NCBI RefSeq assembly: GCF_004768465.1
Contig: NZ_SRMF01000002.1
Location: 411,606-475,605, forward strand
DNA from: Natronospirillum operosum
Lineage (GTDB): Bacteria > Pseudomonadota > Gammaproteobacteria > Pseudomonadales > Natronospirillaceae
DNA: 64,000 bases
Reading direction: 5' to 3'
This document shows, one piece after another, positions 1 through 64,000 of this stretch; positions within the stretch are counted from its first letter, which is position 1; each line of letters starts with the position of its first letter. The notes beneath the pieces are model-generated. The model had not been told where the DNA came from and made no database searches. It saw only the letters and a program-made list of their open reading frames with translations. A program made the translations under genes and the position numbers.

Positions 1-72
1 CATCCATGACAGCTCGACTACGGCCGTCCATGGCCGTAGACGGTCTCACAGTGCATGCACCCGGCTGGCGAC
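1..72 (+). repeat. Structured intergenic repeat, copy A (cut by window start)
   Basis: This is the right-hand part of a recurrent folded element that is also present at 221-311, 2973-3089 and 59980-60070. The conserved linker ATCCATGACAGCTCG (2-16) is followed by a perfect 8-bp hairpin, CTACGGCC (18-25) and GGCCGTAG (32-39), with loop GTCCAT. An ACG spacer and the 3' outer arm follow and run to about 72. The 5' outer arm lies outside the window. The stem bases differ from copy C but the pairing is kept. Both the linker and the loop carry TCCAT where the other copies carry TCCCT. Confidence 0.8.
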
Positions 73-89
73 TCCAACCGTGCCACCTG

Positions 90-141
90 CTGTAGGCTGT
101 GGCCCTTGCTCGCATGCGTGGCCAAGGGCCACAGCCTACAG
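90..141. repeat. Long inverted repeat (19-bp arms)
   Basis: The arms at 90-108 and 123-141 are perfect reverse complements of 19 bases (CTGTAGGCTGTGGCCCTTG), separated by 14 bases. The right arm lies in a 24-base segment, 116-139, that recurs exactly at 388-411. A 16-base part recurs in inverse orientation at 2914-2929. This is a second palindromic repeat type, with core GTGGCC-AAG-GGCCAC. It has no T-run, so it is not a standard terminator. Confidence 0.7.
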
Positions 142-220
142 ATAAGCTGCCTTCGGAGGCCAATTACGCACAGGGTGGATCCGTCTGAGCCAGGCACATG
201 CGGTGCGGCCGCCGCGCGGT

Positions 221-311
221 GGTGCCCTGACCGCAGACCGTCTGCGCACAGGGATGTGCGCAGTCGAGCTGTCAGGGACGACGTTTTTTGCGTGTCTGCG
301 GTCAGGGTACC
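221..311 (-). repeat. Structured intergenic repeat, copy B
   Basis: Read on the minus strand, this copy has an outer stem formed by 294-311 and 221-238 (17 of 18 positions complementary). A 30-base linker contains GTCCCTGACAGCTCG. The inner hairpin CTGCGCAC/GTGCGCAG has loop ATCCCT (plus-strand 242-263), and a 3-base ACG spacer precedes the closing arm. The stem sequence differs from the other copies while complementarity is preserved. It lies in the leader region upstream of prpD, inverted relative to copy A. Confidence 0.85.
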
Positions 312-387
312 CCGTAGAGGCGGCTTGGCTTATCAGTCTGGTAGTCACCCGTCAACCCATGGCGCTTAGGCCTATTCCGGGCGCGGT

Positions 388-411
388 GCGTGGCCAAGGG
401 CCACAGCCTAC
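388..411 (+). repeat. 24-base repeat upstream of prpD
   Basis: These 24 bases are identical to 116-139 and contain the palindromic core GTGGCC-AAG-GGCCAC followed by AGCCTAC. The copy lies 56 bases before the prpD start, so it should be in the transcribed leader if the promoter is upstream of it. No promoter for prpD can be assigned with confidence in 312-387. Confidence 0.6.
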
Positions 412-467
412 GAATCTGGCACCAGAGCCCAACAAAGAATCAACACGATCAGCAGAGAGAACACACT

Positions 468-1955
468 ATGAGCGCAACATTCGACACCAACGAAAGACCC
501 GATTACGACAAGGTGATTCAGGATATCGCCGACTATGTCCTGACCTATGACGTCACCAGTGAGGAAGCACTCACCACCGCCCGCTACTGCCTGATGGACA
601 CCCTTGGCTGTGGCCTGCTGGCGCTGCGCTTCCCCGAGTGCACCAAGCTGCTCGGTCCCGTGGTCGAGGGCACTCAGGTGCCGTTCGGCGCCCGGGTGCC
701 CGGTACCGACCTCAGTCTGGACCCGATCAAGGGCGCCTGGGACATCGGCTGCATCATCCGCTGGCTGGATTACAACGACACCTGGCTGGCCGCCGAGTGG
801 GGCCACCCGTCCGACAACCTGGGCGCCATTCTGGCCGTCACCGACCACCTGTCACAGCGGCGGGTCGCAGAGGGCGAAGCGCCCTTAACCGTCATGGACG
901 TGCTGAAGGCCATGGTGCTGGCCCATGAAATTCAGGGCGTGATCGCGCTGGAAAACAGCTTCAACCGCGTTGGCCTGGACCATGTGCTGCTGGTGCGCGT
1001 AGCGTCCACGGCCGTCGCCGCCAAGCTGATGGGCGGCAACCGCGAGCAGATCATGGCGGCCGTCTCGCACGCCTGGGTCGATGGCTCGGCGCTGCGCACC
1101 TATCGTCATGCACCGAACGCCGGGTCGCGCAAATCCTGGGCTGCCGGCGATGCCACCTCGCGCGCCGTCAAGCTGGCCGACATGGCCATGCGCGGCGAGA
1201 TGGGTGTCCCCGGTGCCCTGAGCGCGCCACAGTGGGGCTTCTACGACGTGTCCTTCAGCAAGACCAACCGTGACCAGAAGCTCAAGCCGGAAGGTGAGCG
1301 CCAACTCACCTTCAGTCAGACCTACGGCAGCTATGTGATGGAGAATGTCCTGTTCAAGGTGTCCTTCCCGGCCGAGTTCCACGCCCAGACAGCGGCCGAA
1401 GCAGCCGTGAAACTGCACAACCAGGTGAAGGACCGGCTCGATGATATCGACCGCGTTGTCATCCATACCCATGAAAGTGCCATCCGCATCATCTCCAAGG
1501 TGGGCAACCTGGCCAACCCGGCCGACCGGGACCACTGCCTGCAGTACATGACCGCCGTGCCGCTGGCCTTCGGCAACCTGATCGCCGAGCACTATGAAGA
1601 TGACTTCCACCGAGCCAATCCGATCATCGATCAGTTGCGCGACAAGATGGAGGTGGTCGAGGAGCCGCGCTTTACCCGCGAGTATCTGGAAGCCGACAAG
1701 CGCTCCATCGCCAATGCGCTGCAGGTGTTCTTCAAGGATGGTTCCAGCACCGAACAGGTAACCGTGGAATATCCGCTGGGCCACCGCCGGCGCCGGGACG
1801 AGGCCAAACCGGAACTGGAGAGAAAGTTTGCGGCCAATCTGGCGACCCGCTTTACCGCCGGTCGCTCAGAGGCGATACTGACGCTGTTCAAGGACCCGCA
1901 GCGCCTGCATGACATGCCTGTGCACCGGTTCGTGGAGCAGTTTGTAACGGCCTGA
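468..1955 (+). CDS. prpD: 2-methylcitrate dehydratase PrpD
   Basis: PrpD dehydrates 2-methylcitrate to 2-methyl-cis-aconitate in the cytoplasmic methylcitrate cycle of propionyl-CoA oxidation. The 495-residue protein follows the enterobacterial PrpD sequence almost throughout. Family stretches include [39 protein letters not shown] and [20 protein letters not shown], with [12 protein letters not shown] in the C-terminal half. The ATG at 468 gives the normal PrpD N-terminus, whereas upstream in-frame codons add an unrelated leader. prpB, prpC and acnD are not visible here and may lie left of the window. The next gene downstream is a membrane carrier only 10 bases away, so co-transcription is likely. 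Confidence 0.95.
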
Positions 1956-1965
1956 CAGGACTCTG

Positions 1966-2871
1966 ATGGACGCCCTATTCAACGAGACCAGCCTGCAGCT
2001 GGTCCAGCGCATCTTTGGTGTTGTTTTCCCACTGGCGGCCATCGCCGCCGTGGGTTTTCTGTATGCGCGCAAGCGCCCGACCGACATGGCGGTGGCCAAC
2101 CGCATCAACATCGATGTGTTCATTCCGGCGCTGATTTTCTCGGTCATGGCGTCCAGTGATTTTCGCCTGCTGGACTATCTGCCGCTCGCTTTCGGAGCTC
2201 TGGTGGTGGTGCTGGGTTCAGCGCTCGTTGCCTGGCCGTTCTGTCGCTGGCTGGGCGTCGCACCCAAGACCCTGCTGCCGCCGATGATGTTCAACAACAG
2301 CGGCAATCTGGGCATACCACTGCTGGTACTGGCATTCTGCGAAGCCGCCCTGCCGGCGGCCATTGTCATGTTCGTGGTCAGCAATCTGCTGCATTTCACC
2401 TTCGGCATCTACATTCTCGAAGGCCACAGCCGACCGCTGCAGACGTTGCGCATGCCGATCATTCTGGCCACCTTTGCCGGTGTGGTCTGGAGTGTGTGGA
2501 ATCTGCCGCTGCCGGAGCCGCTGTTCATTTCCATCGACATGCTGGGCCAGATTGCCATTCCGCTGATGCTGTTTGCACTCGGCGTGCGCATGACAGATGT
2601 GGATTTCAGTCAGTGGAAGCTGGGTCTGTGGGGCACGGTGCTGTCACCGCTGAGCGGTCTGATTCCGGTGCTGCTGTTGCAGCCCTTGCTGCAGCTGGAT
2701 GCACAGCAGTTCGGGTATCTGCTGCTGTTCGCAGCACTGCCACCGGCGGTGCTCAACTATATGCTGTCGGAGAAGTACCAACAGGAGCCGGACAAGGTGG
2801 CTGCCATGGTGCTGATGGGCAATATCGGCAGCCTGCTGTTCATCCCTGTGGTGCTGGCGTTTATTCTCTAG
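1966..2871 (+). CDS. AEC-family (auxin efflux carrier-like) transporter
   Basis: This is a 301-residue integral membrane protein with about ten hydrophobic segments and the AEC features. An N-terminal half leads to NNSGNLGIPLL around residues 110-120, the conserved gate motif of this family, and a matching C-terminal half ends in NIGSLLFIPVVL. Bacterial members export or exchange small carboxylates such as malate or malonate. The substrate here cannot be read from sequence. Its position 10 bases after prpD suggests traffic of an organic acid linked to propionate or methylcitrate metabolism, which is an inference. It ends just before a dense cluster of palindromic repeats. Confidence 0.85.
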   Translation: MDALFNETSLQLVQRIFGVVFPLAAIAAVGFLYARKRPTDMAVANRINIDVFIPALIFSVMASSDFRLLDYLPLAFGALVVVLGSALVAWPFCRWLGVAPKTLLPPMMFNNSGNLGIPLLVLAFCEAALPAAIVMFVVSNLLHFTFGIYILEGHSRPLQTLRMPIILATFAGVVWSVWNLPLPEPLFISIDMLGQIAIPLMLFALGVRMTDVDFSQWKLGLWGTVLSPLSGLIPVLLLQPLLQLDAQQFGYLLLFAALPPAVLNYMLSEKYQQEPDKVAAMVLMGNIGSLLFIPVVLAFIL

Positions 2872-2900
2872 CCATGCCTCCGCATCCGTGCAGGCTGTGT

Positions 2901-3155
2901 GGTCCGACGTTTCGGCCCTTGGCCACGCATCGCCCAGATCGGTCCCTTTTTGCCTATGGTGCCAATCGGACCGTCGCCACGCCCGGGCACATGCCCTGTG
3001 AGACACGCAAAATACGTCATCCCTGACAGCTCGGTTGCGGCCGTCCCTGGCCGCAAACGGTCTCACAGGGCATGCACCCGGCAGGCGACTCTTATCGCGC
3101 CTCCCCAACGCAGGGGCCTGCGGCCCCATCGCGCACGGGGCCGAAACGTCGGACC
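2901..3155. repeat. 255-bp segment with 18-bp terminal inverted repeats
   Basis: GGTCCGACGTTTCGGCCC at 2901-2918 is the exact reverse complement of 3138-3155. Between them are structured-repeat copy C (2973-3089), an inverted piece of the 116-139 repeat (2914-2929), and the palindrome GGGGCC-TGC-GGCCCC (3113-3127). The whole sits between convergent genes and encodes no convincing protein. It resembles a nested palindrome cluster or a miniature element, but no transposase or clear target-site duplication was found. Confidence 0.6.
2973..3089 (+). repeat. Structured intergenic repeat, copy C (complete)
   Basis: This is the clearest complete copy. The outer arms 2973-3004 and 3060-3089 pair over about 28 positions with small bulges, and the innermost CATGCCCTGTGAGAC part is nearly perfect. 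The 5' linker (3005-3034) reads ACGCAAAATACGTC, then ATCCCTGACAGCTCGG. The inner hairpin is TTGCGGCC (3035-3042) with GGCCGCAA (3049-3056) and loop GTCCCT. The 3' side of the internal loop is only ACG (3057-3059). It lies between the convergent AEC carrier and FMN reductase genes. Confidence 0.85.
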
Positions 3156-3220
3156 GGATCTCCTACGGTGGTTATGTTCCGTAGGAGGCCAGCCCCCTGG
3201 CCGATGGCGGCGTCAGCCGC
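3113..3220. repeat. REP-like hairpin cluster
   Basis: Four short palindromes follow one another: GGGGCC-TGC-GGCCCC (3113-3127), CTCCTACGG/CCGTAGGAG (3160-3168 with 3179-3187), GGCCAG-CCCC-CTGGCC just after, and GGCGGC-GTCA-GCCGCC near 3203-3216. The piece GTAGGAG followed by a GC hairpin and GATGG resembles the layout of pseudomonad REP sequences. The cluster separates two convergent genes and may also stop transcription, though no U-tract is present. Confidence 0.5.
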
Positions 3221-3232
3221 CTTTGAACCGAT

Positions 3233-3787
3233 TTAACGCAGGGTCTTCATCGCACCGGCCCAGCGCACCAGGTCTTTCAGCATGGTGTTGAGGGCGTCGA
3301 CCTGCATGTCCTGCGGCTTGAAGGTACTGAAGTTTTCGAAATCGGTATACAGCGACAGCTGCACCTGGTCACGCACGTGCGCCAGGCGGACTTCGGAGGC
3401 GATCTGACGCAGGTGCTCTACCGCCCGTACACCACCGGCCGAACCGTAACCGACAAAGCCGGCGGCCTTGTCGTTCCACTCCTGGTTCAGGTAATCAAAG
3501 GCATTCTTCAGGGCTGCCGACGTACTGTGATTGTATTCGGGGGTCACAAATACATAGCCGTCGTATTTGCTGACCGTGGCGGCCCACTGCCTGGTGTGTT
3601 CATTGCTGTACTGCCCCATCAGAGCCGGCATTGGCTCGTCCAGCAAGGGCAGATCGAAATCTGCAATGTCCACCAGTTCGAATTCGGCACCTTCCACCTT
3701 GTGTGCATGATCCAGCACCCAATGGGCAACGGCTGCATTGACACGGCCAGGACGTGTACTTCCAGTTACTACGGCGATCTTGAGCAT
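3233..3787 (-). CDS. NADPH-dependent FMN reductase family protein
   Basis: This 184-residue flavodoxin-like protein carries the FMN phosphate-binding loop GSTRPGRVN near residue 9 and the family motif PEYNHSTSAALKNAFDYL around residues 85-100. Members (SsuE, ChrR and azoreductase-like) use NAD(P)H to reduce FMN, quinones, chromate or azo compounds. The physiological substrate is not evident. The start is preceded by GAGGAT. It is transcribed away from a LysR regulator 114 bases distant, the usual arrangement for a regulator and its target. Confidence 0.85.
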   Translation of the reverse strand: MLKIAVVTGSTRPGRVNAAVAHWVLDHAHKVEGAEFELVDIADFDLPLLDEPMPALMGQYSNEHTRQWAATVSKYDGYVFVTPEYNHSTSAALKNAFDYLNQEWNDKAAGFVGYGSAGGVRAVEHLRQIASEVRLAHVRDQVQLSLYTDFENFSTFKPQDMQVDALNTMLKDLVRWAGAMKTLR

Positions 3788-3901
3788 GGTTGATCCTCTG
3801 TTGTCACAATTAACTATCGATGCGGCCAGTATGATGACTATCCAGAGTCAATCAACACCGTTACTATTGATAGATCGTTTACTATAGAGAAACCATAAAA
3901 C
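3788..3901. promoter_or_regulatory. Divergent promoter region, reductase/LysR
   Basis: This AT-rich 114-base gap between divergent genes holds several related sites: AACTATCGAT, TTACTATTGATAG and TTTACTATAG. CTATTGATAG is a near-palindrome of the T-N11-A type bound by LysR proteins. Shared control by the LysR product is inferred; no promoter hexamers are assigned. Confidence 0.4.
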
Positions 3902-4804
3902 ATGGATACATTGCTCAGCATGCGCGTGTTTCAGGCTGTTGTGGACCACCATGGTTTTTCCGCTGCGGCGGACCACCTGGACCTGTCGAAGGCCATGGTC
4001 AGCAAACACATCATGCATCTGGAGCGCCGCCTGGGCGCCCGTCTGCTGAACCGCAACAGCCGCCATCTCAGCCTGACGGAGCCGGGACGCACCTATCTGC
4101 AGCGTTGTCGCAGTGTGCTGGAGGAACTGGACGAGGTAGAGGCCGTCATCTCGCGCGCCAATGTAAACCCGCGTGGAGAAATCCGGGTCACGGCTCCGAT
4201 GTGGCTGGCCAATACCGAGTTTACCGGCCTGCTGAGTGAGTTTCGCACCCTGTATCCGGAAGTGACCTTTGATTTCGATATCAGCGGCCGCTTTGTCGAT
4301 ATCGTCGAGGAGGGCTTCGATCTCGCCCTGCGCGCCAGCCAGACCCTGAACCCCAGCCTGATTGCGCGACCGCTGCTGGCCATGCCCTTTCGGCTGGTGG
4401 CGTCACCGGACTATCTTCAGCGGCGCGGTCATCCAGAAAAGCCAGCCGACATGAGAGCGCACGATATGCTGACCTATTCACTGGTCAGCAAGCGGGGCCA
4501 GGCGCGCCTGCATGGGCCCGAAGGAGAGGTCACGCTGCGCATGACCTCCGTGATGGCCAGTAACAATGAATTCCTGCTCTATCAGGCCGCACTGCAGGGC
4601 ATGGGGGTCGGGCTGCTGCCGGAAGGGCTGGTCAGTCACGATCTGGCAGCGGGTCGACTGTGCGAACTGCTGCCGGACTATCGACTGCCAGCCCCATCGC
4701 TGTATGCCGTCTACACCAGCCGCCGCTACATGACATCCAAAATCCGGCTGTTTATCGACTTTCTGTCGGCTCGCATGGGGGCACATATGTCAGTGCCCCG
4801 GTAA
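3902..4804 (+). CDS. LysR-family transcriptional regulator
   Basis: This 300-residue LysR protein has an N-terminal winged helix-turn-helix (MDTLLSMRVFQAVVDHHGFSAAADHLDLSKAMVSKHI, residues 1-37) and a substrate-binding domain from about residue 90 to the end. The sequence is closest in style to the CrgA/DmlR-like group, whose members often control neighbouring redox enzymes. It probably regulates the divergent FMN reductase and itself. The effector is unknown. No strong ribosome-binding site precedes the ATG, but the start matches the family N-terminus. Confidence 0.9.
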   Translation: MDTLLSMRVFQAVVDHHGFSAAADHLDLSKAMVSKHIMHLERRLGARLLNRNSRHLSLTEPGRTYLQRCRSVLEELDEVEAVISRANVNPRGEIRVTAPMWLANTEFTGLLSEFRTLYPEVTFDFDISGRFVDIVEEGFDLALRASQTLNPSLIARPLLAMPFRLVASPDYLQRRGHPEKPADMRAHDMLTYSLVSKRGQARLHGPEGEVTLRMTSVMASNNEFLLYQAALQGMGVGLLPEGLVSHDLAAGRLCELLPDYRLPAPSLYAVYTSRRYMTSKIRLFIDFLSARMGAHMSVPR

Positions 4805-4813
4805 ACGACGCTG

Positions 4814-5662
4814 CTACAGGGCTGCCTTTACTGCCGCCTCCCAACCCTGGGTCGGCCGGCCAATCAGCGTGCTCAGTTGCTTGCCATCCTCGAACAATGC
4901 GCCCTTTGAGACACCCGTATCCGCGTTGGCCAGTATTGCGGCAAAGGCTTCCGGCAAGCCCGCGCCCACCAGCACGTCCTTGTATTCGCTCTCCGGCAGA
5001 TTGACGTAGTTGACGGTCTTGCCACTTTGACGTGAAATCTCGGCGGCCAGATCGCTCAGGGTGTAGGCAGTGTCGCCGGCAAGTTCATAGACCCTGCCGG
5101 CCTGATTGTCGCTGGCCAGTGCAACAGCTGCGGCTTCTGCATAGTCCGCACGCACAGCAGACGAAATACGCCCGTCACCGGCACAGCCATAGACTGCACC
5201 GAGCGCCAGCGCCGTGCCAATACCCATGGTGTAGTTCTCGGTGTACCAGCCGTTGCGCAGTATGACTGACGGCAGACCTGACGCCTTGATAGCGGCCTCG
5301 GTTTCACGGTGTTCTTCGGCCAGGGTGAGCATACTGATGTCGGCATGCAGGATGCTGGTATAGGCCAGCAGCTGTACCCCGGCACGCTTCGCGGCAGCAA
5401 TGACATTCTGGTGCTGCTGTATACGCTGACCCACTTCACTGGAGGAGATCAGCAATACCCTGTCTGCACCCTGCAGCGCCGCGTCCCAACCGGTCGGGTC
5501 GTTATAGTCGGCCTGGCGAACCTGCACGCCCAACGCCGCGATATCTTCGGCTTTTTCAACATTGCGCACCGCAGCGACAAGGCTGGATGCAGGCACTTTT
5601 TGCAGCAATGAATCAATCACGAGACGGCCCAGTTGCCCGGTTGCGCCAGTAATTACGATCAT
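4814..5662 (-). CDS. qorB: NAD(P)H:quinone oxidoreductase QorB-like (NmrA/SDR fold)
   Basis: This 282-residue atypical short-chain reductase has the nucleotide-binding loop TGATGQLG at residues 5-12 and the QorB-type stretches LLISSSEVGQR, YTSILHAD and LRNGWYTENY. E. coli QorB (YtfG) reduces quinones with NADPH. The ATG at 5662 is chosen over the in-frame GTG at 5671 because GTGAGG lies 8 bases upstream of it. The divergent HxlR gene matches the ytfG-ytfH pairing of enterobacteria, which supports the assignment. Confidence 0.87.
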   Translation of the reverse strand: MIVITGATGQLGRLVIDSLLQKVPASSLVAAVRNVEKAEDIAALGVQVRQADYNDPTGWDAALQGADRVLLISSSEVGQRIQQHQNVIAAAKRAGVQLLAYTSILHADISMLTLAEEHRETEAAIKASGLPSVILRNGWYTENYTMGIGTALALGAVYGCAGDGRISSAVRADYAEAAAVALASDNQAGRVYELAGDTAYTLSDLAAEISRQSGKTVNYVNLPESEYKDVLVGAGLPEAFAAILANADTGVSKGALFEDGKQLSTLIGRPTQGWEAAVKAAL

Positions 5663-5719
5663 GGTTTCCACCTCACTTTTGCGTGTTTCGATTGGAGATG
5701 GCGAGCATATCCACTATGA

Positions 5720-5750
5720 TTACTTTTTGTAAGTACACACAAAAAGGTAA
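5720..5750. promoter_or_regulatory. Candidate HxlR operator
   Basis: An imperfect inverted repeat, TTACTTTTTGT (5720-5730) and ACAAAAAGGTAA (5739-5750), lies in the 93-base gap between qorB and the HxlR gene. It ends just upstream of the regulator's start and covers its ribosome-binding site (AAGGTAAG). HxlR proteins bind such dyads in divergent promoters, so autorepression plus control of qorB is the likely role. This is inferred from position and symmetry. Confidence 0.55.
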
Positions 5751-5755
5751 GTTTA

Positions 5756-6142
5756 ATGTCCAATACCGAGAGCGGAACTCTCTCCGCGGCTTTCAACCGC
5801 GGCAAAGTCATGTCCAGGGATTGCCCTTCCCGGGCGATTCTCAAGCATGTAACCAGTCAATGGGGTGTGCTTGTACTGGTGGCACTGATGGAAGACACCC
5901 ATCGTTTCAGTGCGTTGCGCCGCAAGATCGGCGGCGTCAGCGAGAAAATGCTGGCTCAGACACTGCAGCAACTGGAGCAGGACGGATTCGTGCACCGTGT
6001 TTCCTATCCTGTGGTGCCGCCCCATGTGGAGTATTCGCTGACCCCGCTGGGCAAAGATATAGGGCGTCGAGTAGCTGACCTGGCTGACTGGATCGAACTG
6101 AACCTCCCAACCATCATCAAGGCGCGTCAGTCACTGGCCTGA
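5756..6142 (+). CDS. HxlR-family transcriptional regulator (YtfH-like)
   Basis: This 128-residue winged-helix protein has the HxlR core DCPSRAILKHVTSQWGVLVL near residues 20-40, with the conserved Cys used for redox or electrophile sensing in related QorR and HypR proteins. RFSALRRKIGGVSEKMLAQTLQQLEQDG follows as the recognition region. It is likely to be a quinone- or electrophile-responsive repressor of qorB. It is preceded by AAGGTAAG. Confidence 0.9.
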   Translation: MSNTESGTLSAAFNRGKVMSRDCPSRAILKHVTSQWGVLVLVALMEDTHRFSALRRKIGGVSEKMLAQTLQQLEQDGFVHRVSYPVVPPHVEYSLTPLGKDIGRRVADLADWIELNLPTIIKARQSLA

Positions 6143-6169
6143 AACCGGCGCGCCAGCCCGCACGGGATT

Positions 6170-6844
6170 TCATTCGGTACTGTACGGCTGGCCCCATACA
6201 TCCCCATGCAGCAGTTCCTCCAGGGGGAGCCGTGAGCGCCAGCCTTTGGCTTCCAGTTCCGGCCGGTCGAGAAACTCGCTCACATAGCCCAGGCACAGAT
6301 AGGCCACCGGATACACATCGGTCGGCAGTTTCAGCGTGGCGCTCAGTTCGTCCTGATCGAGAATACTCACCCAGCCAACGCCAATGCCTTCGGCCCGGGC
6401 CGCCAGCCAGAGGTTCTGCACGGCCAGGCAGACGCTGAACAGATCGGTCTCCAGCACGCTGTTGCGCCCCAGCACATGCGTGCCGCCACGGCTGCGGTTA
6501 CAGGTGATGCAGAGGTTCAGCGGGCTGTCCATAATGCCCTCGAGCTTGAGCCGGCTGTACAGGGTCTTGCGCTCCCCGGCGTAATTCTCGGCGGCCTTCT
6601 GATTCTCCCGCTCGAATATGGCCTGCACGTCCTGCCTGACCTCACGACTTCTGATGACAATAAAATCCCAGGGCTGCATGAAGCCCACCGAAGGGGCATG
6701 GTGCGCCGCCTGCAACAGCCGCTCGAGCAGGTCCGGCGCTATCGGGTCGGGCAGAAACTGCGAGCGCACATCACGGCGCTCGTGGATAGCGCGATACAGT
6801 CCCTGTCTTTCGGTAGCGGAAAATCGATGGTCGGATGTGGTCAT
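6170..6844 (-). CDS. bluB: 5,6-dimethylbenzimidazole synthase BluB
   Basis: This 224-residue protein of the nitroreductase fold shows BluB features: ERRDVRSQFLPDP near the N-terminus (FMN contacts), HHAPSVGFMQPWDFIVI and ESEGIGVGWVSI-type text (here AEGIGVGWVSILDQDEL). BluB uses oxygen to cut FMN into dimethylbenzimidazole, the lower ligand of vitamin B12. No other cobalamin gene and no obvious B12 riboswitch lies nearby, so it may feed a pathway encoded elsewhere or a salvage route. A generic nitroreductase is the alternative. Confidence 0.82.
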   Translation of the reverse strand: MTTSDHRFSATERQGLYRAIHERRDVRSQFLPDPIAPDLLERLLQAAHHAPSVGFMQPWDFIVIRSREVRQDVQAIFERENQKAAENYAGERKTLYSRLKLEGIMDSPLNLCITCNRSRGGTHVLGRNSVLETDLFSVCLAVQNLWLAARAEGIGVGWVSILDQDELSATLKLPTDVYPVAYLCLGYVSEFLDRPELEAKGWRSRLPLEELLHGDVWGQPYSTE

Positions 6845-6894
6845 GCCAGTGTCCAGCGTTGATATTGAAACATTCTGCGCCTATTGCGTCCCCC

Positions 6895-7785
6895 TCAGGG
6901 TGACAGCACATCGCGCCAGGAGTGCTGCGGTCTGAAACCAACCATTTCCCGCGCCTTGTTGTTGGCATAGAAGGTTTCGTTCTCGCCCATGGCCCGCTTC
7001 TGCGGCACGCCCTGATAAAAGCGATCGATCACCTCCCGGGTTGAGAGGCCGACCGACAGATCATCATTGGCCACGTTGAACACTTCATACCCCAGGCCAT
7101 CCGTCTGCAGGCAGGACTCGACCATATGGCCGAGATCGCGGGCATCTATGTAGGCAAAGATATTACGTCGACGCAATGCCGGGTTGTCCATGAAGGCCGG
7201 AAAGTTGACTGCATACTCATGCGGCTCGATCACATTGTTGATGCGCAGGCCATAGATGTCGATGCCGGTGCGGGCCTGAAAGGAACGTGCGGTGACCTCG
7301 TTGACCACCTTCGACATGGCATAGCTGTCCTGCGGTATGGTCGGATGCTCTTCGTCCACCGGTATATAGTCGGGCTTCATTTCGCCATCGGCAAAGCAGA
7401 TACCATAGGTGGTCTCCGAGGAGGCAAAGACCACCTTGCGGATACCCAGTTTGGTCGCCGCATCCAGCACGTTGTAGGTGCTTTGGGTGTTGATGCGGAA
7501 GGTTTCGTTGTCGGGCCTGAGCATGATGCGCGGCACTGCGGCAAAGTGCACCACGGCATCGTAACGCGGTACGCCGGTACCGGGTTCCAGTTCGTCGAAA
7601 TCGGCATAGGCCGACAGGGCATTGAACACCTGCCCGGCATCGGTCAGGTCCACCTGCAGGAAGTCGGCACCCGGCAGGTCAGCAGCCACCAGGTCGGCGT
7701 TGGTGACCCTGTGCCCCTGCGCCAGCAGGTAGGCTATGGCATGGCGCCCGGCCTTGCCGCTGCCGCCGGTGAAGAAAATTCGCAT
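6895..7785 (-). CDS. NAD-dependent epimerase/dehydratase family protein
   Basis: This 296-residue extended SDR protein has the Rossmann loop TGGSGKAG at residues 6-13. The catalytic tyrosine-lysine pair is in DSYAMSK (around 160), and FASSETTYGI supplies the upstream catalytic serine or threonine region. Family members epimerise, dehydrate or oxidise nucleotide sugars and free uronates. The sugar is not identifiable here and no polysaccharide cluster is adjacent. The start is supported by AGAGGAGCG about 8 bases upstream. It may be co-transcribed with bluB downstream (50-base gap). Confidence 0.8.
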   Translation of the reverse strand: MRIFFTGGSGKAGRHAIAYLLAQGHRVTNADLVAADLPGADFLQVDLTDAGQVFNALSAYADFDELEPGTGVPRYDAVVHFAAVPRIMLRPDNETFRINTQSTYNVLDAATKLGIRKVVFASSETTYGICFADGEMKPDYIPVDEEHPTIPQDSYAMSKVVNEVTARSFQARTGIDIYGLRINNVIEPHEYAVNFPAFMDNPALRRRNIFAYIDARDLGHMVESCLQTDGLGYEVFNVANDDLSVGLSTREVIDRFYQGVPQKRAMGENETFYANNKAREMVGFRPQHSWRDVLSP

Positions 7786-8007
7786 CGGTTCGCGCTCCTC
7801 TGATCCCTGGTTGTTTCGCCCGTCGGTTTCCCGGGCATCGCCGTAGAATACACACTGCGGCCACTCTTTTCACAGGGTATGCAGTCAATACGGGCCCGCC
7901 CTGAACGTGTTCTGCACGAGCCGCCGCCCCTGCAATGGGGTAGCGGCTTTGAGGCCGCGCACAACCATGTATAATCGAGCCAACTCTGGAGGCAGCATGG
8001 AGCCTGA

Positions 8008-9480
8008 ATGACGCTTTATTCGGTAATGCGGCAACTGCTGAAATTTGCTACCCGACTGTATTTCGTCGAGGTTGGCACAGTAGACAAGGACAAGGTACCC
8101 GCAGCAGGCCCGGTTATACTGGCGGCCAATCACCCCAGTTCCATCCTGGATTCGGTGCTGCTGGCAACAGAGCTGCCACGGCCGGTGCACTACCTGGCCA
8201 AGAGTGAACTGTTCAAGTCCCCACTGCTGTCCGCTCTGTACAAGCGTATCGGTGCGGTGCCCATTGAACAGGGTCTGCAACCGGAAAAGCACGAGCAGAC
8301 GTTTCTGCGTCTGTACGAACTGCTGGAAAACCAGCGCTGTGTGGGCATTTTCCCGGAAGGACGCAATTCACCGCAGATGCAGGTGGCCAAGTTGCGTACC
8401 GGCACGGCGCGCATTGCCTTTGGCGCTGAAAAACGCAACAACTGGGAATTGGGCCTGAAGGTAGTGCCGGTGGGGCTGAACTTCGAAAGCCGGGAACTGT
8501 TTCTGTCTGCCGTTCAATTGCGCTTTGGAGACCCAATCTCCGTCGGGGACTATCGCGCCGCCTATGAAGAAAATCCCAAGGTGGCCATTCGCGCGCTGAC
8601 CACCCGTATGGAGCAGGAACTGCGCGAGCTGACCCTGCATATTGAAGATCGTCGCCTGACCCGTCTGGTGAAGGATCTGGGCGAGCTGTACAGCTCCGAG
8701 GTCAACGCGCGCAAGGAGAACCCGGACACCGAGCATCACCCGATCAAGCGCAGCCACAGCCGTCTGGGCCGTCTGGGGCAGAAACTGCTGTCATGGTTCC
8801 GCCCCCAACTGCTGGAGCCCATGGATATCGCCAGCAATCTGAAAGGGCGCCAGCAGATTTCCCGCACGCTCAGCTGCGCCAACGAGCAGGAGCCGCAGGC
8901 GGTCGAGGACCTGCGCAACCGGGTCGACCGCTACCAGGCTCACCTGCGCCAGACCTATCTGCGGGACGATCTCAAACAGAGCTTCGACCAGCCCATCAAG
9001 GAGCGGCTGATTCGCCTGCGCATGACGCTCTATGCGCTGCTGATGGCCCCCATTGCCGTGTTCGGACTGGTGCACAATATCGTGCCCTATCTGTTCAGCC
9101 TGTATCTGGGTCAGCGCTTCAGTGACGAGGCGGTGCGGGGGTTTGCCTATTTCGGCGTCGGTGTACTGGCCTTTGCCTTTACCTACACTCTGTTCGGCTT
9201 CTGGATGTGGCAGTTCACCGATCGCAGCCTGGCCGGCAGCCTGATCTATCTGGCCACACTGCCGCCCACCGGCTTCGTCTGCTTGCGTTATCGCGGCCGG
9301 GTGATGCAGTACCGGGACAAGATACTGGTGCGGACCTTTTTCCGCACCAACGAGAACATGACAGCGCTGCTGCGCGAGGAGCGCGGGGAAATCATCGAAC
9401 GGCTCGAATGGCTGCACGAAAAGTACGGCAATGGTGACAACGACGGCAACGAGGCCGGGTCAGCAACTGACCCGGCCTGA
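8008..9480 (+). CDS. LPLAT-superfamily acyltransferase with C-terminal membrane domain
   Basis: The N-terminal part (about residues 1-210) is a glycerolipid acyltransferase of the PlsC superfamily. It has the acceptor motif NHPSSILD (His42, Asp48) and FPEGR at 115-119. The spacing is H-x5-D, as in the GPAT-like branch, rather than the classic H-x4-D. The 490-residue chain continues with a helical linker and about three transmembrane segments (roughly residues 340-430), then a charged tail. It probably acylates lysophosphatidate or a related lipid at the inner membrane. The adjacent fadE-like genes are convergent and need not be related. Confidence 0.8.
   Translation: MTLYSVMRQLLKFATRLYFVEVGTVDKDKVPAAGPVILAANHPSSILDSVLLATELPRPVHYLAKSELFKSPLLSALYKRIGAVPIEQGLQPEKHEQTFLRLYELLENQRCVGIFPEGRNSPQMQVAKLRTGTARIAFGAEKRNNWELGLKVVPVGLNFESRELFLSAVQLRFGDPISVGDYRAAYEENPKVAIRALTTRMEQELRELTLHIEDRRLTRLVKDLGELYSSEVNARKENPDTEHHPIKRSHSRLGRLGQKLLSWFRPQLLEPMDIASNLKGRQQISRTLSCANEQEPQAVEDLRNRVDRYQAHLRQTYLRDDLKQSFDQPIKERLIRLRMTLYALLMAPIAVFGLVHNIVPYLFSLYLGQRFSDEAVRGFAYFGVGVLAFAFTYTLFGFWMWQFTDRSLAGSLIYLATLPPTGFVCLRYRGRVMQYRDKILVRTFFRTNENMTALLREERGEIIERLEWLHEKYGNGDNDGNEAGSATDPA
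9452..9478. terminator. Hairpin over the acyltransferase stop codon
   Basis: A perfect 12-bp stem, AGGCCGGGTCAG (9452-9463) and CTGACCCGGCCT (9467-9478), with loop CAA forms the last codons of the acyltransferase and reaches into its TGA. The convergent dehydrogenase stops at 9487. It probably serves both strands as a barrier to transcription, although neither side has a good U-run. Confidence 0.5.
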
Positions 9481-9486
9481 GTGCCC

Positions 9487-11229
9487 TTACAGTCTGGGGG
9501 TCATCAATACCGTGCTGTCACAGGCCAGACGCTGCATCAGCGCCGCGGTCTGCGGCCACAGCCAGGCAAAGTAGAAACGCGCCGTGGCTGGCTTGTCCAG
9601 TTCGTCGGCACCTTCGGCAGCGGCCATCCTGAGCCACAACCAGCCATAGGTCAGCAACCCGATCAGTTCCATCAGATTGTAGGCCTGAGTGCCGGCCAGA
9701 TTCGGATCTTCACTGTCCAGCCACTGCTGCACCTGCTGTTCCAGCTCGGTCATCAGTTGCTCCACGGCTGCGGCCTCATCGGCAAAATCGGTGTTCACCA
9801 CCGCCGCCAGATCTTCCCTGATGTCGGCAAAGAGGTCCTGCAGCCATTCGCCCCGATTCAGCAGTACCTTGCGGCCGATCAGATCCATGGCCTGAATACC
9901 ATTGGTGCCTTCGTAAATCTGGGCAATCCGCACATCGCGCACGGCCTGCTCCATACCCCACTCGCGCACATAGCCATGGCCGCCAAACACCTGTTGGCCC
10001 AGCACGGTGCTGTCCAGGCCGCGGTCGGTAAAGAACGCCTTGGCCACCGGCGTCAGCAGCGCCACCTGACCCTGGGCCCGACGGCGCACGTCCGCATCCG
10101 CATGGAACTTCGCCCGATCAAGCTGGCTGCCGACATGAACGGCCAGCGCGCGACCGGCTTCGACCCAGGCTTTCTGGGTCAGCAGCATGCGCCGCACATC
10201 CGGGTGCACCACAATGGGGTCAGCGCGTTCTTCGGTGCGCAGCTTCCTGTCGGCCGCTTTCGACTGCACCCGTTCGTGCGCATAGGCCAGCGACTGCTGC
10301 AGTGACCAGTCCGCATGGCCGATACCCTGAATGCCGATGGACAGGCGTTCATAGTTCATCATGGTGAACATGTACTTGAGCCCCTCATTGGGCTCGCCCA
10401 CCAGATAGCCCACAGCATCGTCAAAATTGAGCACGGCCGTGCTGCTGCCCCTGATACCCATCTTGTGCTCGATGGAACCGCACTGCACGCCGTTGCGCTG
10501 GCCCGGGTTACCAGCGTTGTCCAGCAGGAACTTGGGCACCACGAACAGACTGATGCCCTTGGGACCATCCGGTGCAGCGGGCAGGCGGGCCAGCACCAGA
10601 TGAATGATGTTCTCGGTCAGATCCTGCTCGCCGCCGGTGATGAAGATCTTGGTGCCGGTCAGGCGCCAACTGTCGCCTGCGGGTTCGGCCCGGGTGCGCA
10701 GCATGCCGAGATCCGTACCCGCATGGGGTTCGGTCAGGCACATGGTGCCAGCCCAGCGGCCTTCATACATGGGCGGCAGATAGGTGGTTTTCAGGTCGTC
10801 ACTGGCATGGCTGTTCAGGGCCAGACAGGCCCCGGCAGTCAGCACACTGTAGAGCGCCATGGAGGCATTGGCGGCATACTGCATTTCTTCAAACAGGACG
10901 GTCAACCCCTTGGGCACGCCCTGGCCGCCATAGTCCACCGACCCGCCGAGGCCGACCCAGCCGCCCTCGGCAAAGGTCTGCCAGGCCTCCCGGAAGCCTT
11001 CGGGTGTGCTGACAGCGCCGTCCTGCCACTGGCAGCCCGCCTCGTCGCCACTGCGATTCAGTGGCGCCCACACCTGTGCACAGACCTTGCCGCCCTCTTC
11101 CAGAATGGCAGCTGCCAGTTCCGCGTTTATTTCACTCAGGTCGTCCATAGCGGCCCACTGGGCCGGCAGATCAAAGACGCTGTTGAGCAGAAAGTGCGCA
11201 TCTGCAAGTGGTGGTTGATAGTCTGCCAT
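9487..11229 (-). CDS. Acyl-CoA dehydrogenase, FadE-like with C-terminal extension (paralogue 2)
   Basis: This 580-residue flavoprotein would catalyse the first oxidation of an acyl-CoA in beta-oxidation, passing electrons to ETF. Visible family marks are CLTEPHAGTDLGMLRTRAEP (FAD/substrate loop), GTKIFITGGEQDLTENIIHLVLARLP, NYERLSIGIQGIG, and GGHGYVREWGMEQAVRDVRI before YEGTNGIQA near residue 425. The last 130 residues form the extra domain of the longer FadE branch. GGAGG lies before the ATG. It follows a close paralogue by 36 bases and is presumably in the same operon. Confidence 0.9.
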   Translation of the reverse strand: MADYQPPLADAHFLLNSVFDLPAQWAAMDDLSEINAELAAAILEEGGKVCAQVWAPLNRSGDEAGCQWQDGAVSTPEGFREAWQTFAEGGWVGLGGSVDYGGQGVPKGLTVLFEEMQYAANASMALYSVLTAGACLALNSHASDDLKTTYLPPMYEGRWAGTMCLTEPHAGTDLGMLRTRAEPAGDSWRLTGTKIFITGGEQDLTENIIHLVLARLPAAPDGPKGISLFVVPKFLLDNAGNPGQRNGVQCGSIEHKMGIRGSSTAVLNFDDAVGYLVGEPNEGLKYMFTMMNYERLSIGIQGIGHADWSLQQSLAYAHERVQSKAADRKLRTEERADPIVVHPDVRRMLLTQKAWVEAGRALAVHVGSQLDRAKFHADADVRRRAQGQVALLTPVAKAFFTDRGLDSTVLGQQVFGGHGYVREWGMEQAVRDVRIAQIYEGTNGIQAMDLIGRKVLLNRGEWLQDLFADIREDLAAVVNTDFADEAAAVEQLMTELEQQVQQWLDSEDPNLAGTQAYNLMELIGLLTYGWLWLRMAAAEGADELDKPATARFYFAWLWPQTAALMQRLACDSTVLMTPRL

Positions 11230-11265
11230 CGTTTGCCTCCGGTATTTTTCAGTGCAGGGCGTTGG

Positions 11266-13038
11266 TCAGAACGCCCCTTCATCCATGGCCATCAGGTTGT
11301 CCAGGCCCGACAGCATGGCTGCCTTGTGTGCTTCCGCACGCGGCAGGATACGCTCAAAGTAGAAGCGTGCCGTATCCAGCTTGGCCTGATAGAAGGTCTT
11401 GTCTTCTGCTCCAGCCAGTTGCTCCTGCGCCGCCAGCGCCATACGCGCCCAGTAATACGCCAGGCTGACATAGCCCGAGTACATCAGGTAATCATAGGCC
11501 GCACCGCCCACTTCTTCCTTGTTCATCATAGCCTTCATGCCGATCTTGGTGGTGATGTCACCCCAGTCCTTGTTGTAGGCATTCAGCGTCTTGATCAGGG
11601 GCTTGATGCCCCTGGCACCGTCGTTGGCCTTGCAGAACCGGTGCACAATCTTGGTGAAGTTCTTCAACAGCTGGCCCTGGGTCATCAGTACCTTGCGACC
11701 GAGCAGGTCCAGCGCCTGAATGCCGGTGGTACCCTCATACAGGGTGGAGATGCGCGCATCACGCACGATCTGCTCCATGCCCCATTCCTGGATGTAACCG
11801 TGGCCGCCGAACACCTGCACCCCGTGGTTGGACGCTTCCAGACCGGCTTCGGTCAGGAAGGCCTTGGCAATCGGCGTCAGGAAGGACAGCAGATCATCGG
11901 CCGCCTGCCGCTCTTCCTCGTCCTGTGCGCTGTGGACCAGATCCACCTGCTGCGACAGATGATAGAGCATGGCGCGTCCTCCTTCCGCAAAGGCCTTCTG
12001 CGTCAGCAGCATGCGGCGTACATCCGGGTGTACAATGATGGGATCTGCAGGGCCATCGGGGTTCTTCGGACCCGCCAGTGACCGCATCGCCAGACGATCT
12101 TTGGCATAAGCCAGAGCGCCCTGATAGGACAGCTCGGCCGAAGCCACGCCCTGCATGGCAGTGCCGATGCGGGCAAAGTTCATGAAGGTGAACATGCAGT
12201 TCAGGCCCTTGTTCTCGGGGCCGATCAGAAAGCCGGTGGCCTCGTCGAAGTTCATCACGCAGGTGGCGTTGCCGTGGATGCCCATCTTGTGCTCCAGCGC
12301 GCCGCACTTGACCGCATTGCGGGTGCCGTCCGGCAGGATCTTGGGCACGATAAACAGCGAGATGCCCTTGGTGCCGGCCGGAGCACCGGGCAGACGGGCC
12401 AGCACGATATGGATGATGTTCTCGGCCATGTCGTGATCGCCGGAGGAGATGAAGATCTTGCTGCCGCTGATGCGGTAGCTGCCGTCATCAGTCGGCTCGG
12501 CGCGGGTTTTCAGCAGCCCCAGGTCGGAACCGCAATGGGCTTCTGTCAGGCACATGGTGCCGGTCCATTCACCGGTACTCAGCCGGGTCAGATAGATTTC
12601 CTTCTGCTCGTCGGTACCGTGAATGGCCACAGTATTGCGTGCGCCATGGCTCAGACCCGGATACATGGACCAGGCCCAGTTGGCGGTACCGGCCATTTCG
12701 GACACGATATGACCCACGGATTCGGGCAGCCCCTGGCCACCGAATTCGGCCGGACTGGACAGTGACGGCCAGCCGTTCTCGACATACTGCTGATAGGCCT
12801 CGCGGAAACCGGCCGGGGTGGTGACCCCGTCTTCTGTCAAAGTGCAGCCTTCCTGGTCGCCGCTCTGGTTCAGCGGCGCCAGCACCTGCTCACAGAAGCG
12901 AGCGCTCTCGGCCATGATGGCTTCCAGCATGTCACGGCTGGCATCCTCGGCACCGATGCGGGCGTAATGGTTTTCGGCGTCATAGACATCAAACAGCAGG
13001 AACTGCATGTCCTGCAGCGGGGCTTTGTATTCTGGCAT
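11266..13038 (-). CDS. Acyl-CoA dehydrogenase, FadE-like with C-terminal extension (paralogue 1)
   Basis: This 590-residue paralogue of the next gene has the same architecture: CLTEAHCGSDLGLLKTRAEP, GSKIFISSGDHDMAENIIHI, GGHGYIQEWGMEQIVRDARI and YEGTTGIQALDLLGRKVL, followed by the C-terminal domain. It oxidises an acyl-CoA to the 2-enoyl-CoA; chain-length preference is not visible. The ATG at 13038 (MPEYKAPLQDM) is preferred over an upstream start at 13074 because GGAG precedes it and the paralogue begins alike. A PsrA-type operator 32 bases upstream suggests induction by long-chain fatty acids. Confidence 0.9.
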   Translation of the reverse strand: MPEYKAPLQDMQFLLFDVYDAENHYARIGAEDASRDMLEAIMAESARFCEQVLAPLNQSGDQEGCTLTEDGVTTPAGFREAYQQYVENGWPSLSSPAEFGGQGLPESVGHIVSEMAGTANWAWSMYPGLSHGARNTVAIHGTDEQKEIYLTRLSTGEWTGTMCLTEAHCGSDLGLLKTRAEPTDDGSYRISGSKIFISSGDHDMAENIIHIVLARLPGAPAGTKGISLFIVPKILPDGTRNAVKCGALEHKMGIHGNATCVMNFDEATGFLIGPENKGLNCMFTFMNFARIGTAMQGVASAELSYQGALAYAKDRLAMRSLAGPKNPDGPADPIIVHPDVRRMLLTQKAFAEGGRAMLYHLSQQVDLVHSAQDEEERQAADDLLSFLTPIAKAFLTEAGLEASNHGVQVFGGHGYIQEWGMEQIVRDARISTLYEGTTGIQALDLLGRKVLMTQGQLLKNFTKIVHRFCKANDGARGIKPLIKTLNAYNKDWGDITTKIGMKAMMNKEEVGGAAYDYLMYSGYVSLAYYWARMALAAQEQLAGAEDKTFYQAKLDTARFYFERILPRAEAHKAAMLSGLDNLMAMDEGAF

Positions 13039-13069
13039 GGTCGGTTCTCCAATGGGGCCGGCGGCCCGA

Positions 13070-13102
13070 TTCAAACAGTTGTTTGAAACATAAGTTTGAA
13101 TC
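13070..13102. promoter_or_regulatory. PsrA-like operator upstream of fadE genes
   Basis: TTCAAACA-GT-TGTTTGAA at 13070-13087 is a perfect dyad that fits the published PsrA pattern (CAAAC, 2-4 bases, GTTTG). A second GTTTGAA half-site follows at 13096-13102, spaced 15 bases from the first. PsrA is the pseudomonad TetR-type repressor of beta-oxidation released by long-chain fatty acids. The site lies directly in front of the leftward acyl-CoA dehydrogenase operon. No psrA gene is in the window. Confidence 0.7.
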
Positions 13103-13412
13103 CATCGACGGTCAATGCGGGGCTGTCAAAGGCATGATGCCAGGCAGGCAATGCCACTTCGTCAGGGGGCATTGTTGCCCTCCCGGAACAGGCTCCGAAC
13201 CCGACATCGGGTTGCCAGTGGCAGGCACCTGACGCAGGACAGCAGATGCAATGGATTGGTCAAAAGCCAATGAATTTTTCTGGACATTTGTCCGCACAGC
13301 GTCCATAAATTCAGGTAACAAAGCGCCCGACCGCATTGCCTGTCGCTGTGCGGTCAACACCCCAGGGCGGTCTGTTTGGGCTGCGGCCCGTACGTTGTTC
13401 GGAGGTGAGTGT
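13103..13412. other. 310-bp non-coding gap
   Basis: No supported gene or RNA was found here. The sequence should contain the promoter for the rightward small HTH gene. TTGTCC near 13288 and a TAAATT about 17 bases on are weak hexamer candidates. The left end merges with the fadE promoter and operator region. Confidence 0.4.
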
Positions 13413-13667
13413 ATGGGACAACTGGACACCACACGTCGCTCGCATGTCTACGAGCTGCTGAAAGAAAACGCCATTGGGCCCGAAGAACTGGCCTATTGCC
13501 TGGGCAAGGAGCCCAAGGTCATGAATGCCATGCTGCGGCAGGGCAGTCATCTGCATATTTCCGATGATCTGGCCCGCCAGATCGAGCAGGCGTTCTCCAA
13601 GCCGGCCTACTGGCTGGACGGCGAACTGGACAGTCACGACGAGCCCGGCTCGGTCACTCAGCACTGA
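13413..13667 (+). CDS. Small XRE-like helix-turn-helix protein
   Basis: This 84-residue protein starts at an ATG with a strong ribosome-binding site (GGAGGTGAG). The central segment LLKENAIGPEELAYCLGKEP and the closing HISDDLARQIEQAFSKPAYWLDGE look like the XRE/Cro helix-turn-helix tail found in small gammaproteobacterial regulators. The length is below a full repressor and no sensor domain is present. It stands alone with no phage or toxin gene beside it. A DNA-binding role is inferred only. Confidence 0.65.
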   Translation: MGQLDTTRRSHVYELLKENAIGPEELAYCLGKEPKVMNAMLRQGSHLHISDDLARQIEQAFSKPAYWLDGELDSHDEPGSVTQH

Positions 13668-13683
13668 GGGGCCTAGTACCAGG

Positions 13684-13938
13684 TCAGTCCGGGTCTTCAG
13701 GTTTCGGGCCGACATCACAGCTGTCGTCCAGCGTCAGGGCGCCACTCTCCATGGCCTGCAGAATCTGCTCGGCCTGCGCCCGGTCTTCCGGATCCACCTG
13801 CAGCAGCACTTCCACCATGGCGTGGCTGATATGCTGCAGCGCGCCATGGTCCAGCCTGGCCGTCACGCCTTCCGCGCGCAGTCGCCCCAGCGCCAGTTCC
13901 GCTTCTGTGGTATCGAGATAGTGCCGCAGAGTATCCAT
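13684..13938 (-). CDS. DUF2007-like small protein
   Basis: This 84-residue protein has the layout of DUF2007 (putative prokaryotic signal-transducing protein). An N-terminal strand-helix spans residues 3-25 (LRHYLDTTEAELALGRLRAEG), followed by a strand with VTARLDHGAL. A second strand-helix unit is LLQVDPEDRAQAEQILQAM (44-64), then an acidic tail. The function of the family is unknown. It lies 46 bases downstream of mrcB on the same strand and may be its operon partner. Confidence 0.6.
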   Translation of the reverse strand: MDTLRHYLDTTEAELALGRLRAEGVTARLDHGALQHISHAMVEVLLQVDPEDRAQAEQILQAMESGALTLDDSCDVGPKPEDPD

Positions 13939-13984
13939 GCACGAAGTCTAGTGCCTGCCCACCCCATAATGCCAGTCTGCCGGC

Positions 13985-16297
13985 TCAGAACCAGCGCCTG
14001 AGCCATTGCCAGCGTCCGTTGCTCTCTGTTTCCGGACTGCCTTGCTGCGGCCTGTTGTCATCACCACAGCGATACCGCGCCGACTCCATGGCCGCATCCG
14101 CACGCACGGCCAGGCGCAATGTCTGACAATCACCGAGCCAGTAGTCGCCGGGGCTGTCCGGGTGCCAACTGATCCAGCGCAGGCTGGAGTGCAGAATATC
14201 GGGTTCCAGTGTCGGTCTGGCCACCTCGGCCATCAGGTCGGTCCAGAGCCGCAGCGAACCGGTGCTGCCGGTCAACGGCAGCGCCTGGTTGTCATCGGTA
14301 CCGATCCAGACCACGCCAAGCAGGTGCCCGGCTTCACCGGCAAACCAGCTGTCACGCTGACCGTCAGAGGTGCCGGTCTTGCCGGCCGGTTTCAGCTCCG
14401 GCGCCAGACTGCGGCCCGCGTGGGCACCGGTGCCGGCCTGAGCGGTCAGGGCCAGGCCAGAGCGCAGGCTCTGCGCCATGGCGCCATCGATCACTGTCTG
14501 CTCGCGCACCCGGAACTGACCCAGCACGCGGCCATCGGGCTCTGTCACCGCCACAATGCTGGTCAGGGGCGACAGATAGCCGCCTGACACCATGGGCTGA
14601 TAAATCTGTGCAATGTCATAGGGGCTCATGTCGACCGCGCCCAGAATGACCGAGGGAAACACCGGCAACTGGCGGCTGTAACCCAGGCGTTCGATGCTGT
14701 CCAGCACCTCGCCCAGGCCCAGTTCCATACCCGCTCGGGCCGCCGCCTGATTGTAGGACAGCGCCAGGGCCTCCCACATGGGCACTTCACCGTTCGAATT
14801 CAGGTCGAAGTTGGTCGGGGTCCATTCGGAGCCATCGCGGCCGACCACGATCACCGGGCTGTCATCAACCGGCGTCAGCCAGTGCTGGCCGGACTCCATC
14901 GCCGCCAGATACAGAGGTGGCTTGAGCAGGGAGCCGACCGGCCGCCGGGCATCCAGAGCCCGATTGAAACCGCCCGGAATGCTGTTACGTCCGCCAATGA
15001 CGGCACGCACGGCGCCGGTGCTGCGATCGGCCAGAATCAGCGCGCCCTGCAGACTGCCGGCGGCAATGCCATACTGCTGTTCCAGCGCAGACAGCTGCCG
15101 CGTCATGGCGGCCTGGGCCCGGTCCTGCGCATAGATGTCGATGGTGGTGTGAATATGCAGCCCGTCATGGCTCAGCACTTCTTCCCGATACCACAGCCGC
15201 AATTGCCGCCGCACCAGATCCAGTGCCGCGGCATGCGGCCCCTGCCCCATGCCCGGATTGAGTCGCAGGCCTTCACGCCGGGCCTGAGCATGCTGGTTGG
15301 CGGTGATCACACCCTGCTCATGCATGACATCCAGCACCAGATTGCGCCGCGCCATGGCCCGCTCCGGATTGCGCACCGGCGAATAGAAGGTCGGCCCCCG
15401 CAGCATGCCGATCAGCATGGCCTGCTGAGCCAGTGACGTTTCATTCAGCGGGCGGCCGTAGAAGTGTTGCGCCGCCAGCCCGAAACCGTGGATGGACCGG
15501 GTGCCATCCTGCGCGATGAACACCTCGTTCATGTAGGCTTCGAGAATGGTTTCCTTGTCGACATGCAGTTCCAGCTGCACCGCCATGATGGCTTCGATGC
15601 CCTTGCGCCACAGGCTCTGATCTGCGGTCAGGAACATGTTCTTGATCAGTTGCTGGGTCAGGGTCGAGCCGCCCTGCTCCACGCGGCGTGAGCGCAGATT
15701 GGCCTGCAGGGCGCGGCCGATACCGACCAGGGACACCCCCCGATGCTGGAAGAAGCGCCGGTCCTCCACCGCCACCAACCCCGCCACCAGGGTCGGCGGC
15801 ATGCTCTCCAGGCGTTCTATCACGCGGTCCTCGGCATGCACCGGCGAGATATGACCCAGGCTGGGCGGTGCCAGACGGGCGCTCATCACGCGCTCACCAT
15901 GGCGGTCTTCGAGTCGGGTCAGGCGCTCACCGGAAAAATGCAGTCGCAACTGACGGGCGGATTCGGCACCGTCCCAGAAGTCGTAGGCCCGGGTAAAGAG
16001 TTCGATATCATTGACCCCCACCCGATAATCGCCGGGCCCGGCCACTTCGGGCACCGGGCGATAGCCCATGCGGTCCAGCCACCAGAGCACTTCGTTCATC
16101 TCCAGCTCACCGCCGGCACGCAGCTCCAGCGGCGCACCGTAGACGCGTGCCGGCACGGACCAGGTGTGCTCGTTGAAACGTGCACGCACATAGAAATCGA
16201 GATAGACCACCAATGCCACACCCAGCACCAGCCCGACCACGGCCAGCTTCAGCAGAATACGGCCGGCCTGGCGCCAGCGTGAAGGTTTGTACGGCAT
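13985..16297 (-). CDS. mrcB: Penicillin-binding protein 1B (bifunctional)
   Basis: This class A PBP of 770 residues polymerises and cross-links peptidoglycan in the periplasm. A short cytoplasmic start and one transmembrane helix (around 10-35) lead to a UB2H-like region. The GT51 transglycosylase carries EDRRFFQHRGV (catalytic Glu) and GGSTLTQQLIKNMFL. The transpeptidase has SLLK in RPVGSLLKPPLYL, SYN in LSYNQAAA, and KTGTSDGQRDSWFAG. The ATG at 16297 is used because the longer reading starts at TTG with no family support. It is divergent from the PfkB kinase gene. Confidence 0.93.
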   Translation of the reverse strand: MPYKPSRWRQAGRILLKLAVVGLVLGVALVVYLDFYVRARFNEHTWSVPARVYGAPLELRAGGELEMNEVLWWLDRMGYRPVPEVAGPGDYRVGVNDIELFTRAYDFWDGAESARQLRLHFSGERLTRLEDRHGERVMSARLAPPSLGHISPVHAEDRVIERLESMPPTLVAGLVAVEDRRFFQHRGVSLVGIGRALQANLRSRRVEQGGSTLTQQLIKNMFLTADQSLWRKGIEAIMAVQLELHVDKETILEAYMNEVFIAQDGTRSIHGFGLAAQHFYGRPLNETSLAQQAMLIGMLRGPTFYSPVRNPERAMARRNLVLDVMHEQGVITANQHAQARREGLRLNPGMGQGPHAAALDLVRRQLRLWYREEVLSHDGLHIHTTIDIYAQDRAQAAMTRQLSALEQQYGIAAGSLQGALILADRSTGAVRAVIGGRNSIPGGFNRALDARRPVGSLLKPPLYLAAMESGQHWLTPVDDSPVIVVGRDGSEWTPTNFDLNSNGEVPMWEALALSYNQAAARAGMELGLGEVLDSIERLGYSRQLPVFPSVILGAVDMSPYDIAQIYQPMVSGGYLSPLTSIVAVTEPDGRVLGQFRVREQTVIDGAMAQSLRSGLALTAQAGTGAHAGRSLAPELKPAGKTGTSDGQRDSWFAGEAGHLLGVVWIGTDDNQALPLTGSTGSLRLWTDLMAEVARPTLEPDILHSSLRWISWHPDSPGDYWLGDCQTLRLAVRADAAMESARYRCGDDNRPQQGSPETESNGRWQWLRRWF

Positions 16298-16367
16298 AGG
16301 GGGCTCAGTTAGACTGCCTGCAATCAACCCCTATTATGCGGCACCCGGACTACAGGAGAACACCCCT

Positions 16368-17411
16368 ATGACACCAGGCAGCGCCTCCGCATGCGATATA
16401 TTTGCACTGGGTCACGCCGTGGTGGATGTCGAATTCGAGGTATCGCCCGATTTGCTGGCGTCACTGGGGTTTGAGCCCGGCGCGCGCTATCTGATTGATG
16501 AAGGTCAGTTCCAGATTCTCCATGCGGCTCTGCAGGCGCCGGGCGCGGAAGCCCGCTGGATTGCCCAGACCGGTGGTGGCAGTGCCGCCAACGCCATTGT
16601 CACGGCCCAGAGGCTGGGTGCCCAATGTCATTTCGCCGGCAAGCTGGCGCGCGATGCGGCCGGCTGGTTCTATCAGCAGACGCTGCAGAATGAAGGCGTT
16701 CAGGTCCCCGATACACCACTGGCCGACGGCATCAGCGGGCATTGTCTGGTCCTGGTCACACCGGATGCCGAACGCACCATGGTGCTTTATCTGGGGGTGA
16801 CCACGGAGCTCGAATCCAGCTACGTCGATCTCAATGCGCTCGGCCAGGCAGGATGCCTGTACCTGGAGAGCTATCTGGTCACCGACCCGGTAGCGCGCGA
16901 CACGGTTGGCCACGCACTGGATACGGCCGCCCGCCAGAAGCTGCCGGTCATTGTCAGCCTGTCCGATGCCGGCATTATCCAGCAGTGGCGAAACGACCTG
17001 CAGCGCTGGTTCCAGCCCCCGATCGATCTGCTGCTGTGCAACGAGTCGGAAGCACTGGCCTGGGCTGAGACCGCAGACCTCGGTGGCGCGCTGGGTACCC
17101 TGCTCCAGTTGGCTCACAAGGTGGTTGTGACCCGGGGTGCCAGTGGGGCTCTGGTCGCAGAGGCCACCGGACATACAGAGCTGGCAGCCCCCCGAGTGCA
17201 GGCCGTCAGCGCCCTGGGCGCCGGCGACACCTTTGCCGGAGCAGTGCTGTTTGGTCACTACCAGCAGCACTGGCCACTGCTGCGGGCCGCCGAGTTCGCA
17301 ATCCGCTGCGCAGCGCGCAAAGTCGAGTTCAACGGACCCAGGCTGGCACGCGAACAGTTGATTTGGGTATACAGTCAATTTTTGAACAGCGATAATAAAA
17401 ATACGGGCTGA
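16368..17411 (+). CDS. PfkB-family carbohydrate/nucleoside kinase (adenosine kinase-like)
   Basis: This 347-residue ribokinase-fold protein has the N-terminal FALGHAVVDVEFEV, the substrate loop TGGGSAANAIVTAQRLGA (about 65-85) and the PfkB signature around ALGAGDTFAGAVLFG near residue 285, where the Asp is the catalytic base. The style resembles the bacterial adenosine kinase/sugar kinase branch. The exact substrate cannot be fixed. The ATG follows CAGGAG by 8 bases. The neighbours (mrcB, a diguanylate cyclase) give no pathway hint. Confidence 0.85.
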   Translation: MTPGSASACDIFALGHAVVDVEFEVSPDLLASLGFEPGARYLIDEGQFQILHAALQAPGAEARWIAQTGGGSAANAIVTAQRLGAQCHFAGKLARDAAGWFYQQTLQNEGVQVPDTPLADGISGHCLVLVTPDAERTMVLYLGVTTELESSYVDLNALGQAGCLYLESYLVTDPVARDTVGHALDTAARQKLPVIVSLSDAGIIQQWRNDLQRWFQPPIDLLLCNESEALAWAETADLGGALGTLLQLAHKVVVTRGASGALVAEATGHTELAAPRVQAVSALGAGDTFAGAVLFGHYQQHWPLLRAAEFAIRCAARKVEFNGPRLAREQLIWVYSQFLNSDNKNTG

Positions 17412-17475
17412 CGTCAGTCCACACAGCCCGAACAACAATGGGCTACCATACAGGGACAGCCTGCATTGCAGGCTG
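17404..17475. other. Two palindromes after the PfkB gene
   Basis: CGGGCTG (17404-17410) pairs with CAGCCCG (17424-17430) across the PfkB stop codon. CAGCCTGCA (17457-17465) pairs perfectly with TGCAGGCTG (17467-17475) just before the next gene's ribosome-binding site. Neither has a T-run. They may act as weak terminators or shape the leader of the diguanylate cyclase message. Confidence 0.35.
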
Positions 17476-17494
17476 CCCGAGCGGAGTCTGACTG

Positions 17495-18553
17495 ATGCAA
17501 CAGGACTACAAGGGCCATCACAGCCTGCCTGAAGCGGAATTCAACATTGCGGATGACCATCGTCGGCTGATGATCCGGCTGCTGTTTGTCCTGGCGTCCA
17601 TTGTGGTCCTGACCTTCAGCCTGCTCAACTTTCTGGAAGGCCTGCGTATTCTGCCCGCCATTCAGCTGTGCTGCGGGTTGTTTGGTCTGGCTTCACTGCA
17701 CCGGATACAGAAAACCCGCCATCTGACGCGCTGGACGTTCTGGTTTCTGCTGACCCTGTTCATCATAGTGACGTTCGCGGTATATACCGTGGACGGCAGC
17801 GATACCAACTTCGTCTGGATCTACATCATGCCGGTCCTGGCCTATTCAATGCTGGGCCTGCGTCCCGGCCTGCTGCTGTCCCTGCCCTTCGTGCTGATCT
17901 GCATCGGTGGCCTCATCTGGCATTACTGGAACATCTATGAGGTGCTGACAGCACGGACTATCGCCAACCTGGTCAACCTGGCAGCAGCTGGCCTGCTGGT
18001 CATACTGTTCATGCACTATTACGAACGGGGCCGGGCGGACACCCAGCGCCAACTGCTGCACATGGCGGCCACCGATGCCTTGACCAACCTGCCCAACCGG
18101 GGTGAGTTTCAGCGCACCCTGCGCAGCACCATTGCGCACAGCACCCGCAAGAACACACCCTTCACGCTGATCGTGCTGGATCTGGATCACTTCAAGCAGG
18201 TCAATGACACCCATGGGCATGATGCGGGCGATCAGGTACTGAAGCAGTTGGGACACTGTCTGCAACGCAATATCAGAGCCTCCGACTTCGTGGCCCGCCT
18301 CGGCGGTGAAGAGTTCGCCATCATATTCCGGGATGCCGCCGGCAATGAGGCCGGCACGCTGGCAGAATCCATTCGCCAGGCCATCGCGGACATGCCCTTT
18401 CATTATGATGACACCGGGCTGTCACTGCGGGCCACGCTGGGCGTGGCCACCTTCCCGGACGACGGCAAGGACTCGACAACCCTCTACAAGATGGCGGATG
18501 AACGCCTCTATCGCGGCAAGCGCGAAGGCCGGGACCGGGTGGTCACGGCCTGA
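17495..18553 (+). CDS. Membrane diguanylate cyclase (GGDEF)
   Basis: This 352-residue protein has about six hydrophobic segments in residues 25-180 and a C-terminal GGDEF domain from about residue 195. The active-site motif is GGEEF in FVARLGGEEFAII, so cyclase activity is expected. RASD lies five residues upstream and forms the RxxD inhibitory site for product feedback. DLDHFKQVNDTHGHDAGD provides the metal-binding and substrate region. It makes c-di-GMP from GTP at the membrane. The signal sensed by the N-terminal part is unknown. Confidence 0.92.
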   Translation: MQQDYKGHHSLPEAEFNIADDHRRLMIRLLFVLASIVVLTFSLLNFLEGLRILPAIQLCCGLFGLASLHRIQKTRHLTRWTFWFLLTLFIIVTFAVYTVDGSDTNFVWIYIMPVLAYSMLGLRPGLLLSLPFVLICIGGLIWHYWNIYEVLTARTIANLVNLAAAGLLVILFMHYYERGRADTQRQLLHMAATDALTNLPNRGEFQRTLRSTIAHSTRKNTPFTLIVLDLDHFKQVNDTHGHDAGDQVLKQLGHCLQRNIRASDFVARLGGEEFAIIFRDAAGNEAGTLAESIRQAIADMPFHYDDTGLSLRATLGVATFPDDGKDSTTLYKMADERLYRGKREGRDRVVTA

Positions 18554-18610
18554 TCACCTGCTGTCATCCCGCAGTAATCAAATCGTCACAATGTCGGCTT
18601 TCCGCGCAGC

Positions 18611-18823
18611 ATGCGCAAGGTGGACCGCAAGAACCGGCAGGTGCGGGTGCAGTGGGCACTGGAAACAGTCGGCCTGAGCACGGTGTCCACCTTCGTGTTC
18701 AAGCAGTTCGAGCAGGACTCACCCGGCCTGGGCATGGCCATGAGTGTGGTGGCCATTTTCACCACCACGGCGCTGATACTGGGCCTGACTGCCTTCAGTC
18801 GCAAGAAACTGATGATCGGCTAG
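18611..18823 (+). CDS. Small single-pass membrane protein, function unknown
   Basis: This 70-residue protein has a basic N-terminus (MRKVDRKNRQVRVQ), a middle part with ALETVGLSTVSTFVFKQFEQD, one strong hydrophobic helix (about 42-62, AMSVVAIFTTTALILGLTAF), and SRKKLMIG at the end. No family was recognised. It lies 57 bases after the diguanylate cyclase. The ribosome-binding site is poor, so the start is uncertain. Confidence 0.5.
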   Translation: MRKVDRKNRQVRVQWALETVGLSTVSTFVFKQFEQDSPGLGMAMSVVAIFTTTALILGLTAFSRKKLMIG

Positions 18824-18949
18824 TGGCTCAGAGCAGTGTCGAACCAACCAGACAGGACACTGTGCACAGAGACTGCAAAGACGCTGAAGACGGGGCGCTA
18901 AATCGTTAGTCTGGCCCTTCACTGACTGGTTGCCGGATACTCTCTCACC

Positions 18950-20116
18950 ATGCGTCGTCGAACCCTGACTCTCTGGGTGACTCTGTTCGGGCTGCTAAGC
19001 GGCTCCGGCCTGGCAGAAACACCATCATCCGAGACCCTGGTCGGCACTGAAGCAATACAGGCCGCGCCGGAGCCGCTGGCGCAATGGCATGACGTTATCC
19101 GCCAGACCCCCTACTGGATCAGTCAGGGTGTGCATGAGAACCTGCGCACCATCCGCCTCTGGGTACTGACCAACAGGGGGTACTGTGAACAGCCGGAGCG
19201 TCACATCCTGTTTGATGTCCGAGCCACGTTTCAGGGCTATCTGAACAACGGCGAAGACACCGATGCCACCCAGCGCCAACTGAACGAACTGCGAGCAGCA
19301 TTGGCGGCTGACGGCACCCTGGAGGCCTGGGTGCCTGGCAGCAGAGGCGTCACCGGCTATCCGCTGGCACTGAGTTGTGACCAGCCCGATGCCCGGCTGC
19401 AGGCCGCGCTGGACCGCTACACCGGAGCCGATTCAGAGGCGATGTTCTGGGGCACCTGGGACGGCATGCAGGTGGGCAGCGCAGACAACCGGGTGTCGCT
19501 GCATGAAGCCATCAAGATTGTCTATCAGACGCGCCGCGAGCAGGGCCGCATTGAACTGCCGGAAGAGGTGCTGAGTACGCTGGCCGGCAAGGTGATCATA
19601 GAAAGCGGCGGCTTGAGCAATGCCCACTCGGCGGCCAATGCACGTGGCATCATGCAACTGACGCCGGCGGCGCTGGGCGACTGCGAGATAGCGGAGCGCT
19701 TCCACTTCCATCGCATTGCGCAGATCGACTGCGCCATGCGGCTGCTGGAGCAGAATCACCGCAATCTGTACCCCACGTTCGAGGATCAGTTCGGTCACCT
19801 GCCGGAAGACAAGGCCGAGCACCTGTACAACCTGCTGTTGCTGCAGGCCTACCATGGCGGCGTGGGCCGCGTGCGGGCCTTGATGACCGATGATGAACTG
19901 CGCGGTGCGGCGGACTATTTCGCCCACCATCATGAACAGTTCTCGGCTGGTGACATCGCCCTGGGCATGGTCTTTCACAATCTGGGGCGCAATTTCCTCG
20001 GTACCGCTTCCCTGTATTATCTGGTCGATGTGTCCATAGCTTCAGAAGCCGCCTGTTCCGCGCTGTCTGACCTGGCGGGCTGCGAGCCATTCACTGCTCC
20101 GGACGCAGACACCTGA
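18950..20116 (+). CDS. Secreted lytic-transglycosylase-like protein
   Basis: This 388-residue protein has a signal peptide (about 1-23, ending GSGLAE). Its C-terminal half is SLT-like: VIIESGGLSNAHSAANARGI contains Glu218 in the position of the catalytic acid, then MQLTPAALGDC, and LLLQAYHGGVGRVRAL where SLT domains usually have an AYNAG-type segment. It would cleave or remodel peptidoglycan. The first 190 residues match no domain I recognise. Its 3' end overlaps the convergent dld gene by 100 bases. Confidence 0.72.
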   Translation: MRRRTLTLWVTLFGLLSGSGLAETPSSETLVGTEAIQAAPEPLAQWHDVIRQTPYWISQGVHENLRTIRLWVLTNRGYCEQPERHILFDVRATFQGYLNNGEDTDATQRQLNELRAALAADGTLEAWVPGSRGVTGYPLALSCDQPDARLQAALDRYTGADSEAMFWGTWDGMQVGSADNRVSLHEAIKIVYQTRREQGRIELPEEVLSTLAGKVIIESGGLSNAHSAANARGIMQLTPAALGDCEIAERFHFHRIAQIDCAMRLLEQNHRNLYPTFEDQFGHLPEDKAEHLYNLLLLQAYHGGVGRVRALMTDDELRGAADYFAHHHEQFSAGDIALGMVFHNLGRNFLGTASLYYLVDVSIASEAACSALSDLAGCEPFTAPDADT

Positions 20117-22932
20117 TCAACCAGATAGAGGATGGACTGGTACGGAATGCCGGCGTGTTCACTGAGCCCTATTTCACAGGTCCGGCTGTTGGAGAAACCG
20201 CGCTGACAAGCGTCCACCTCCGTAGCCAGGTCCTGCAATGCCGAGGCATTCAATTCCGGCACTTGAAAGCCCTTGTCGCCGGCAAAGCCGCAACAGGTTA
20301 CTGAAGCCGGCAGCACCACCTCGCGCGCGCAGGCGCGAGCCAGGCCAATCAGCGCCTCACCCTGACCCATGCGGGTAGTCGAACAGGTCACATGCAGCGC
20401 TATGGTCTCTTCTGCCGGCGTGATGGCCAGTCGAGGCAACAGCTGCTGATGGATGAAAGTGGCCGGTTCGACAATCTGCAGGCCGCTGTCCTGCGCTTCC
20501 AGCAGCGTCTGCACGCAGGGGCTGGTGTCACAGAGAATCGGCAGGCGGCCGTTTTCCGAAGCCAGACGCAGGGCATCGAGCGCCTCTTCGCGTTTGCTGT
20601 GCGCCACCTCGAACAACCCCCTGGACTTGAACGGCATGCCACAGCACAGGCTGTCTGTCGTCGGCGGCACAATCACGTCATACCCGGCCTTGTGCAGAAT
20701 CGACAGCACCACATCGTGCACCGACCGGGTATCGGGGTCGCCTGGTGCCGGGCCAACGACACGGGTCACACAGGCGGGCAGGTAAACCACGGCCGGGCGC
20801 CCGCTGCGAACCGTGGTCTGTGTGCGGGCCAGCAAGCGCTGCCCGGAGGTGCCGGCGCGTCCCATGCTGGGCGACCAGCGCCCCACAGCACCACCACTTA
20901 TCCTGTTGACCACGGCGGCCCCGGCAGCCACCACGCCATTGCCCAGCAGAGCGCGGCCAAAACCGGCCATGCGCAGACCAACCCGCATGCCTCGGGTGAC
21001 ACCGGCAAAATGCAGACTGATCTGTTGCGCCACTGCTTTCTTGCCCTGATTCTGCTCGCTGCGAATCGCCCGCACCAGATCGCCGGTGTTGATGTCCACC
21101 GGGCAGCGCAGTTCACACAGTCCGTCGGCGGCACAGGTATCCAGACCCTGATACTGATAGTCCTCGCGCAAGCGCTGCAGGCGTGCCGGGTCTTCGCCCG
21201 TGCTGTCGAGGCGACTCATTTCGCGCCACAGGACGATGCGCTGGCGCGGCGTCAGGCTGAGGCGGCGTGACGGGCAGACCGCCTCACAGAAACCGCACTC
21301 GATGCATTTGTCGATCAGCTCATGGGCGGCCGGAATCGGCTTCAGATTCTCCACATGCAGGCGCGTATTGTCGGACAGGATGACATCGGGGTTGAGCAGA
21401 TTGAGCGGGTCAAACAGCTTCTTCAGCGTTTTCATCAACGCATAGGCGTCACTGCCCCATTCCATTTCCACAAAGGGCGCCATATTGCGTCCGGTGCCAT
21501 GTTCGGCCTTCAGCGAGCCGCCGTAGCGCACGGCCACCAGTTCCGCCACTTCCCGCATCAGGCCATCGTAGCGCTCAACGTCCGCATCGGTTTCGAAGCT
21601 CTGCGGAAACACAAAGTGCAGGTTGCCTTCCAGCGCATGGCCGAGCACGGTGGCATCGTGGTAGCCGTATTTCTGCAGCAGCGCCTGCACCCCCAGCACA
21701 CCGTCGGCCAGGTGCTCCATCGGGAAGGCCACATCCTCGATCAGACAGGTGGTACCGATCACCCGCTGGGCACCGATGGCAGGGAAAATGCCCTTGCGGA
21801 TCTGCCAGTACAGTTCATAGGTGACCGGGTCCTGCGTGAACTGCACCGGCGCCAGCAATCTGGCGCCGTCCACCGCTGCTGTAACCACCTCGACGCCGGC
21901 AGCCACTTCGGCATCATCCTGCCCCCGTACATCTATCAACAGCGCACAGGCCTCGTCCGGCAGGTGCTGCAGCTCTGCCGGCATACCCGGACGATCGGCC
22001 ACCGAGCGCAGGGAGTTGCGATCCAGAAGCTCAACGGCGGCCACCGGTGCGGTCTGCTCCTTGAGCGCACGCGTGGCCTCACAGGCGGCCCGAATGTCCT
22101 CGAAATAGACCAGTGCAGCTGCTTTATGGGCATGATCGGGCACGGTGTTGTAGGTAATCTCGCTGATAAAGGCGAGTGTGCCTTCCGAGCCGATCAGCAG
22201 ATGCTTCAGGATATCCACCGGCTCGGCGTAGTCGACCAGCGCATTGAGGCTGTAACCAGTGGTGTTCTTGAGCCGGTACTTGTGTCGGATCTTGTCGGCC
22301 AGTGGCTGATTGCAGCGCACCTGGGTGCCCAGGTCTGCCAACCGTGCCAGCAGCTTGGCATGGGTACGGGCAAAGCGGGCGCGCGAGGCCGGGTCGGCCG
22401 TATCCAGCACGGTGCCATCAGCCATGATCACACGCATGTGGCGCACGGTCTGATAGCTGTTCTGGGCCGTACCGCAGCACATGCCCGAGGCGTTGTTGGC
22501 GGCAATACCGCCAATCATGCAGCTGTTGATGGAAGCCGGGTCGGGGCCGATCTTGCGCCCGTACGGCATCAGCCAGGCATTGGCCTGCGCCCCTATCACA
22601 CCCGGCCCCAGCCGGATGGCCTGACCGTCTTGCAGTATCTCGTGATGGTTCCAGCCATTGCCGAGCAGGATCAGCACCGAGTCGGTCACCGCCTGTCCGG
22701 ACAGAGAAGTGCCGGCGGCGCGGAAGGTCACCGGAGTACCCCAGTCGCGGCAGGCCTGCAACACCTGACTGACCTCCTCTTCGGACTCGACACGCACGAC
22801 CAGTTGCGGAATCAGGCGATAGAAGCTGGCATCCGTGCCGTAGGCCAGGGTGCGCAGCGGATCATGAATCAGGCGTTCCTCCGGCAGGAAGGACTTCAAT
22901 GTCTTGAGCAGTTGCTGATGTGGCCTGTTCAT
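20017..22932 (-). CDS. dld-II: FAD/FeS D-lactate dehydrogenase (Dld-II type)
   Basis: This 971-residue protein joins three parts. An FAD-binding PCMH oxidase domain covers residues 1-500, with [19 protein letters not shown] and [15 protein letters not shown] di-[4Fe-4S] module (about 525-640) has [17 protein letters not shown] and [17 protein letters not shown]-type domains (700-940) carry [10 protein letters not shown] and [10 protein letters not shown]. This is the architecture of the Shewanella D-lactate dehydrogenase found beside lldEFG. It would oxidise D-lactate to pyruvate and pass electrons to the quinone pool. Its ATG overlaps the stop of the upstream chemoreceptor gene (ATGA). About 33 residues past [11 protein letters not shown] look like a non-conserved tail that overlaps the convergent gene. 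Confidence 0.87.
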
Positions 22933-24512
22933 GATGCGGTCTCGGTCTCGCGGTTGTCTTCAAGAATCAGTTCCGGGTCGAAGCCCATGACGAGTGCGCC
23001 CCAGTGCTCACCATTGATGTAAAGGGGCAGCGATATGTCATTGAGTATCTCTCCGGTATCCCGGATATAGGTCTGCAACAGGAACGGCCGGGTGTTGCGC
23101 GCGCGCCGCTGCTCGGTTTCATTGCTGAAATACTGCCTCTGGTCACGGCTGTAAAGCAGATCCTGCGCCGGATCACCTGTCGGCGGTCGAGACACTTCGG
23201 CGTGATGGACCGCCAGGTAACCATTGATATCCACAATCAGACTGTAGGCCGTGCCCGGAAAAGCCCGTTTGCTGTCATCCACTGCCTGCTGGAAAGCGGA
23301 CTTGAACGCCTCCACATAGCGGGTCAGGAACTGTTGCGGGTCAGTGTCCGGCACCGGCACATAGTCGCGATCGAAAACCGGCACCCCCTCGGTCTGCAGC
23401 TGCGCAAGCTGTTGTTCAAACCAGGCCTGGAGCTGCCGCCGCTGGTCCAGAACCTCCTCGAGTCGGCCGCTGCCGGTTCGGTAGTCTGCCAGCAGGCCCA
23501 GGGTCTCTTCGGTCGCCTCGCGCAGGCTGGCAGAATGGTTGTCCGACTGCCTGATCTCCGCCGCCAGGTCACGACCCAGTGTCTGAATATCTCCGCTGCG
23601 TCGGTGTATCTCCCTGTTGGTCACACTGATCTGCTCAATGGAGGATCCGATGGCCAGCAGATCATCATGCGTTGTTTCCAGGCCCTGCACCATGTGATCG
23701 AACTGTTCGGTTGCGCCCTGAACCAGACGCTGGGTTTCGGCATTGTGGTCCAGCAGTTCAGCGGTACCCTGCTCGGTCTGCTGTACCTGTTGTGACATGG
23801 CATCAATAATGCCGGCAATATCATCGGTCGCACTGGCCACCTTCTCGGACAGGTCACGCACCTCTTCAGCCACCACAGCAAAGCCGCGCCCGTGCTCCCC
23901 GGCCCGGGCTGCCTCGATCGCAGCATTCAGGGCCAGCAGGTTGGTGCGACTGGAAAAGCCCTGCACCAGTTCCAGGATGTCCCGAATACGGGTGGAGCTG
24001 TCGTTGAGGCCGGTGACCGTCCCCTTGAAGCCGTCAATCAGATCCGTTGTGGTGCCAATCCGCTCGGCCACCTGATTCAGGGATCGGTTGCTGTCGCGCA
24101 CGGTGTCCATATTGCGGGAGTTCAACTCCGAGATGGTCGCCGTGCGCTCGGTGATATCCTCCAGCGCCGTTGCCGTCTCACTGCTGCTGGTGACGATCAG
24201 TTCGGAAAACTCTTCCTGCCGGTCCGCACTGGCATGCGCCTGTTGGGTGACCTTGCGCAGGCGAGTCGATTCGACAGCGACCCTGACACTGTGCGCACGC
24301 AGGTAACCCAGGGTGCCGCGCAGGCGATCCAGCAGCCTGCGGTGCCGTTGCCGCAGTGCACTCGCCGGCAACCAATCGACCGCAGTGTCGGCGGACAGGT
24401 CTGTCAGGTCCGGCTGGGCCTGGCTGGCGGCAGATCTGAACCGATTCCACAGTCGGCTCAGGCCCGCCTCTGTATATGCGGCGGCTTTACGCCGCATCGC
24501 TGAATCACTCAT
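22929..24512 (-). CDS. Soluble methyl-accepting chemotaxis protein with C-terminal sensor domain
   Basis: This 527-residue receptor has no transmembrane segment. The signalling coiled coil covers about residues 80-355, with the hairpin tip [20 protein letters not shown] then [16 protein letters not shown]-terminal domain of about 150 residues contains [34 protein letters not shown] and [16 protein letters not shown], a Cache/PAS-like module seen at the end of some cytoplasmic receptors. The ATG at 24512 has GGGGGAGG upstream. It lies 35 bases after lldG and its stop overlaps the dld start, so it is made with the lactate enzymes and probably steers taxis by lactate or by the redox state that lactate use creates. 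Confidence 0.88.
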
Positions 24513-24547
24513 GCTGCGTGCCTCCCCCAGTCTGACCCGGTTATTGT

Positions 24548-25213
24548 TTATTGGCGTACCAGTACGAGAAGTTCTGCCGGCCCATGCACCCCATAAGCCA
24601 GTGTCTGTTCGATATCCGCTGTTTTCGACGGCCCGGAAATCAGCAATGCATTGGCCGGCATGCCTGCTGCCCAGTCCTGCTCGCGCAGCAGTTCCAGCCA
24701 GTTGCTGTAAATACGATCGGCATCCAGCACCGCGATATGGATGGGCGGCACCAGGCTCATCAACCGGGGCTGGTCGGCATCCGGCCACAGGACCAGGCTG
24801 CCGGTTTCGGCAATGCCACCCAGAGTCGAGGTCAGGGCCGCATCCACTTCACTGAACAGTTCAGGCTTCCAGGCCTCGATGGGTCGATCATAGGCGCGCA
24901 GTTCGGGCCCCTTGTTGCCGGTCGCCGCAGTCCAACCGGCGCGCAGGGTCTGCCCCACCTCATGCTGACGCGGCGCCAGCAGCGTGCTGATTTCGCGCTG
25001 CTGCAGCCACCCGACCAGAGGCGTCAGCCAGTCTTCGCGCGGCACTCGCATGACCTCGCCATGCACGGATTCGATTTGCTGCCGGAACAGGTCTAGACGC
25101 TCCCCGGCGGACCACTGACGCCGGGTCAGTACGGAAAAATCGGGCTGTTCGGACGCGGGCACGGCTGCCTTGCGCTGGCGCAAGCGGCCCAGTATCTGTT
25201 CGCGGGCACTCAT
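24548..25213 (-). CDS. lldG: Lactate utilization protein LldG/LutC
   Basis: This 221-residue LUD-domain protein is the third subunit of the LldEFG (LutABC) L-lactate dehydrogenase complex. The family core is [20 protein letters not shown] followed by [20 protein letters not shown]. Its start ATG overlaps the end of lldF by 4 bases (ATGA), which indicates translational coupling. The role of the LUD domain in electron transfer is known mainly from genetics. Confidence 0.9.
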
Positions 25214-26628
25214 GAGCTACCACCATCGCGCCGCGCCATGCGGGCATGCAGGCTGTCACTGGCCAGCACCGGAGCCGTGCGATGCCGAGTCCAGGCGCCA
25301 AGGCGCCGCGGCTGCAGAAAGCGCAGCCGTTGCGCCAGAGCAAGGCCAAAGCGATACAGCGCCGGTCGGGCGTGCCCCCAGGCCCAGAGCCGCCACACCA
25401 GGGCTTCCAGGCGGCGGCGCTTGACGCCATGGCCGCGCACGACGGAGGGGTTCAGTTTGTCACCGTCCACCGCCTCGCGGCGCAGGCGCACCAGCAACTG
25501 CGGGATGGGGATCTTCACCGGACAGACTTCGCCACAGGCACCGCAGAGCGAGGACGCCGAAGGCAGGTCCTGTGTCTGTGCCAACCCCTGCAGGTGGGGC
25601 ATCAGTATCTTGCCGATAGGCCCGGGATAGGTGGTGCCATAGGCGTGACCGCCCACCCGGGTGTAGACCGGACAATGATTCATGCAGGCCCCGCAGCGTA
25701 TGCAGCGCAGCGTTTCCAGCAATTCATCGTCTTGCCAGATCTCCGAGCGGCCATTGTCGACCAGCACCAGATGCACTTCGCGCGGGCCATCGAGATGACC
25801 CTCCGGCCGCGGGCCGGAGATCATGTTGAAATAGGTGGTGATATGCTGCCCGGTAGCCGAGCGAGTGAGCAGTGCCAGCAGCGGTGCGACATCTTCCAGG
25901 CCACCCACCACCTTCTCAATGCCGGTCACGGCGATATGCACCGGAGGCACAGTGGTGGTCAGGCGGCCATTGCCTTCATTCTCTACCAGACACAGGGTGC
26001 CGGTCGCGGCGACGGCAAAATTGACGCCGGAAATGCCGACATCCGCCTGCATGAATTTTGTCCGCAGTTGCTGGCGGGCAGCGCTGGTCAGGTAGGGCAC
26101 ATCCCGGCGCGGCTCGGTGCCGGTTTTCGCATGCATCAGGTCCGAGATTTCGCCGGTGTTCTTGTGGATCGCCGGCATGATGATATGGGATGGCGTCTCC
26201 TCGGCAAGCTGCACAATGTACTCGCCCAGGTCCGATTCCAGCGCCTCGATGCCTGCCCCGGCGAGATGATGGTTGAGCTCCATCTCTTCCGACACCATCG
26301 ACTTGCCCTTGATCACATGTCGCGCCTGGTGCTGCTGACACAGCTCCGTGATCACCTTGCAGGCCTCTTCGCCATCGCGCGCCCAGTGCACCCGAATGCC
26401 ATTACGCTCGCAGTTGGCTTCCAGCTGTTCCAGCAGGTCCGGCAACTGGCTCAGCGCGCGCTGACGCACTGCGGCCCCCAGAGTGCGCAGTTCTTCCAGT
26501 TCCCAGCCCTCGAACGCGGCCGTGCGCTTGCCCATGAGCCCATCCATGGCGTTGCGGAAATTGGCCCGAATCTGTGGATCGGCCAGGGACGCCCGGGCTC
26601 TGGTGTGAAAGGTGGGCTCAGCCGTCAC
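25210..26628 (-). CDS. lldF: Lactate utilization iron-sulfur protein LldF/LutB
   Basis: This 472-residue protein has an LUD domain (residues 60-290) containing KGKSMVSEEMELNHHL and GVNFAVAATGTLCLVENEGN. A ferredoxin-like part follows, with CIRCGACMNHCPVYTRVGG and CGACGEVCPVKIPI for two 4Fe-4S clusters. It forms the electron-transfer core of the L-lactate dehydrogenase complex. The start is taken as GTG at 26628. It overlaps the TGA of lldE (GTGA), has GGAGG seven bases upstream and gives the usual family length. A longer reading from 26664 would begin inside lldE. Confidence 0.92.
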   Translation of the reverse strand: MTAEPTFHTRARASLADPQIRANFRNAMDGLMGKRTAAFEGWELEELRTLGAAVRQRALSQLPDLLEQLEANCERNGIRVHWARDGEEACKVITELCQQHQARHVIKGKSMVSEEMELNHHLAGAGIEALESDLGEYIVQLAEETPSHIIMPAIHKNTGEISDLMHAKTGTEPRRDVPYLTSAARQQLRTKFMQADVGISGVNFAVAATGTLCLVENEGNGRLTTTVPPVHIAVTGIEKVVGGLEDVAPLLALLTRSATGQHITTYFNMISGPRPEGHLDGPREVHLVLVDNGRSEIWQDDELLETLRCIRCGACMNHCPVYTRVGGHAYGTTYPGPIGKILMPHLQGLAQTQDLPSASSLCGACGEVCPVKIPIPQLLVRLRREAVDGDKLNPSVVRGHGVKRRRLEALVWRLWAWGHARPALYRFGLALAQRLRFLQPRRLGAWTRHRTAPVLASDSLHARMARRDGGSS

Positions 26629-27395
26629 CTGGAGTCCTCCGCTGCAGGATGAGTGCGCCGCCACAGAAAGCTGGCGATATGCTCACCCGACAAGGGCTGC
26701 TGTTCCTTTCTGGCATGGCCGTCGATATTCATCAGGCAGCCACAGTCGGTGGTGGCAAACGCCATTGCACCGGTAGCACTGAGGGCCTGCACCTTGTCAC
26801 TGACCATGGCCGCAGAGACCTGCTCATGACGTACCGCAAAGGTGCCGCCGAAACCACAGCACTCGGTGGCCCGTTCCGGCTCGACCAGTTCCACATTGTC
26901 CAGTTGCTGCAGCAAGGCCGGGCCGGCATCGGCCACCCGCATTTCGCGCCGGGCCGAGCAGGAGGTGTGCAGCGTTACCCGCATGGGCTCGCCCAGGTCC
27001 TGCAACCTTATCTGGCAGACATGCAGCAGAAAATCGGTCAGTTCCCAGATGCGTTCGGCTACCGCCTGTGCCTGCTCAGCTCTGGCGGTACCCGCGAACA
27101 GCTGCGGATAATGCTCGCGCATCATGCCGCCGCAGGAACCGGAGGGCACCACTATGGGCCAGTCACCGGGGAACAGGTCAAGCTGGGCCTCGGCTACCTG
27201 CCGCGACTGATCATGATAACCGGAGGTATAGGCAGGCTGTCCGCAACAGGTCTGGCCCTGCGGATAGATGACCTCGATGCCTTCGCGCTCCAGCAACCGG
27301 ATGCCGGCCATGCCGGCGTCCGGATAGAACATGTCAATCAGGCAGGTGCCGAAGAAGTAGACCTTCTCCGGTTTGGCCGGATACAGCTTTGCCAT
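26625..27395 (-). CDS. lldE: Lactate utilization protein LldE/LutA
   Basis: This 256-residue cysteine-rich protein has two CCG domains: TCCGQPAYTSGYHDQSRQVA and CCGFGGTFAVRHEQVS, each ligating an FeS centre as in heterodisulfide reductase and GlpC. KVYFFGTCLIDMFYPDAG is the usual start of the family. It works with LldF and LldG to oxidise L-lactate. The ATG at 27395 follows TAGGAGGAGTG. It is 8 bases downstream of dctM, so the transporter and enzyme genes form one operon. Confidence 0.92.
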   Translation of the reverse strand: MAKLYPAKPEKVYFFGTCLIDMFYPDAGMAGIRLLEREGIEVIYPQGQTCCGQPAYTSGYHDQSRQVAEAQLDLFPGDWPIVVPSGSCGGMMREHYPQLFAGTARAEQAQAVAERIWELTDFLLHVCQIRLQDLGEPMRVTLHTSCSARREMRVADAGPALLQQLDNVELVEPERATECCGFGGTFAVRHEQVSAAMVSDKVQALSATGAMAFATTDCGCLMNIDGHARKEQQPLSGEHIASFLWRRTHPAAEDSR

Positions 27396-27403
27396 CACTC
27401 CTC

Positions 27404-28774
27404 CTATCGGCGGCCGAATACTTCAGCTGGCAGCCAAGTGGCCAGCGGTGCGTACCAGAAAATCAGCAGCAGAGCGATCAACTGCAGCACTATGTAGGGC
27501 GCCACACCCTTGTAGATATCCGTCGTCACGATCCCGGGCGGACAGACGCCCTTGATGTAGAAGAGCGCAAAGCCGACGGGTGGCGTCAGGAACGACGTCT
27601 GCAGACAAACGGCGAACAGGATAGCGAACCACACCGGGTCCACGCCCAGGCTGAGCACGACCGGCGCCACCAGTGGCAGCACGATCAGTGTGATCTCTAC
27701 CCAGTCCAGGAAGAAGCCGATCAGGAAGGTCACCAGCAAGATCACCAGCACGGTGCCGGTCACACCGAACGGCAGACCGAGAATGGCATTACGGATCACG
27801 TCATCACCGCCATGACTGCGCAGTACAGCAGCATAGATGGTGGCGCCAATGAAAATGCCGAAAATGAAGGCCGTCGTGCGACTGGTCTGGTACAGCGCCT
27901 GCTTGAAATTGGTCAGGTTGAGACGCCCATAAAGAAGTGCCAGCAGGGTAGCACCCAGCGCCCCGATACCCGAGGCCTCGGTGGTGGTGGCCACGCCGGT
28001 GAAGATCGAGCCCAGCACCAGCACGATCAGCGCCAGTGGCGGCACCACCGAAATCAGCACATCCAGGAATGCCCGCAGATCGACCGGTTCACGGTTGGCT
28101 GGCGCCGGTGCAAACTCCGGCTTCATATATGACCGGATCAGAATATAAAGAATATACATGCCAGCCAGCATCAGTCCCGGAATCACCGCGCCCATGAACA
28201 GGCGACCTACCGATGCTGCCGGCGTGCCCATGCGATCCGCCATCAGGACCAGCATGATGCTGGGCGGTACCAGGATGCCCAGGGTGCCCACCGAGCAGGC
28301 CGTACCGACCGCCAGCGTCTTGTCATACTTGGCTTTCAGCATGGGGCCGATCGAGAGCATGCCCAGCAACACCACCGAGGCACCGATGATGCCGGTAGAG
28401 GCCGCCAGCAGCACACCGACAATGACCACAGTCACCGCATAGCCGCCGCGCAGACCGCCGAACAATCGAACCAGGCTGTCCATCAGTTTTTCGGCAATAC
28501 CGGACTTGTCCAGCATGATGCCCATGAAGATGAACATGGGCAGCGCCACCATCAGCTCGTTGGCCACAACGCTGTAGATGCGCCGATCCAGTACGCCCAT
28601 GGAGCCGCGCCAGTTGAACCAGATATCGGCATTGAAGGATTCCACCATGACATGACCAATCACGGCGAACAGCAAGCCGATGCCCGCCAGCGACCAGGCT
28701 ACCGGAAAACCGGCCAGCAACAGCATCATGAAGGAGCCGAACATCAACAGGACCATCAGGGTTTCAATGGACAT
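27404..28774 (-). CDS. dctM: TRAP transporter large membrane subunit DctM
   Basis: This 456-residue protein has about a dozen hydrophobic segments and DctM motifs such as PMFIFMGIMLDKSGIAEKLM, GASVVLLGMLSIGPML and PPSIMLVLMADRMG. It is the sodium-coupled elevator subunit of a TRAP carboxylate importer. The ATG follows GGGAGGAG. Its place directly upstream of lldEFG points to lactate or a close 2-hydroxy/2-oxo acid as substrate. Confidence 0.93.
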   Translation of the reverse strand: MSIETLMVLLMFGSFMMLLLAGFPVAWSLAGIGLLFAVIGHVMVESFNADIWFNWRGSMGVLDRRIYSVVANELMVALPMFIFMGIMLDKSGIAEKLMDSLVRLFGGLRGGYAVTVVIVGVLLAASTGIIGASVVLLGMLSIGPMLKAKYDKTLAVGTACSVGTLGILVPPSIMLVLMADRMGTPAASVGRLFMGAVIPGLMLAGMYILYILIRSYMKPEFAPAPANREPVDLRAFLDVLISVVPPLALIVLVLGSIFTGVATTTEASGIGALGATLLALLYGRLNLTNFKQALYQTSRTTAFIFGIFIGATIYAAVLRSHGGDDVIRNAILGLPFGVTGTVLVILLVTFLIGFFLDWVEITLIVLPLVAPVVLSLGVDPVWFAILFAVCLQTSFLTPPVGFALFYIKGVCPPGIVTTDIYKGVAPYIVLQLIALLLIFWYAPLATWLPAEVFGRR

Positions 28775-28776
28775 GA

Positions 28777-29445
28777 TCAGGCTCCTCCCGACGATTGTTC
28801 AGCATTGTCAGAAACCGGCCCCCGACCGTGCGGCCAGAAAGGCCGCGGGAAACCGAACAGGAACGAAATACAGCGCAGTGCGCGCGAGGCAAAGGCCAGC
28901 ATCAGAAGAGTAAAGCCGAGCGGCATGGCGCCCTTGATGATGAAGCGGTTGGGCAGCCCGCTGGGCGCCTGCGAACGCTCACCGGACACATAGGAGCGCA
29001 TGGCATAGGAGTAGGTTTCTTCCAGTACAATCCAGAATACCGGCATGGCCAGCAGGACCAGAGCAAGCAGTTCAATCCAGGCCCGCGTTTTCAGGCTGAA
29101 GCGCTCGCGCAGAAAATCAACCCGAACATGATCATCGGTGACCACGGCATAGCTGAGCGAGAGCAGCATGGCAGCACCAAAGAAGTGCCAGGAGAGCTCT
29201 TCCAGAGCGATGGAACCTCGACCGAACATGAAACGGTCCACCACGTTGATGGTGATCACCGCTATGGTGGCCACCCACAGCCAGGCAGCCAGTTGTCCGA
29301 TAAAGCGGATCACGGCATCGACCGGGCGGGAAATGATATTGGTAGGCAGATCCTGCCGGGCTTCCACAGCCCCGGGAACAATTGCCTGAACCATTTCTTC
29401 AGGCGTCCGTTCTTCCGGTCTCCTGTTATGATTCTGTTCCGACAT
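28777..29445 (-). CDS. dctQ: TRAP transporter small membrane subunit DctQ
   Basis: This 222-residue protein has four hydrophobic segments beginning near residue 50 (FIGQLAAWLWVATIAVITIN) and the DctQ stretch DHVRVDFLRERFSLKTRAWIEL. It pairs with DctM to form the membrane part of the TRAP importer. An unusually long hydrophilic N-terminus (about 45 residues, MSEQNHNRRPEERTPEEMVQ...) precedes the first helix. Its stop is 2 bases from the dctM start. Confidence 0.9.
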   Translation of the reverse strand: MSEQNHNRRPEERTPEEMVQAIVPGAVEARQDLPTNIISRPVDAVIRFIGQLAAWLWVATIAVITINVVDRFMFGRGSIALEELSWHFFGAAMLLSLSYAVVTDDHVRVDFLRERFSLKTRAWIELLALVLLAMPVFWIVLEETYSYAMRSYVSGERSQAPSGLPNRFIIKGAMPLGFTLLMLAFASRALRCISFLFGFPRPFWPHGRGPVSDNAEQSSGGA

Positions 29446-29506
29446 GTGAGGTCTCCTGGTCTGTTCGCACGCAGACCCTGCACTGCTGACATTGAATTCA
29501 ATGATA

Positions 29507-29536
29507 AGCCGGACGGCCCTTTCGGGCCGCCCGGCT
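29507..29536 (-). terminator. Hairpin between dctP and dctQ
   Basis: AGCCGGACGGCCC and GGGCCGCCCGGCT form a 13-bp stem with one mismatch and loop TTTC in the 131-base gap after dctP. The U-rich tail is weak. A partial terminator or 3' stabiliser here would leave more mRNA for the binding protein than for the membrane subunits, a common arrangement in binding-protein transporters. Confidence 0.55.
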
Positions 29537-29576
29537 CGCGGTTGGAGCGGCCGTTAGCCACTCACTGCGGTGTTAC

Positions 29577-30680
29577 TTATTCGGCGACTCCGCCGTAGTA
29601 GGACCGCGGCAGATGGCCCTTGTCGTGCCATACACCATGCACCTGCATCCATTCACGCTGGCTTTCCAGAACCCGGGCAAACATCTCGTCACCCGCGGCA
29701 ATCTCGTCCAGTGTTGTATTGGTCACTTCTTCCAGCTCTGCCAGGATCTCTGGCGAGAGCACCTGCAGGTTCACACCGTCAGCCTCGAAGTCATGCATGG
29801 CCTGCGGGTTCTCCCACTCGGACTCGGAGAAGCCGAACAGAGTAGCAGAACGGCAGCCCACCTCGATCTGCGCGCGGGTCAGGTCAGACAGGTCTTCCCA
29901 GGCTTCCGTGTTGATCAGCAGGTGAGAGGTTGTGTAAGTCTGGTGCCAGCCGGGCAAAATGTAGTTCTGTACGATGTCGGCGACGCCCAGAATACGGTCA
30001 ACCGCAGGCGCGGAGAACTCCATAGCATCGATCACGCCACGGTCCATGGCCTGGTAAAGTTCACCACCTGGCAGCATGGTCACGGAAGCGCCCAGCTTCT
30101 CCATGACCTGCCCGCCGATACCGGCAAAGCGGATACGCAGGCCATCGATCTGATCAAGCGAATCGAGCGGTTCGGCAAACCAGCCGGCAGCTTCCGGGCC
30201 GATCACACCACACAGCAATGCAGTCACACCATAGGGCTCATAGACTTCCTGCAACAACTCATCGCCACCACCGAAGTAGTGCCACGCCATGAATGCCGGT
30301 GGCTCCATACCAAACGGAGGGCCTGCAAGCAGCGGCAGCACGGGAATACGGCCCTGATCATAACCCAGCCAGGTGAAACCGGCATTGAACTGACCTTCAG
30401 ATACCGCATCGAGAATCTCGAAGGGCGGAATCAGCTCATCGGGCTCATAGTAGCGCATGTCGATGTTGCCACCGGAAATGGTGCGCACGGTTTCGGTCAT
30501 GTGCACGATGGGGGTACTCAGACCAACCCAGTGCGACGGGAAAGCAATGGGCACCTGCCAGCGCACACGCTCCTGAGCGGTGGCGGTGGTAGACAGGGCA
30601 AGCCCGGTGACAAGAGCGGCGGTGGTAACGGTAGCCGTTACTGCCTTGATGGACTGACGCAGCGGATTGCGGTTGAACAT
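29577..30680 (-). CDS. dctP: TRAP transporter substrate-binding protein DctP
   Basis: This 367-residue periplasmic binding protein has a signal peptide (about 1-36, ending STTATAQ). The family core is LRIRFAGIGGQVMEKLGASV, TMLPGGELYQAMDRGVIDAM then EFSAPAVD, typical of the TakP/lactate-type TRAP proteins that bind 2-oxo or 2-hydroxy carboxylates as a calcium or sodium complex. The conserved Arg within RIRF contacts the carboxylate in relatives. AGGAGG precedes the ATG. It is the first gene of the operon facing lldR. Confidence 0.92.
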   Translation of the reverse strand: MFNRNPLRQSIKAVTATVTTAALVTGLALSTTATAQERVRWQVPIAFPSHWVGLSTPIVHMTETVRTISGGNIDMRYYEPDELIPPFEILDAVSEGQFNAGFTWLGYDQGRIPVLPLLAGPPFGMEPPAFMAWHYFGGGDELLQEVYEPYGVTALLCGVIGPEAAGWFAEPLDSLDQIDGLRIRFAGIGGQVMEKLGASVTMLPGGELYQAMDRGVIDAMEFSAPAVDRILGVADIVQNYILPGWHQTYTTSHLLINTEAWEDLSDLTRAQIEVGCRSATLFGFSESEWENPQAMHDFEADGVNLQVLSPEILAELEEVTNTTLDEIAAGDEMFARVLESQREWMQVHGVWHDKGHLPRSYYGGVAE

Positions 30681-30853
30681 GAGTTTCCTCCTGCTTTCTT
30701 ATTGTTGTCTTCTGTACAGTGGCTCCAGCAGAGAAGCCTGCTGACAGAAGCCAAGGATGACGGGATCCTGGGGCGGTCCGCCTGTTAACACTGTTGTCTT
30801 GATTCGTGTGTCGTTCGCGTATTTCGTTTTTGTCGTTGTTTTTAGCCAACCTA

Positions 30854-30870
30854 AATTGGTAAGACCATTT
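30854..30870. promoter_or_regulatory. LldR/PdhR-type operator O1
   Basis: AATTGGTAAGACCATTT fits the FadR-family LldR/PdhR consensus AATTGGT-N3-ACCAATT at 15 of 17 positions. It lies 174 bases upstream of dctP. The 11-base core TGGT-AAG-ACCA is repeated in inverse orientation at 31036-31046. No other feature was identified in the rest of the 496-base divergent gap apart from AT-rich promoter-like sequence. Confidence 0.75.
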
Positions 30871-31032
30871 TCCAAATGATCTGACCGCAGATTAATTCCC
30901 CACCAGAGCAGAGTCAACCTCTGAGCCTCTATTTCTTTCTCAGAACCTCTTTATTCAGGCTATATATGACTGAAAATGCCCATATATCAGGCACTTGCAC
31001 AGACCTGAAACAACGACCCGAACCTGCACCCA

Positions 31033-31049
31033 TTCTGGTCTTACCAATT
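31033..31049. promoter_or_regulatory. LldR/PdhR-type operator O2
   Basis: TTCTGGTCTTACCAATT, or its complement AATTGGTAAGACCAGAA, keeps the TGGT-N3-ACCA core identical to O1 and lies 128 bases upstream of lldR. The centres of the two sites are 179 bases apart. E. coli LldR also uses two operators around its promoter, so looping or dual control by the divergent regulator is likely here. Confidence 0.72.
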
Positions 31050-31176
31050 ATTTTGACCCCTTACAAGCTGGAAAAGCAGCAGCTGTGGTAAACTGCTTGC
31101 CAATTGACAGGGGCTGCTGGCCAGTACATACAGGCGAAGCAATGGGTAGCAGCGGCGACAAAACAGGAGCAGTCAG

Positions 31177-31938
31177 ATGACCTACTCACCAGTGCGTCCG
31201 CAGCGTGTCGCAGACGTGGTCATGGGCCAGATCGAATCCATGATCCTGGAAGGCAGTCTGAAGCCGGGGCAAAAGCTGCCTACGGAAAGGGAACTCGCCA
31301 AACAGTTCGGAGTATCACGCCCGTCGCTGCGTGAAGCCATTCAGAAGCTGGCCGCGCGGGGCCTGCTGGTCAGCCGCCAGGGCGGTGGGACCTATGTGAG
31401 TGTGGAGATTGGCGCTGCCTATGCCGACTCGCTGATGGAAATGTTCGGCACTCATCCTGAGTTTCACTACGACCTGCTCGAATTCCGGCACGCGCTGGAA
31501 GGTATCTCGGCCTATTATGCAGCCCTGCGCTCCACCCAGGCCGACAAGGACATTCTGCAGAAACGCTTCGATAATCTGGTGGCCACCTATGACGCCATGG
31601 ACCCGGAACTGGAAGCCGAGGCCGACGCTGCCTTCCACCTGACCATCTGCGAAGCGGCACACAATGTGGTACTGCTGCATACCATGCGCGGCCTGTTCAG
31701 CCTGTTGGAGCGCAGTATCGTGGACAACCTGTCCAGCCTGTTCGAGCGCCCCGAGTCACGCGGCAAGCTGTCCGAGCAGCACCGCGCGCTGCTGGAAGCC
31801 ATCCTGGAGGGTGACGCCGAACGCGCCCAGCAGAAATCGCATGAGCATCTGGTCTTTGTGGAAGACAGCCTGCTCGAACTCTCCAAACGCAAGACGCGGC
31901 TGCACCGGGCGTTGCGGCGGGTCCAGTCCGAGCTCTGA
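31177..31938 (+). CDS. lldR: FadR-family GntR regulator, LldR-like
   Basis: This 253-residue regulator has an N-terminal winged helix (residues 5-75, with LPTERELAKQFGVSRPSLRE) and an all-helical FCD effector domain (about 90-235, with DAAFHLTICEAAHNVVLLH). Length and style fit LldR/PdhR, which sense lactate or pyruvate. It is divergent from the TRAP-lldEFG-dld operon, and two LldR-type operators lie between them. It is therefore assigned as the lactate-responsive repressor of the locus. Confidence 0.87.
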   Translation: MTYSPVRPQRVADVVMGQIESMILEGSLKPGQKLPTERELAKQFGVSRPSLREAIQKLAARGLLVSRQGGGTYVSVEIGAAYADSLMEMFGTHPEFHYDLLEFRHALEGISAYYAALRSTQADKDILQKRFDNLVATYDAMDPELEAEADAAFHLTICEAAHNVVLLHTMRGLFSLLERSIVDNLSSLFERPESRGKLSEQHRALLEAILEGDAERAQQKSHEHLVFVEDSLLELSKRKTRLHRALRRVQSEL

Positions 31939-32005
31939 GTCGCCCTTTCCGGAACCGCCGACGCTGATTTGGCAATACCCCCATGTAAGTAGACTTTGGC
32001 ATTCC

Positions 32006-32046
32006 TTGACCTGGATCAAGTGCGCTCGACCCGCCTCGTCTATTAT
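32006..32046 (+). promoter_or_regulatory. Anr/FNR-box promoter of cioAB-cydDC
   Basis: TTGAC-CTGG-ATCAA (32006-32019) matches the Anr/FNR box TTGAT-N4-ATCAA at 9 of 10 defined positions. A TATTAT hexamer begins at 32041, which places the box centre about 41 bases before the expected start of transcription, the class II activation geometry. The bd oxidase operon downstream is a classic oxygen-controlled target. Fnr-type proteins can also repress cio promoters, so the direction of control is open. Confidence 0.68.
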
Positions 32047-32155
32047 ACTCTCCAGTGTTTTCGGGGGACCCGTCGGCCTGTTATCAGACCCTGCCCCATG
32101 AGGCCTGCATTATGCTGACGAGGTCAGACCACTCACTTTCCTTCCGGAGCCTTCG

Positions 32156-33556
32156 ATGGAACTCGATCCTCTCCTGCTATCCCGCATACAGTTCGGGTTT
32201 GTGGTGTCTTTTCACGCCATTTTTCCCGTGTTTACCATTGGCCTGGCGTCCTATATCGCCGTCCTGGAAGGCCTGTTTTTCAAGACCCGAAACCCGGTCT
32301 GGGAAAAGCTGGCCCGCTTCTGGACCCAGGTCTTCGCCGTGGTGTTCGGTATGGGGGTTGTCACCGGTATCGTGATGGCCTTCCAGTTCGGCACCAACTG
32401 GAGCAACTTTTCGCAGGCCTCCGCCAACTTCCTGGGCCCCGTACTCAGTTATGAGGTGGTGACCGCCTTCTTCCTGGAAGCCACCTTCCTGGGTGTGCTG
32501 CTGTTCGGTCGCAACAAGGTACCGCGCGGAGTGCATCTGTTTGCCGCCGTCATGGTGGCTGTTGGCACCTTTATCTCGTCGTTCTGGATTCTGTCGGCCA
32601 ACAGCTGGATGCAGACCCCTGCCGGCGTGGAGTTCCGGGACGGGGCGGTCTTCGTCACGTCCTGGATGGAAGCCCTGTTCAACCCGTCCTTCCCGTACCG
32701 ATTTGCGCACATGGTCATGGCCTCCTTCCTCACCGGCGGCTTCGTGGTGGCCGGTGTCAGTGCCTGGTATCTGCTGCGCAAACGGGAAGTGGAAGCCAAC
32801 AGGAAGGCCCTCTCCATGTGCCTCTGGATGCTGCTGTTCTTCGCCCCGGCACAGGCCTGGGTCGGTGATCTGCATGGTCTCAACACACTGGAATACCAGC
32901 CGGTTAAGGTGTCGGCGATGGAAGGCCTGTGGGAGACGGATACCAATGTACCCCTGCTGCTGTTCGCCATCCCGGATCAGGCCAACCAGACCAATCATCT
33001 GGAAATCGGCATTCCGAACCTGGCCAGCTTCATCCTGACGCATGACTGGGCCGGCCAGGTGCCGGGCATGAATGAAGTGGCGGTGGAAGAACAGCCGCCC
33101 GTGGGCATCGTGTTCTGGTCCTTCCGCATCATGGTCAGCATCGGCCTGCTGATGATTGCCTTTGCGCTGGCCGGGCTGGTCCTGCGTCGCGGTGGCCGAT
33201 TTGCCGAAACGCCCTGGTTCCTGAAGGGCCTGACGTACATGAGCATCACGCCCTTCATTGCCGTCGTGGCCGGTTGGTTTGTCACCGAGGTGGGTCGTTA
33301 CCCCTGGCTGGTCTGGGGCGAAATGACGCTGGCCGAGGGCCTGACGCCGTCCCTGACCGGGGGCATGGCCCTGTTCACACTGATCGGCTATGTGCTGGTG
33401 TACGCGCTGGTGTTTGCGGCCGGCGTCTACTACCTGATGCGCATTTTCCAGGTCGGCATGGAAGACACCCATACCGGTGACCACATAGACGAGCCGCACA
33501 GTGCCAAGCGGCCCTGGTCCGGCGCTGATGTCACACTGGAAGCAGGAGGACGTTGA
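32156..33556 (+). CDS. cioA: Cyanide-insensitive/bd-type quinol oxidase subunit I
   Basis: This 466-residue integral membrane protein is subunit I of the cytochrome bd oxidase. His20 in VVSFHAIFPVFTIG is the N-terminal haem ligand. YRFAHMVMASFLTGGF holds the other conserved histidine, and EVGRYPWLVWGEM is the family GRxPW motif. The short Q-loop and overall length are those of the CioA branch rather than long-loop CydA. It would reduce oxygen with ubiquinol at high affinity without proton pumping. It is the first gene of a four-gene operon under an Anr/FNR-type box. Confidence 0.93.
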   Translation: MELDPLLLSRIQFGFVVSFHAIFPVFTIGLASYIAVLEGLFFKTRNPVWEKLARFWTQVFAVVFGMGVVTGIVMAFQFGTNWSNFSQASANFLGPVLSYEVVTAFFLEATFLGVLLFGRNKVPRGVHLFAAVMVAVGTFISSFWILSANSWMQTPAGVEFRDGAVFVTSWMEALFNPSFPYRFAHMVMASFLTGGFVVAGVSAWYLLRKREVEANRKALSMCLWMLLFFAPAQAWVGDLHGLNTLEYQPVKVSAMEGLWETDTNVPLLLFAIPDQANQTNHLEIGIPNLASFILTHDWAGQVPGMNEVAVEEQPPVGIVFWSFRIMVSIGLLMIAFALAGLVLRRGGRFAETPWFLKGLTYMSITPFIAVVAGWFVTEVGRYPWLVWGEMTLAEGLTPSLTGGMALFTLIGYVLVYALVFAAGVYYLMRIFQVGMEDTHTGDHIDEPHSAKRPWSGADVTLEAGGR

Positions 33557-33557
33557 G

Positions 33558-34559
33558 ATGGAATTGATTGATCTGGCTTTGATCTGGGCCCTGATAATCG
33601 GCTTTGGCATCATCATGTATGTATTGATGGACGGCTTTGACCTCGGGCAGGGCATCCTGTTTCCGTTTGCCCCCGACGAAGACGCCCGCGATGTGATGAT
33701 GAACTCGGTCGCCCCGGTCTGGGACGGCAATGAAACCTGGCTGATTCTCGGTGGCGCTGGCCTGCTGGCTGCGTTTCCGCTGGTATACAGCGTGTTCCTG
33801 CCGGCCCTGTACATCGGTGTCTTTCTGATGCTGACCGGCCTGATATTTCGCGGTATCGCCTTCGAGTTCCGTTTCAAGGCGCGCACCTCCAAGTACCTGT
33901 GGAACTGGGCCTTTGCCGGTGGCTCCATCCTGGCCTCGTTTGCGCAGGGGGTGGTGGTCGGCAACTATATCCAGGGCTTTGCGGTCGAAAACGGTGTCTT
34001 TGTCGGTGGTCCCTTCGACTGGCTGACGCCCTTTACCGTGCTCACCGGGCTCGGTCTGCTGGCCGGCTATGCGCTGCTGGGCAGCACCTGGCTGATCATG
34101 AAGTCCGAAGGCTACATCCAGGACTGGGCGTACAAAATCACCCTGCCCCTGCTGGGTGCCGTGCTGGCCGTGTTCGTGATCATCAGCATCTGGACGCCGT
34201 TCGTGAACCCGGCCGTGTGGGACCGCTGGTTCTCCAACATCCAGATTATCTGGGTGCTGCCCGCCATGACCGCCTTCTTTGCCTGGGTACTGTTCCGCTC
34301 GGTGCAGAAGCGTCAGGACGGCATGCCGTTCGTCGCCACCATGGGTATCTTCGTGTTCACCTTCCTCGGTCTGGTGGCGAGCAAGTGGCCCTATGTGGTA
34401 CCGCCCGACTACACCATCTACGACGCGTCCTCGGCCTGGGAAAGCCAGCTCTTCCTGCTGCTGGGTCTGCTGTTCGTCATCCCCATCGTGCTGGCATACA
34501 CCGCCTGGACCTACTGGGTATTCCGCGGCAAGGTGAAGGCAGGCGTTGGCTACCACTGA
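33558..34559 (+). CDS. cioB: Cyanide-insensitive/bd-type quinol oxidase subunit II
   Basis: This 333-residue protein has eight or so membrane helices. It begins MELIDLALIWALIIGFGIIM and carries DGFDLGQG, with the conserved acidic residue of CydB near the haem site, and WDGNETWLI. It partners CioA. The ATG at 33558 follows the cioA TGA by one base. The reading frame extends upstream into cioA but that part is not CydB-like. Confidence 0.93.
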   Translation: MELIDLALIWALIIGFGIIMYVLMDGFDLGQGILFPFAPDEDARDVMMNSVAPVWDGNETWLILGGAGLLAAFPLVYSVFLPALYIGVFLMLTGLIFRGIAFEFRFKARTSKYLWNWAFAGGSILASFAQGVVVGNYIQGFAVENGVFVGGPFDWLTPFTVLTGLGLLAGYALLGSTWLIMKSEGYIQDWAYKITLPLLGAVLAVFVIISIWTPFVNPAVWDRWFSNIQIIWVLPAMTAFFAWVLFRSVQKRQDGMPFVATMGIFVFTFLGLVASKWPYVVPPDYTIYDASSAWESQLFLLLGLLFVIPIVLAYTAWTYWVFRGKVKAGVGYH

Positions 34560-34578
34560 ACCCGATCCTGCAGATGCA

Positions 34579-36291
34579 ATGACACCCCGGCGCTGGCTTG
34601 ACCGCCAGCGTCGGCTGGATCAGGGGGCGGGCCGCCTGGCCATTCTCGCCGGTCTGCTCAACGGCCTGTTGATTGTGGTGCAGATGGCGCTGATCGCCTG
34701 GCTGGTGCAGGCTGTCATTCTGCACCGGACTGAGCTGACCACACTGCTCTGGCCCCTGTTGTTGCTGCTGCCCGTACTGGCAGGACGTGGCCTGACCCAG
34801 GCCTGGCAGGAGTCTGCCGGGCATCGGGCCAGCAGCCATATCCGGGCCGCCGTGCGCCTGCGCCTGATGCAGCGCTGGGCCGCGCTGGGGCCGGTGCGGC
34901 TGGCGGGCGCCTCACCGGCCGGGCTGGCCAGCCAGGCGGTGGAACAGGTAGAGGCGCTGGACGGCTATTACGCCCGCTTTCTGCCGCAGATGTGGGTCTG
35001 CGTCCTGATCCCCCTGCTCATACTGGGGGTGTACGTCTGGCTGGACTGGCTGGCGGCGCTCTTTCTGCTGCTGTCTGCCCCCCTGATTCCAATGTTCATG
35101 GCCCTGGTCGGCATGGGCGCAGAGAAACTCAACCAGCAGCATTTTGCGCTGGTACAGCGCCTTGCCGGGCATTTTGTCGACCGGGTACGCGGGCTTACCA
35201 CGCTGCGTCTGTTCGGTCAGACCCGGGAGGCCGTGCGCCAGGTCGCGGCGGCGGCCGATCAATACCGGCTGCTCAACCTGCGCACCCTGCGCCTGGCATT
35301 CCTGTCTTCTGCCGTGCTTGAATTCTTCGCTTCGGTGGCCATTGCCGTCATTGCCATCTATATCGGCTTCGGCCTGCTGGGCTATATCGACTGGGGCCCG
35401 GCCCCGGAGCTCACGCTGTTCAGCGGGCTGTTCATGCTGTTGCTGGCCCCGGAGTTCTTTCAGCCGCTGCGTACCCTGGCGCAGCACTATCATGACCGGG
35501 CGGCGGCACTGGGCGCAGCGGAACATCTGATGCCGCTGCTGCTCGCCGAGGATCAACCGCAGGCCGGGAGCGCCGAGACCACGGACGCAGCGCTGCGCAC
35601 AGATGACATCCGTGACCCAACCCGACCGGCCATCGACATCGCTGACCTCCACTTCGGCCATCCGGGGCGGCGGGCCGTGCTGGACCGGTTCAGTCTCAGA
35701 GTCCAGGCCGGTGAATTTGTTGCTCTGGCCGGCCCTTCCGGCAGCGGCAAGTCGACGCTGCTGCAGCTGATTGCCGGCTTCATCCACCCCGATGCCGGGA
35801 CCATCACTGTCTTCGGTGATGTGCCCGGGCGGCTGCGCCTGGCCTGGATGGACCAGCGCCCCTGTATTGTTCAGGGCAGTTGGGCCGACAATCTGCGCCT
35901 GACCAGCCCGGAAGCCACCGCCGAACAGATGCGGGCGGCACTGGCCCATGCCGGTCTGGCACCACTGCTGGCAGCCCAGCCCGACGGCATCGACAGCCCC
36001 GTCGGCGAAGGCGGCCGCGGGCTTTCCGGTGGCCAGGCTCGGCGCCTGGCACTGGCGCGCGTGTTTCTGTCCGCCTCGCCGCTGGTACTGCTGGATGAGC
36101 CTACCACGGGTCTGGATGCAGACAGCGAAGCCCATATCATCCAGGGCTTGCAGGCCCTGGTGGACGAGGGGCGGACCCTGATTGTCGCCACTCACCATCC
36201 GCACCTGCTGGCCGCCGCCCAGCGTATCGTGACCCAGGGGCGCGCCACTGCCCCGGCAACCGGAGGCCCGGCATCCGATGAAACGCTCTGA
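34579..36291 (+). CDS. cydD: Thiol reductant ABC exporter subunit CydD
   Basis: This 570-residue half-transporter has six membrane helices in residues 20-300 and an ATPase domain with Walker A GPSGSGKSTLLQ, signature LSGGQARRLALAR and Walker B PLVLLDEPTTGLD. CydDC exports glutathione or cysteine to the periplasm and is needed for haem assembly of bd oxidases. Start choice is open. ATG 34579 has no clear ribosome-binding site. TTG 34546 lies inside the end of cioB after AAGGCAGG and would couple the two genes. Confidence 0.9.
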   Translation: MTPRRWLDRQRRLDQGAGRLAILAGLLNGLLIVVQMALIAWLVQAVILHRTELTTLLWPLLLLLPVLAGRGLTQAWQESAGHRASSHIRAAVRLRLMQRWAALGPVRLAGASPAGLASQAVEQVEALDGYYARFLPQMWVCVLIPLLILGVYVWLDWLAALFLLLSAPLIPMFMALVGMGAEKLNQQHFALVQRLAGHFVDRVRGLTTLRLFGQTREAVRQVAAAADQYRLLNLRTLRLAFLSSAVLEFFASVAIAVIAIYIGFGLLGYIDWGPAPELTLFSGLFMLLLAPEFFQPLRTLAQHYHDRAAALGAAEHLMPLLLAEDQPQAGSAETTDAALRTDDIRDPTRPAIDIADLHFGHPGRRAVLDRFSLRVQAGEFVALAGPSGSGKSTLLQLIAGFIHPDAGTITVFGDVPGRLRLAWMDQRPCIVQGSWADNLRLTSPEATAEQMRAALAHAGLAPLLAAQPDGIDSPVGEGGRGLSGGQARRLALARVFLSASPLVLLDEPTTGLDADSEAHIIQGLQALVDEGRTLIVATHHPHLLAAAQRIVTQGRATAPATGGPASDETL

Positions 36292-37951
36292 TCACAGCAT
36301 TCTGGCCCCCTGGCTGAAGCTGATTCTGCAGCAGCAGCGCCGGCTTTGGATCGGCGCCGCGCTGATGCTGCTGACCGTGGCCTCGGCCATCGGGCTGCTG
36401 GCCGTCTCCGGCTGGTTCATTACCGCCACCGCGCTGACCGGTCTGCTGCTGGCCGCCGGGGTGGCAGCCACACTGGATATCTATGTACCCGGTGGGGCCA
36501 TTCGCGCCTTCGCCCTGAGCCGCACCGTGGCCCGCTATCTGGAGCGGCTGTACAACCATGACACCGTACTGCGCCTGCTGGCCGAGCTCCGCACCGCCGC
36601 CTTTGCACGACTGACCCGACTGGACGGCACCCGCCTCGGGCGGCTGCGCGCCGCTGAATGGCTGAACCGGCTGACCGCCGACATCGATACGCTGGACAAC
36701 CTCTACCTGCGCCTGCTGGCGCCGCCCCTGGTCACCGCCGCCGGTATTGCGCTGGTGGCCGGCCTGATCATGATCTTTCTGCCCGCAACCGGGCTGATCA
36801 TTGGCCTCGGCCTGAGCTGCCTGTTGCTGGCTCTGACCTGGGGCCTGGCCCGCCGCAGCCGCGCCGCCAGTGCCGAACTGTCAGCGCGCCTGGAACAACT
36901 GCGCGTTACCAGCATCGAACAGTTGCAGGGCCTGAGCGAACTGACTGCCTATGGCATGCTGGAGCGCCATCAGGTCGAACAGCAGCGGCACGAGCAGTTG
37001 CTGCAACAGCGCCAGCATCAGGTAGCACGGCAGATTGCGTGCGCCAATGGTCTGGCCACAGTGGGTGTGCAGAGCGCCGTGGTGCTGAGTCTGATTGCTG
37101 CCTTGCTGGCCTTCAATGCCGGCCAGATAACCGGCCCGGTGGCCGTCATGCTGCCACTGGCCGTGATGGCACTGGGCGAGGCCTTCGCCCTGCTGCCCAA
37201 GGCCTTCGGGCACTGGGGCGCCACGGTCGCCGCGGCGGCCCGGCTGAACGAGGATACGGCAGTCCCGGAGGCCGGACCGGCTGCCACGGTTTCAGTGCCG
37301 GACCGGCCGCATATCCGCCTGCAGCAGGTCAGCCTGCACTACCCGGTCAACCCGCACTTGCCGGCGCTGCAGGCGTTCGATCTGGAACTGCCCTTCGGCG
37401 CCCAGGTCGGGCTGATCGGCCCCTCGGGCAGTGGCAAATCGACCGTGGCGCAGTTGCTGGTTGGCCTGCTGCAACCCACTGCAGGCCAGATCACCGTCAA
37501 TGACACCGACCTGAGCGCGCTTGCCGAAGCGCAGTGGCTGGCACGTATCGGCTACCTGACCCAGCAGACTGATCTGTTCAATGAGTCCGTGGCCAGCAAC
37601 CTGCTCCTGGCCTGCCCGCAGGCCAGTGATGCCGACCTCTGGGCAGCGCTGCATCAGGTGGGTCTGGATACGCTGGTGCAGGAACTGCCCCGGCAGCTGG
37701 ACACCCCGGTGGGAGAAACCGGCCGGCAGTTTTCCGGTGGCGAGGCCAGGCGCCTGGCCCTGGCCCGACTGCTGCTGAAAGACCCCGCGATCGTGGTGCT
37801 GGATGAGCCCTTCAGCGGCCTCGACCGATTTACCGCCGACGGCATTCGTCAGGTGCTGGCCGCCTGGCTGCCGGGCAAGACACTGCTGGCGCTGGGGCAT
37901 GACGAAACCGCCCTGCCGACCGTGGACAGAATCGTGCACCTGTCTTCCTAG
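36278..37951 (+). CDS. cydC: Thiol reductant ABC exporter subunit CydC
   Basis: This 557-residue partner of CydD has the family N-terminal membrane segment ASAIGLLAVSGWFITATALTG, further helices to about residue 320, and the ATPase motifs GPSGSGKSTVAQ, FSGGEARRLALARLLL and IVVLDEPFSGLD. The start overlaps the cydD end by 14 bases. It is the last gene of the cio-cyd operon and is followed 12 bases later by the end of a convergent lipoprotein gene. Confidence 0.92.
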   Translation: MKRSDHSILAPWLKLILQQQRRLWIGAALMLLTVASAIGLLAVSGWFITATALTGLLLAAGVAATLDIYVPGGAIRAFALSRTVARYLERLYNHDTVLRLLAELRTAAFARLTRLDGTRLGRLRAAEWLNRLTADIDTLDNLYLRLLAPPLVTAAGIALVAGLIMIFLPATGLIIGLGLSCLLLALTWGLARRSRAASAELSARLEQLRVTSIEQLQGLSELTAYGMLERHQVEQQRHEQLLQQRQHQVARQIACANGLATVGVQSAVVLSLIAALLAFNAGQITGPVAVMLPLAVMALGEAFALLPKAFGHWGATVAAAARLNEDTAVPEAGPAATVSVPDRPHIRLQQVSLHYPVNPHLPALQAFDLELPFGAQVGLIGPSGSGKSTVAQLLVGLLQPTAGQITVNDTDLSALAEAQWLARIGYLTQQTDLFNESVASNLLLACPQASDADLWAALHQVGLDTLVQELPRQLDTPVGETGRQFSGGEARRLALARLLLKDPAIVVLDEPFSGLDRFTADGIRQVLAAWLPGKTLLALGHDETALPTVDRIVHLSS

Positions 37952-37963
37952 TGTCCTGTCTGG

Positions 37964-38290
37964 TCAATACAGGAAAACGGCACCTGACCGGGTCAGTTCC
38001 GGGCTCGGAAGCGCTGCATTGCCACCAACGCCAGCGGCTGTCCCGAATTCCCAGGGATCGCCCACCGCCAGGGTGTCACCATCGGCGGAGAGTGCAACAG
38101 CGCTGCCAAAGCTGGCGTTCTCACGGGGGTGGTGCGCCTTGAAATAACCCACTGCGTCGGTGACCCCGAAGGCGCCCCCCGGTCGTGTCACGTCACTGCC
38201 TCCGCCCGAGGTATCACAGGCTGTCAGCAGGAGCAGAAAGGCCGCCACCAGCACCACTCGCATTCCGAGTAAAGAGCAATCCTTGATCAT
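37964..38290 (-). CDS. Short lipoprotein with a single FG-GAP-like repeat (probably truncated)
   Basis: This 108-residue protein has a lipoprotein signal (LLLLTAC, lipidated Cys near residue 25) and then one beta-propeller-type repeat, NASFGSAVALSADGDTLAVG followed by DPWEF and GAVFLY, at which point the frame stops. Proteins with this repeat normally carry many copies and hundreds of residues. This therefore looks like the surviving 5' end of a longer surface-protein gene cut off next to cydC. It has AAGGAAAC before the ATG and may still be expressed. Confidence 0.55.
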   Translation of the reverse strand: MIKDCSLLGMRVVLVAAFLLLLTACDTSGGGSDVTRPGGAFGVTDAVGYFKAHHPRENASFGSAVALSADGDTLAVGDPWEFGTAAGVGGNAALPSPELTRSGAVFLY

Positions 38291-38350
38291 GTTGTTTCCT
38301 TGCATGCAAAACGATTATCGATATGAAACTGACGAGCCTGCTATCCCGTT

Positions 38351-39322
38351 TCAGGGCTCGGGCAGTTCATGGCGATGGATGGAACTGAAAGCGGCCTCGG
38401 GGTATGGGAAGCCCTCCTTTTCAACCGGGGCGCTGTGGGCGAAAATGCGGTACTCGACGATGTCGGAGGTGAAATACTCCTGCTCCGGGTTGCCGGGGCG
38501 CCCCCACCAGATCAGATCATCACGGCTGAAGGTCAGCTCCAGAGCCTGGCCATCGGCAGCGATATTCAGGTCTTCCACGCGGTATTCTTGCGTTTCGCCA
38601 AGGGGACGCAGTTCCTTGTCCTCTTCCTCCAGGGCGCTGTAGACCACAATGTGAAACGAATGCACACGCGGATCCTCGTAACTGACATCCAGAGTGACCC
38701 TCTCCGGGGTGATATCCTTGATGGTCCCGGAGACCAGGCCCAGAGTTCGGATATCGGTCGGGGTCGAATCCTGATACTGCAACGCCTCGACATGGTCAGC
38801 ACTGCTGTCGGCATCCTCCGGCGGTACATCCAGGGTCAGATCAAGCAGATGAACGCCCCCGTCCCGGTCGGTGACACGGATCTGCCAGCCATCGAGCTGC
38901 AGTCGCTGGTACACATCCGGACCGCCACCCCAGGATGCTGGCCTGTACAGGTGATTGGAGTAGAACACGCCGTCGCTGTAGTACATATCGTTGGCGTGCG
39001 GACCAACCAGAATGGCGGTATCGGTCAGATGGCTCCATTCTTCCCGTTCCGGATACCAGGCCTCGATGGAGTGCACATCGTCCGGCAGGTTCTCTCCGGC
39101 AACGGCAACCTGGAACTGGAGTGTGTAGTAGAACTCGTCAGGATAGAGTTCGTGATAGTGATTGCTCACAGACTGAACCTGAGTGCGCAGGCCAACCACA
39201 TTGATGTCGGCATCAGTCTCGGCACTGGAGTTATTGGCAGTGGAGGAACTCGAGTTACAGCCCGTTGTCAGAACGAGCACGGTCATTGCCGCCGCCAGGG
39301 CCGGCAAGCTTCTAAAGTGCAT
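38351..39322 (-). CDS. Lipoprotein of unknown function
   Basis: This 323-residue protein has a lipoprotein signal peptide with lipobox LTTGC (Cys22) followed by a Ser/Asn/Thr-rich tether. The rest is strand-rich and acidic, with two similar-looking halves (QSVSNHYHELYPDEFYYTLQ and later EDPRVHSFHIVVYSA), which suggests beta-sandwich domains. No known family was recognised. It lies on the outer or inner membrane facing the periplasm. The short FG-GAP lipoprotein follows on the same strand. Confidence 0.65.
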   Translation of the reverse strand: MHFRSLPALAAAMTVLVLTTGCNSSSSTANNSSAETDADINVVGLRTQVQSVSNHYHELYPDEFYYTLQFQVAVAGENLPDDVHSIEAWYPEREEWSHLTDTAILVGPHANDMYYSDGVFYSNHLYRPASWGGGPDVYQRLQLDGWQIRVTDRDGGVHLLDLTLDVPPEDADSSADHVEALQYQDSTPTDIRTLGLVSGTIKDITPERVTLDVSYEDPRVHSFHIVVYSALEEEDKELRPLGETQEYRVEDLNIAADGQALELTFSRDDLIWWGRPGNPEQEYFTSDIVEYRIFAHSAPVEKEGFPYPEAAFSSIHRHELPEP

Positions 39323-39590
39323 AATCTATCATCCTTAATGGTTCGCCCAGCTTCTTGTTGGGAGCCCGGAAATCCCTGTCCGGAAGGACGGGCGGATAAT
39401 GGGCAAAGAGAAGCTATCAAGAGTTCTCAGGGCCTATCAAGGAAGGAATGTAACCGATTACATAAAGTGCGAGGAAGATCACAATTTTGGCATTATCAGG
39501 CTGCTGTCCTGAATTAATGCAGTAGGCTGGCATTGAATAAGACTACTTTTGAATACTTTTATTGAACTTGTCGAATCACCAACAGGATTG
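39323..39590. other. Non-coding gap before the lipoprotein genes
   Basis: This 268-base AT-richer stretch holds the promoter side of the leftward lipoprotein gene and the end of the leftward glycerate kinase gene. No RNA gene, strong hairpin with T-run or family repeat was found. Confidence 0.4.
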
Positions 39591-40748
39591 TCAGGAATCA
39601 TTTGGAAGCGTCAGTTGACGCCCCAGTGCCATCAGCCGCGCCGCCTGTTCTGCAGTGCGAGCCAACCATTCCGGCGCCAGCACCAGCGCCGTGTCCAGAT
39701 CGGTCGGGCGCTGCACCGCACCCAATACCACGACAAAACCCTGCTCCATCAGTACCCCGGTGTCATCGGCCAGGCTGCCGCCCAGACCGATCACCGGCAC
39801 ACCGGCTGCGGCCGCCAGGCGCGCCACCCCGGCTGGCGTCTTGCCCTGCAGGGTCTGGCTGTCCAGGCGCCCTTCGCCGGTGACCACCAGATCGGCGCCC
39901 TGCAGCCGCTCCGCCAGACCCACTGCAGCCATGATCAGATCAATACCCGGCTTCAGGTTGGCACCCAGGGCGCCCATCAACGCAGCCCCCATGCCACCGG
40001 CAGCACCCGCACCAGGGCTGTTGATAACGGCACGTCCGGTGGTGGTTTCCAGCAGGGCCCCATAATGAGCCAGCCACTTGTCGAGCTGTTCGACCATGGC
40101 AGCATCCGCACCCTTTTGCGGCCCGAACACGGCACTGGCACCGGTGTCGCCCAGCAGCGGATTGGTCACATCACAGGCCACTTCCAGTTCACACTGGCGC
40201 AGACGCGGGTGCAGCCCGCCGAAATCCATCGAGGCCAACCGCGCCAGACCGGCCGCACCCGGGCCTATGGGTTCACCCTGAGCATCATCCAGCCGCGCGC
40301 CCAGAGCCTGCAGCATGCCGGCGCCGCCATCGTTGGTGGCCGATCCGCCGATGCCCAGAATCAGGCGCTCAACGCCCTGTTCCAGTGCCGCCAGCATCAT
40401 TTCACCGGTGCCCCTTGAACTGGTCAGGCGGGGGTCTCGGCGCCCCGGCGGCACGCGCTGCAAGCCGGAGGCCTCGGCCATCTCGAGCACCGCCGTCCGC
40501 CCGTCACCGAGCAGGCCAAAGCGTGCCTGCACCGGCTTACCCAGCGGGTCGGTCACCGACGCCTCGCACCAGTTGCCACCGGTAGCGTCCAGCAATGCCT
40601 GTACCGTGCCTTCGCCGCCATCGGCCAGCGGCAACAGCTCATAGTTCGCCTGTGGCCATACGCTGCACAGGCCGGCCTTGATGGCCTGAGCGGCTTCCAG
40701 AGCGGTCATGCTTTCCTTGAACGAATCGGGGCAAATGACTATGCGCAT
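39591..40748 (-). CDS. Glycerate kinase (GarK/GlxK family)
   Basis: This 385-residue glycerate kinase type 1 phosphorylates D-glycerate, giving 2-phosphoglycerate in the garK/glxK branch. The sequence opens MRIVICPDSFKESMTALEAA and contains PLADGGEGTVQALLDATGG, LILGIGGSATNDGGAGMLQALG and VVTGEGRLDSQTLQGKTPAGV, all family signatures. The ATG at 40748 is chosen because it gives the canonical N-terminus; a longer frame adds 22 unrelated residues. No glyoxylate or tartronate genes are adjacent. Confidence 0.92.
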   Translation of the reverse strand: MRIVICPDSFKESMTALEAAQAIKAGLCSVWPQANYELLPLADGGEGTVQALLDATGGNWCEASVTDPLGKPVQARFGLLGDGRTAVLEMAEASGLQRVPPGRRDPRLTSSRGTGEMMLAALEQGVERLILGIGGSATNDGGAGMLQALGARLDDAQGEPIGPGAAGLARLASMDFGGLHPRLRQCELEVACDVTNPLLGDTGASAVFGPQKGADAAMVEQLDKWLAHYGALLETTTGRAVINSPGAGAAGGMGAALMGALGANLKPGIDLIMAAVGLAERLQGADLVVTGEGRLDSQTLQGKTPAGVARLAAAAGVPVIGLGGSLADDTGVLMEQGFVVVLGAVQRPTDLDTALVLAPEWLARTAEQAARLMALGRQLTLPNDS

Positions 40749-40823
40749 GATGAACACACTCCGACGGGCTGCGTACAGGGCAACATGCACGGATTGTACC
40801 GCCAATGGCGGCAACCGGTCGTA

Positions 40824-41825
40824 TCAGTCATCGTCCTCCAGGCCTCGAACCTGATTGCGCCCGGCCTGTTTGGCCCGGTACAGCGCCCGATCCGCCTGCC
40901 CGATCAGGCGCTCAACACTGCCCACATCGACCTGCATCGCCTCGGCGACGCCCACACTGATACTGACCACACCTGCCGACGCACCGCGATGGGGCAGCGC
41001 GGCCTCGGTCAATTGATTGCGAATCCGCTCGGCAATGCGCATGGCCTCATGTACCGAAGTCGCATGCAGCAACACCAGAAATTCTTCGCCCCCGATGCGC
41101 AGCGGGTAGTCCCCCTCGTCGCGCAGACTGGACAGAATAATCTCTGCTACGCGCTTCAGACATTGGTCACCCGCCAGGTGGCCATAAAGGTCGTTGTAGC
41201 TCTTGAAATCATCGAGATCAATCATCAATGCCGACACTCCCTTGCGGTGGCCGGCCGTTTCGAGCAGCGCCGTCAGACGCTCCAGAGCACGCCGATTGCC
41301 CAGCCCGGTCAACGGATCCGTTTCGGCTTCGACCATGGCGCGCAGATAGTCCTGGCGCAGGGAGGACACCGTTGCCTTGGAGGAGGTGATTTCCACGCCG
41401 ACACCCAGCAGGCCGACGTCCGGAATCAGGGTTTCGGTCATCTGAATCCAGCGCCCGCCGGTCAGATCAATTTCAAATTCCCGGTAGGGCAATCGCCAGC
41501 GCCGCTCATTGGCTCGTGCAAGCCAGAGCTCCACATCCTCGGCTTCTATATTGAGGCCATCTGCTGCCTGATGATTGCGGCGAATGATGTCGCTCCAACT
41601 GAGCAGTTCGTCTGCGCCCAGCCTGGTCAGGTCCCGGTAGGTCTGATTGCCGTATATCAGCATGTCGTGCTGATCAAACAACGACACAACAACGCTGGAA
41701 CGCCCGAACAGCAGTTCCATGGTGTTGACCAGTTCCTGCTTGCGGTCTGCCTGCACGATGATCCTCTCCAACCACTGGCCCGCCTGATACCCGGAAAATA
41801 CGGACCCTATCCAGTTATAGAGCAA
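40824..41825 (-). CDS. PAS-GGDEF diguanylate cyclase
   Basis: This 333-residue protein has a PAS-like N-terminal half (about 35-160, with VVSLFDQHDMLIYGNQTYRD) and a GGDEF domain from residue 170 with the active motif RIGGEEFLVLLH. DLDDFKSYNDLYGHLAGDQC binds metal and GTP. Unlike the cyclase at 17495, the RxxD inhibitory site is absent (DEGD stands in its place), so product feedback through that site is not expected. It is cytoplasmic, with no membrane segment. The ligand of the PAS part is unknown. Confidence 0.88.
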   Translation of the reverse strand: MLYNWIGSVFSGYQAGQWLERIIVQADRKQELVNTMELLFGRSSVVVSLFDQHDMLIYGNQTYRDLTRLGADELLSWSDIIRRNHQAADGLNIEAEDVELWLARANERRWRLPYREFEIDLTGGRWIQMTETLIPDVGLLGVGVEITSSKATVSSLRQDYLRAMVEAETDPLTGLGNRRALERLTALLETAGHRKGVSALMIDLDDFKSYNDLYGHLAGDQCLKRVAEIILSSLRDEGDYPLRIGGEEFLVLLHATSVHEAMRIAERIRNQLTEAALPHRGASAGVVSISVGVAEAMQVDVGSVERLIGQADRALYRAKQAGRNQVRGLEDDD

Positions 41826-41962
41826 TTGTCAGGCCCCTGCATCATCAAAGTCAGGCAGGGGTAATCTGCTCTGTTTTATCGTCACCCGGGATCGCAATCC
41901 GGCCATGGTTGCAGTACCTTATCGGCAACGGCAATGGTCAACACCGACAATGGGGACACGGC

Positions 41963-42790
41963 ATGGATCTGGTGGTTTTTGATCTGGATGGCACACTGCT
42001 GAACCAGCAACAGCGCATATCCGACTATACCCGGGATACCCTGCACCGCCTCGGTGAGCGCCACATTGCCTATACCATTGCCACCGGCCGCACGCTGCAT
42101 GCCGCGCGCCCCTGTCTGACGGGACACGATTTCACCCTGCCGCATGTCTACAAGAACGGGGTCATCATATGGGACCCCCGTCAGAGCCAGTACCGACACC
42201 CGAACTTTCTGACCGCCGAAGAAATCGACGCCGTACTGCATGCCTTTGCCGACCAGCAGATGACACCCTTTGTATGCACGCTGGAGGACAATGACCAACC
42301 CGCCATCTATCACCCCGTCATCAGTGATCCCATGGGCGAACACCTGTACGGCGAGCTGCTCCGCCATCATCCGGAAGTGCCCATGCGGGATCTGAGTGCA
42401 CTGCATGATCGCTCCCGTATCACCAACATCAGTGCGCTGGGCCCTCAGGCAGCGGCTGATGCCATCGGCCTGCGCCTGGTCGACATGGACCATCTGGTGG
42501 CCTATGCCGGCGAATCCATCTACAACCCGGGCTGCGCCTGGATGGACATTCACCACAGCGCGGCCAGCAAGGGCAGCGCATTGGAGGTCCTCAAGACAGA
42601 ACTGGGTTTCGAGCGCATCATCTGCTTCGGCGACAGCGACAATGATGTCAGCATGTTCAGCCTGGCCGATGAAAGCTATGCCCCGGCCAATGCCACGGAT
42701 GATATCAAGAGCCGAGCCACAGCGGTAATCGGACACCATGATCAGGACGGCATTGCCCGCTTTCTGCGTGAGCGTTTCAATCTGGAATGA
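41963..42790 (+). CDS. HAD-IIB (Cof-type) phosphatase
   Basis: This 275-residue HAD-superfamily protein of the Cof subgroup has motif I FDLDGTLL with nucleophile Asp7 and acid Asp9, a large cap in the middle, Lys in ASKGSALEVLKTELG, and motif IV CFGDSDNDVSMF. Relatives dephosphorylate sugar phosphates, FMN or pyridoxal phosphate with low specificity. The start at 41963 gives the standard N-terminus. The stop overlaps the next gene (ATGA), so the nuclease gene is probably translated from the same message. Confidence 0.87.
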   Translation: MDLVVFDLDGTLLNQQQRISDYTRDTLHRLGERHIAYTIATGRTLHAARPCLTGHDFTLPHVYKNGVIIWDPRQSQYRHPNFLTAEEIDAVLHAFADQQMTPFVCTLEDNDQPAIYHPVISDPMGEHLYGELLRHHPEVPMRDLSALHDRSRITNISALGPQAAADAIGLRLVDMDHLVAYAGESIYNPGCAWMDIHHSAASKGSALEVLKTELGFERIICFGDSDNDVSMFSLADESYAPANATDDIKSRATAVIGHHDQDGIARFLRERFNLE

Positions 42791-44481
42791 CCCGCCGCGA
42801 GATCACCGTACGCCCGGAACTGAGCGACCCGCTGTATTACCTGCGCAACTTTCATTTTGTGCTGGACTGGGTCGTGCGCCGGTACCCGGACCTGCTTGCG
42901 GCCGCCGAACAGCACTTCATCGAAACCCTGCGCCGACTGCCCGAGCCCTCGCAGGCCCTGCTGGTGCGCATGGTAATGCGCAAGGGCGACTGCTTTCGGG
43001 CTGACCGGCTGACCTACCCAGAGATAGGCGACACTGAACAGGCCGCAGAACCGCTGCTCCGCAGCGGCCTGCTGACACTCAACCCGGCAGTAGACATCAG
43101 TCAGTTGAGCCGGCAACTGACCCGGCCTGAATTGCTGGCTCTGGCTATTCGGCTCGCCGACACCCACGAGGATCTGCCCCGGCCCGGCGCCAGTGCACGC
43201 AAGCGCGACCTGGTCGCGGCGCTGGCTCAGCTGTATCCGGAGCCGCGCGCCTGGTCAGACTGGTGGCCACAGGCGCCGACCACGCTGTATGGCCTGGCAG
43301 TAATGGATCTTTGCGAACGCCTGCGGCTTATGTTCTTCGGCAACCTGCGTCAGGAGTGGTCCACCTTCGTGCTGGCCGAGCTGGGCCTGTTCCGCTATGA
43401 AACCGTGCCCTTCGATGATGCGGCCCGGCCCTTTGCCCGCCGGGCCGAGGTGGATGCCTGGCTGTGTCTGCACCAGTGCCGGGAGCGTCTGGAACAGGGC
43501 GAGCCGCCGGCCGACATACTGCGCGACATCCCGGCTGACCTGCCCGGCAGTAACTGGCTGTCGGCCCGCCGCGACCGCGTCCTGTACCGCCTGGCCTATC
43601 GATTTGAACGCAGCGGCGACCTGCAGACCGCAGCCCGCCTCTACGCCGACATTGCCGTGCCCGAGGCCCGACCGCGCCTGATTCGGGTGCTGGAGCTGCA
43701 GGGGCAGGTGAAAGCAGCCGTAAGCCTGCTGGATCAGGTGCTGGCCGCACCGGACAATGAGGCCGAACAGCAACAGGCCGCCCGCATGGCAAAACGACTC
43801 AGTCGCAAAGCCGGGCAACCACCACCGGCACAACCCGCGGCGCCCGGCTGGACCGAACAGACGATACAGCTGCCACTGGCAGGCAACCGGGTGGAGGCAC
43901 AGGTCACAGACCACCTGCAGACCCCGGATGCCCCCGTATACTGGGTCGAGAACGGCCTGATCAACAGCCTGCTTGGCCTGCTGTGCTGGCCGGTCATCTT
44001 TGCGCCGCTGCCCGGGGCCTTCTTCCATCCGTTTCAGAGTGCGCCGGCTGATCTGACCCGACCGGAATTCTACCGCCGCCGCCAGGACGGGTTCGAGCAG
44101 GCCCTGGCCCTGCTGACTGCAGGCGACTATCAGGCGCGGATCTGGCACTACTGGCACAGCCGACAGGGTGTGCAGAACCCCTTTGTGCACTGGGGTCTGA
44201 TGACGCGTCCTCTGCTTGAACTGGCCCTGGCCTGCCTGCCACCGACACACCTGGAACTGCTGTTTCGGCGCATCCTGTTCGACGTCAAGGCCAACCGCAG
44301 CGGCCTGCCTGATCTGGTGCAGTTCTATCCCGCCGCGCACAGCTACCGGCTGCTTGAAATCAAGGGCCCGGGTGATCGTCTGCAGGACAACCAGATCCGC
44401 TGGCTGCAATACTGCGCCAGGCATGAGGTACCGGCAGAAGTGCTCTATGTGCAGTCGGATTCTGAAACGCTGTTCGATTAG
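42787..44481 (+). CDS. VRR-NUC domain nuclease (bacterial FAN1 homologue)
   Basis: This 564-residue protein ends in a VRR-NUC domain (about 470-560) with the metal-binding set RSGLPDLVQF and LLEIKGPGDRLQDNQIRWL (Asp, then Glu-x-Lys). The long helical N-terminal part, starting with LSDPLYYLRNFHFVLDWVVR, is that of bacterial FAN1 proteins. These cut 5' flap and cross-link DNA structures, freeing interstrand cross-links. It overlaps the HAD phosphatase gene by 4 bases. In several proteobacteria this family lies near a DinG-like helicase, and one is encoded at 46144 with thiI between them. Confidence 0.86.
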   Translation: MTRREITVRPELSDPLYYLRNFHFVLDWVVRRYPDLLAAAEQHFIETLRRLPEPSQALLVRMVMRKGDCFRADRLTYPEIGDTEQAAEPLLRSGLLTLNPAVDISQLSRQLTRPELLALAIRLADTHEDLPRPGASARKRDLVAALAQLYPEPRAWSDWWPQAPTTLYGLAVMDLCERLRLMFFGNLRQEWSTFVLAELGLFRYETVPFDDAARPFARRAEVDAWLCLHQCRERLEQGEPPADILRDIPADLPGSNWLSARRDRVLYRLAYRFERSGDLQTAARLYADIAVPEARPRLIRVLELQGQVKAAVSLLDQVLAAPDNEAEQQQAARMAKRLSRKAGQPPPAQPAAPGWTEQTIQLPLAGNRVEAQVTDHLQTPDAPVYWVENGLINSLLGLLCWPVIFAPLPGAFFHPFQSAPADLTRPEFYRRRQDGFEQALALLTAGDYQARIWHYWHSRQGVQNPFVHWGLMTRPLLELALACLPPTHLELLFRRILFDVKANRSGLPDLVQFYPAAHSYRLLEIKGPGDRLQDNQIRWLQYCARHEVPAEVLYVQSDSETLFD

Positions 44482-44519
44482 GACTATACTGACGCTGGAG
44501 ATGGCCGGTCATGACATCG

Positions 44520-46013
44520 TCAAGGCGTAGCGCCTTCCTTGGCCAGTACCAGAACACCCACGCTGGCCACGCCCTGATCGGCCAGGTGCAGCGCCTGCAT
44601 GCGGCTCATGACCCCGCGCTCACAGTAGAGCAGCCAAGTGGTGTCGGCAGCGAGCTCACCGGCGCGGCTCTGCAGCTCATAGAACGGGATGACATCGACC
44701 GGCAGGCCTGCCGATTGCAGCGGTGCCACAGAGCGCTCGTGCTCCGGTCGGATATCGACAATGCGCACCGGGCCGGGCCGCGCCTGTGCCTGTTCCATGT
44801 CCAGCGTCAGCAACTCGCCGGACACCAGAGGCGGCGCCTTCTCCAGCCGATCTATACGGGTCGATACCGCCTGTTCCCGCGCGTTTTCCAGCACCGAGAA
44901 ATCAAAGGGCACCTCGGCCGCCTCTATATCAGCGCGCCGGACACGGATATTGGGCCGCCGCGAGATCACTCCGCAGTATTCGGGCATGCTCTCGGCATAG
45001 GGCGCGGTACCGATACGGCGCGCCTCGTCGATGATGGTCTGCTTGTTCTCCGTGATCACCGGGCGCAGCACCAGTTGATCGGTCACCTGATCAATCACCT
45101 TCAGGTTGGTCAGGCTCTGGCTCGACACCTGGGCCACCGCATCACCGGTCACCAGCGCCGGAATCTGCCAGTGCTCAGCAAACTGACTGGCCACGCGCAG
45201 CATCATGCGCTTCAGCACCACCCCCATCAGGCCGTCCGGAATGACGCGCAGAATTTCCGCCACCACGGGCTCGAACGGTACCGAGGTAAAAAAGACCTTG
45301 TGCGAACGTCCGTACTGACGCCACAGATGCAGCACCACTTCCCGCACCCCGGCTTCATGGGCCGGACCGCCCAGATTGAAGAACAGGAAATGCGTGCGCG
45401 CTCCGCGCGTCATCATGCGCCAGGCGGCCACCGGGGAGTCGAAACCGCCGGAAATCAGCGCTAGCGCATTCTCCTGGGTACCCAGCGGATAGCCCCCAAC
45501 ACCCGGCCAGCGCCGGGTAATCAGCAGCAGCCGCGTGTTCTTCAGTTCCAGTGTCAGGGTGACCTCGGGGCGGGTCAGGTCGACCGTAGCATCCGGCACG
45601 GCGGCCAGCACCTGACCGCCCAGATAGCGTTCCAGCTCCGAGGAGGTGAATGCATGGTCCCCGCGGCGCTTGACGCGCACACAGAAACGCTTGCCGGCAA
45701 CCTGATCAACCCAGTAAGGCAGAACCTGGCGGGCGATCTGTTCCGGTGACTCGCCACGCAATTCTTCCACGGCCAGAATTTCATGCAGGCCGGGAATACG
45801 GCCCAGTGCCGCCTCCACCCGGTCGCGCCCTATAGCCGCCAAGGTTTCACTCAGGTGCACTTCCAGGCTGTCGAAGCCGCCCTGCACGCGCGCCTGAGGG
45901 TCATCGAGCTGGATCACCATGCGCACATTGTGACGCAGGCACTTGATCATGTGGTCCCGCACCGATTTGGACTTGATGGTGATTTCCGGATGGAGCTTGA
46001 TGAGATAATGCAT
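44520..46013 (-). CDS. thiI: tRNA 4-thiouridine sulfurtransferase ThiI
   Basis: This 497-residue protein uses persulfide sulfur to make 4-thiouridine at tRNA position 8 and to supply thiamine thiazole synthesis. It has an N-terminal ferredoxin-like/THUMP part (IKLHPEITIKSKSVRDHM onwards), the PP-loop LISGGFDSPVAAW for adenylation, and a C-terminal rhodanese domain with the catalytic cysteine in LLYCERGVMSRMQALHLADQ. The ATG at 46013 aligns with the usual start; upstream in-frame codons are ignored. It is divergent from the helicase gene, with 130 bases between. Confidence 0.94.
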   Translation of the reverse strand: MHYLIKLHPEITIKSKSVRDHMIKCLRHNVRMVIQLDDPQARVQGGFDSLEVHLSETLAAIGRDRVEAALGRIPGLHEILAVEELRGESPEQIARQVLPYWVDQVAGKRFCVRVKRRGDHAFTSSELERYLGGQVLAAVPDATVDLTRPEVTLTLELKNTRLLLITRRWPGVGGYPLGTQENALALISGGFDSPVAAWRMMTRGARTHFLFFNLGGPAHEAGVREVVLHLWRQYGRSHKVFFTSVPFEPVVAEILRVIPDGLMGVVLKRMMLRVASQFAEHWQIPALVTGDAVAQVSSQSLTNLKVIDQVTDQLVLRPVITENKQTIIDEARRIGTAPYAESMPEYCGVISRRPNIRVRRADIEAAEVPFDFSVLENAREQAVSTRIDRLEKAPPLVSGELLTLDMEQAQARPGPVRIVDIRPEHERSVAPLQSAGLPVDVIPFYELQSRAGELAADTTWLLYCERGVMSRMQALHLADQGVASVGVLVLAKEGATP

Positions 46014-46143
46014 GAACAATTCGTGTGGCTCATCCATCGCACGACTCGGTATCCGTCGTGCCAGCCAGCCTCTGCAAAAAGGGACGGCATTTTACCGATT
46101 CGATCACCCTGACGCAAAAACTGTGCTCAGGTATGCTGTCACC

Positions 46144-48528
46144 ATGACCGAGCTTCCCATTGCAGCCAGTACTCCACCCGCTGACGAACCCGCCGTTGAG
46201 GCGCCGTCACTGTGCTTCCGGGTGGGCATCCGGGCACTGTGCGATTTCTGTGACCGCTATGGCGACCTGGATCTCCGCTTTACGCCGGCGCCGACCGCCG
46301 AGCAGGGTCAGGCCGGGCACCAGGTCATGGGTCAGCGCCGCGCCCGAACGCACGACCTGGAAGTGAGCGTGACGCGTGAACTGGTACTCTCCGGAGTCCG
46401 CCTGCAGTTGCAGGGCCGGGTTGATGCACTCGACAGCCAGGCCCGCTGCGTCGAGGAGTTCAAGACCCACCGCGGTGACCTGAGTCGGCAGGGCGCCAAC
46501 CAGCGCACCCTGCACTGGGCCCAGGTGCAGACCTACGGAGCGCTGCTCTGTCATGAACGGGACTGGGACGAGATCACCCTGCGCCTGATCTATTTCAACA
46601 TCGACGACCAGCAGGAAACCCAACTCAGCGAACAGTGGACCGCCGTCGAGCTGGAAGCGGCGTTGCTGGCGCGTTGCCACCGCTTCGTCGACTGGGCGCG
46701 CCGCGAGGCCCGGCACCGCAGTCAGCGTGATCAGGGGCTGCGCCGTCTCCGTTTCCCGTTTGCAGAATTTCGCCCCGGCCAGCGGGGTCTGGCCGAATCC
46801 GTCTACAAGGCCGTGCATACCGGCCGCACCCTGTTGCTCGAAGCGCCAACCGGGCTCGGCAAGACGCTGGGCACCCTGTTCCCTGCCCTGCGCGCCATGC
46901 CCGAACGCCAACAGGACCGTCTGCTGTGGCTGTGTGCTCGTACTTCCGGCCGGGGCCTGGCGCTGGATGGATTGCGCCGCCTGCGCAGCGGCCCCGAGCC
47001 TGCGCTGCCAGTACGCGCCCTCGAACTGGTCGCCCGCGAGCGTGCCTGTGAACACCCGGACAAGGCCTGCCACGGTGATGCCTGCCCGCTGGCAGCCGGA
47101 TTCTATGACCGCTTGCCGGCCGCTCGCCAGGAAGCGCTGACGGCACCGGACTCGACGCCCATGGTGGACTGGCCACTGCTGGACCAGGCACGAGTCCGGC
47201 AGGTGGCCTTGCGGCATCAGATCTGCCCCTACTATCTGAGCCAGGAGCTGGCCCGCTGGAGCGATGTCATCGTGGCCGATTACAACCACTACTTTGATCG
47301 CAGCGCCCTGCTGCATGCGCTGGCCGTGCAGGAGCAGTGGCGGCTGACCCTGCTGGTGGATGAGGCACACAACCTGCTGGAGCGCGCGCGCAGCATGTAC
47401 AGTGTCAGCCTGCGCAAACAGGCTCTGCTGACAGCGCGGCAACAGGCACCCGCCCCGGTGCGCCGGACTCTGGATCGACTGAACCGGGGCTGGAATGCAC
47501 TCCTGCAGCAGGAAGGCCTGGCGGCAGATACCACAGTCCGCGCCGCCCACTATCAGGAGGCAGACCAGGCGCCCACGGTGCTGACCGGACCGCTGCGTCA
47601 GTTCCTGCAGAGCTGGAGCGACTGGTTCGCGGACCACCCTGCAGAAGCTCTGCCGGACGTGCAGGCGTTCTATTTCGAGGCCCGGCAGTTCCAGCTTCTG
47701 ACCGAATCATTCGATACCCACAGTCTGTTCGACATCACATTGCACCCGGGTCGCAACCGGAGTGAACTCTGCCTGCGCAATCTGGTGCCGGCGCCCTTTC
47801 TGGCACCACGGCTGGAGACCGGACACAGCAGCATCCTGTTCTCCGCCACGCTGCGCCCCATGACCTACTACCGGGAACTGCTGGGGTTGCCTGCAGGCAC
47901 CGTGCAGCAGAGCCTGCCGCCGGTGTTCAGACCGGAGCAACTGGAGGTCCGCGTTGCCCGGCAACTGTCGACCCGCTTTCGGGACCGCGCCGCCAGTCTG
48001 GACCCCATTGTACAGTGCATGGTCCACCAGTACCGGCAGACCCCCGGCCCCTATATGGCCTATTTCAGCAGCTTTGCCTATCTTGATCAGGTGGCCGACC
48101 GACTGGCTGGGGAGGCCCCGGACATCCCCCAGTGGCGCCAGCATGCAGGCATGTCGGAACCCGCGCGGGACGCCTTTGTGGCGCATTTCCGGACCCGCAC
48201 ACCCGGCATTGGCTTTGCCGTCCTGGGCGGCATCTTTGGCGAAGGCATTGACCTGCCCGGAGATCAGCTGCTGGGTGTTTTTATCGCCACCCTGGGGCTG
48301 CCGCAGTGGAATGCGGTCAATGAATGTCAGCGCGCGCGCCTGCAGCAGCAGTTCGGCGCCGGCTACGAATTCACCTACCTGTATCCGGGACTGCAACGGG
48401 TGGTACAGGCTGCCGGGCGCGTGATCCGCACCGAGACCGATCAGGGCGTGATCTGGCTGCTGGATGACCGCTATGCGAACCCCGACATACAGGCGCTGCT
48501 GCCCGCATGGTGGCAACTTAGAGGTTGA
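46144..48528 (+). CDS. XPD/DinG-like FeS helicase with N-terminal PD-(D/E)XK-type region
   Basis: This 794-residue superfamily-2 helicase has Walker A EAPTGLGKTLG and DEAH box LLVDEAHNLLERARSMY. Four cysteines for an FeS cluster are in ACEHPDKACHGDACPL and QICPYYL, with the C-terminal motifs VLGGIFGEGIDLPGD and VVQAAGRVIRTETDQG. The first 200 residues contain LQGRVDAL and VEEFKTHRGD, the D...ExK pattern of PD-(D/E)XK nucleases. It probably acts in DNA repair. The nuclease-helicase fusion and closeness to a FAN1-like nuclease support joint processing of lesions. The start at 46144 is tentative. Confidence 0.85.
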   Translation: MTELPIAASTPPADEPAVEAPSLCFRVGIRALCDFCDRYGDLDLRFTPAPTAEQGQAGHQVMGQRRARTHDLEVSVTRELVLSGVRLQLQGRVDALDSQARCVEEFKTHRGDLSRQGANQRTLHWAQVQTYGALLCHERDWDEITLRLIYFNIDDQQETQLSEQWTAVELEAALLARCHRFVDWARREARHRSQRDQGLRRLRFPFAEFRPGQRGLAESVYKAVHTGRTLLLEAPTGLGKTLGTLFPALRAMPERQQDRLLWLCARTSGRGLALDGLRRLRSGPEPALPVRALELVARERACEHPDKACHGDACPLAAGFYDRLPAARQEALTAPDSTPMVDWPLLDQARVRQVALRHQICPYYLSQELARWSDVIVADYNHYFDRSALLHALAVQEQWRLTLLVDEAHNLLERARSMYSVSLRKQALLTARQQAPAPVRRTLDRLNRGWNALLQQEGLAADTTVRAAHYQEADQAPTVLTGPLRQFLQSWSDWFADHPAEALPDVQAFYFEARQFQLLTESFDTHSLFDITLHPGRNRSELCLRNLVPAPFLAPRLETGHSSILFSATLRPMTYYRELLGLPAGTVQQSLPPVFRPEQLEVRVARQLSTRFRDRAASLDPIVQCMVHQYRQTPGPYMAYFSSFAYLDQVADRLAGEAPDIPQWRQHAGMSEPARDAFVAHFRTRTPGIGFAVLGGIFGEGIDLPGDQLLGVFIATLGLPQWNAVNECQRARLQQQFGAGYEFTYLYPGLQRVVQAAGRVIRTETDQGVIWLLDDRYANPDIQALLPAWWQLRG

Positions 48529-48625
48529 TTCGACACCAGGCTGTGCAATGCACCCGGGTTGTTGTAATAATCTGCCGGTGTCCGCGCCAGGCACAGTAGT
48601 CACAGGAACGTCACGGGAGATCTGC

Positions 48626-49012
48626 ATGAAGAAGGCCGGAGCCACTGGGTTCAGCCGCATCATCAAGGCCACCGGTTATTCCCTGCAGGGGGTACGCGCC
48701 GCCTTTCGCAATGAAGCCGCCTTTCGGCAGGAACTGATTCTGGTCGGGGTCGCCGTCGTGCTGGCCGTGCTGGTGGCCGAGACACTGCCCCAATGGCTTC
48801 TGCTGGTGGGGTCCGGTCTGCTGGTATTGATCGTGGAGCTGCTGAACTCGGCCATCGAGGCGGTGGTAGACCGTCTGGGCAGCGAATGGCATGAACTGTC
48901 CGGGCGCGCCAAGGACATGGGCTCCGCCGCCGTCTTTATCAGCCTCCTGCTGATGGCCCTGACCTGGATTGTAGTGCTCTGGGAAGCCCGCCTGGCCGAC
49001 CTCCTGCCCTGA
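48626..49012 (+). CDS. dgkA: Diacylglycerol kinase DgkA
   Basis: This 128-residue trimeric membrane kinase recycles diacylglycerol to phosphatidic acid. Three hydrophobic helices and the family signature are clear: AAFRNEAAFRQELIL near residue 25, VELLNSAIEAVVDRLGSEWH and LSGRAKDMGSAAVFIS. GGGAG precedes the ATG. It ends 1 base from the end of a convergent lipoprotein gene. Confidence 0.94.
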   Translation: MKKAGATGFSRIIKATGYSLQGVRAAFRNEAAFRQELILVGVAVVLAVLVAETLPQWLLLVGSGLLVLIVELLNSAIEAVVDRLGSEWHELSGRAKDMGSAAVFISLLLMALTWIVVLWEARLADLLP

Positions 49013-49013
49013 G

Positions 49014-49796
49014 TCAGCGGTCGGAGGCCTGCAGCGCTGCCAGCCAGCGGCCCTCCGCGTCATACCAGTGCCAGGTGTCGCCTTCCAGGCTGCCCCTGAC
49101 CGCCTCTCTGGTCATGTCCAGAAAGCGGGCTTCAATGTCGGCCGTATTCATGCAGTACATCCGGGTGGTGACCAGGCTGCCGAAAGCCATCTGCTCAGCG
49201 GACAGGGTGAGCTGGCCGCCGTACTGATTGCAGCCGGTGGAACCGCTGACGGCATAGTCGCCGGCGGCAGAGTCTTCATCCGCGGTCAGCTTCACCGTGG
49301 GCCGGTGCCCATCGGCAAAGCGGTCCAGGCCGAAGCCGTCCAGATGCACCACCGCCCAGACCTGATCCAGCAGCGCCTCGGCTGACTGGCCACAGAACTG
49401 CCCAAGTGTCAGTTCCGGAATATCGTCAAAGGTCAGGTGGTACCGTTCCGGGCCCTCCATGGGCGCTGCCCACTCATAGGTGGCCTGGCCCTCGGCCAGC
49501 ACCCAGGCAGGAGACTCGCCGCGCGCCTCCAGATAGCGGCGCTCGGTCTCAAGCCAGGCGCCGGCCATCCGGACCGGGAACAGCTGGCCGGTGGAACACT
49601 CGCGAAATACTGCCGCATCGGCCTGATACATCAGCATCCCGCGACTGTCTGTGGTCATGGCTGAACGGTCTGCCGGCAGGTTCAGCACGGTCGCGCTGTC
49701 CTGACCGGCACATCCGGCGAGCAGGCTCAGAGTGAGCAGCAGACCGCTCGCAACAGAGCGAGGAAATGAATTCTGTGGCATGGCAAACCCCGGCAT
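49014..49796 (-). CDS. META-domain lipoprotein (HslJ-like)
   Basis: This 260-residue lipoprotein has lipobox LLAGC near residue 29. A short N-terminal module follows, with YQADAAVFRECSTGQLFPV as in COG3650-type lipoproteins. A META/HslJ domain lies at about 150-250, with VSGSTGCNQYGGQLTLSAEQ and TTRMYCMNTADIEARFLDM. Relatives are linked to envelope stress and novobiocin tolerance. The biochemical role is unknown. An alternative start lies five codons on. Confidence 0.75.
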   Translation of the reverse strand: MPGFAMPQNSFPRSVASGLLLTLSLLAGCAGQDSATVLNLPADRSAMTTDSRGMLMYQADAAVFRECSTGQLFPVRMAGAWLETERRYLEARGESPAWVLAEGQATYEWAAPMEGPERYHLTFDDIPELTLGQFCGQSAEALLDQVWAVVHLDGFGLDRFADGHRPTVKLTADEDSAAGDYAVSGSTGCNQYGGQLTLSAEQMAFGSLVTTRMYCMNTADIEARFLDMTREAVRGSLEGDTWHWYDAEGRWLAALQASDR

Positions 49797-49878
49797 CGCA
49801 ATCTATCCTTGGTGGTATACGGGTAACAGAAGGGTGCGGTCAGACCGACACCCAGTGACTTTCAGCTCAGGGAACGGA

Positions 49879-51549
49879 ATGATCAGTCTAAATGGCCGTT
49901 CGTGGCCACACAACCCACCTACAGCCTCACCCTCCCATCCAGCCAGCCGCCGCCAATTTCTGTTGCAGCTCTCCACCGTACTGGCCCTGCTGGCACTGGG
50001 CACCATCATCGTCTACATGACCGGCGGTACCGGTTATGCTTTCCCCTATGTCCTGCTGGTGCCGGTTGTACTCGCCTCTGCCTGGTATGGCCTGCCGGCC
50101 AGCCTGATAACGGCGGCAGCCGCCGGCTTGCTGCTGGGCCCGCTGATGCCGCTGGATGTCGGTGCCGCTACGGCCCAGCCGCTGGGCAACTGGATCGCCC
50201 GGCTGCTCATGTTCGTGCTGATCGGCACCTTTACCGGCTGGATGTTCCAGCGTCTCCGACGGGCCAACCAGGCCCAGGCGCGGGCACTGCGCACGGACAG
50301 CCGCACCGGCCTGCCCAATCAGGCCGCTCTGGACGCAGATCTCGCAGCCTTGCTGGCCCGGCAGGCCCGTGGCCACGCCGAGGACTGTGGTGTGGCCCTG
50401 GTCTTTGTGCGTATTCTGGATCTGGCGGAAGTACTGGAAGCTCTGGGCACCGACGCCTCCGACCAGGTGGTGGCCTCGGTAGCCGCACGCATTGCCGACC
50501 ACAGCGACCAGTCGGTGCAGAGTTATCGCTTCAGCGGCTCGGAGATTCTGTTCCTGCTGCCCACACCCGACTCGGCACAGGTAGCCCCCCTGGTGGAAGC
50601 CGTGCGCCAGGCCGGAGAGGAAATCATGGAGGTGCGTGATGTTCCAGTGCGGGTACAGATGGCTATCGGCAGTCACTATTCGAATGATCTCAGGGTGGCC
50701 CCCGAGGAGCTGGTTCGGCGGGCTCGAACGGCCGTGGAAGAGGCCGAGTTCTATCGGCCCTATGACCCGGCCTTCGAACGCCGCAGCAGCGAGCGGGTGC
50801 AGTTGATATCCCGTATCCGCAGCGGCCTCAAGGCGGGCGAGTTCGAATTGCATTATCAGCCCAAGATTGACCTGATCACCAACCGACCGGCTGGTGCCGA
50901 AGCCCTGCTGCGCTGGCGTGCGGTCGACGGCCGGCTGATCATGCCGGACAGTTTCATGCCCAAGCTGGAGGATACCTCGCTGATCGCACCGGTGACGCGC
51001 TTTGTTCTGCAGCAGGCCCTGGAGTTTCTGCGCCAGCATCCGGAGGAACAGCTGAGCATCAATTTCGCGGTACGCAACCTGTTCGACAAGGCCTTGATCC
51101 GGGATCTGCCCAAACTGGCCCAAGCCTCGCAGGTAGACCCCGGGCGACTCGAGATAGAGATCACCGAAGGGGCGCTGATCCGCAACCCGCATGGTGCCCG
51201 CCTGATACTGCAGGAACTGCGCAATCACGGATTTCCGGTCAGCCTTGATGATTTCGGCACCGGCTACTCGTCTTTCGAGTACCTGACCCACTTGCCGATC
51301 ACCGGCCTCAAGATCGACCGCGCCTTCGTGCGCGATCTGGAATCCGCAGCCTCCAGCCGCACGGTCATGAAATGTCTGATCGAGATGGCCCAGGCGCTGG
51401 ATCTATGGGTGGTGGCCGAGGGCATAGAGACCGAAGGCCAGTGCCGGATACTGCGGGAACTGGACTGCGATCTGGGCCAGGGTTATCTGTTCGGTCGTCC
51501 GATGACGGCCAAAAGCTACCTGCTCTGGCGCCAGACCGACCTCAGTTGA
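49879..51549 (+). CDS. Membrane GGDEF-EAL protein, probable c-di-GMP phosphodiesterase
   Basis: This 556-residue protein has an N-terminal membrane part (about 30-120), a degenerate GGDEF domain (SGSEI in place of GGDEF), and a C-terminal EAL domain with its key residues in place. These are GAEALLRW, the Asn in INFAVRNL, EITEGALI, LDDFGTGYSSFEYL, Lys in GLKIDRAF, AEGIETEGQ and QGYLFGRP. It should therefore hydrolyse c-di-GMP, with the GGDEF part at most a GTP sensor. The start at 49879 omits an upstream extension lying in the divergent lipoprotein gene. Confidence 0.87.
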   Translation: MISLNGRSWPHNPPTASPSHPASRRQFLLQLSTVLALLALGTIIVYMTGGTGYAFPYVLLVPVVLASAWYGLPASLITAAAAGLLLGPLMPLDVGAATAQPLGNWIARLLMFVLIGTFTGWMFQRLRRANQAQARALRTDSRTGLPNQAALDADLAALLARQARGHAEDCGVALVFVRILDLAEVLEALGTDASDQVVASVAARIADHSDQSVQSYRFSGSEILFLLPTPDSAQVAPLVEAVRQAGEEIMEVRDVPVRVQMAIGSHYSNDLRVAPEELVRRARTAVEEAEFYRPYDPAFERRSSERVQLISRIRSGLKAGEFELHYQPKIDLITNRPAGAEALLRWRAVDGRLIMPDSFMPKLEDTSLIAPVTRFVLQQALEFLRQHPEEQLSINFAVRNLFDKALIRDLPKLAQASQVDPGRLEIEITEGALIRNPHGARLILQELRNHGFPVSLDDFGTGYSSFEYLTHLPITGLKIDRAFVRDLESAASSRTVMKCLIEMAQALDLWVVAEGIETEGQCRILRELDCDLGQGYLFGRPMTAKSYLLWRQTDLS

Positions 51550-51568
51550 GGCGCCTCTGCCACACCTT

Positions 51569-52885
51569 TCAGCGGCTGGTCAGCTTGAGCTCTATGCGCC
51601 GATTGGCCTGCAGTGCTTCTGCACTGGTGCCGGCCTGCAGCGGCTGATGCTCCCCGAACCCGGTAGCGGCCATGCGGGCTTCCGGCACACCCCGTTCGGC
51701 CAGATACCGCACCACTGAAACCGCCCGTGCCGTCGACAGTTCCCAGTTGCTGGGGAAGCGCGCCGTGCTGATGGGAATCTGGTCGGTGTGGCCGTCCACC
51801 CGCAACACCCAGTCGACATCCTCCGGGATGGTTTCGGTCAGTTCCAGCACCAGATCCGCCAGCTTGTCGAGTTCTTCCAGACCGGCCTCACCGATGGTGG
51901 CCGAGCCGGTGGCAAACAGCAGCTCCGACGGCAGCAGGAAGCGATCACCGATCACCCGTATATCGTCGCGCTCCGCCAACACTTCCCGCAGCCGACGGAA
52001 GAATTCGGACTGATACTGCTCCAGTTCGGTGACCCGCTCGGCCAGCAGGGTATTCAGGCGTTCACCCAGATCAGCCAGTTCGGCTTCCTGTGTCTGCGTA
52101 ATGTCCTCCTGCAGGCGCAGGGCTGCACTGATGGTGCGCAGCTGTGCCTGCAGCGCATCGATCGCGTCGTTGAGGCGGGCAATCTGGGCGCGCTGGGAAG
52201 CACTCAGTTCCAGTTCTTCCTCCAGCGCCCGGGCGCCTTCCTCGCTGATGGCCACCAGATCCTGAATGCGCAGTTCGCGCTCTTCTATTTCCTGCTGGGC
52301 CAGCAGCGTACGCTCCTGCTCTTCGGCAAGACGCGCCTCCAGTGCCTGCGAGCGATCACGCAGGGCACCTATCTCCGTCTGCCGCTCTTCCAGTTCGGCG
52401 TCCAGCTCGGCAACCTCGGTGTCGCGCTGCGTCAGCAATTCACTCATGTCCGCAACTTCGCGCTCCAGTTCTGCACGCAGTTCGCGCAGGGCAGCGATAT
52501 CCTGCTGCAGCGAAGCCTGTGTGCCCAGCAAGACCTGAATGCGCTCGCGGTCGGCCGCCACCTGGTCTTCCAGCCGGTCCATTTCGGCCTGCAGTATCTC
52601 TTCCCGGCCCAGACTGACCGCCAGGGCCTCGCGGGCCTGACCCAGTTGTTCTTCCAGTTCCTCGGTGCGCTCTTCTTCCAGCCGCAGCAGGCGTGATATT
52701 TCCGTCAGCCGGTTGCCCAGGCGGGCCAGCTCGGAATCACGGTCGGACAGGGTCTGCGACAGGTACAACTGCGTCAGGGTGTAGATCAGCAGCATGAAGA
52801 TGACCAGCATCAACAGGGCAGACAAAGCATCCACATAACCCGGCCAGACACTGATGCTGCTGCTGGAACGTCGACGTCGATTCAT
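51569..52885 (-). CDS. MotB/OmpA-type protein with long coiled coil
   Basis: This 438-residue protein has one membrane helix near the N-terminus (YVDALSALLMLVIFML), with Asp19 placed like the proton-carrying Asp of MotB. About 250 residues of almost unbroken heptad coiled coil follow (roughly 45-295). An OmpA-like peptidoglycan-binding domain closes the protein (310-438, LLFATGSATIGEAGLEELDK and LRVDGHTDQIPIS). It is the downstream partner of a MotA/TolQ-like gene 49 bases away. Together they look like a proton-driven stator anchored to the cell wall at an unusually long reach. The load it moves is unknown. Confidence 0.8.
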   Translation of the reverse strand: MNRRRRSSSSISVWPGYVDALSALLMLVIFMLLIYTLTQLYLSQTLSDRDSELARLGNRLTEISRLLRLEEERTEELEEQLGQAREALAVSLGREEILQAEMDRLEDQVAADRERIQVLLGTQASLQQDIAALRELRAELEREVADMSELLTQRDTEVAELDAELEERQTEIGALRDRSQALEARLAEEQERTLLAQQEIEERELRIQDLVAISEEGARALEEELELSASQRAQIARLNDAIDALQAQLRTISAALRLQEDITQTQEAELADLGERLNTLLAERVTELEQYQSEFFRRLREVLAERDDIRVIGDRFLLPSELLFATGSATIGEAGLEELDKLADLVLELTETIPEDVDWVLRVDGHTDQIPISTARFPSNWELSTARAVSVVRYLAERGVPEARMAATGFGEHQPLQAGTSAEALQANRRIELKLTSR

Positions 52886-52934
52886 CGCTGAAGCCCCTCA
52901 CTCCGGACTCTGACCCTACCGACACTGCCCATGC

Positions 52935-53777
52935 TCAGTTCCGCCCCTGCAGTTCATCGCGCAGGCGAATGTTTTCCTGCCGCAAGCGATCCATCTCCAG
53001 CACGGACTCCAGATCCCGATCTTCCGGGAAGATCGGTTCCTCTCCGGCGCCACCGCTGCGGCGGGCTTCACGCACCTCTTCCACCAGATTGGTGAGCCCG
53101 GTCAGCCACTCTTCCAGGTCATCATAGAAGCGGTTCTGGGCATGCCCGGCCTGAATATCCAGAAAGCCCAGCACCAGAGACCCGCCCAACCCGAGCAGAG
53201 AGGAGCTGAAGGCCGTTGCCATGCCATCCAGCGGCGTAATCAGACCCGCCTGCAGCGTGGCAAAGACAGCCGAGAAATCTTCCCCCTGCATGTCCAGCCC
53301 CAGGATGACCTCACCGACAGAGCTGATGGTAATCAGCAGACCCCAGAAGGTACCCAGCAGGCCGAGAAACACCAGCAGACCGATGAAATAGCGCGAGATT
53401 TCACGTTGTTCGTCAAGGCGCGTGCGAATACCGTCGAGCACGGTGCGCAACGACAGCGCCGACAGGCTGAAACGGTCGCGCTTGTAATCATCACCCAGTT
53501 GCCGGGCCAGCGGCTTCAGCAGGCGTGGTTCCTGCAGCACAGACAGGCCTACACGACCGGTGCGAAACTGGGCCACCCAGCGAATCTCCGCGAACAAAAT
53601 GATGACCTGACGGTAGGTCAGTCCGATGCCGACCAGCAGCACCAGCACAATGGTGCCATTCAGAGCCCAGTTGGCCATGAAGGCATCGAACAAGCGCACG
53701 GCCAGTGCCGCACAGATGGCCACCACGACGGCGAGAAAGACCGACATCCAGACCAGCGTATGCTTGGGATTACTCAT
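52935..53777 (-). CDS. MotA/TolQ/ExbB-family proton channel protein
   Basis: This 280-residue membrane protein has two N-terminal helices (about 8-30 and 38-58), a cytoplasmic loop, and two helices near 130-155 and 180-205. The TolQ/ExbB-like stretch is SRYFIGLLVFLGLLGTFWGL followed by GMATAFSSSLLGLGGSLVLG. The C-terminal 60 residues form a charged helix (LRQENIRLRDELQGRN). It forms the channel half of a stator with the OmpA-type protein that follows. The ATG at 53777 is preceded by GAGGG. No flagellar, tol or defence gene lies alongside. Confidence 0.83.
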   Translation of the reverse strand: MSNPKHTLVWMSVFLAVVVAICAALAVRLFDAFMANWALNGTIVLVLLVGIGLTYRQVIILFAEIRWVAQFRTGRVGLSVLQEPRLLKPLARQLGDDYKRDRFSLSALSLRTVLDGIRTRLDEQREISRYFIGLLVFLGLLGTFWGLLITISSVGEVILGLDMQGEDFSAVFATLQAGLITPLDGMATAFSSSLLGLGGSLVLGFLDIQAGHAQNRFYDDLEEWLTGLTNLVEEVREARRSGGAGEEPIFPEDRDLESVLEMDRLRQENIRLRDELQGRN

Positions 53778-53852
53778 TGCTACCCTCGGGCGATTCAATC
53801 AGACTAAGCGGCAGTATGGCACAGTTCCATTCAATTTGAATCGGTGCGGCAC

Positions 53853-55043
53853 ATGGATCACAACCAGTATCGTGAGCAGTTGGCAGCCCACCTGCAAGGG
53901 TCTGAAAATCACCTGCCCCCGGACGAACTTGCGACGCGATTACGCCGGTTGCGTGCCGGCATGGCCGAACGGGAACTGCACGCCGTACTGCTGACGAATC
54001 CCGCTGAAATTCACTATTACAGTGGCTACAGCACCTTCGAGGTATCGGTACATACGGCGCTGCTGATCACGGCCAACCAGTCCGTGCTGCAGGTGCCGTC
54101 CATCGAAACCGGTCCCGCCGTGACCACTGCGGTCTGTGATCAGATCATCGGTTATCTGTGGGAGGCCCCCGAAACCGTTACCGAGCCCCTGCTGGAGCTG
54201 CTCGGCGCGCAGACGGTGCTGGGGCTGGACACCTGGTCGCCCGGGCTGCGGGCCGGCCTGGCCCGGCAACTGGAACATCACCTCGGTGCCGATCGCATAC
54301 GCCCTGTCGGTGATCTGGTACAGCGCCAGCGAAGGGTCAAGTCCGCCTATGAAATCAACCTGTTGCAGCGCAGTGCCGACTTGACCAGTATCGGTCTGCA
54401 GGCGGCGATCGACTGCATCCGACCCGGTGTCACCGAACAGGCCATCGCTGCCCAGGGCGCCCGGGCATTGCTGGCTGCCGGCAGCGAGTTCATGAGCCTG
54501 CAACCCATTGTCACCAGTGGCCCGCGGACCAGTGTCATTCATCTGAATCACTCGGCGCGCAAGGTGTCTGCCGGGGAGCCGGTGTTTCTGGAGTTCGGGG
54601 CCGCCTTCCGGCGCTATACGGCACCCATGATGCGAACGGCCGTTGCCGGAGATGGCCCTCCCGGTAACGCCCTGCTGCGTTTGCGGGACCTCTGCAGCCG
54701 GTTGCAGGATACTCTGTGCCGCACCATGCGCCCGGGCCACAGCTTTGATGAAGCCGCCCGTGCGGCCGAAAAAATACTGGCGCCCAGTGTCGATGAGGTC
54801 TTTTTTTCCGGCGTCTTCGGCTATGCTGTGGGGGCTCAGTTTCCACCGAGCTGGGTAGAAGGCACCGGCTATATCGCACGCGATCAGACCCCGGTGTTCG
54901 AGCCCGGCATGGTATTCCATCTGCCCCTGTGTCTGCGCCAGCCTGGATACCGGGGGGTTGGACTGAGCAACACCGTGGTGGTAGGTACTCAAGGGGCCCG
55001 CCCCCTCACAGACAATGACTTTACCCTGGCAGTCAGGGGATAA
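53853..55043 (+). CDS. M24-family hydrolase, creatinase/ectoine hydrolase-like
   Basis: This 396-residue pita-bread-fold protein lacks most M24 metal ligands: the usual Asp-Asp pair is EFGA...YTAP and the usual His and last Glu are replaced. FGYAVGAQFPPSWVEGTG and VFEPGMVFHLPL are close to the metal-free ectoine hydrolase (DoeA/EutD) and creatinase branch. It is therefore expected to hydrolyse a C-N bond in a small amidine- or lactam-like compound rather than a peptide. No doeB or other ectoine genes follow. It lies 66 bases before a DadA-like oxidase and near hutC. GTG at 53844 is an alternative start. Confidence 0.75.
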   Translation: MDHNQYREQLAAHLQGSENHLPPDELATRLRRLRAGMAERELHAVLLTNPAEIHYYSGYSTFEVSVHTALLITANQSVLQVPSIETGPAVTTAVCDQIIGYLWEAPETVTEPLLELLGAQTVLGLDTWSPGLRAGLARQLEHHLGADRIRPVGDLVQRQRRVKSAYEINLLQRSADLTSIGLQAAIDCIRPGVTEQAIAAQGARALLAAGSEFMSLQPIVTSGPRTSVIHLNHSARKVSAGEPVFLEFGAAFRRYTAPMMRTAVAGDGPPGNALLRLRDLCSRLQDTLCRTMRPGHSFDEAARAAEKILAPSVDEVFFSGVFGYAVGAQFPPSWVEGTGYIARDQTPVFEPGMVFHLPLCLRQPGYRGVGLSNTVVVGTQGARPLTDNDFTLAVRG

Positions 55044-55109
55044 ACCGAGTCGGGCTGCAACGGGCCCGCCCTCTGGACAGGCAAGCCAGAGCAGATTGAA
55101 GGAGGCTGC

Positions 55110-56408
55110 ATGAAAGTGATTGTTGCTGGTGCCGGTGTGGTTGGCATGACCACCGCCTGGGTGCTGGCCCGTCGTGGGCACCAGGTCACCGTGATCGACT
55201 CGCATGGTGGCCCGGCCATGGAGACCAGTCGTGGCAACGCAGGCCAGCGGTCCTATGGTTTCCTTTACCCCTGGGCTGATCCCGCCATGATCCGTACCGG
55301 GCTGCAGGGCCTGTTGCGCCGCAAGGGCCCGTTGAAGATCGGCTTCCCGGTATCAGGGCGTACGCTGCAGTTTCTGTGCATGACCGCCGACTTTGCCACC
55401 CGTCGGGGCCTGTTCGACGTCAATCGCAGGGCCATGCTGCAACTCGCCATGCTGAGCCGGGAAGGTTTCGAGGAAGTCGACCGCACCCTGAAAATTGACT
55501 ATGACCAGGCCAGTCTGGGCCTGCTGGAGACCGCCAGCAACCGCGAGCGCCAATCCATTCTGATGCAGAAAACCCGCCTGCTGGACGAACTGGGCATCGA
55601 GCATGAATGGCTCAACCCCCGCGCGGCACGGCTCCACGAACCCGGTCTGCTCGGGTCAGCCCCCCTGCACGGCGCCATGTATCTGCCCGGTGATGCCACC
55701 GGGGACAGTCAGCTGTTTACTCGTGGTCTGGCGGAGGCCTGCCGACAGCAGGGTGTGGACCTGCGTTACCGCGTGGAGATTACCGGCTGGGATATCCGCT
55801 ATGCGCGTATTCGCGGCATCCGGGTCCGGGACTATGCCATGCACCAGGCCGAACACGCCGAAGGCAGCACCGGCTACCTGAGCGCAGATCGCTATGTGCT
55901 GGCCGCCGGCTGCGGTTCCCGGGAACTGGCCCGGCAACTGGGCCTGTCACTGCCGCTGTACCCGGTCAAGGGCTACTCCCTGACTGCACCGGTGCGCAAC
56001 GAGCACCGGGCACCGCGATCCACCGTGCTGGACGACCACTACAAGCTGGCCATTACCCGACTCGGCGAACGGGTACGGGTCACCGGTTTTGCCGAACTGA
56101 CCGATTTCCATCGGCGCTTGCCCGAGCGTCGCCTGCAGACCCTGCGCCAAGGCTTCAATGAGCGTTTCCCGGGCAGCGTCGACCTCGGCATGGCCAAGGC
56201 CTGGACCGGTTTTCGTCCCATGACGCCGGACGGCCCGCCAGCCATCGGTCCGGTCCGGCAGTTGGAGAACCTGCTGCTGAATACCGGCCACGGCACCTTT
56301 GGCTGGACCCTGTCAATGGGCAGCGCCGAGTTGCTGGGTCAGATGCTGGACGGTGAAAAACCCTCGATACCGGTCGACGCCTTCCGCGCCGACCGATTCA
56401 GTCGCTGA
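55110..56408 (+). CDS. DadA-like FAD-dependent amino acid dehydrogenase
   Basis: This 432-residue flavoprotein starts MKVIVAGAGVVGMTTAWVLA (dinucleotide loop GAGVVG). It continues with ETSRGNAGQRSYGFLYPWAD and ends in GFRPMTPDGPPAIGPV and LLLNTGHGTFGWTLSMGSAE, the DadA pattern. DadA oxidises D-amino acids to 2-oxo acids and passes electrons to the respiratory chain. The true substrate here is unknown. AGGAGG precedes the ATG. The gene is followed by hutC after 17 bases and preceded by the M24 hydrolase. Confidence 0.85.
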   Translation: MKVIVAGAGVVGMTTAWVLARRGHQVTVIDSHGGPAMETSRGNAGQRSYGFLYPWADPAMIRTGLQGLLRRKGPLKIGFPVSGRTLQFLCMTADFATRRGLFDVNRRAMLQLAMLSREGFEEVDRTLKIDYDQASLGLLETASNRERQSILMQKTRLLDELGIEHEWLNPRAARLHEPGLLGSAPLHGAMYLPGDATGDSQLFTRGLAEACRQQGVDLRYRVEITGWDIRYARIRGIRVRDYAMHQAEHAEGSTGYLSADRYVLAAGCGSRELARQLGLSLPLYPVKGYSLTAPVRNEHRAPRSTVLDDHYKLAITRLGERVRVTGFAELTDFHRRLPERRLQTLRQGFNERFPGSVDLGMAKAWTGFRPMTPDGPPAIGPVRQLENLLLNTGHGTFGWTLSMGSAELLGQMLDGEKPSIPVDAFRADRFSR

Positions 56409-56425
56409 GGGTGGTGCCGGGTCAG

Positions 56426-57142
56426 ATGAAGGCACAGGCTGGTCAATCTCCGCGCTACCGGGTAATCAAGGAGTTCCTGACCGAGCGCATTCACAACGGT
56501 GAATTTGCCCCCAACCACCAGATTCCGCCGGAGGAGCAGCTCGCCCGCGATTTCGGGGTCAGTCGCATGACCGCCAACCGGGCCATCCGTGAACTGGTGC
56601 AGGAAGGCTACCTGATTCGCCAGGTCGGCCTGGGTACCTTCGTGACGGATCGCAAGGCCGAGTCACCGCTGCAGGACATTCGCAATATTGCCGAGGAAGT
56701 GAGACTGCGCGGCCATGAGTATGACAATCGGGTGCTGATCTGCGAGGCCATCAAGGCCGACGACGAAGTGGCCCTGCGCCTGGGTGTGCGGGTCAGCAGC
56801 CGGGTATTTCACAGCATCATCGTGCATCGTGAGAACGGGGTGCCGATCCAGCTCGAGAACCGCTATGTGAACCCGCGCTGGGTACCACACTATCTGGACA
56901 CGGACTTCAGTCGGCATACCCCCAATGAAGTGCTGGTAGCCAGTTGTCCGATCAGTGATCTGGAACACATCGTGGAAGCCGTACTGCCGGATGCAGAAAC
57001 CGCAGAGTGGTTGGAAATCGGGCGCGACGAACCCTGCCTGAGCGTGATTCGTCGCACCTGGTCCAACGAGCATCTGATCAGCTATGCCCGTCTGCTGCAC
57101 CCCGGCGATCGCTACAAGCTGCGCTCTGCGATGCCGGGGTGA
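56426..57142 (+). CDS. hutC: Histidine utilization repressor HutC
   Basis: This 238-residue GntR/HutC regulator has a winged helix (about 5-75, PPEEQLARDFGVSRMTANRA then IRELVQEG) and a UTRA effector domain (85-235, with FHSIIVHRENGVPIQLENRY and PISDLEHIVEAVLP). HutC binds urocanate and releases hut promoters. Two identical TTGTATATACAA dyads lie in the yjiH-hutI gap as likely targets. The ATG at 56426 is chosen over GTG codons at 56411 and 56414. Confidence 0.9.
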   Translation: MKAQAGQSPRYRVIKEFLTERIHNGEFAPNHQIPPEEQLARDFGVSRMTANRAIRELVQEGYLIRQVGLGTFVTDRKAESPLQDIRNIAEEVRLRGHEYDNRVLICEAIKADDEVALRLGVRVSSRVFHSIIVHRENGVPIQLENRYVNPRWVPHYLDTDFSRHTPNEVLVASCPISDLEHIVEAVLPDAETAEWLEIGRDEPCLSVIRRTWSNEHLISYARLLHPGDRYKLRSAMPG

Positions 57143-57149
57143 CGCGCTG

Positions 57150-58484
57150 TCAACCGGTCAGCGCCACCACCCCGTAGGCCACGGGCACGGCAATGAACAG
57201 GCTCAGCGCCACGCGGATAAACCAGACGGCCACGATACGCGGGATCGACAGTGGAATCCGGGTGGCCAGGATGCAGGGAATGGAAGCCGAGAAAAACAGC
57301 ACCGACGACACCGAGACCACGCCCGCAGCAAAACGAGCCGCCAGATCGGCTTCGGTCATCAGCAGGGCCGGCAGGAACATCTCGGCCAGGCCCGCAGCGG
57401 CAGCACGGGACAGGTCCAGGGCTTCCGGCAGCCCCCAGATGGCGACAAAGGGCCAGAACACCAGACCCAGCCAGTCGAACAGCGGCGTGTGATTGGCCAC
57501 CACCAGCCCGATCAGGCCGACTGACATGATGGACGGCAGAATGCTGATGGCCATGATCAGGCCTTCTTTCACATTCAGACGCACACTCTCCACCAGCCCC
57601 GGCGACTCGGCGGCACCCTGCAAACCGGCTCGCCACGCCGACGACAGCCGCTTGCCTTTCGGCACATCGTCTTCGGCGCGCTCGCTCCGGTTGTCCATGC
57701 CGCGCAGTGGCGGCAGACGCACGGTAATGGCGGTGACCGCAAAGGTGATCAGCAACGTCAGCCAGAAGTACCAGTTCCAGATATGCATCAGGTCCAGCGT
57801 GCGCGCTACAATGATCATGAAGGTGGCCGACACGGTCGAGAAGCCGGTGGCAATGATGGCTGCTTCCTTGGCGGAATACTGACCGGCGGAATAGACCCGG
57901 TTGGTGATCAGCAGGCCGATGGAATAGCTGCCCACAAAGGATGCCACCGCATCAATGGCAGAGCGGCCCGGGGTTTTCCAGATCGGCCTCATTAGCGGCT
58001 GGAACAGCACACCGACCAGTTGCAGCAACCCGAAACTGATCAGCAAGGCCAGAAACACGGCCCCGACCGGGACAATCAGACCGACCGAAATCACCAGAGT
58101 TTCAAACAGGAACGGCAGCATGTCCGGCGCCTGCAGCATGGCCGGCCCCCAGCCGGAGATGGCCATCAGCGCTGCCATCACGCCCAGCAGCTTGAGCACG
58201 GTGAATGTACGTTCGGTCAGCGTGCCTTTCCACTGCCCGGTCACAAACGGATAGATGGCGCCAGCCACAATCATGGCCAGTGCCACCCAGGCGGCCGCCC
58301 CACCGAGCAGAGAACGCAGACCGCTGACCATATGGTCCAGCGGAATGGTACGAGTATCGCCAATAGTGATGGGTGCAAAGAAGATGAACAAACCCAGCGC
58401 ACTGGGAATGAGCAGTTTGAGTGCAAGCTTCCAGTCCGGCTGGATGCCGCCGCTCTGGCCTGTCGCCTTGGTGTTTTCCGACAT
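57150..58484 (-). CDS. YjiH-type nucleoside-recognition (Gate) membrane protein
   Basis: This 444-residue protein has about ten hydrophobic segments and the Gate/nucleoside-recognition layout of YjiH: LIPSALGLFIFFAPITIGD, TPGRSAIDAVASFVGSYSIG, SAKEAAIIATGFSTVSATFM and SVSSVLFFSASIPCILAT. The family function is not proven. It is divergent from hutI, shares the region containing two HutC-type operators, and converges on hutC (7-base gap). It is therefore a candidate histidine or urocanate transporter of the hut regulon, an inference from context. Confidence 0.8.
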   Translation of the reverse strand: MSENTKATGQSGGIQPDWKLALKLLIPSALGLFIFFAPITIGDTRTIPLDHMVSGLRSLLGGAAAWVALAMIVAGAIYPFVTGQWKGTLTERTFTVLKLLGVMAALMAISGWGPAMLQAPDMLPFLFETLVISVGLIVPVGAVFLALLISFGLLQLVGVLFQPLMRPIWKTPGRSAIDAVASFVGSYSIGLLITNRVYSAGQYSAKEAAIIATGFSTVSATFMIIVARTLDLMHIWNWYFWLTLLITFAVTAITVRLPPLRGMDNRSERAEDDVPKGKRLSSAWRAGLQGAAESPGLVESVRLNVKEGLIMAISILPSIMSVGLIGLVVANHTPLFDWLGLVFWPFVAIWGLPEALDLSRAAAAGLAEMFLPALLMTEADLAARFAAGVVSVSSVLFFSASIPCILATRIPLSIPRIVAVWFIRVALSLFIAVPVAYGVVALTG

Positions 58485-58551
58485 GAGTGTAGCCCCTCTT
58501 CGGGTGATGGTTGTTGAACGGGCAAGCGTCGGAGGACGCGATGTATTGTTT

Positions 58552-58563
58552 TTGTATATACAA
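58552..58563. promoter_or_regulatory. HutC-type operator, yjiH side
   Basis: TTGTATATACAA is a perfect 12-base dyad 68 bases upstream of the leftward YjiH gene. It matches the TGTATATACA core of pseudomonad HutC sites and recurs exactly at 58726-58737, 174 bases away. Confidence 0.72.
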
Positions 58564-58700
58564 TAAAATCGATGAGTGACAATTTGTCAATACAATTGAC
58601 ATCACGACCATGCACCTCAATGCAGCCCTCATTAGCCAGCGTCAAGCCGAGGCACCTGCCTTTTTGGTAACATTCCATTACAGATCGACAGAAAATCGGG

Positions 58701-58737
58701 TTGACATCCCGGCGCCTCTGTTTAATTGTATATACAA
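58701..58737 (+). promoter_or_regulatory. hutI promoter with HutC-type operator
   Basis: TTGACA at 58701-58706 is a perfect -35 hexamer. The expected -10 region 16-18 bases on is covered by TTGTATATACAA (58726-58737), identical to the site at 58552. Repressor bound there would block the promoter. The hutI ribosome-binding site AGGAGG follows at 58751-58756. Confidence 0.72.
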
Positions 58738-58760
58738 ATCAACAGAACACAGGAGGTCAT

Positions 58761-59960
58761 GTGCTGGCACCCAGACGACTGTGGCACAACATCACACTGT
58801 TCGACGGCCGAACTCTGCAGCCCGTGCCCATGACCATAGCCGTGATCGACGATCGTATAGAGCAGGTCTGCCCGACAACCGACGCGGCCGGCCTCGAAGG
58901 CGAAGTCATGCAGGTAGGTGGCGTCATGACCCCGGGCCTGATCGACTGCCATACCCATCTGGTATTCGGCGGTCAGCGCGCCGACGAGTTCGAGCAGCGC
59001 CTGGAAGGCGCCAGCTACGAAGACATTGCACACGCCGGCGGCGGCATTCTCAGCACGGTGCGCGCCACCCGGGCAGCCAGCGAAGACGAGCTCCATGCCC
59101 AGGCCAGGCCCCGTCTGGAAGCCCTGCTGCGCGACGGCGTGACCACGGTCGAGATCAAGTCGGGCTACGGTCTCACGACAGAAGACGAACTCAAGATGCT
59201 GCGCGTCGCCCGTCGTCTGGGGCGAGAGCTGCCGGTACGCGTACAGACCACCTTTCTCGGTGCTCATGCCCTGCCACCGGAATTCAAGGGCAACGCGGAC
59301 GGCTATATCGATCTGGTCTGCCACGAGATGATCCCTGCTGTGGCCGCCGCAGGCCTGGCCGATGCGGTGGATGTATTCTGTGAAGGCATTGCCTTTTCGG
59401 TGGCCCAGAGCGAGCGCGTGTTTCAGGCCGCCCAGGCCCATGGCCTACCGGTCAAGGCGCATGCCGAACAGTTGTCGAATCTCGGCGGCAGTGCACTGAC
59501 GGCCCGTTACAAAGGGTTGTCTGCCGACCATATCGAGTGGCTCGACGAACCGACCGTCAAGGCCATGGCCGAGGCCGGCACCGTGGCCACCCTGTTGCCC
59601 GGCGCCTTCTATACCCTGCGTGAAACCCGAGTGCCGCCGATCGAGCTGCTGCGCCAGCACGGCGTGCCCATGGCCGTCGCCACCGATGGCAACCCGGGCT
59701 CGTCGCCGATTTTCCAGCTGACGCTGATGCTGCACATGGCCTGCACTCTGTTCCGCCTGACCCCACAGGAAGCCCTGCAGGGCGTCACCACCAATGCGGC
59801 CCAGGCTCTGGGCCTGCAGCAGCAGACCGGCCGCATCGCCCCCGGCCTTGCCGCCGACTTCTGCCTGTGGGACATCGACGCCCCCAACGAACTGGCCTAT
59901 GCCGTTCAACCCGGGCGTCTGGTGGAGAGAGTCTTCAACGGTGGGGTACATAAGGCGTGA
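58761..59960 (+). CDS. hutI: Imidazolonepropionase HutI
   Basis: This 399-residue metal-dependent amidohydrolase opens 4-imidazolone-5-propionate to N-formimino-glutamate. It has the metal-binding [59 protein letters not shown] with conserved histidine, and [18 protein letters not shown]. The start is a GTG at 58761 with AGGAGG four bases upstream. Frames beginning earlier would enter the promoter. Confidence 0.94.
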
Positions 59961-59979
59961 TCGTCGCTGTCGATTCGGA

Positions 59980-60070
59980 CTGGGGTGGAAGGGCGGGGCG
60001 TCTGCCGCCAGGGATGGCGGCAGCCGAGCCTACAGGGATGTATTTACGGCGTCCCCGCCTTGCACCCCAG
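59980..60070 (-). repeat. Structured intergenic repeat, copy D
   Basis: Read on the minus strand, this copy has an outer stem formed by 60052-60070 and 59980-59998 (one mismatch, one bulge). The linker contains TAAATACATCCCTGTAGGCTCGG. Its inner hairpin CTGCCGCC/GGCGGCAG has loop ATCCCT (plus-strand 60002-60023), with an ACG spacer. It fills the 164-base gap between hutI and hutG, starting 20 bases after the hutI stop, so the operon transcript contains the complement of the element. Confidence 0.82.
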
Positions 60071-60124
60071 CCGGGTCGACACGGTGTTGAGTCAAATTGA
60101 CAGGAGCCACAGGCACAGGAGCAG

Positions 60125-61096
60125 ATGATGCCAGATCCTATTAGAGCAGACAGACTTCCGGACATGGACAGCTGGCAAGGCCGTATTGACCCGGAGCCAA
60201 AGAGCGAGCGCTGGCATCAGGTGGTGACTCCGTGGGCAGGTCAGGCGGACCCCGGCTTTGCCTTGCTGGGGTTTGCCTGTGACGAGGGCGTGCGGCGCAA
60301 CAAGGGTCGCGTGGGTGCCAAAGGCGGACCTACCGCCCTGCGCCGCACCCTGTCCAGCCTGGCGCTGCACCATGCTCATCCCTTGCGCGATGCCGGTGAT
60401 ATTGTCTGCGCCGACGATGATCTGGCCGGTGCCCAGCAGCGCCTGGCGGATGCCGTTCAGGGCTTGCTGGCAGCCAGTCAGACGCCGCTGATCATGGGTG
60501 GCGGTCACGAAATCGCCCTGGGCACCTGGACCGGTCTGGCGCAACATCTGGCAGCCAGAGATACCGAGCAGACCCCTCGCATCGGCATCATCAATTTCGA
60601 TGCCCATTTCGATCTGCGCGACCCGGGTCAGGGCCCCTCCTCCGGTACGCCCTTTGCGCAAATCGCCGCTGCCTGTGAAGACCGGGGCTGGCCCTTCCGC
60701 TATGCCTGTCTGGGCGTCAGCCGCGCTGCCAACACCCGGGCCCTGTTCAAACGGGCCGACGAGCTCGCTGTGGTCTACCGCGAAGACCACACCATGACAC
60801 CGGCTGCCCTGCCCGAGCTGCACGGCCTGCTGACCGATTTCATGGCCGACTGCGACCAGGTCTATCTCACCATCTGCCTGGATGTATTCCCGGCAGCCAC
60901 CGTCCCCGGAGTCAGCGCACCGGCGGCGCGCGGTGTGTCGCTGGACGTGATTGAGCCGCTGCTGGTGCAAATAGCCCGCAGCGGCCGGCTCGCGGTCACC
61001 GACATGGCCGAACTGAACCCGGATTTCGACATTGACCAGCGCTCGGCTCGCGTGGCCGCGCGCCTGTTCCATACACTGACACAACACTGGGCGTGA
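60125..61096 (+). CDS. hutG: Formimidoylglutamase HutG
   Basis: This 323-residue arginase-fold enzyme hydrolyses N-formimino-glutamate to glutamate and formamide. Manganese motifs visible are GGGHEIALG and INFDAHFDLRD, with SSGTPF for substrate. The third motif reads YLTICLDVFPAATVPGVSAPA. Its first usual Asp is a Cys, and I cannot tell whether this is normal for the HutG branch. CAGGAG lies before the double ATG (60125/60128). The 164-base gap from hutI contains repeat copy D. Confidence 0.92.
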   Translation: MMPDPIRADRLPDMDSWQGRIDPEPKSERWHQVVTPWAGQADPGFALLGFACDEGVRRNKGRVGAKGGPTALRRTLSSLALHHAHPLRDAGDIVCADDDLAGAQQRLADAVQGLLAASQTPLIMGGGHEIALGTWTGLAQHLAARDTEQTPRIGIINFDAHFDLRDPGQGPSSGTPFAQIAAACEDRGWPFRYACLGVSRAANTRALFKRADELAVVYREDHTMTPAALPELHGLLTDFMADCDQVYLTICLDVFPAATVPGVSAPAARGVSLDVIEPLLVQIARSGRLAVTDMAELNPDFDIDQRSARVAARLFHTLTQHWA

Positions 61097-61136
61097 GCGG
61101 CTGCAAGCTGCCCCGTCCTGAGCGAGGAGATTCACC

Positions 61137-62821
<1,685 letters not shown>

Positions 62822-62822
<1 letters not shown>

Positions 62823-64000
62823 TGGACACCCTGACTCTGCAACCGGGCGCCATGACACTGGCCGACTGGCGCCGGATCTACACCAGCCAGGTGCAACTGG
62901 CACTGCCGGACTGCGCCCGCGCTGAAATGACGGCCTCGGTGGACTGTGTCAACCGGGTGGTGGCGGAGGACCGCACCGTCTATGGCATCAATACCGGATT
63001 CGGTCTGCTCGCCCAGACACGTATCGAACCCGGTGAACTGGAACACCTGCAGCAGGCGCTGGTGCTGTCGCATGCCGCCGGTGTCGGCGCGGCACTGGAC
63101 GACGATATGGTGCGTCTGATCATGGCACTGAAAATCAACAGCCTGGCCCGGGGCCATTCCGGCATCCGGCCCGAGGTGGTCGAGGCGCTGGTCAGCCTGG
63201 TCAATGCCGGAGTTTACCCCCATATTCCGGGTCGCGGGTCCTGCGGCGCCTCGGGTGATCTGGCACCACTGGCGCACATGAGCCTGATTCTGCTGGGTGA
63301 AGGCCAGGCGCGCTGGCAGGGTCAGTGGCTGGACGCCTTCGAGGCATTGGCCAAGGCCGGGCTGGAGCCGTTGCGGCTGGCCCCCAAGGAAGGTCTGGCC
63401 TTGCTGAACGGCACCCAGGTCTCCACCGCCTATGCGCTGCGCGGCCTGTTCGATGCCGAAGATCTCTATGCCGCCGCCACCGTCTGTGGCGCACTTACGG
63501 TCGAGGCCACTCTGAGTTCGCGCACGCCTTTTGACCCGCGCATTCATGCGGTTCGGGGGCAGCCGGGCCAGATCGACGCGGCCGCTGCCTATCGCCATCT
63601 GCTGGGTGAAGAGAGCGCCATCAGCCGTTCGCACGCCGACTGCGACAAGGTGCAGGATCCCTATTCACTGCGCTGCCAGCCGCAGGTAATGGGCGCCTGC
63701 CTGACCCAGTTGCGCCAGGCCGCCGAGGTACTGGCCATTGAGGCCAATGCGGTGTCGGACAACCCACTGGTCTTTGCCCAGGACGACGAGATTCTGTCCG
63801 GCGGCAACTTCCACGCCGAGCCGGTGGCCATGGCGGCCGACAACCTGGCCCTGGCACTCGCCGAAATCGGCAGCCTGACCGAGCGGCGCATCTCGCTGAT
63901 GATGGATACGCATATGTCCCAACTGCCGCCGTTCCTGGTGGAAAACGGCGGCGTGAACTCCGGCTTCATGATTGCCCAGGTCACTGCCGCAGCGCTGGCC
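62822..64000 (+). CDS. hutH: Histidine ammonia-lyase HutH (3' end outside window)
   Basis: 393 codons of HutH are present, and the frame is open to the window edge. HutH deaminates histidine to urocanate. Ala143-Ser144-Gly145, within [20 protein letters not shown], cyclises to the MIO electrophile. YGINTGFG near residue 53 carries the catalytic tyrosine, and [15 protein letters not shown] and [10 protein letters not shown] follow. The ATG overlaps the hutU TGA (TGATG), indicating coupling. A complete protein would be about 510 residues. Confidence 0.96.

Follow-up and report, generated by a model that had tools for sequence, protein, structure and literature searches.

The question raised by this locus is what a short word is doing twice in each copy of a repeat. 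The window, i.e., the whole stretch of 64,000 nucleotides of Natronospirillum operosum DNA that was analysed, holds four copies (A to D), in which the word reads RTCCAT at both sites in copy A and RTCCCT at both sites in copies B, C and D. In the original prediction one site was a single-stranded linker and the other an inner loop, and the two were thought to change together. Folding of an alignment of 52 copies from the same genome gave a different picture: the element, approximately 110 nt long, is a three-way junction made of a long outer stem and two hairpins, and the presumed linker and loop are the terminal loops of these two neighbouring hairpins. The "linker" is in fact a hexaloop on the 3-bp stem of a small hairpin (GTC/GAC or GGC/GCC). 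It was taken for free sequence in copy A because the window begins within that copy; the sequence upstream of the window restores the missing arm (...ACGTC-ATCCAT-GACAGCTCG...).

Copies of the repeat in the window, with the strand on which the words are read, the strand that folds into ANGGAN loops, and the positions of both loop words.
Copy	Positions	Strand	Folded strand	Hairpin 1 loop	Hairpin 2 loop	Remarks
A	1-70	+	minus	ATCCAT 2-7	GTCCAT 26-31	truncated at the window edge; complete copy at G000:C12:411570-411675
B	206-316	-	plus	GTCCCT 274-279	ATCCCT 250-255	inverted relative to copy A
C	2981-3087	+	minus	ATCCCT 3019-3024	GTCCCT 3043-3048	
D	59974-60071	-	plus	ATCCCT 60034-60039	ATCCCT 60010-60015	second subfamily of this genome, hairpin-1 stem TAC/GTA

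In the core, the conserved strand AGCTCG joins hairpin 1 to hairpin 2, and hairpin 2 is followed by the closing strand ACGGTCT. Hairpin 1 has 3-4 bp, with T-A as its middle pair in 42 of the 52 copies and G-C in the other 10, and the stem of hairpin 2 has about 8 bp. Compensatory changes were found in 16 of the 28 predicted pairs of this alignment, and the outer stem carries many of them. For copy C, the DNA fold is the same as the RNA fold, and both are lower than shuffles by about 6 standard deviations. A pairing across the junction (CGTC with GACG) was considered and dropped, since, as judged by eye, the distal strand stays the same where hairpin-1 stems switch to GGC/GCC. Distant copies follow the same plan with unrelated stems. 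Within a single genome (G041 and others, L172-L174) the outer stems differ strongly in sequence and yet pair over at least 25 bp, a sign that the copies may be old and under selection.

The repeat is neither rare nor confined to this genome. A covariance model matched 88 places in the host genome at E up to 10; 63 stretches of that genome gave 107 model matches, from which 22 weaker ones, several of them antisense to other hits, were dropped and 85 (24 bits or more) were kept, so that we count about 85 copies. Across the order, the model has matches at E up to 0.001 in 46 of 194 genomes and 27 of 97 genera, with copy numbers to be read as lower bounds, as no more than 19 candidates were scored per genome. 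When named genomes were scanned for GACACGC...RTCCNTG...GCTCG...RTCC, at least 80 loci came up in Gammaproteobacteria, including Marinobacter, Microbulbifer, Rheinheimera, Halopseudomonas, Aquisalimonas and Stenotrophomonas; among the matches listed, one is labelled Proteobacteria only. In the related draft genome G001 the ends of contigs C55, C65, C98 and C108 lie within the element core, and copy numbers from drafts are therefore probably underestimates.

We next consider which strand is kept foldable. On the strand on which the words were read (the reading strand), A.C mismatches of the outer stem outnumber G.T mismatches by 77 to 30 in 70 copies of the host genome. Elsewhere in the order (47 copies) the counts are 61 to 20 over whole arms and 48 to 5 over the first 22 bp, or 18 to 1 by genome (23 genomes), and at the named loci, among the matches listed, 49 to 5 in 81 copies, or 31 to 3 by locus. 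Both kinds of mismatch carried the same score in the alignment, and a model derived from the reading strand, as ours was, would bias the outcome in the opposite direction. Since an A.C mismatch reads as a G.U/G.T wobble on the other strand, the foldable strand is the one opposite to the reading strand. Among isolated mismatches on the reading strand in other genomes, C.T exceeds A.G (20 to 3) and C.C exceeds G.G (8 to 2); the excess is thus a general retention of G on the folded strand, beyond wobble alone. In the host genome the isolated A.C over G.T excess is weaker (19 to 5), and 9 of these A.C mismatches fall at one position common to related copies. The asymmetry amounts to 35:3 where the folded strand is sense and 32:3 where it is antisense to codirectional neighbours. 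As sense and antisense copies are equal, host transcription is ruled out as its source. In our interpretation, the strand opposite to the reading strand is under selection to fold when single-stranded, and this selection originates in the element itself. G.T wobble stabilises ssDNA as well, and the asymmetry is therefore compatible with folding as RNA or as ssDNA.

On the folded strand both loops read A-N-G-G-A-N. Loop counts were taken from a parse that required no loop letters and left 29 of 136 copies (host genome and order) and 37 of 113 (named genomes, among the matches listed) unparsed. The pattern ANGGAN was present in 61 of 62 hairpin-1 loops and 59 of 60 six-base hairpin-2 loops of the host genome, and in all loops elsewhere in the order (45/45 and 39/39). 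In named genomes, among the matches listed, the four read positions were invariant in 76 of 76 hairpin-1 loops and in at least 47 of 48 hairpin-2 loops per position, in a set whose scan pattern already fixed T-C-C of both loops. A C-G pair closes hairpins 1 and 2 in 62/62 and 59/62 copies of the host genome, 45/45 and 45/45 in the order, and 76/76 and 75/76 in named genomes, among the matches listed. The loops are 18 nt apart in 55 of 62, 36 of 45 and, among the matches listed, 62 of 76 copies of the three sets, respectively, and 17 or 19 nt apart in the remainder. Five-base loops of hairpin 2 occur in 2/62, 6/45 and, among the named matches listed, 28/76 copies. The positions that vary between copies are the two N of ANGGAN, and it is at the N of A-N-GGA that CCCT and CCAT differ.

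This anatomy resembles a known RNA site. According to the available text of PMC7652899, the loop bound by RsmE/CsrA is an ANGGAN hexaloop in which both N are variable, yet affect affinity, and CsrA bridges pairs of sites separated by 10-63 nt, the optimal spacing being greater than 18 nt. The same text gives "upstream AC and downstream GU base-pairing", for which reason the C-G closing pair was counted as a feature of the site. The element has the ANGGAN hexaloop, the C-G closing pair and two such sites 17-19 nt apart. Thus, CsrA/RsmA is a candidate partner of the loops. The suggestion that one partner reads both sites gains indirect support: each fits the ANGGAN loop of CsrA/RsmA, and across three sets of copies the two hexaloops agree in their invariant bases and in the positions that vary.

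The reading that we put first, with a probability of about one half, is that of a palindromic, REP/BIME-like dispersed repeat that is a relative of TwoAYGGAY (Rfam) and whose loops are a predicted double dock for CsrA/RsmA. Each copy would be one unit of the repeat. Its strand opposite to the reading strand is kept foldable when single-stranded, the outer stem closing a three-way junction that presents the two hexaloops A-N-G-G-A-N 17-19 nt apart; this strand may be produced by transcription, either its own or pervasive, or in an ssDNA stage. The two hexaloops may form a ready-made dock for one CsrA/RsmA dimer, with one loop per RNA-binding face, and the word common to "linker" and "loop" would be the CsrA recognition loop read backwards. 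The two loops would be free to vary independently because CCCT and CCAT differ at a base described as variable in known sites.

Some observations do not sit easily with a CsrA dock. Hairpin 2, with about 8 bp, is longer than most SELEX hairpins, which have up to 4 contiguous pairs in the available text of PMC7652899, and its loop has five bases in part of the copies. Next to the element we found neither promoter-like composition nor a U-run, and a role inside neighbouring mRNA is not indicated, placement and strand asymmetry being equal for sense and antisense copies. A CsrA gene was found in 45 of the 46 element-positive genomes, a co-occurrence that says little because nearly all genomes of the order (182 of 194) have CsrA. 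The exception is G187, a genome 88% complete, with 13 element matches and no CsrA found. Like RsmZ/CsrB-type sRNAs, the element carries ANGGAN hexaloops in neighbouring hairpins; unlike them, it consists of dispersed copies with two sites each and not of single genes, with no promoter or terminator seen. A search of the host genome for RsmZ gave none.

TwoAYGGAY (RF01731; Weinberg et al. 2010, PMC2864571) belongs to the same Rfam clan, CL00106, as PrrB_RsmZ. It shares with our element an outer stem, two hairpins with GGA hexaloops and occurrence in Gammaproteobacteria, and this architecture of two hairpins on one outer stem is present in the host copies. It exceeded the gathering cut-off of 43 bits in 16 of 194 genomes of the order, and did so at our model's own loci G107:C19, G041:C9 and G135:C7, on the opposite strand. 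The opposite strand of the distant copies L102 and L100 scored 37 and 34 bits. No match above cut-off was found in the host genome (G000) or in the window, and copy A scored 24.0 bits. The host loops are nearly all AKGGAY, of which the CCAT copies fit AYGGAY and the CCCT copies (AGGGAY) do not. The host element differs further in its repetitive nature, with about 85 copies and inverted pairs among them, and in a strand constraint independent of genes. Because they fail the cut-off, we file the host copies as a probable TwoAYGGAY-related variant with anatomy like a CsrA double site, and not as members. CsrA binding of TwoAYGGAY was predicted from its motif in the available part of PMC4333381; save for that prediction, the family is held to be of unknown function in the literature surveyed. 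Within that limited collection we found no description of TwoAYGGAY as a high-copy repeat, and no title or abstract reporting a link of CsrA to repeats. The high-copy relatives described here, with a known constrained strand, make the CsrA prediction directly testable.

A second relative, Ysr224 (RF02770), gave at best 40.3 bits in the host genome against a gathering cut-off of 70, and exceeded it in 0 of 194 genomes. The 3' half of its model corresponds to hairpin 1 (AUCCAU), GGCUCG, hairpin 2 (AUCCCU) and ACGCU on the forward strand; it is thus annotated on the strand other than the folded one, and this description of the other strand of a similar structure counts against a CsrA dock. In Yersinia, the available parts of PMC9029176 and PMC12112432 describe Ysr224 as a multi-copy, expressed sRNA. 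At L139 (copy A, 1776-1913), Ysr224 forward and TwoAYGGAY in reverse both match a single element, each below its cut-off.

A tentative alternative, which we consider possible though rather on the unlikely side, is that the fold is an ssDNA mobility structure of REPIN type, in which ANGGAN is the motif of a transposase or nuclease and not of CsrA, and the two members of an inverted pair mark the ends of a composite unit. It agrees with the high copy number, with the scattered intergenic sites and with a fold constraint independent of gene direction, as well as with the arrangement of copies: as in REP dimers, adjacent copies (500 bp or less) are mostly inverted, +- in 46 of 53 pairs and -+ in 2 (named pairs among the matches listed). 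These pairs comprise 19 +-, 2 -- and 1 ++ in the host genome, 10 +- in the order and, among the named matches listed, 17 +-, 2 -+ and 2 --. One further -+ pair, in G135 (C2:50978 and 51158), comes from the whole-genome list and lies outside this count; the rare -+ exceptions are L228, L271 and G135:C2:50978-51268. According to the available text of Di Nocera et al. 2013 (PMC3733652), REP/BIME/REPIN elements are likewise of high copy number, intergenic and rare between divergent genes, and REP/BIME dimers prefer an inverted arrangement. REP, however, are hairpins of 20-40 bp with a GTAG or CGTC tag, whereas our element is a three-way junction of about 110 nt, and loops of REP CGTC families have 4-5 bases in place of six. 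By eye, the folded strand of many copies does have CGTC at the base of the hairpin-2 stem; a CGTC-tagged REP family was rejected, as the published families have a different loop size, a different start of the stem and a different tail. The Y1_Tnp gene (PF01797), which has one match in the host genome, was not found in 12 of the 46 element-positive genomes, among them G041, G078, G135, G157, G174 and G182 with at least 11-18 element matches each. This argues against mobility driven by such a transposase, as do outer stems that differ and still pair, and a loop pattern that equals a known RNA site base for base.

The mobility reading also draws on a smaller repeat nested in the loops of the element. 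This second repeat (TATCAGGCCC...TTTTG; L335-L347, e.g., G000:C1:60182, C12:364413 and C27:110501) spans about 70-80 nt and has a GTCCCT loop of its own. It lies within the hairpin-1 or hairpin-2 loop region in 13 of 15 genomic places; where it is intact, its right edge stands directly before TCCCT or, in one case, before TCCAT. The remaining 2 places are elsewhere, in coding-looking sequence. Another shared palindrome (GTAGGCTGTGGCCCTTG...) occurs between and beside copies in the window (90-141, 383-402 and 2914-2933), and spacers of element pairs in the host genome share palindrome modules.

Returning to the CsrA/RsmA dock, a wider reading is more speculative, and we regard it as doubtful: each gammaproteobacterial genome concerned would contain dozens of inverted-pair repeats, every copy a predicted double CsrA/RsmA clamp. 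With one-strand folding selected regardless of genes, the repeat would act by way of its own RNA or of a single-stranded stage. All copies together may serve as a CsrA reservoir for the whole genome, or the repeat may be a mobile element that makes use of CsrA, and TwoAYGGAY and Ysr224 would be opposite strands of one element. If CsrA does bind, tens of sites per genome would alter the accounting of free CsrA, now ascribed to a few sRNAs.

It is improbable that the repeat is a cis-regulatory or 3'-UTR RNA element of adjacent genes, although "Cis-reg" is the Rfam type of TwoAYGGAY. By our gene calls (ORF and hexamer calls, uncurated), elements lie mostly between convergent or codirectional genes, and gaps between divergent genes make up 1/60, 1/38 and 6/69 of occupied gaps (the last among the matches listed), which places most elements within possible reach of 3' read-through. 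On the other hand, single copies between codirectional genes show no strand preference (39 sense vs 38 antisense), and the strand asymmetry is equal in both. Single copies should not be taken as cis-regulators of the adjacent gene.

We finally tabulated the two words across copies, with a main parse blind to loop words that gave 60 of the 85 host copies with both hairpins and six-base loops. Their word pairs were 27 CCCT/CCCT, 7 CCCT/CCAT, 14 CCAT/CCCT, 9 CCAT/CCAT and 3 other, with no significant excess of matched pairs (Fisher p=0.145), so that the co-change seen in all four window copies was not confirmed beyond the window. A second parse (65 of 85 copies, 20 dropped) gave 30/8/14/9 and 4 other (p=0.15). 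The variable base was equal in 16 of 39 copies from other genomes of the order (13.8 expected) and in 22 of 48 from named gammaproteobacteria, among the matches listed (22.5 expected). The three sets pooled, the named set again among the matches listed, had the same base in 74 of 147 copies against 67.7 expected (stratified permutation p=0.14), which leaves room for a weak excess. That one of linker and loop was copied from the other, and that conversion or joint selection holds them equal, is very improbable: the four matched window copies and the slight pooled excess speak for it, but neither the pooled nor the host-genome p-value, nor the named set, lends it significance, and mixed pairs, which the original prediction had itself named as counter-evidence, are common (21 of 57 two-word host copies). 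Co-change of the two words is not supported; within the error of the data the loops vary independently, and the matched words in the four window copies are an ordinary coincidence.

Follow-up and report, generated by a model that had tools for sequence, protein, structure and literature searches.

Why should a chemoreceptor gene lie among genes for the transport and oxidation of lactate, and what might such a receptor report? In the window, that is, the whole 64-kb stretch of Natronospirillum operosum DNA that was analyzed, eight co-directional genes were identified from open reading frames and domain profiles, running on the minus strand from 30680 to 20017 in the order dctP, dctQ, dctM, lldE, lldF, lldG, chemoreceptor and dld-like:

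29577..30680, minus strand: TRAP solute-binding protein DctP; nearest solved structure a ketoacid-binding protein (7ug8)
28777..29445, minus strand: TRAP small permease DctQ, from domain profiles
27404..28774, minus strand: TRAP large permease DctM, from domain profiles
26625..27398, minus strand: lldE, with two CCG stretches
25210..26664, minus strand: lldF/LutB; TIGR00273, 476.8 bits (cut-off 444.8)
24548..25213, minus strand: lldG, LUD domain
22929..24512, minus strand: soluble methyl-accepting chemotaxis protein (MCP), 527 aa
20017..22932, minus strand: dld-like (D-lactate-dehydrogenase-like) FAD + 4Fe-4S + CCG dehydrogenase, 971 aa

With LldE, LldF and LldG adjacent, TIGR00273 above its cut-off and LUD and CCG domains present, the central genes form an LldEFG/LutABC set. 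The dctPQM transporter is probably of the ketoacid/lactate type, judging from the nearest structure of DctP and from another close one, SmoM (2hzk), the lactate-binding TTHA0766 (7e9y) being more distant. The original prediction had placed the receptor 35 bases after lldG and in a 4-base overlap with dld, and both distances were exactly reproduced by the coordinates of the open reading frames: 35 nt separate the end of lldG at 24548 from the ATG of the receptor at 24512, with GGGGGAGG upstream, and the TGA of the receptor is shared with the ATG of dld (22932) in the 4-nt overlap ATGA. The operon anatomy likewise supports the proposed context of co-transcription with lactate transport and oxidation genes. 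A longer reading of the receptor frame, with a GTG start at 24788, was discarded on account of its overlap with lldG; the in-frame upstream extension is not hydrophobic. The same genome has a second lldE-lldF locus (G000:C23:376355-377806, L191), with another TRAP-like permease, a 379-aa protein and no receptor.

Upstream of the operon lies a divergent regulator gene, and the intergenic region between the two contains two candidate operators:

31177..31938, plus strand: GntR/FCD regulator of the PdhR/LldR type; PdhR 304 bits and LldR 251 bits, below the equivalog cut-offs
30855..30869, plus strand: LldR/PdhR-like candidate operator ATTGGTAAGACCATT, one mismatch
31034..31048, plus strand: second LldR/PdhR-like candidate operator TCTGGTCTTACCAAT, one mismatch, an inverted copy of the same core

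When the pattern WTTGGTnnnACCAAW was searched across the 64-kb window, 30855 and 31034 were the only matches with one mismatch. Because the three matches found with up to two mismatches equal the number expected by chance, it is the position of the two sites and their mutual symmetry that carry the operator evidence, which suggests that the operon is regulated by an LldR-type protein. No sigma-28-like (flagellar-type) promoter was found near 24512.

The position of the receptor is conserved in the genus. The closest orthologue, from Natronospirillum (L061/L238, which were counted as one genome, since the genus's second genome, from the other collection, contains a stretch of L061), is 77-81% identical to the window receptor, and 80% in the C-terminal domain. 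Its operon has the genes in the same order, with 34 nt between lldG and the receptor and an identical 4-nt overlap of receptor and dld. A receptor with this C-terminal domain therefore lies inside the lld operon in both of the genomes of the genus that were examined (2/2), and the retention of order, gap and overlap in the second of them makes a chance placement unlikely. The survey of other genomes for the same MCP between lldG and dld, called for by the original prediction, thus recovered it, and the receptor is not absent from the lactate loci of relatives. An lldF of this type was found in nine genomes of the taxonomic family. In all four genomes of a sister genus the slot after lldG is occupied by an Aer-like receptor (PAS_3 + MCPsignal), the PAS part of which matches solved aerotaxis receptors; the simple ORF caller failed to pick up lldG in the fourth genome, where the gap is of equal size. 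These receptors are:

L197:6380-7945, L202:6732-8297, L203:10395-11996 and L239:10494-12059: Aer-like chemoreceptors of the sister genus, after lldG

In three further genera of the family lldEF(G) is present without a receptor, and outside the family none of 74 lldF loci (0/74) had a same-strand MCP within 2 kb, the slot counts across the family and outside it not being mutually independent. The occurrence of two unrelated sensors in one slot within one family argues for a function of the placement.

The receptor itself consists of two parts:

23490..24362, minus strand: helical signaling hairpin, residues ~51-341, with its turn at residue 204, from model and alignments
22971..23480, minus strand: C-terminal Cache-like sensor domain, residues ~345-514, from alignment, isolated-domain model and structure matches

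The signaling domain is matched by Pfam MCPsignal (PF00015) over residues 160-306, at 113 bits versus a cut-off of 34.6. As the original prediction had it, the protein lacks a membrane helix: a hydropathy scan of the whole protein found no stretch that reached the threshold, making this a soluble chemoreceptor. The full-length AlphaFold2 (AF2) model (pLDDT 86) has two long helices, 51-203 and 205-341, followed by a compact domain at 350-513. Over 58-341 the hairpin is as long as that of PcaY_PP, and it aligns without gaps to several other MCPs of the same genome. Its tip reads FSSRTN (residues 186-191, 23940-23957, minus strand) in both genomes of the genus and is otherwise canonical, with SSR before TN where almost all relatives have xxQTN and the other receptors of the genome have QTN; this substitution of Q by R at position 189 might affect coupling. 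Most relatives carry, besides the same C-terminal domain in the cytoplasm, two N-terminal transmembrane helices with a short loop, whereas the helices are absent from the window form, the Natronospirillum orthologue, the lactate-linked Desulfamplus copy and a Dechloromonas-type clade (all called from a simple hydropathy scan, with the start sites of some relatives uncertain). Because most relatives keep these helices, the window form appears to have lost its anchor, and the domain is best understood as a cytoplasmic sensor behind the signaling hairpin. The genome also contains about 33 MCP genes, flagellin genes and four CheA genes, one of them in a 2155-aa open frame as in pilus systems.

In view of the fact that coiled coils dominated the Foldseek matches of the full-length model, the C-terminal domain was modeled alone. 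This gave a confident model (pLDDT 91.6, pTM 0.86) with a helix at 350-374 followed by a helix and strands, mostly above a pLDDT of 90. The best Foldseek matches of the isolated domain were mostly Cache/PAS and weak (E above 0.003, TM about 0.3-0.5), including the Tlp3, CitA, PctD, KinD and DcuS sensors; the viral structure library gave no useful match. No Pfam profile matched the domain above its cut-off, the isolated domain giving GAF_2 at E=0.0044 and dCache_1 at E=0.16, and the window protein missed all cut-offs of the Cache profiles; relatives had weak matches to sCache_3_2 (some with E down to 2.4e-5) and PocR. From these weak profile and structural matches we regard the domain as Cache-like and as a probable member of the Cache/PAS superfamily. 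The domain type originally predicted is thus upheld, and its bounds are shifted from 365-527 to ~345-513. In the window protein we found no profile match to a PAS domain, hence no N-terminal FAD-binding-type PAS as in Aer, and no recognized cofactor site. Twelve residues are the same in all 78 sequences compared (Y432, H436, G446, D451, R456, R484, D485, G487, P496, G501, G505 and G510), and H503-W504 and LLQTYxRDTGE are nearly invariant. No lactate-specific positions were found in the domain, the conserved residues being identical in lactate-linked and unlinked members. Relatives are encoded in 76/295 genomes of the order and on 158 stretches of the genome collection; the domain is widespread, has no curated model and is a target for ligand screening, with its several genomic contexts as clues.

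Those contexts vary by lineage, and among them a link to lactate recurs. It is seen in Geobacter-type loci (LctP-MCP-GlcD/Dld, with divergent lldG-ldhH), in Nitrospirota (LctP-GlcD-LldE/GlcF-like-MCP) and in Desulfamplus (TRAP-lldG-ldhH-MCP), and in Marinospirillum celere the receptor follows glycolate oxidase and malate synthase. Together with the window genus, lactate/glycolate-linked members stand at five separate places of the tree and require at least five changes by parsimony, on a quick tree with several long branches that was built from loci gathered by similarity to the window domain. Among 40 domain-family loci from the class to which Geobacter belongs, a lactate link is confined to those of the Geobacter type; gammaproteobacterial members are mostly not linked, and most of the domain family lies beside unrelated genes. 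Conservation of the linkage across the whole domain family was therefore rejected: the link recurs and is not general. Other contexts include a paralogue in the window genome with the same C-terminal domain and 35% identity (G000:C12:406425-406880, L159:8405-9994), ~5 kb outside the window, which diverges from another GntR/FCD regulator. Members in Nitrincola and Neptuniibacter (L100, L106, L117 and L124; nine similar loci) lie convergent with the gene of a conserved response regulator, in which two receiver stretches were matched. In a Marinospirillum (L122:4460-6366) the receptor gene comes after those for uracil phosphoribosyltransferase and a permease of the uracil/xanthine type, a further context with a link to transport.

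The reading that we favor, with a probability of about one half, is that synthesis of the receptor is tied to lactate use and that it senses an internal consequence of that use. The LldR/PdhR-type regulator, to judge from the operators, would repress the operon without lactate, such that the cytoplasmic receptor, produced along with the lactate transporter and dehydrogenases, would be present mainly during lactate use. The C-terminal domain, which follows the hairpin at the end that takes up input in other receptors, would respond to something that the uptake or oxidation of lactate changes inside the cell, most probably a small carboxylate (lactate, pyruvate or a close relative) and with lower probability the redox or energy state. 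A resulting change of CheA activity in the chemotaxis array would steer induced cells to places where lactate is profitable. Supporting this reading are the operon anatomy, the conservation in the genus, the operators, the lack of a sigma-28-like site, the missing anchor, the hairpin length and the flagellin genes, and further the repeated lactate/glycolate placements and the Aer-like receptor in the slot in 4/4 genomes versus 0/74 loci outside the family. The original idea of metabolism-dependent taxis is thereby strengthened in part, by two kinds of independent placement, the Aer-like receptor in the sister genus and the domain family in lactate/glycolate loci. Direct binding of lactate or pyruvate is something that we infer, since most members are unlinked and the linked ones have no signature residues. 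These same two points count against the favored reading, as do the genera of the family and the second lldEF locus without a receptor, and the altered tip.

Much the same evidence bears on whether the ligand is lactate-specific at all. Among 78 members drawn from many contexts the core residues do not vary, which is the main argument for a single ligand or signal conserved throughout the domain family, such as a central metabolite or a physical cue; the operon would then supply lactate-dependent expression, and the receptor would add general intracellular sensing. The unrelated neighbors of most members and the lack of lactate-specific residues agree with this, but at least five separate lactate/glycolate placements exceed what would be expected if the ligand were unrelated to these acids or their products, and we consider it a real possibility, if not a probable one. 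That the receptor serves energy taxis, reporting how lactate oxidation affects redox state or electron transport and not a small acid, is suggested by the Aer-like PAS receptor that fills the corresponding slot in the sister genus and by the cytoplasmic position, which suits an internal signal. However, the window protein has neither an Aer-type PAS nor a recognized cofactor site, and the fold of its domain matches mostly ligand-binding Cache domains, so that energy taxis seems quite unlikely here.

The output might also go to a chemosensory pathway other than that of the flagellar motor, such as one for surface behavior, pili or a second messenger. The CheA-type gene in the long open frame, one of four, and the altered hairpin tip would fit such an output, but given a hairpin of PcaY_PP length that is gap-free against several MCPs of the genome we think it unlikely. 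Finally, with MCP genes so numerous and the genus represented by two genomes, the gene could be a hitchhiker, with a position that is functionally meaningless. We hold this to be very improbable, since the second species retains the order and the 4-nt coupling, and the sister genus has a different receptor in the same slot while the loci outside the family have none.

Returning to the favored reading, sensing of an internal consequence of lactate use, the repeated placement of receptors by lactate/glycolate genes suggests that some bacteria may steer by their internal use of lactate. A wider proposal, which we put forward as speculative and somewhat unlikely, is that Cache-like domains of this type form an as yet undescribed family of cytoplasmic sensors for 2-hydroxy- or 2-oxo-acids, that lactate/glycolate operons repeatedly recruited internal-state chemoreceptors, with two unrelated sensor types in one taxonomic family, and that taxis would thereby report flux and not outside concentration. 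Our search of the literature available to us found no description of a chemoreceptor in lld operons, nor of this combination or its recurrence.

In reports attributed to Luu (2015; PcaY, aromatic acids) and Grimm (1999; NahY, naphthalene), the receptor gene is said to lie beside genes for the transport and degradation of the substrate. PcaY and NahY are both membrane-bound, their ligand domains lying in the periplasm. Both, from Pseudomonas putida, are referenced in PMC6321045 as chemoreceptors encoded with catabolic genes. The window receptor shares that location and has a hairpin equal in length to that of PcaY_PP, whereas it is a soluble protein whose C-terminal domain is cytoplasmic. In TlpC of Helicobacter pylori the Cache domain is periplasmic and ahead of the signaling part. 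TlpC is a lactate chemoreceptor with a double Cache domain (PMC5658362). The window receptor resembles it in having a Cache-type domain and a link to lactate, here one of genomic context, and differs in that its single Cache-like domain follows the signaling part, in the cytoplasm. The C-terminus of TlpD, another receptor of H. pylori, is a zinc-binding CZB domain. TlpD is a soluble cytosolic chemoreceptor (PMC6715182). Both it and the window receptor are cytosolic and have no membrane helix, while the latter has a Cache-like domain. To our knowledge, no intracellular Cache family is known from chemoreceptors. Cache domains are for the most part extracellular, two small families being intracellular (PMC4822843), and the window domain is, like those, inside the cell but without a profile match. 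What is known of how bacteria couple taxis to metabolism comes mostly from Aer-type receptors, and cytoplasmic sensing of a metabolic consequence, as in Aer, is the mode proposed for the window receptor, although it has neither the N-terminal PAS nor the membrane anchor of Aer. A soluble receptor made with the lactate enzymes thus offers a testable case, in which a single operon would tie together induction, internal sensing and movement.
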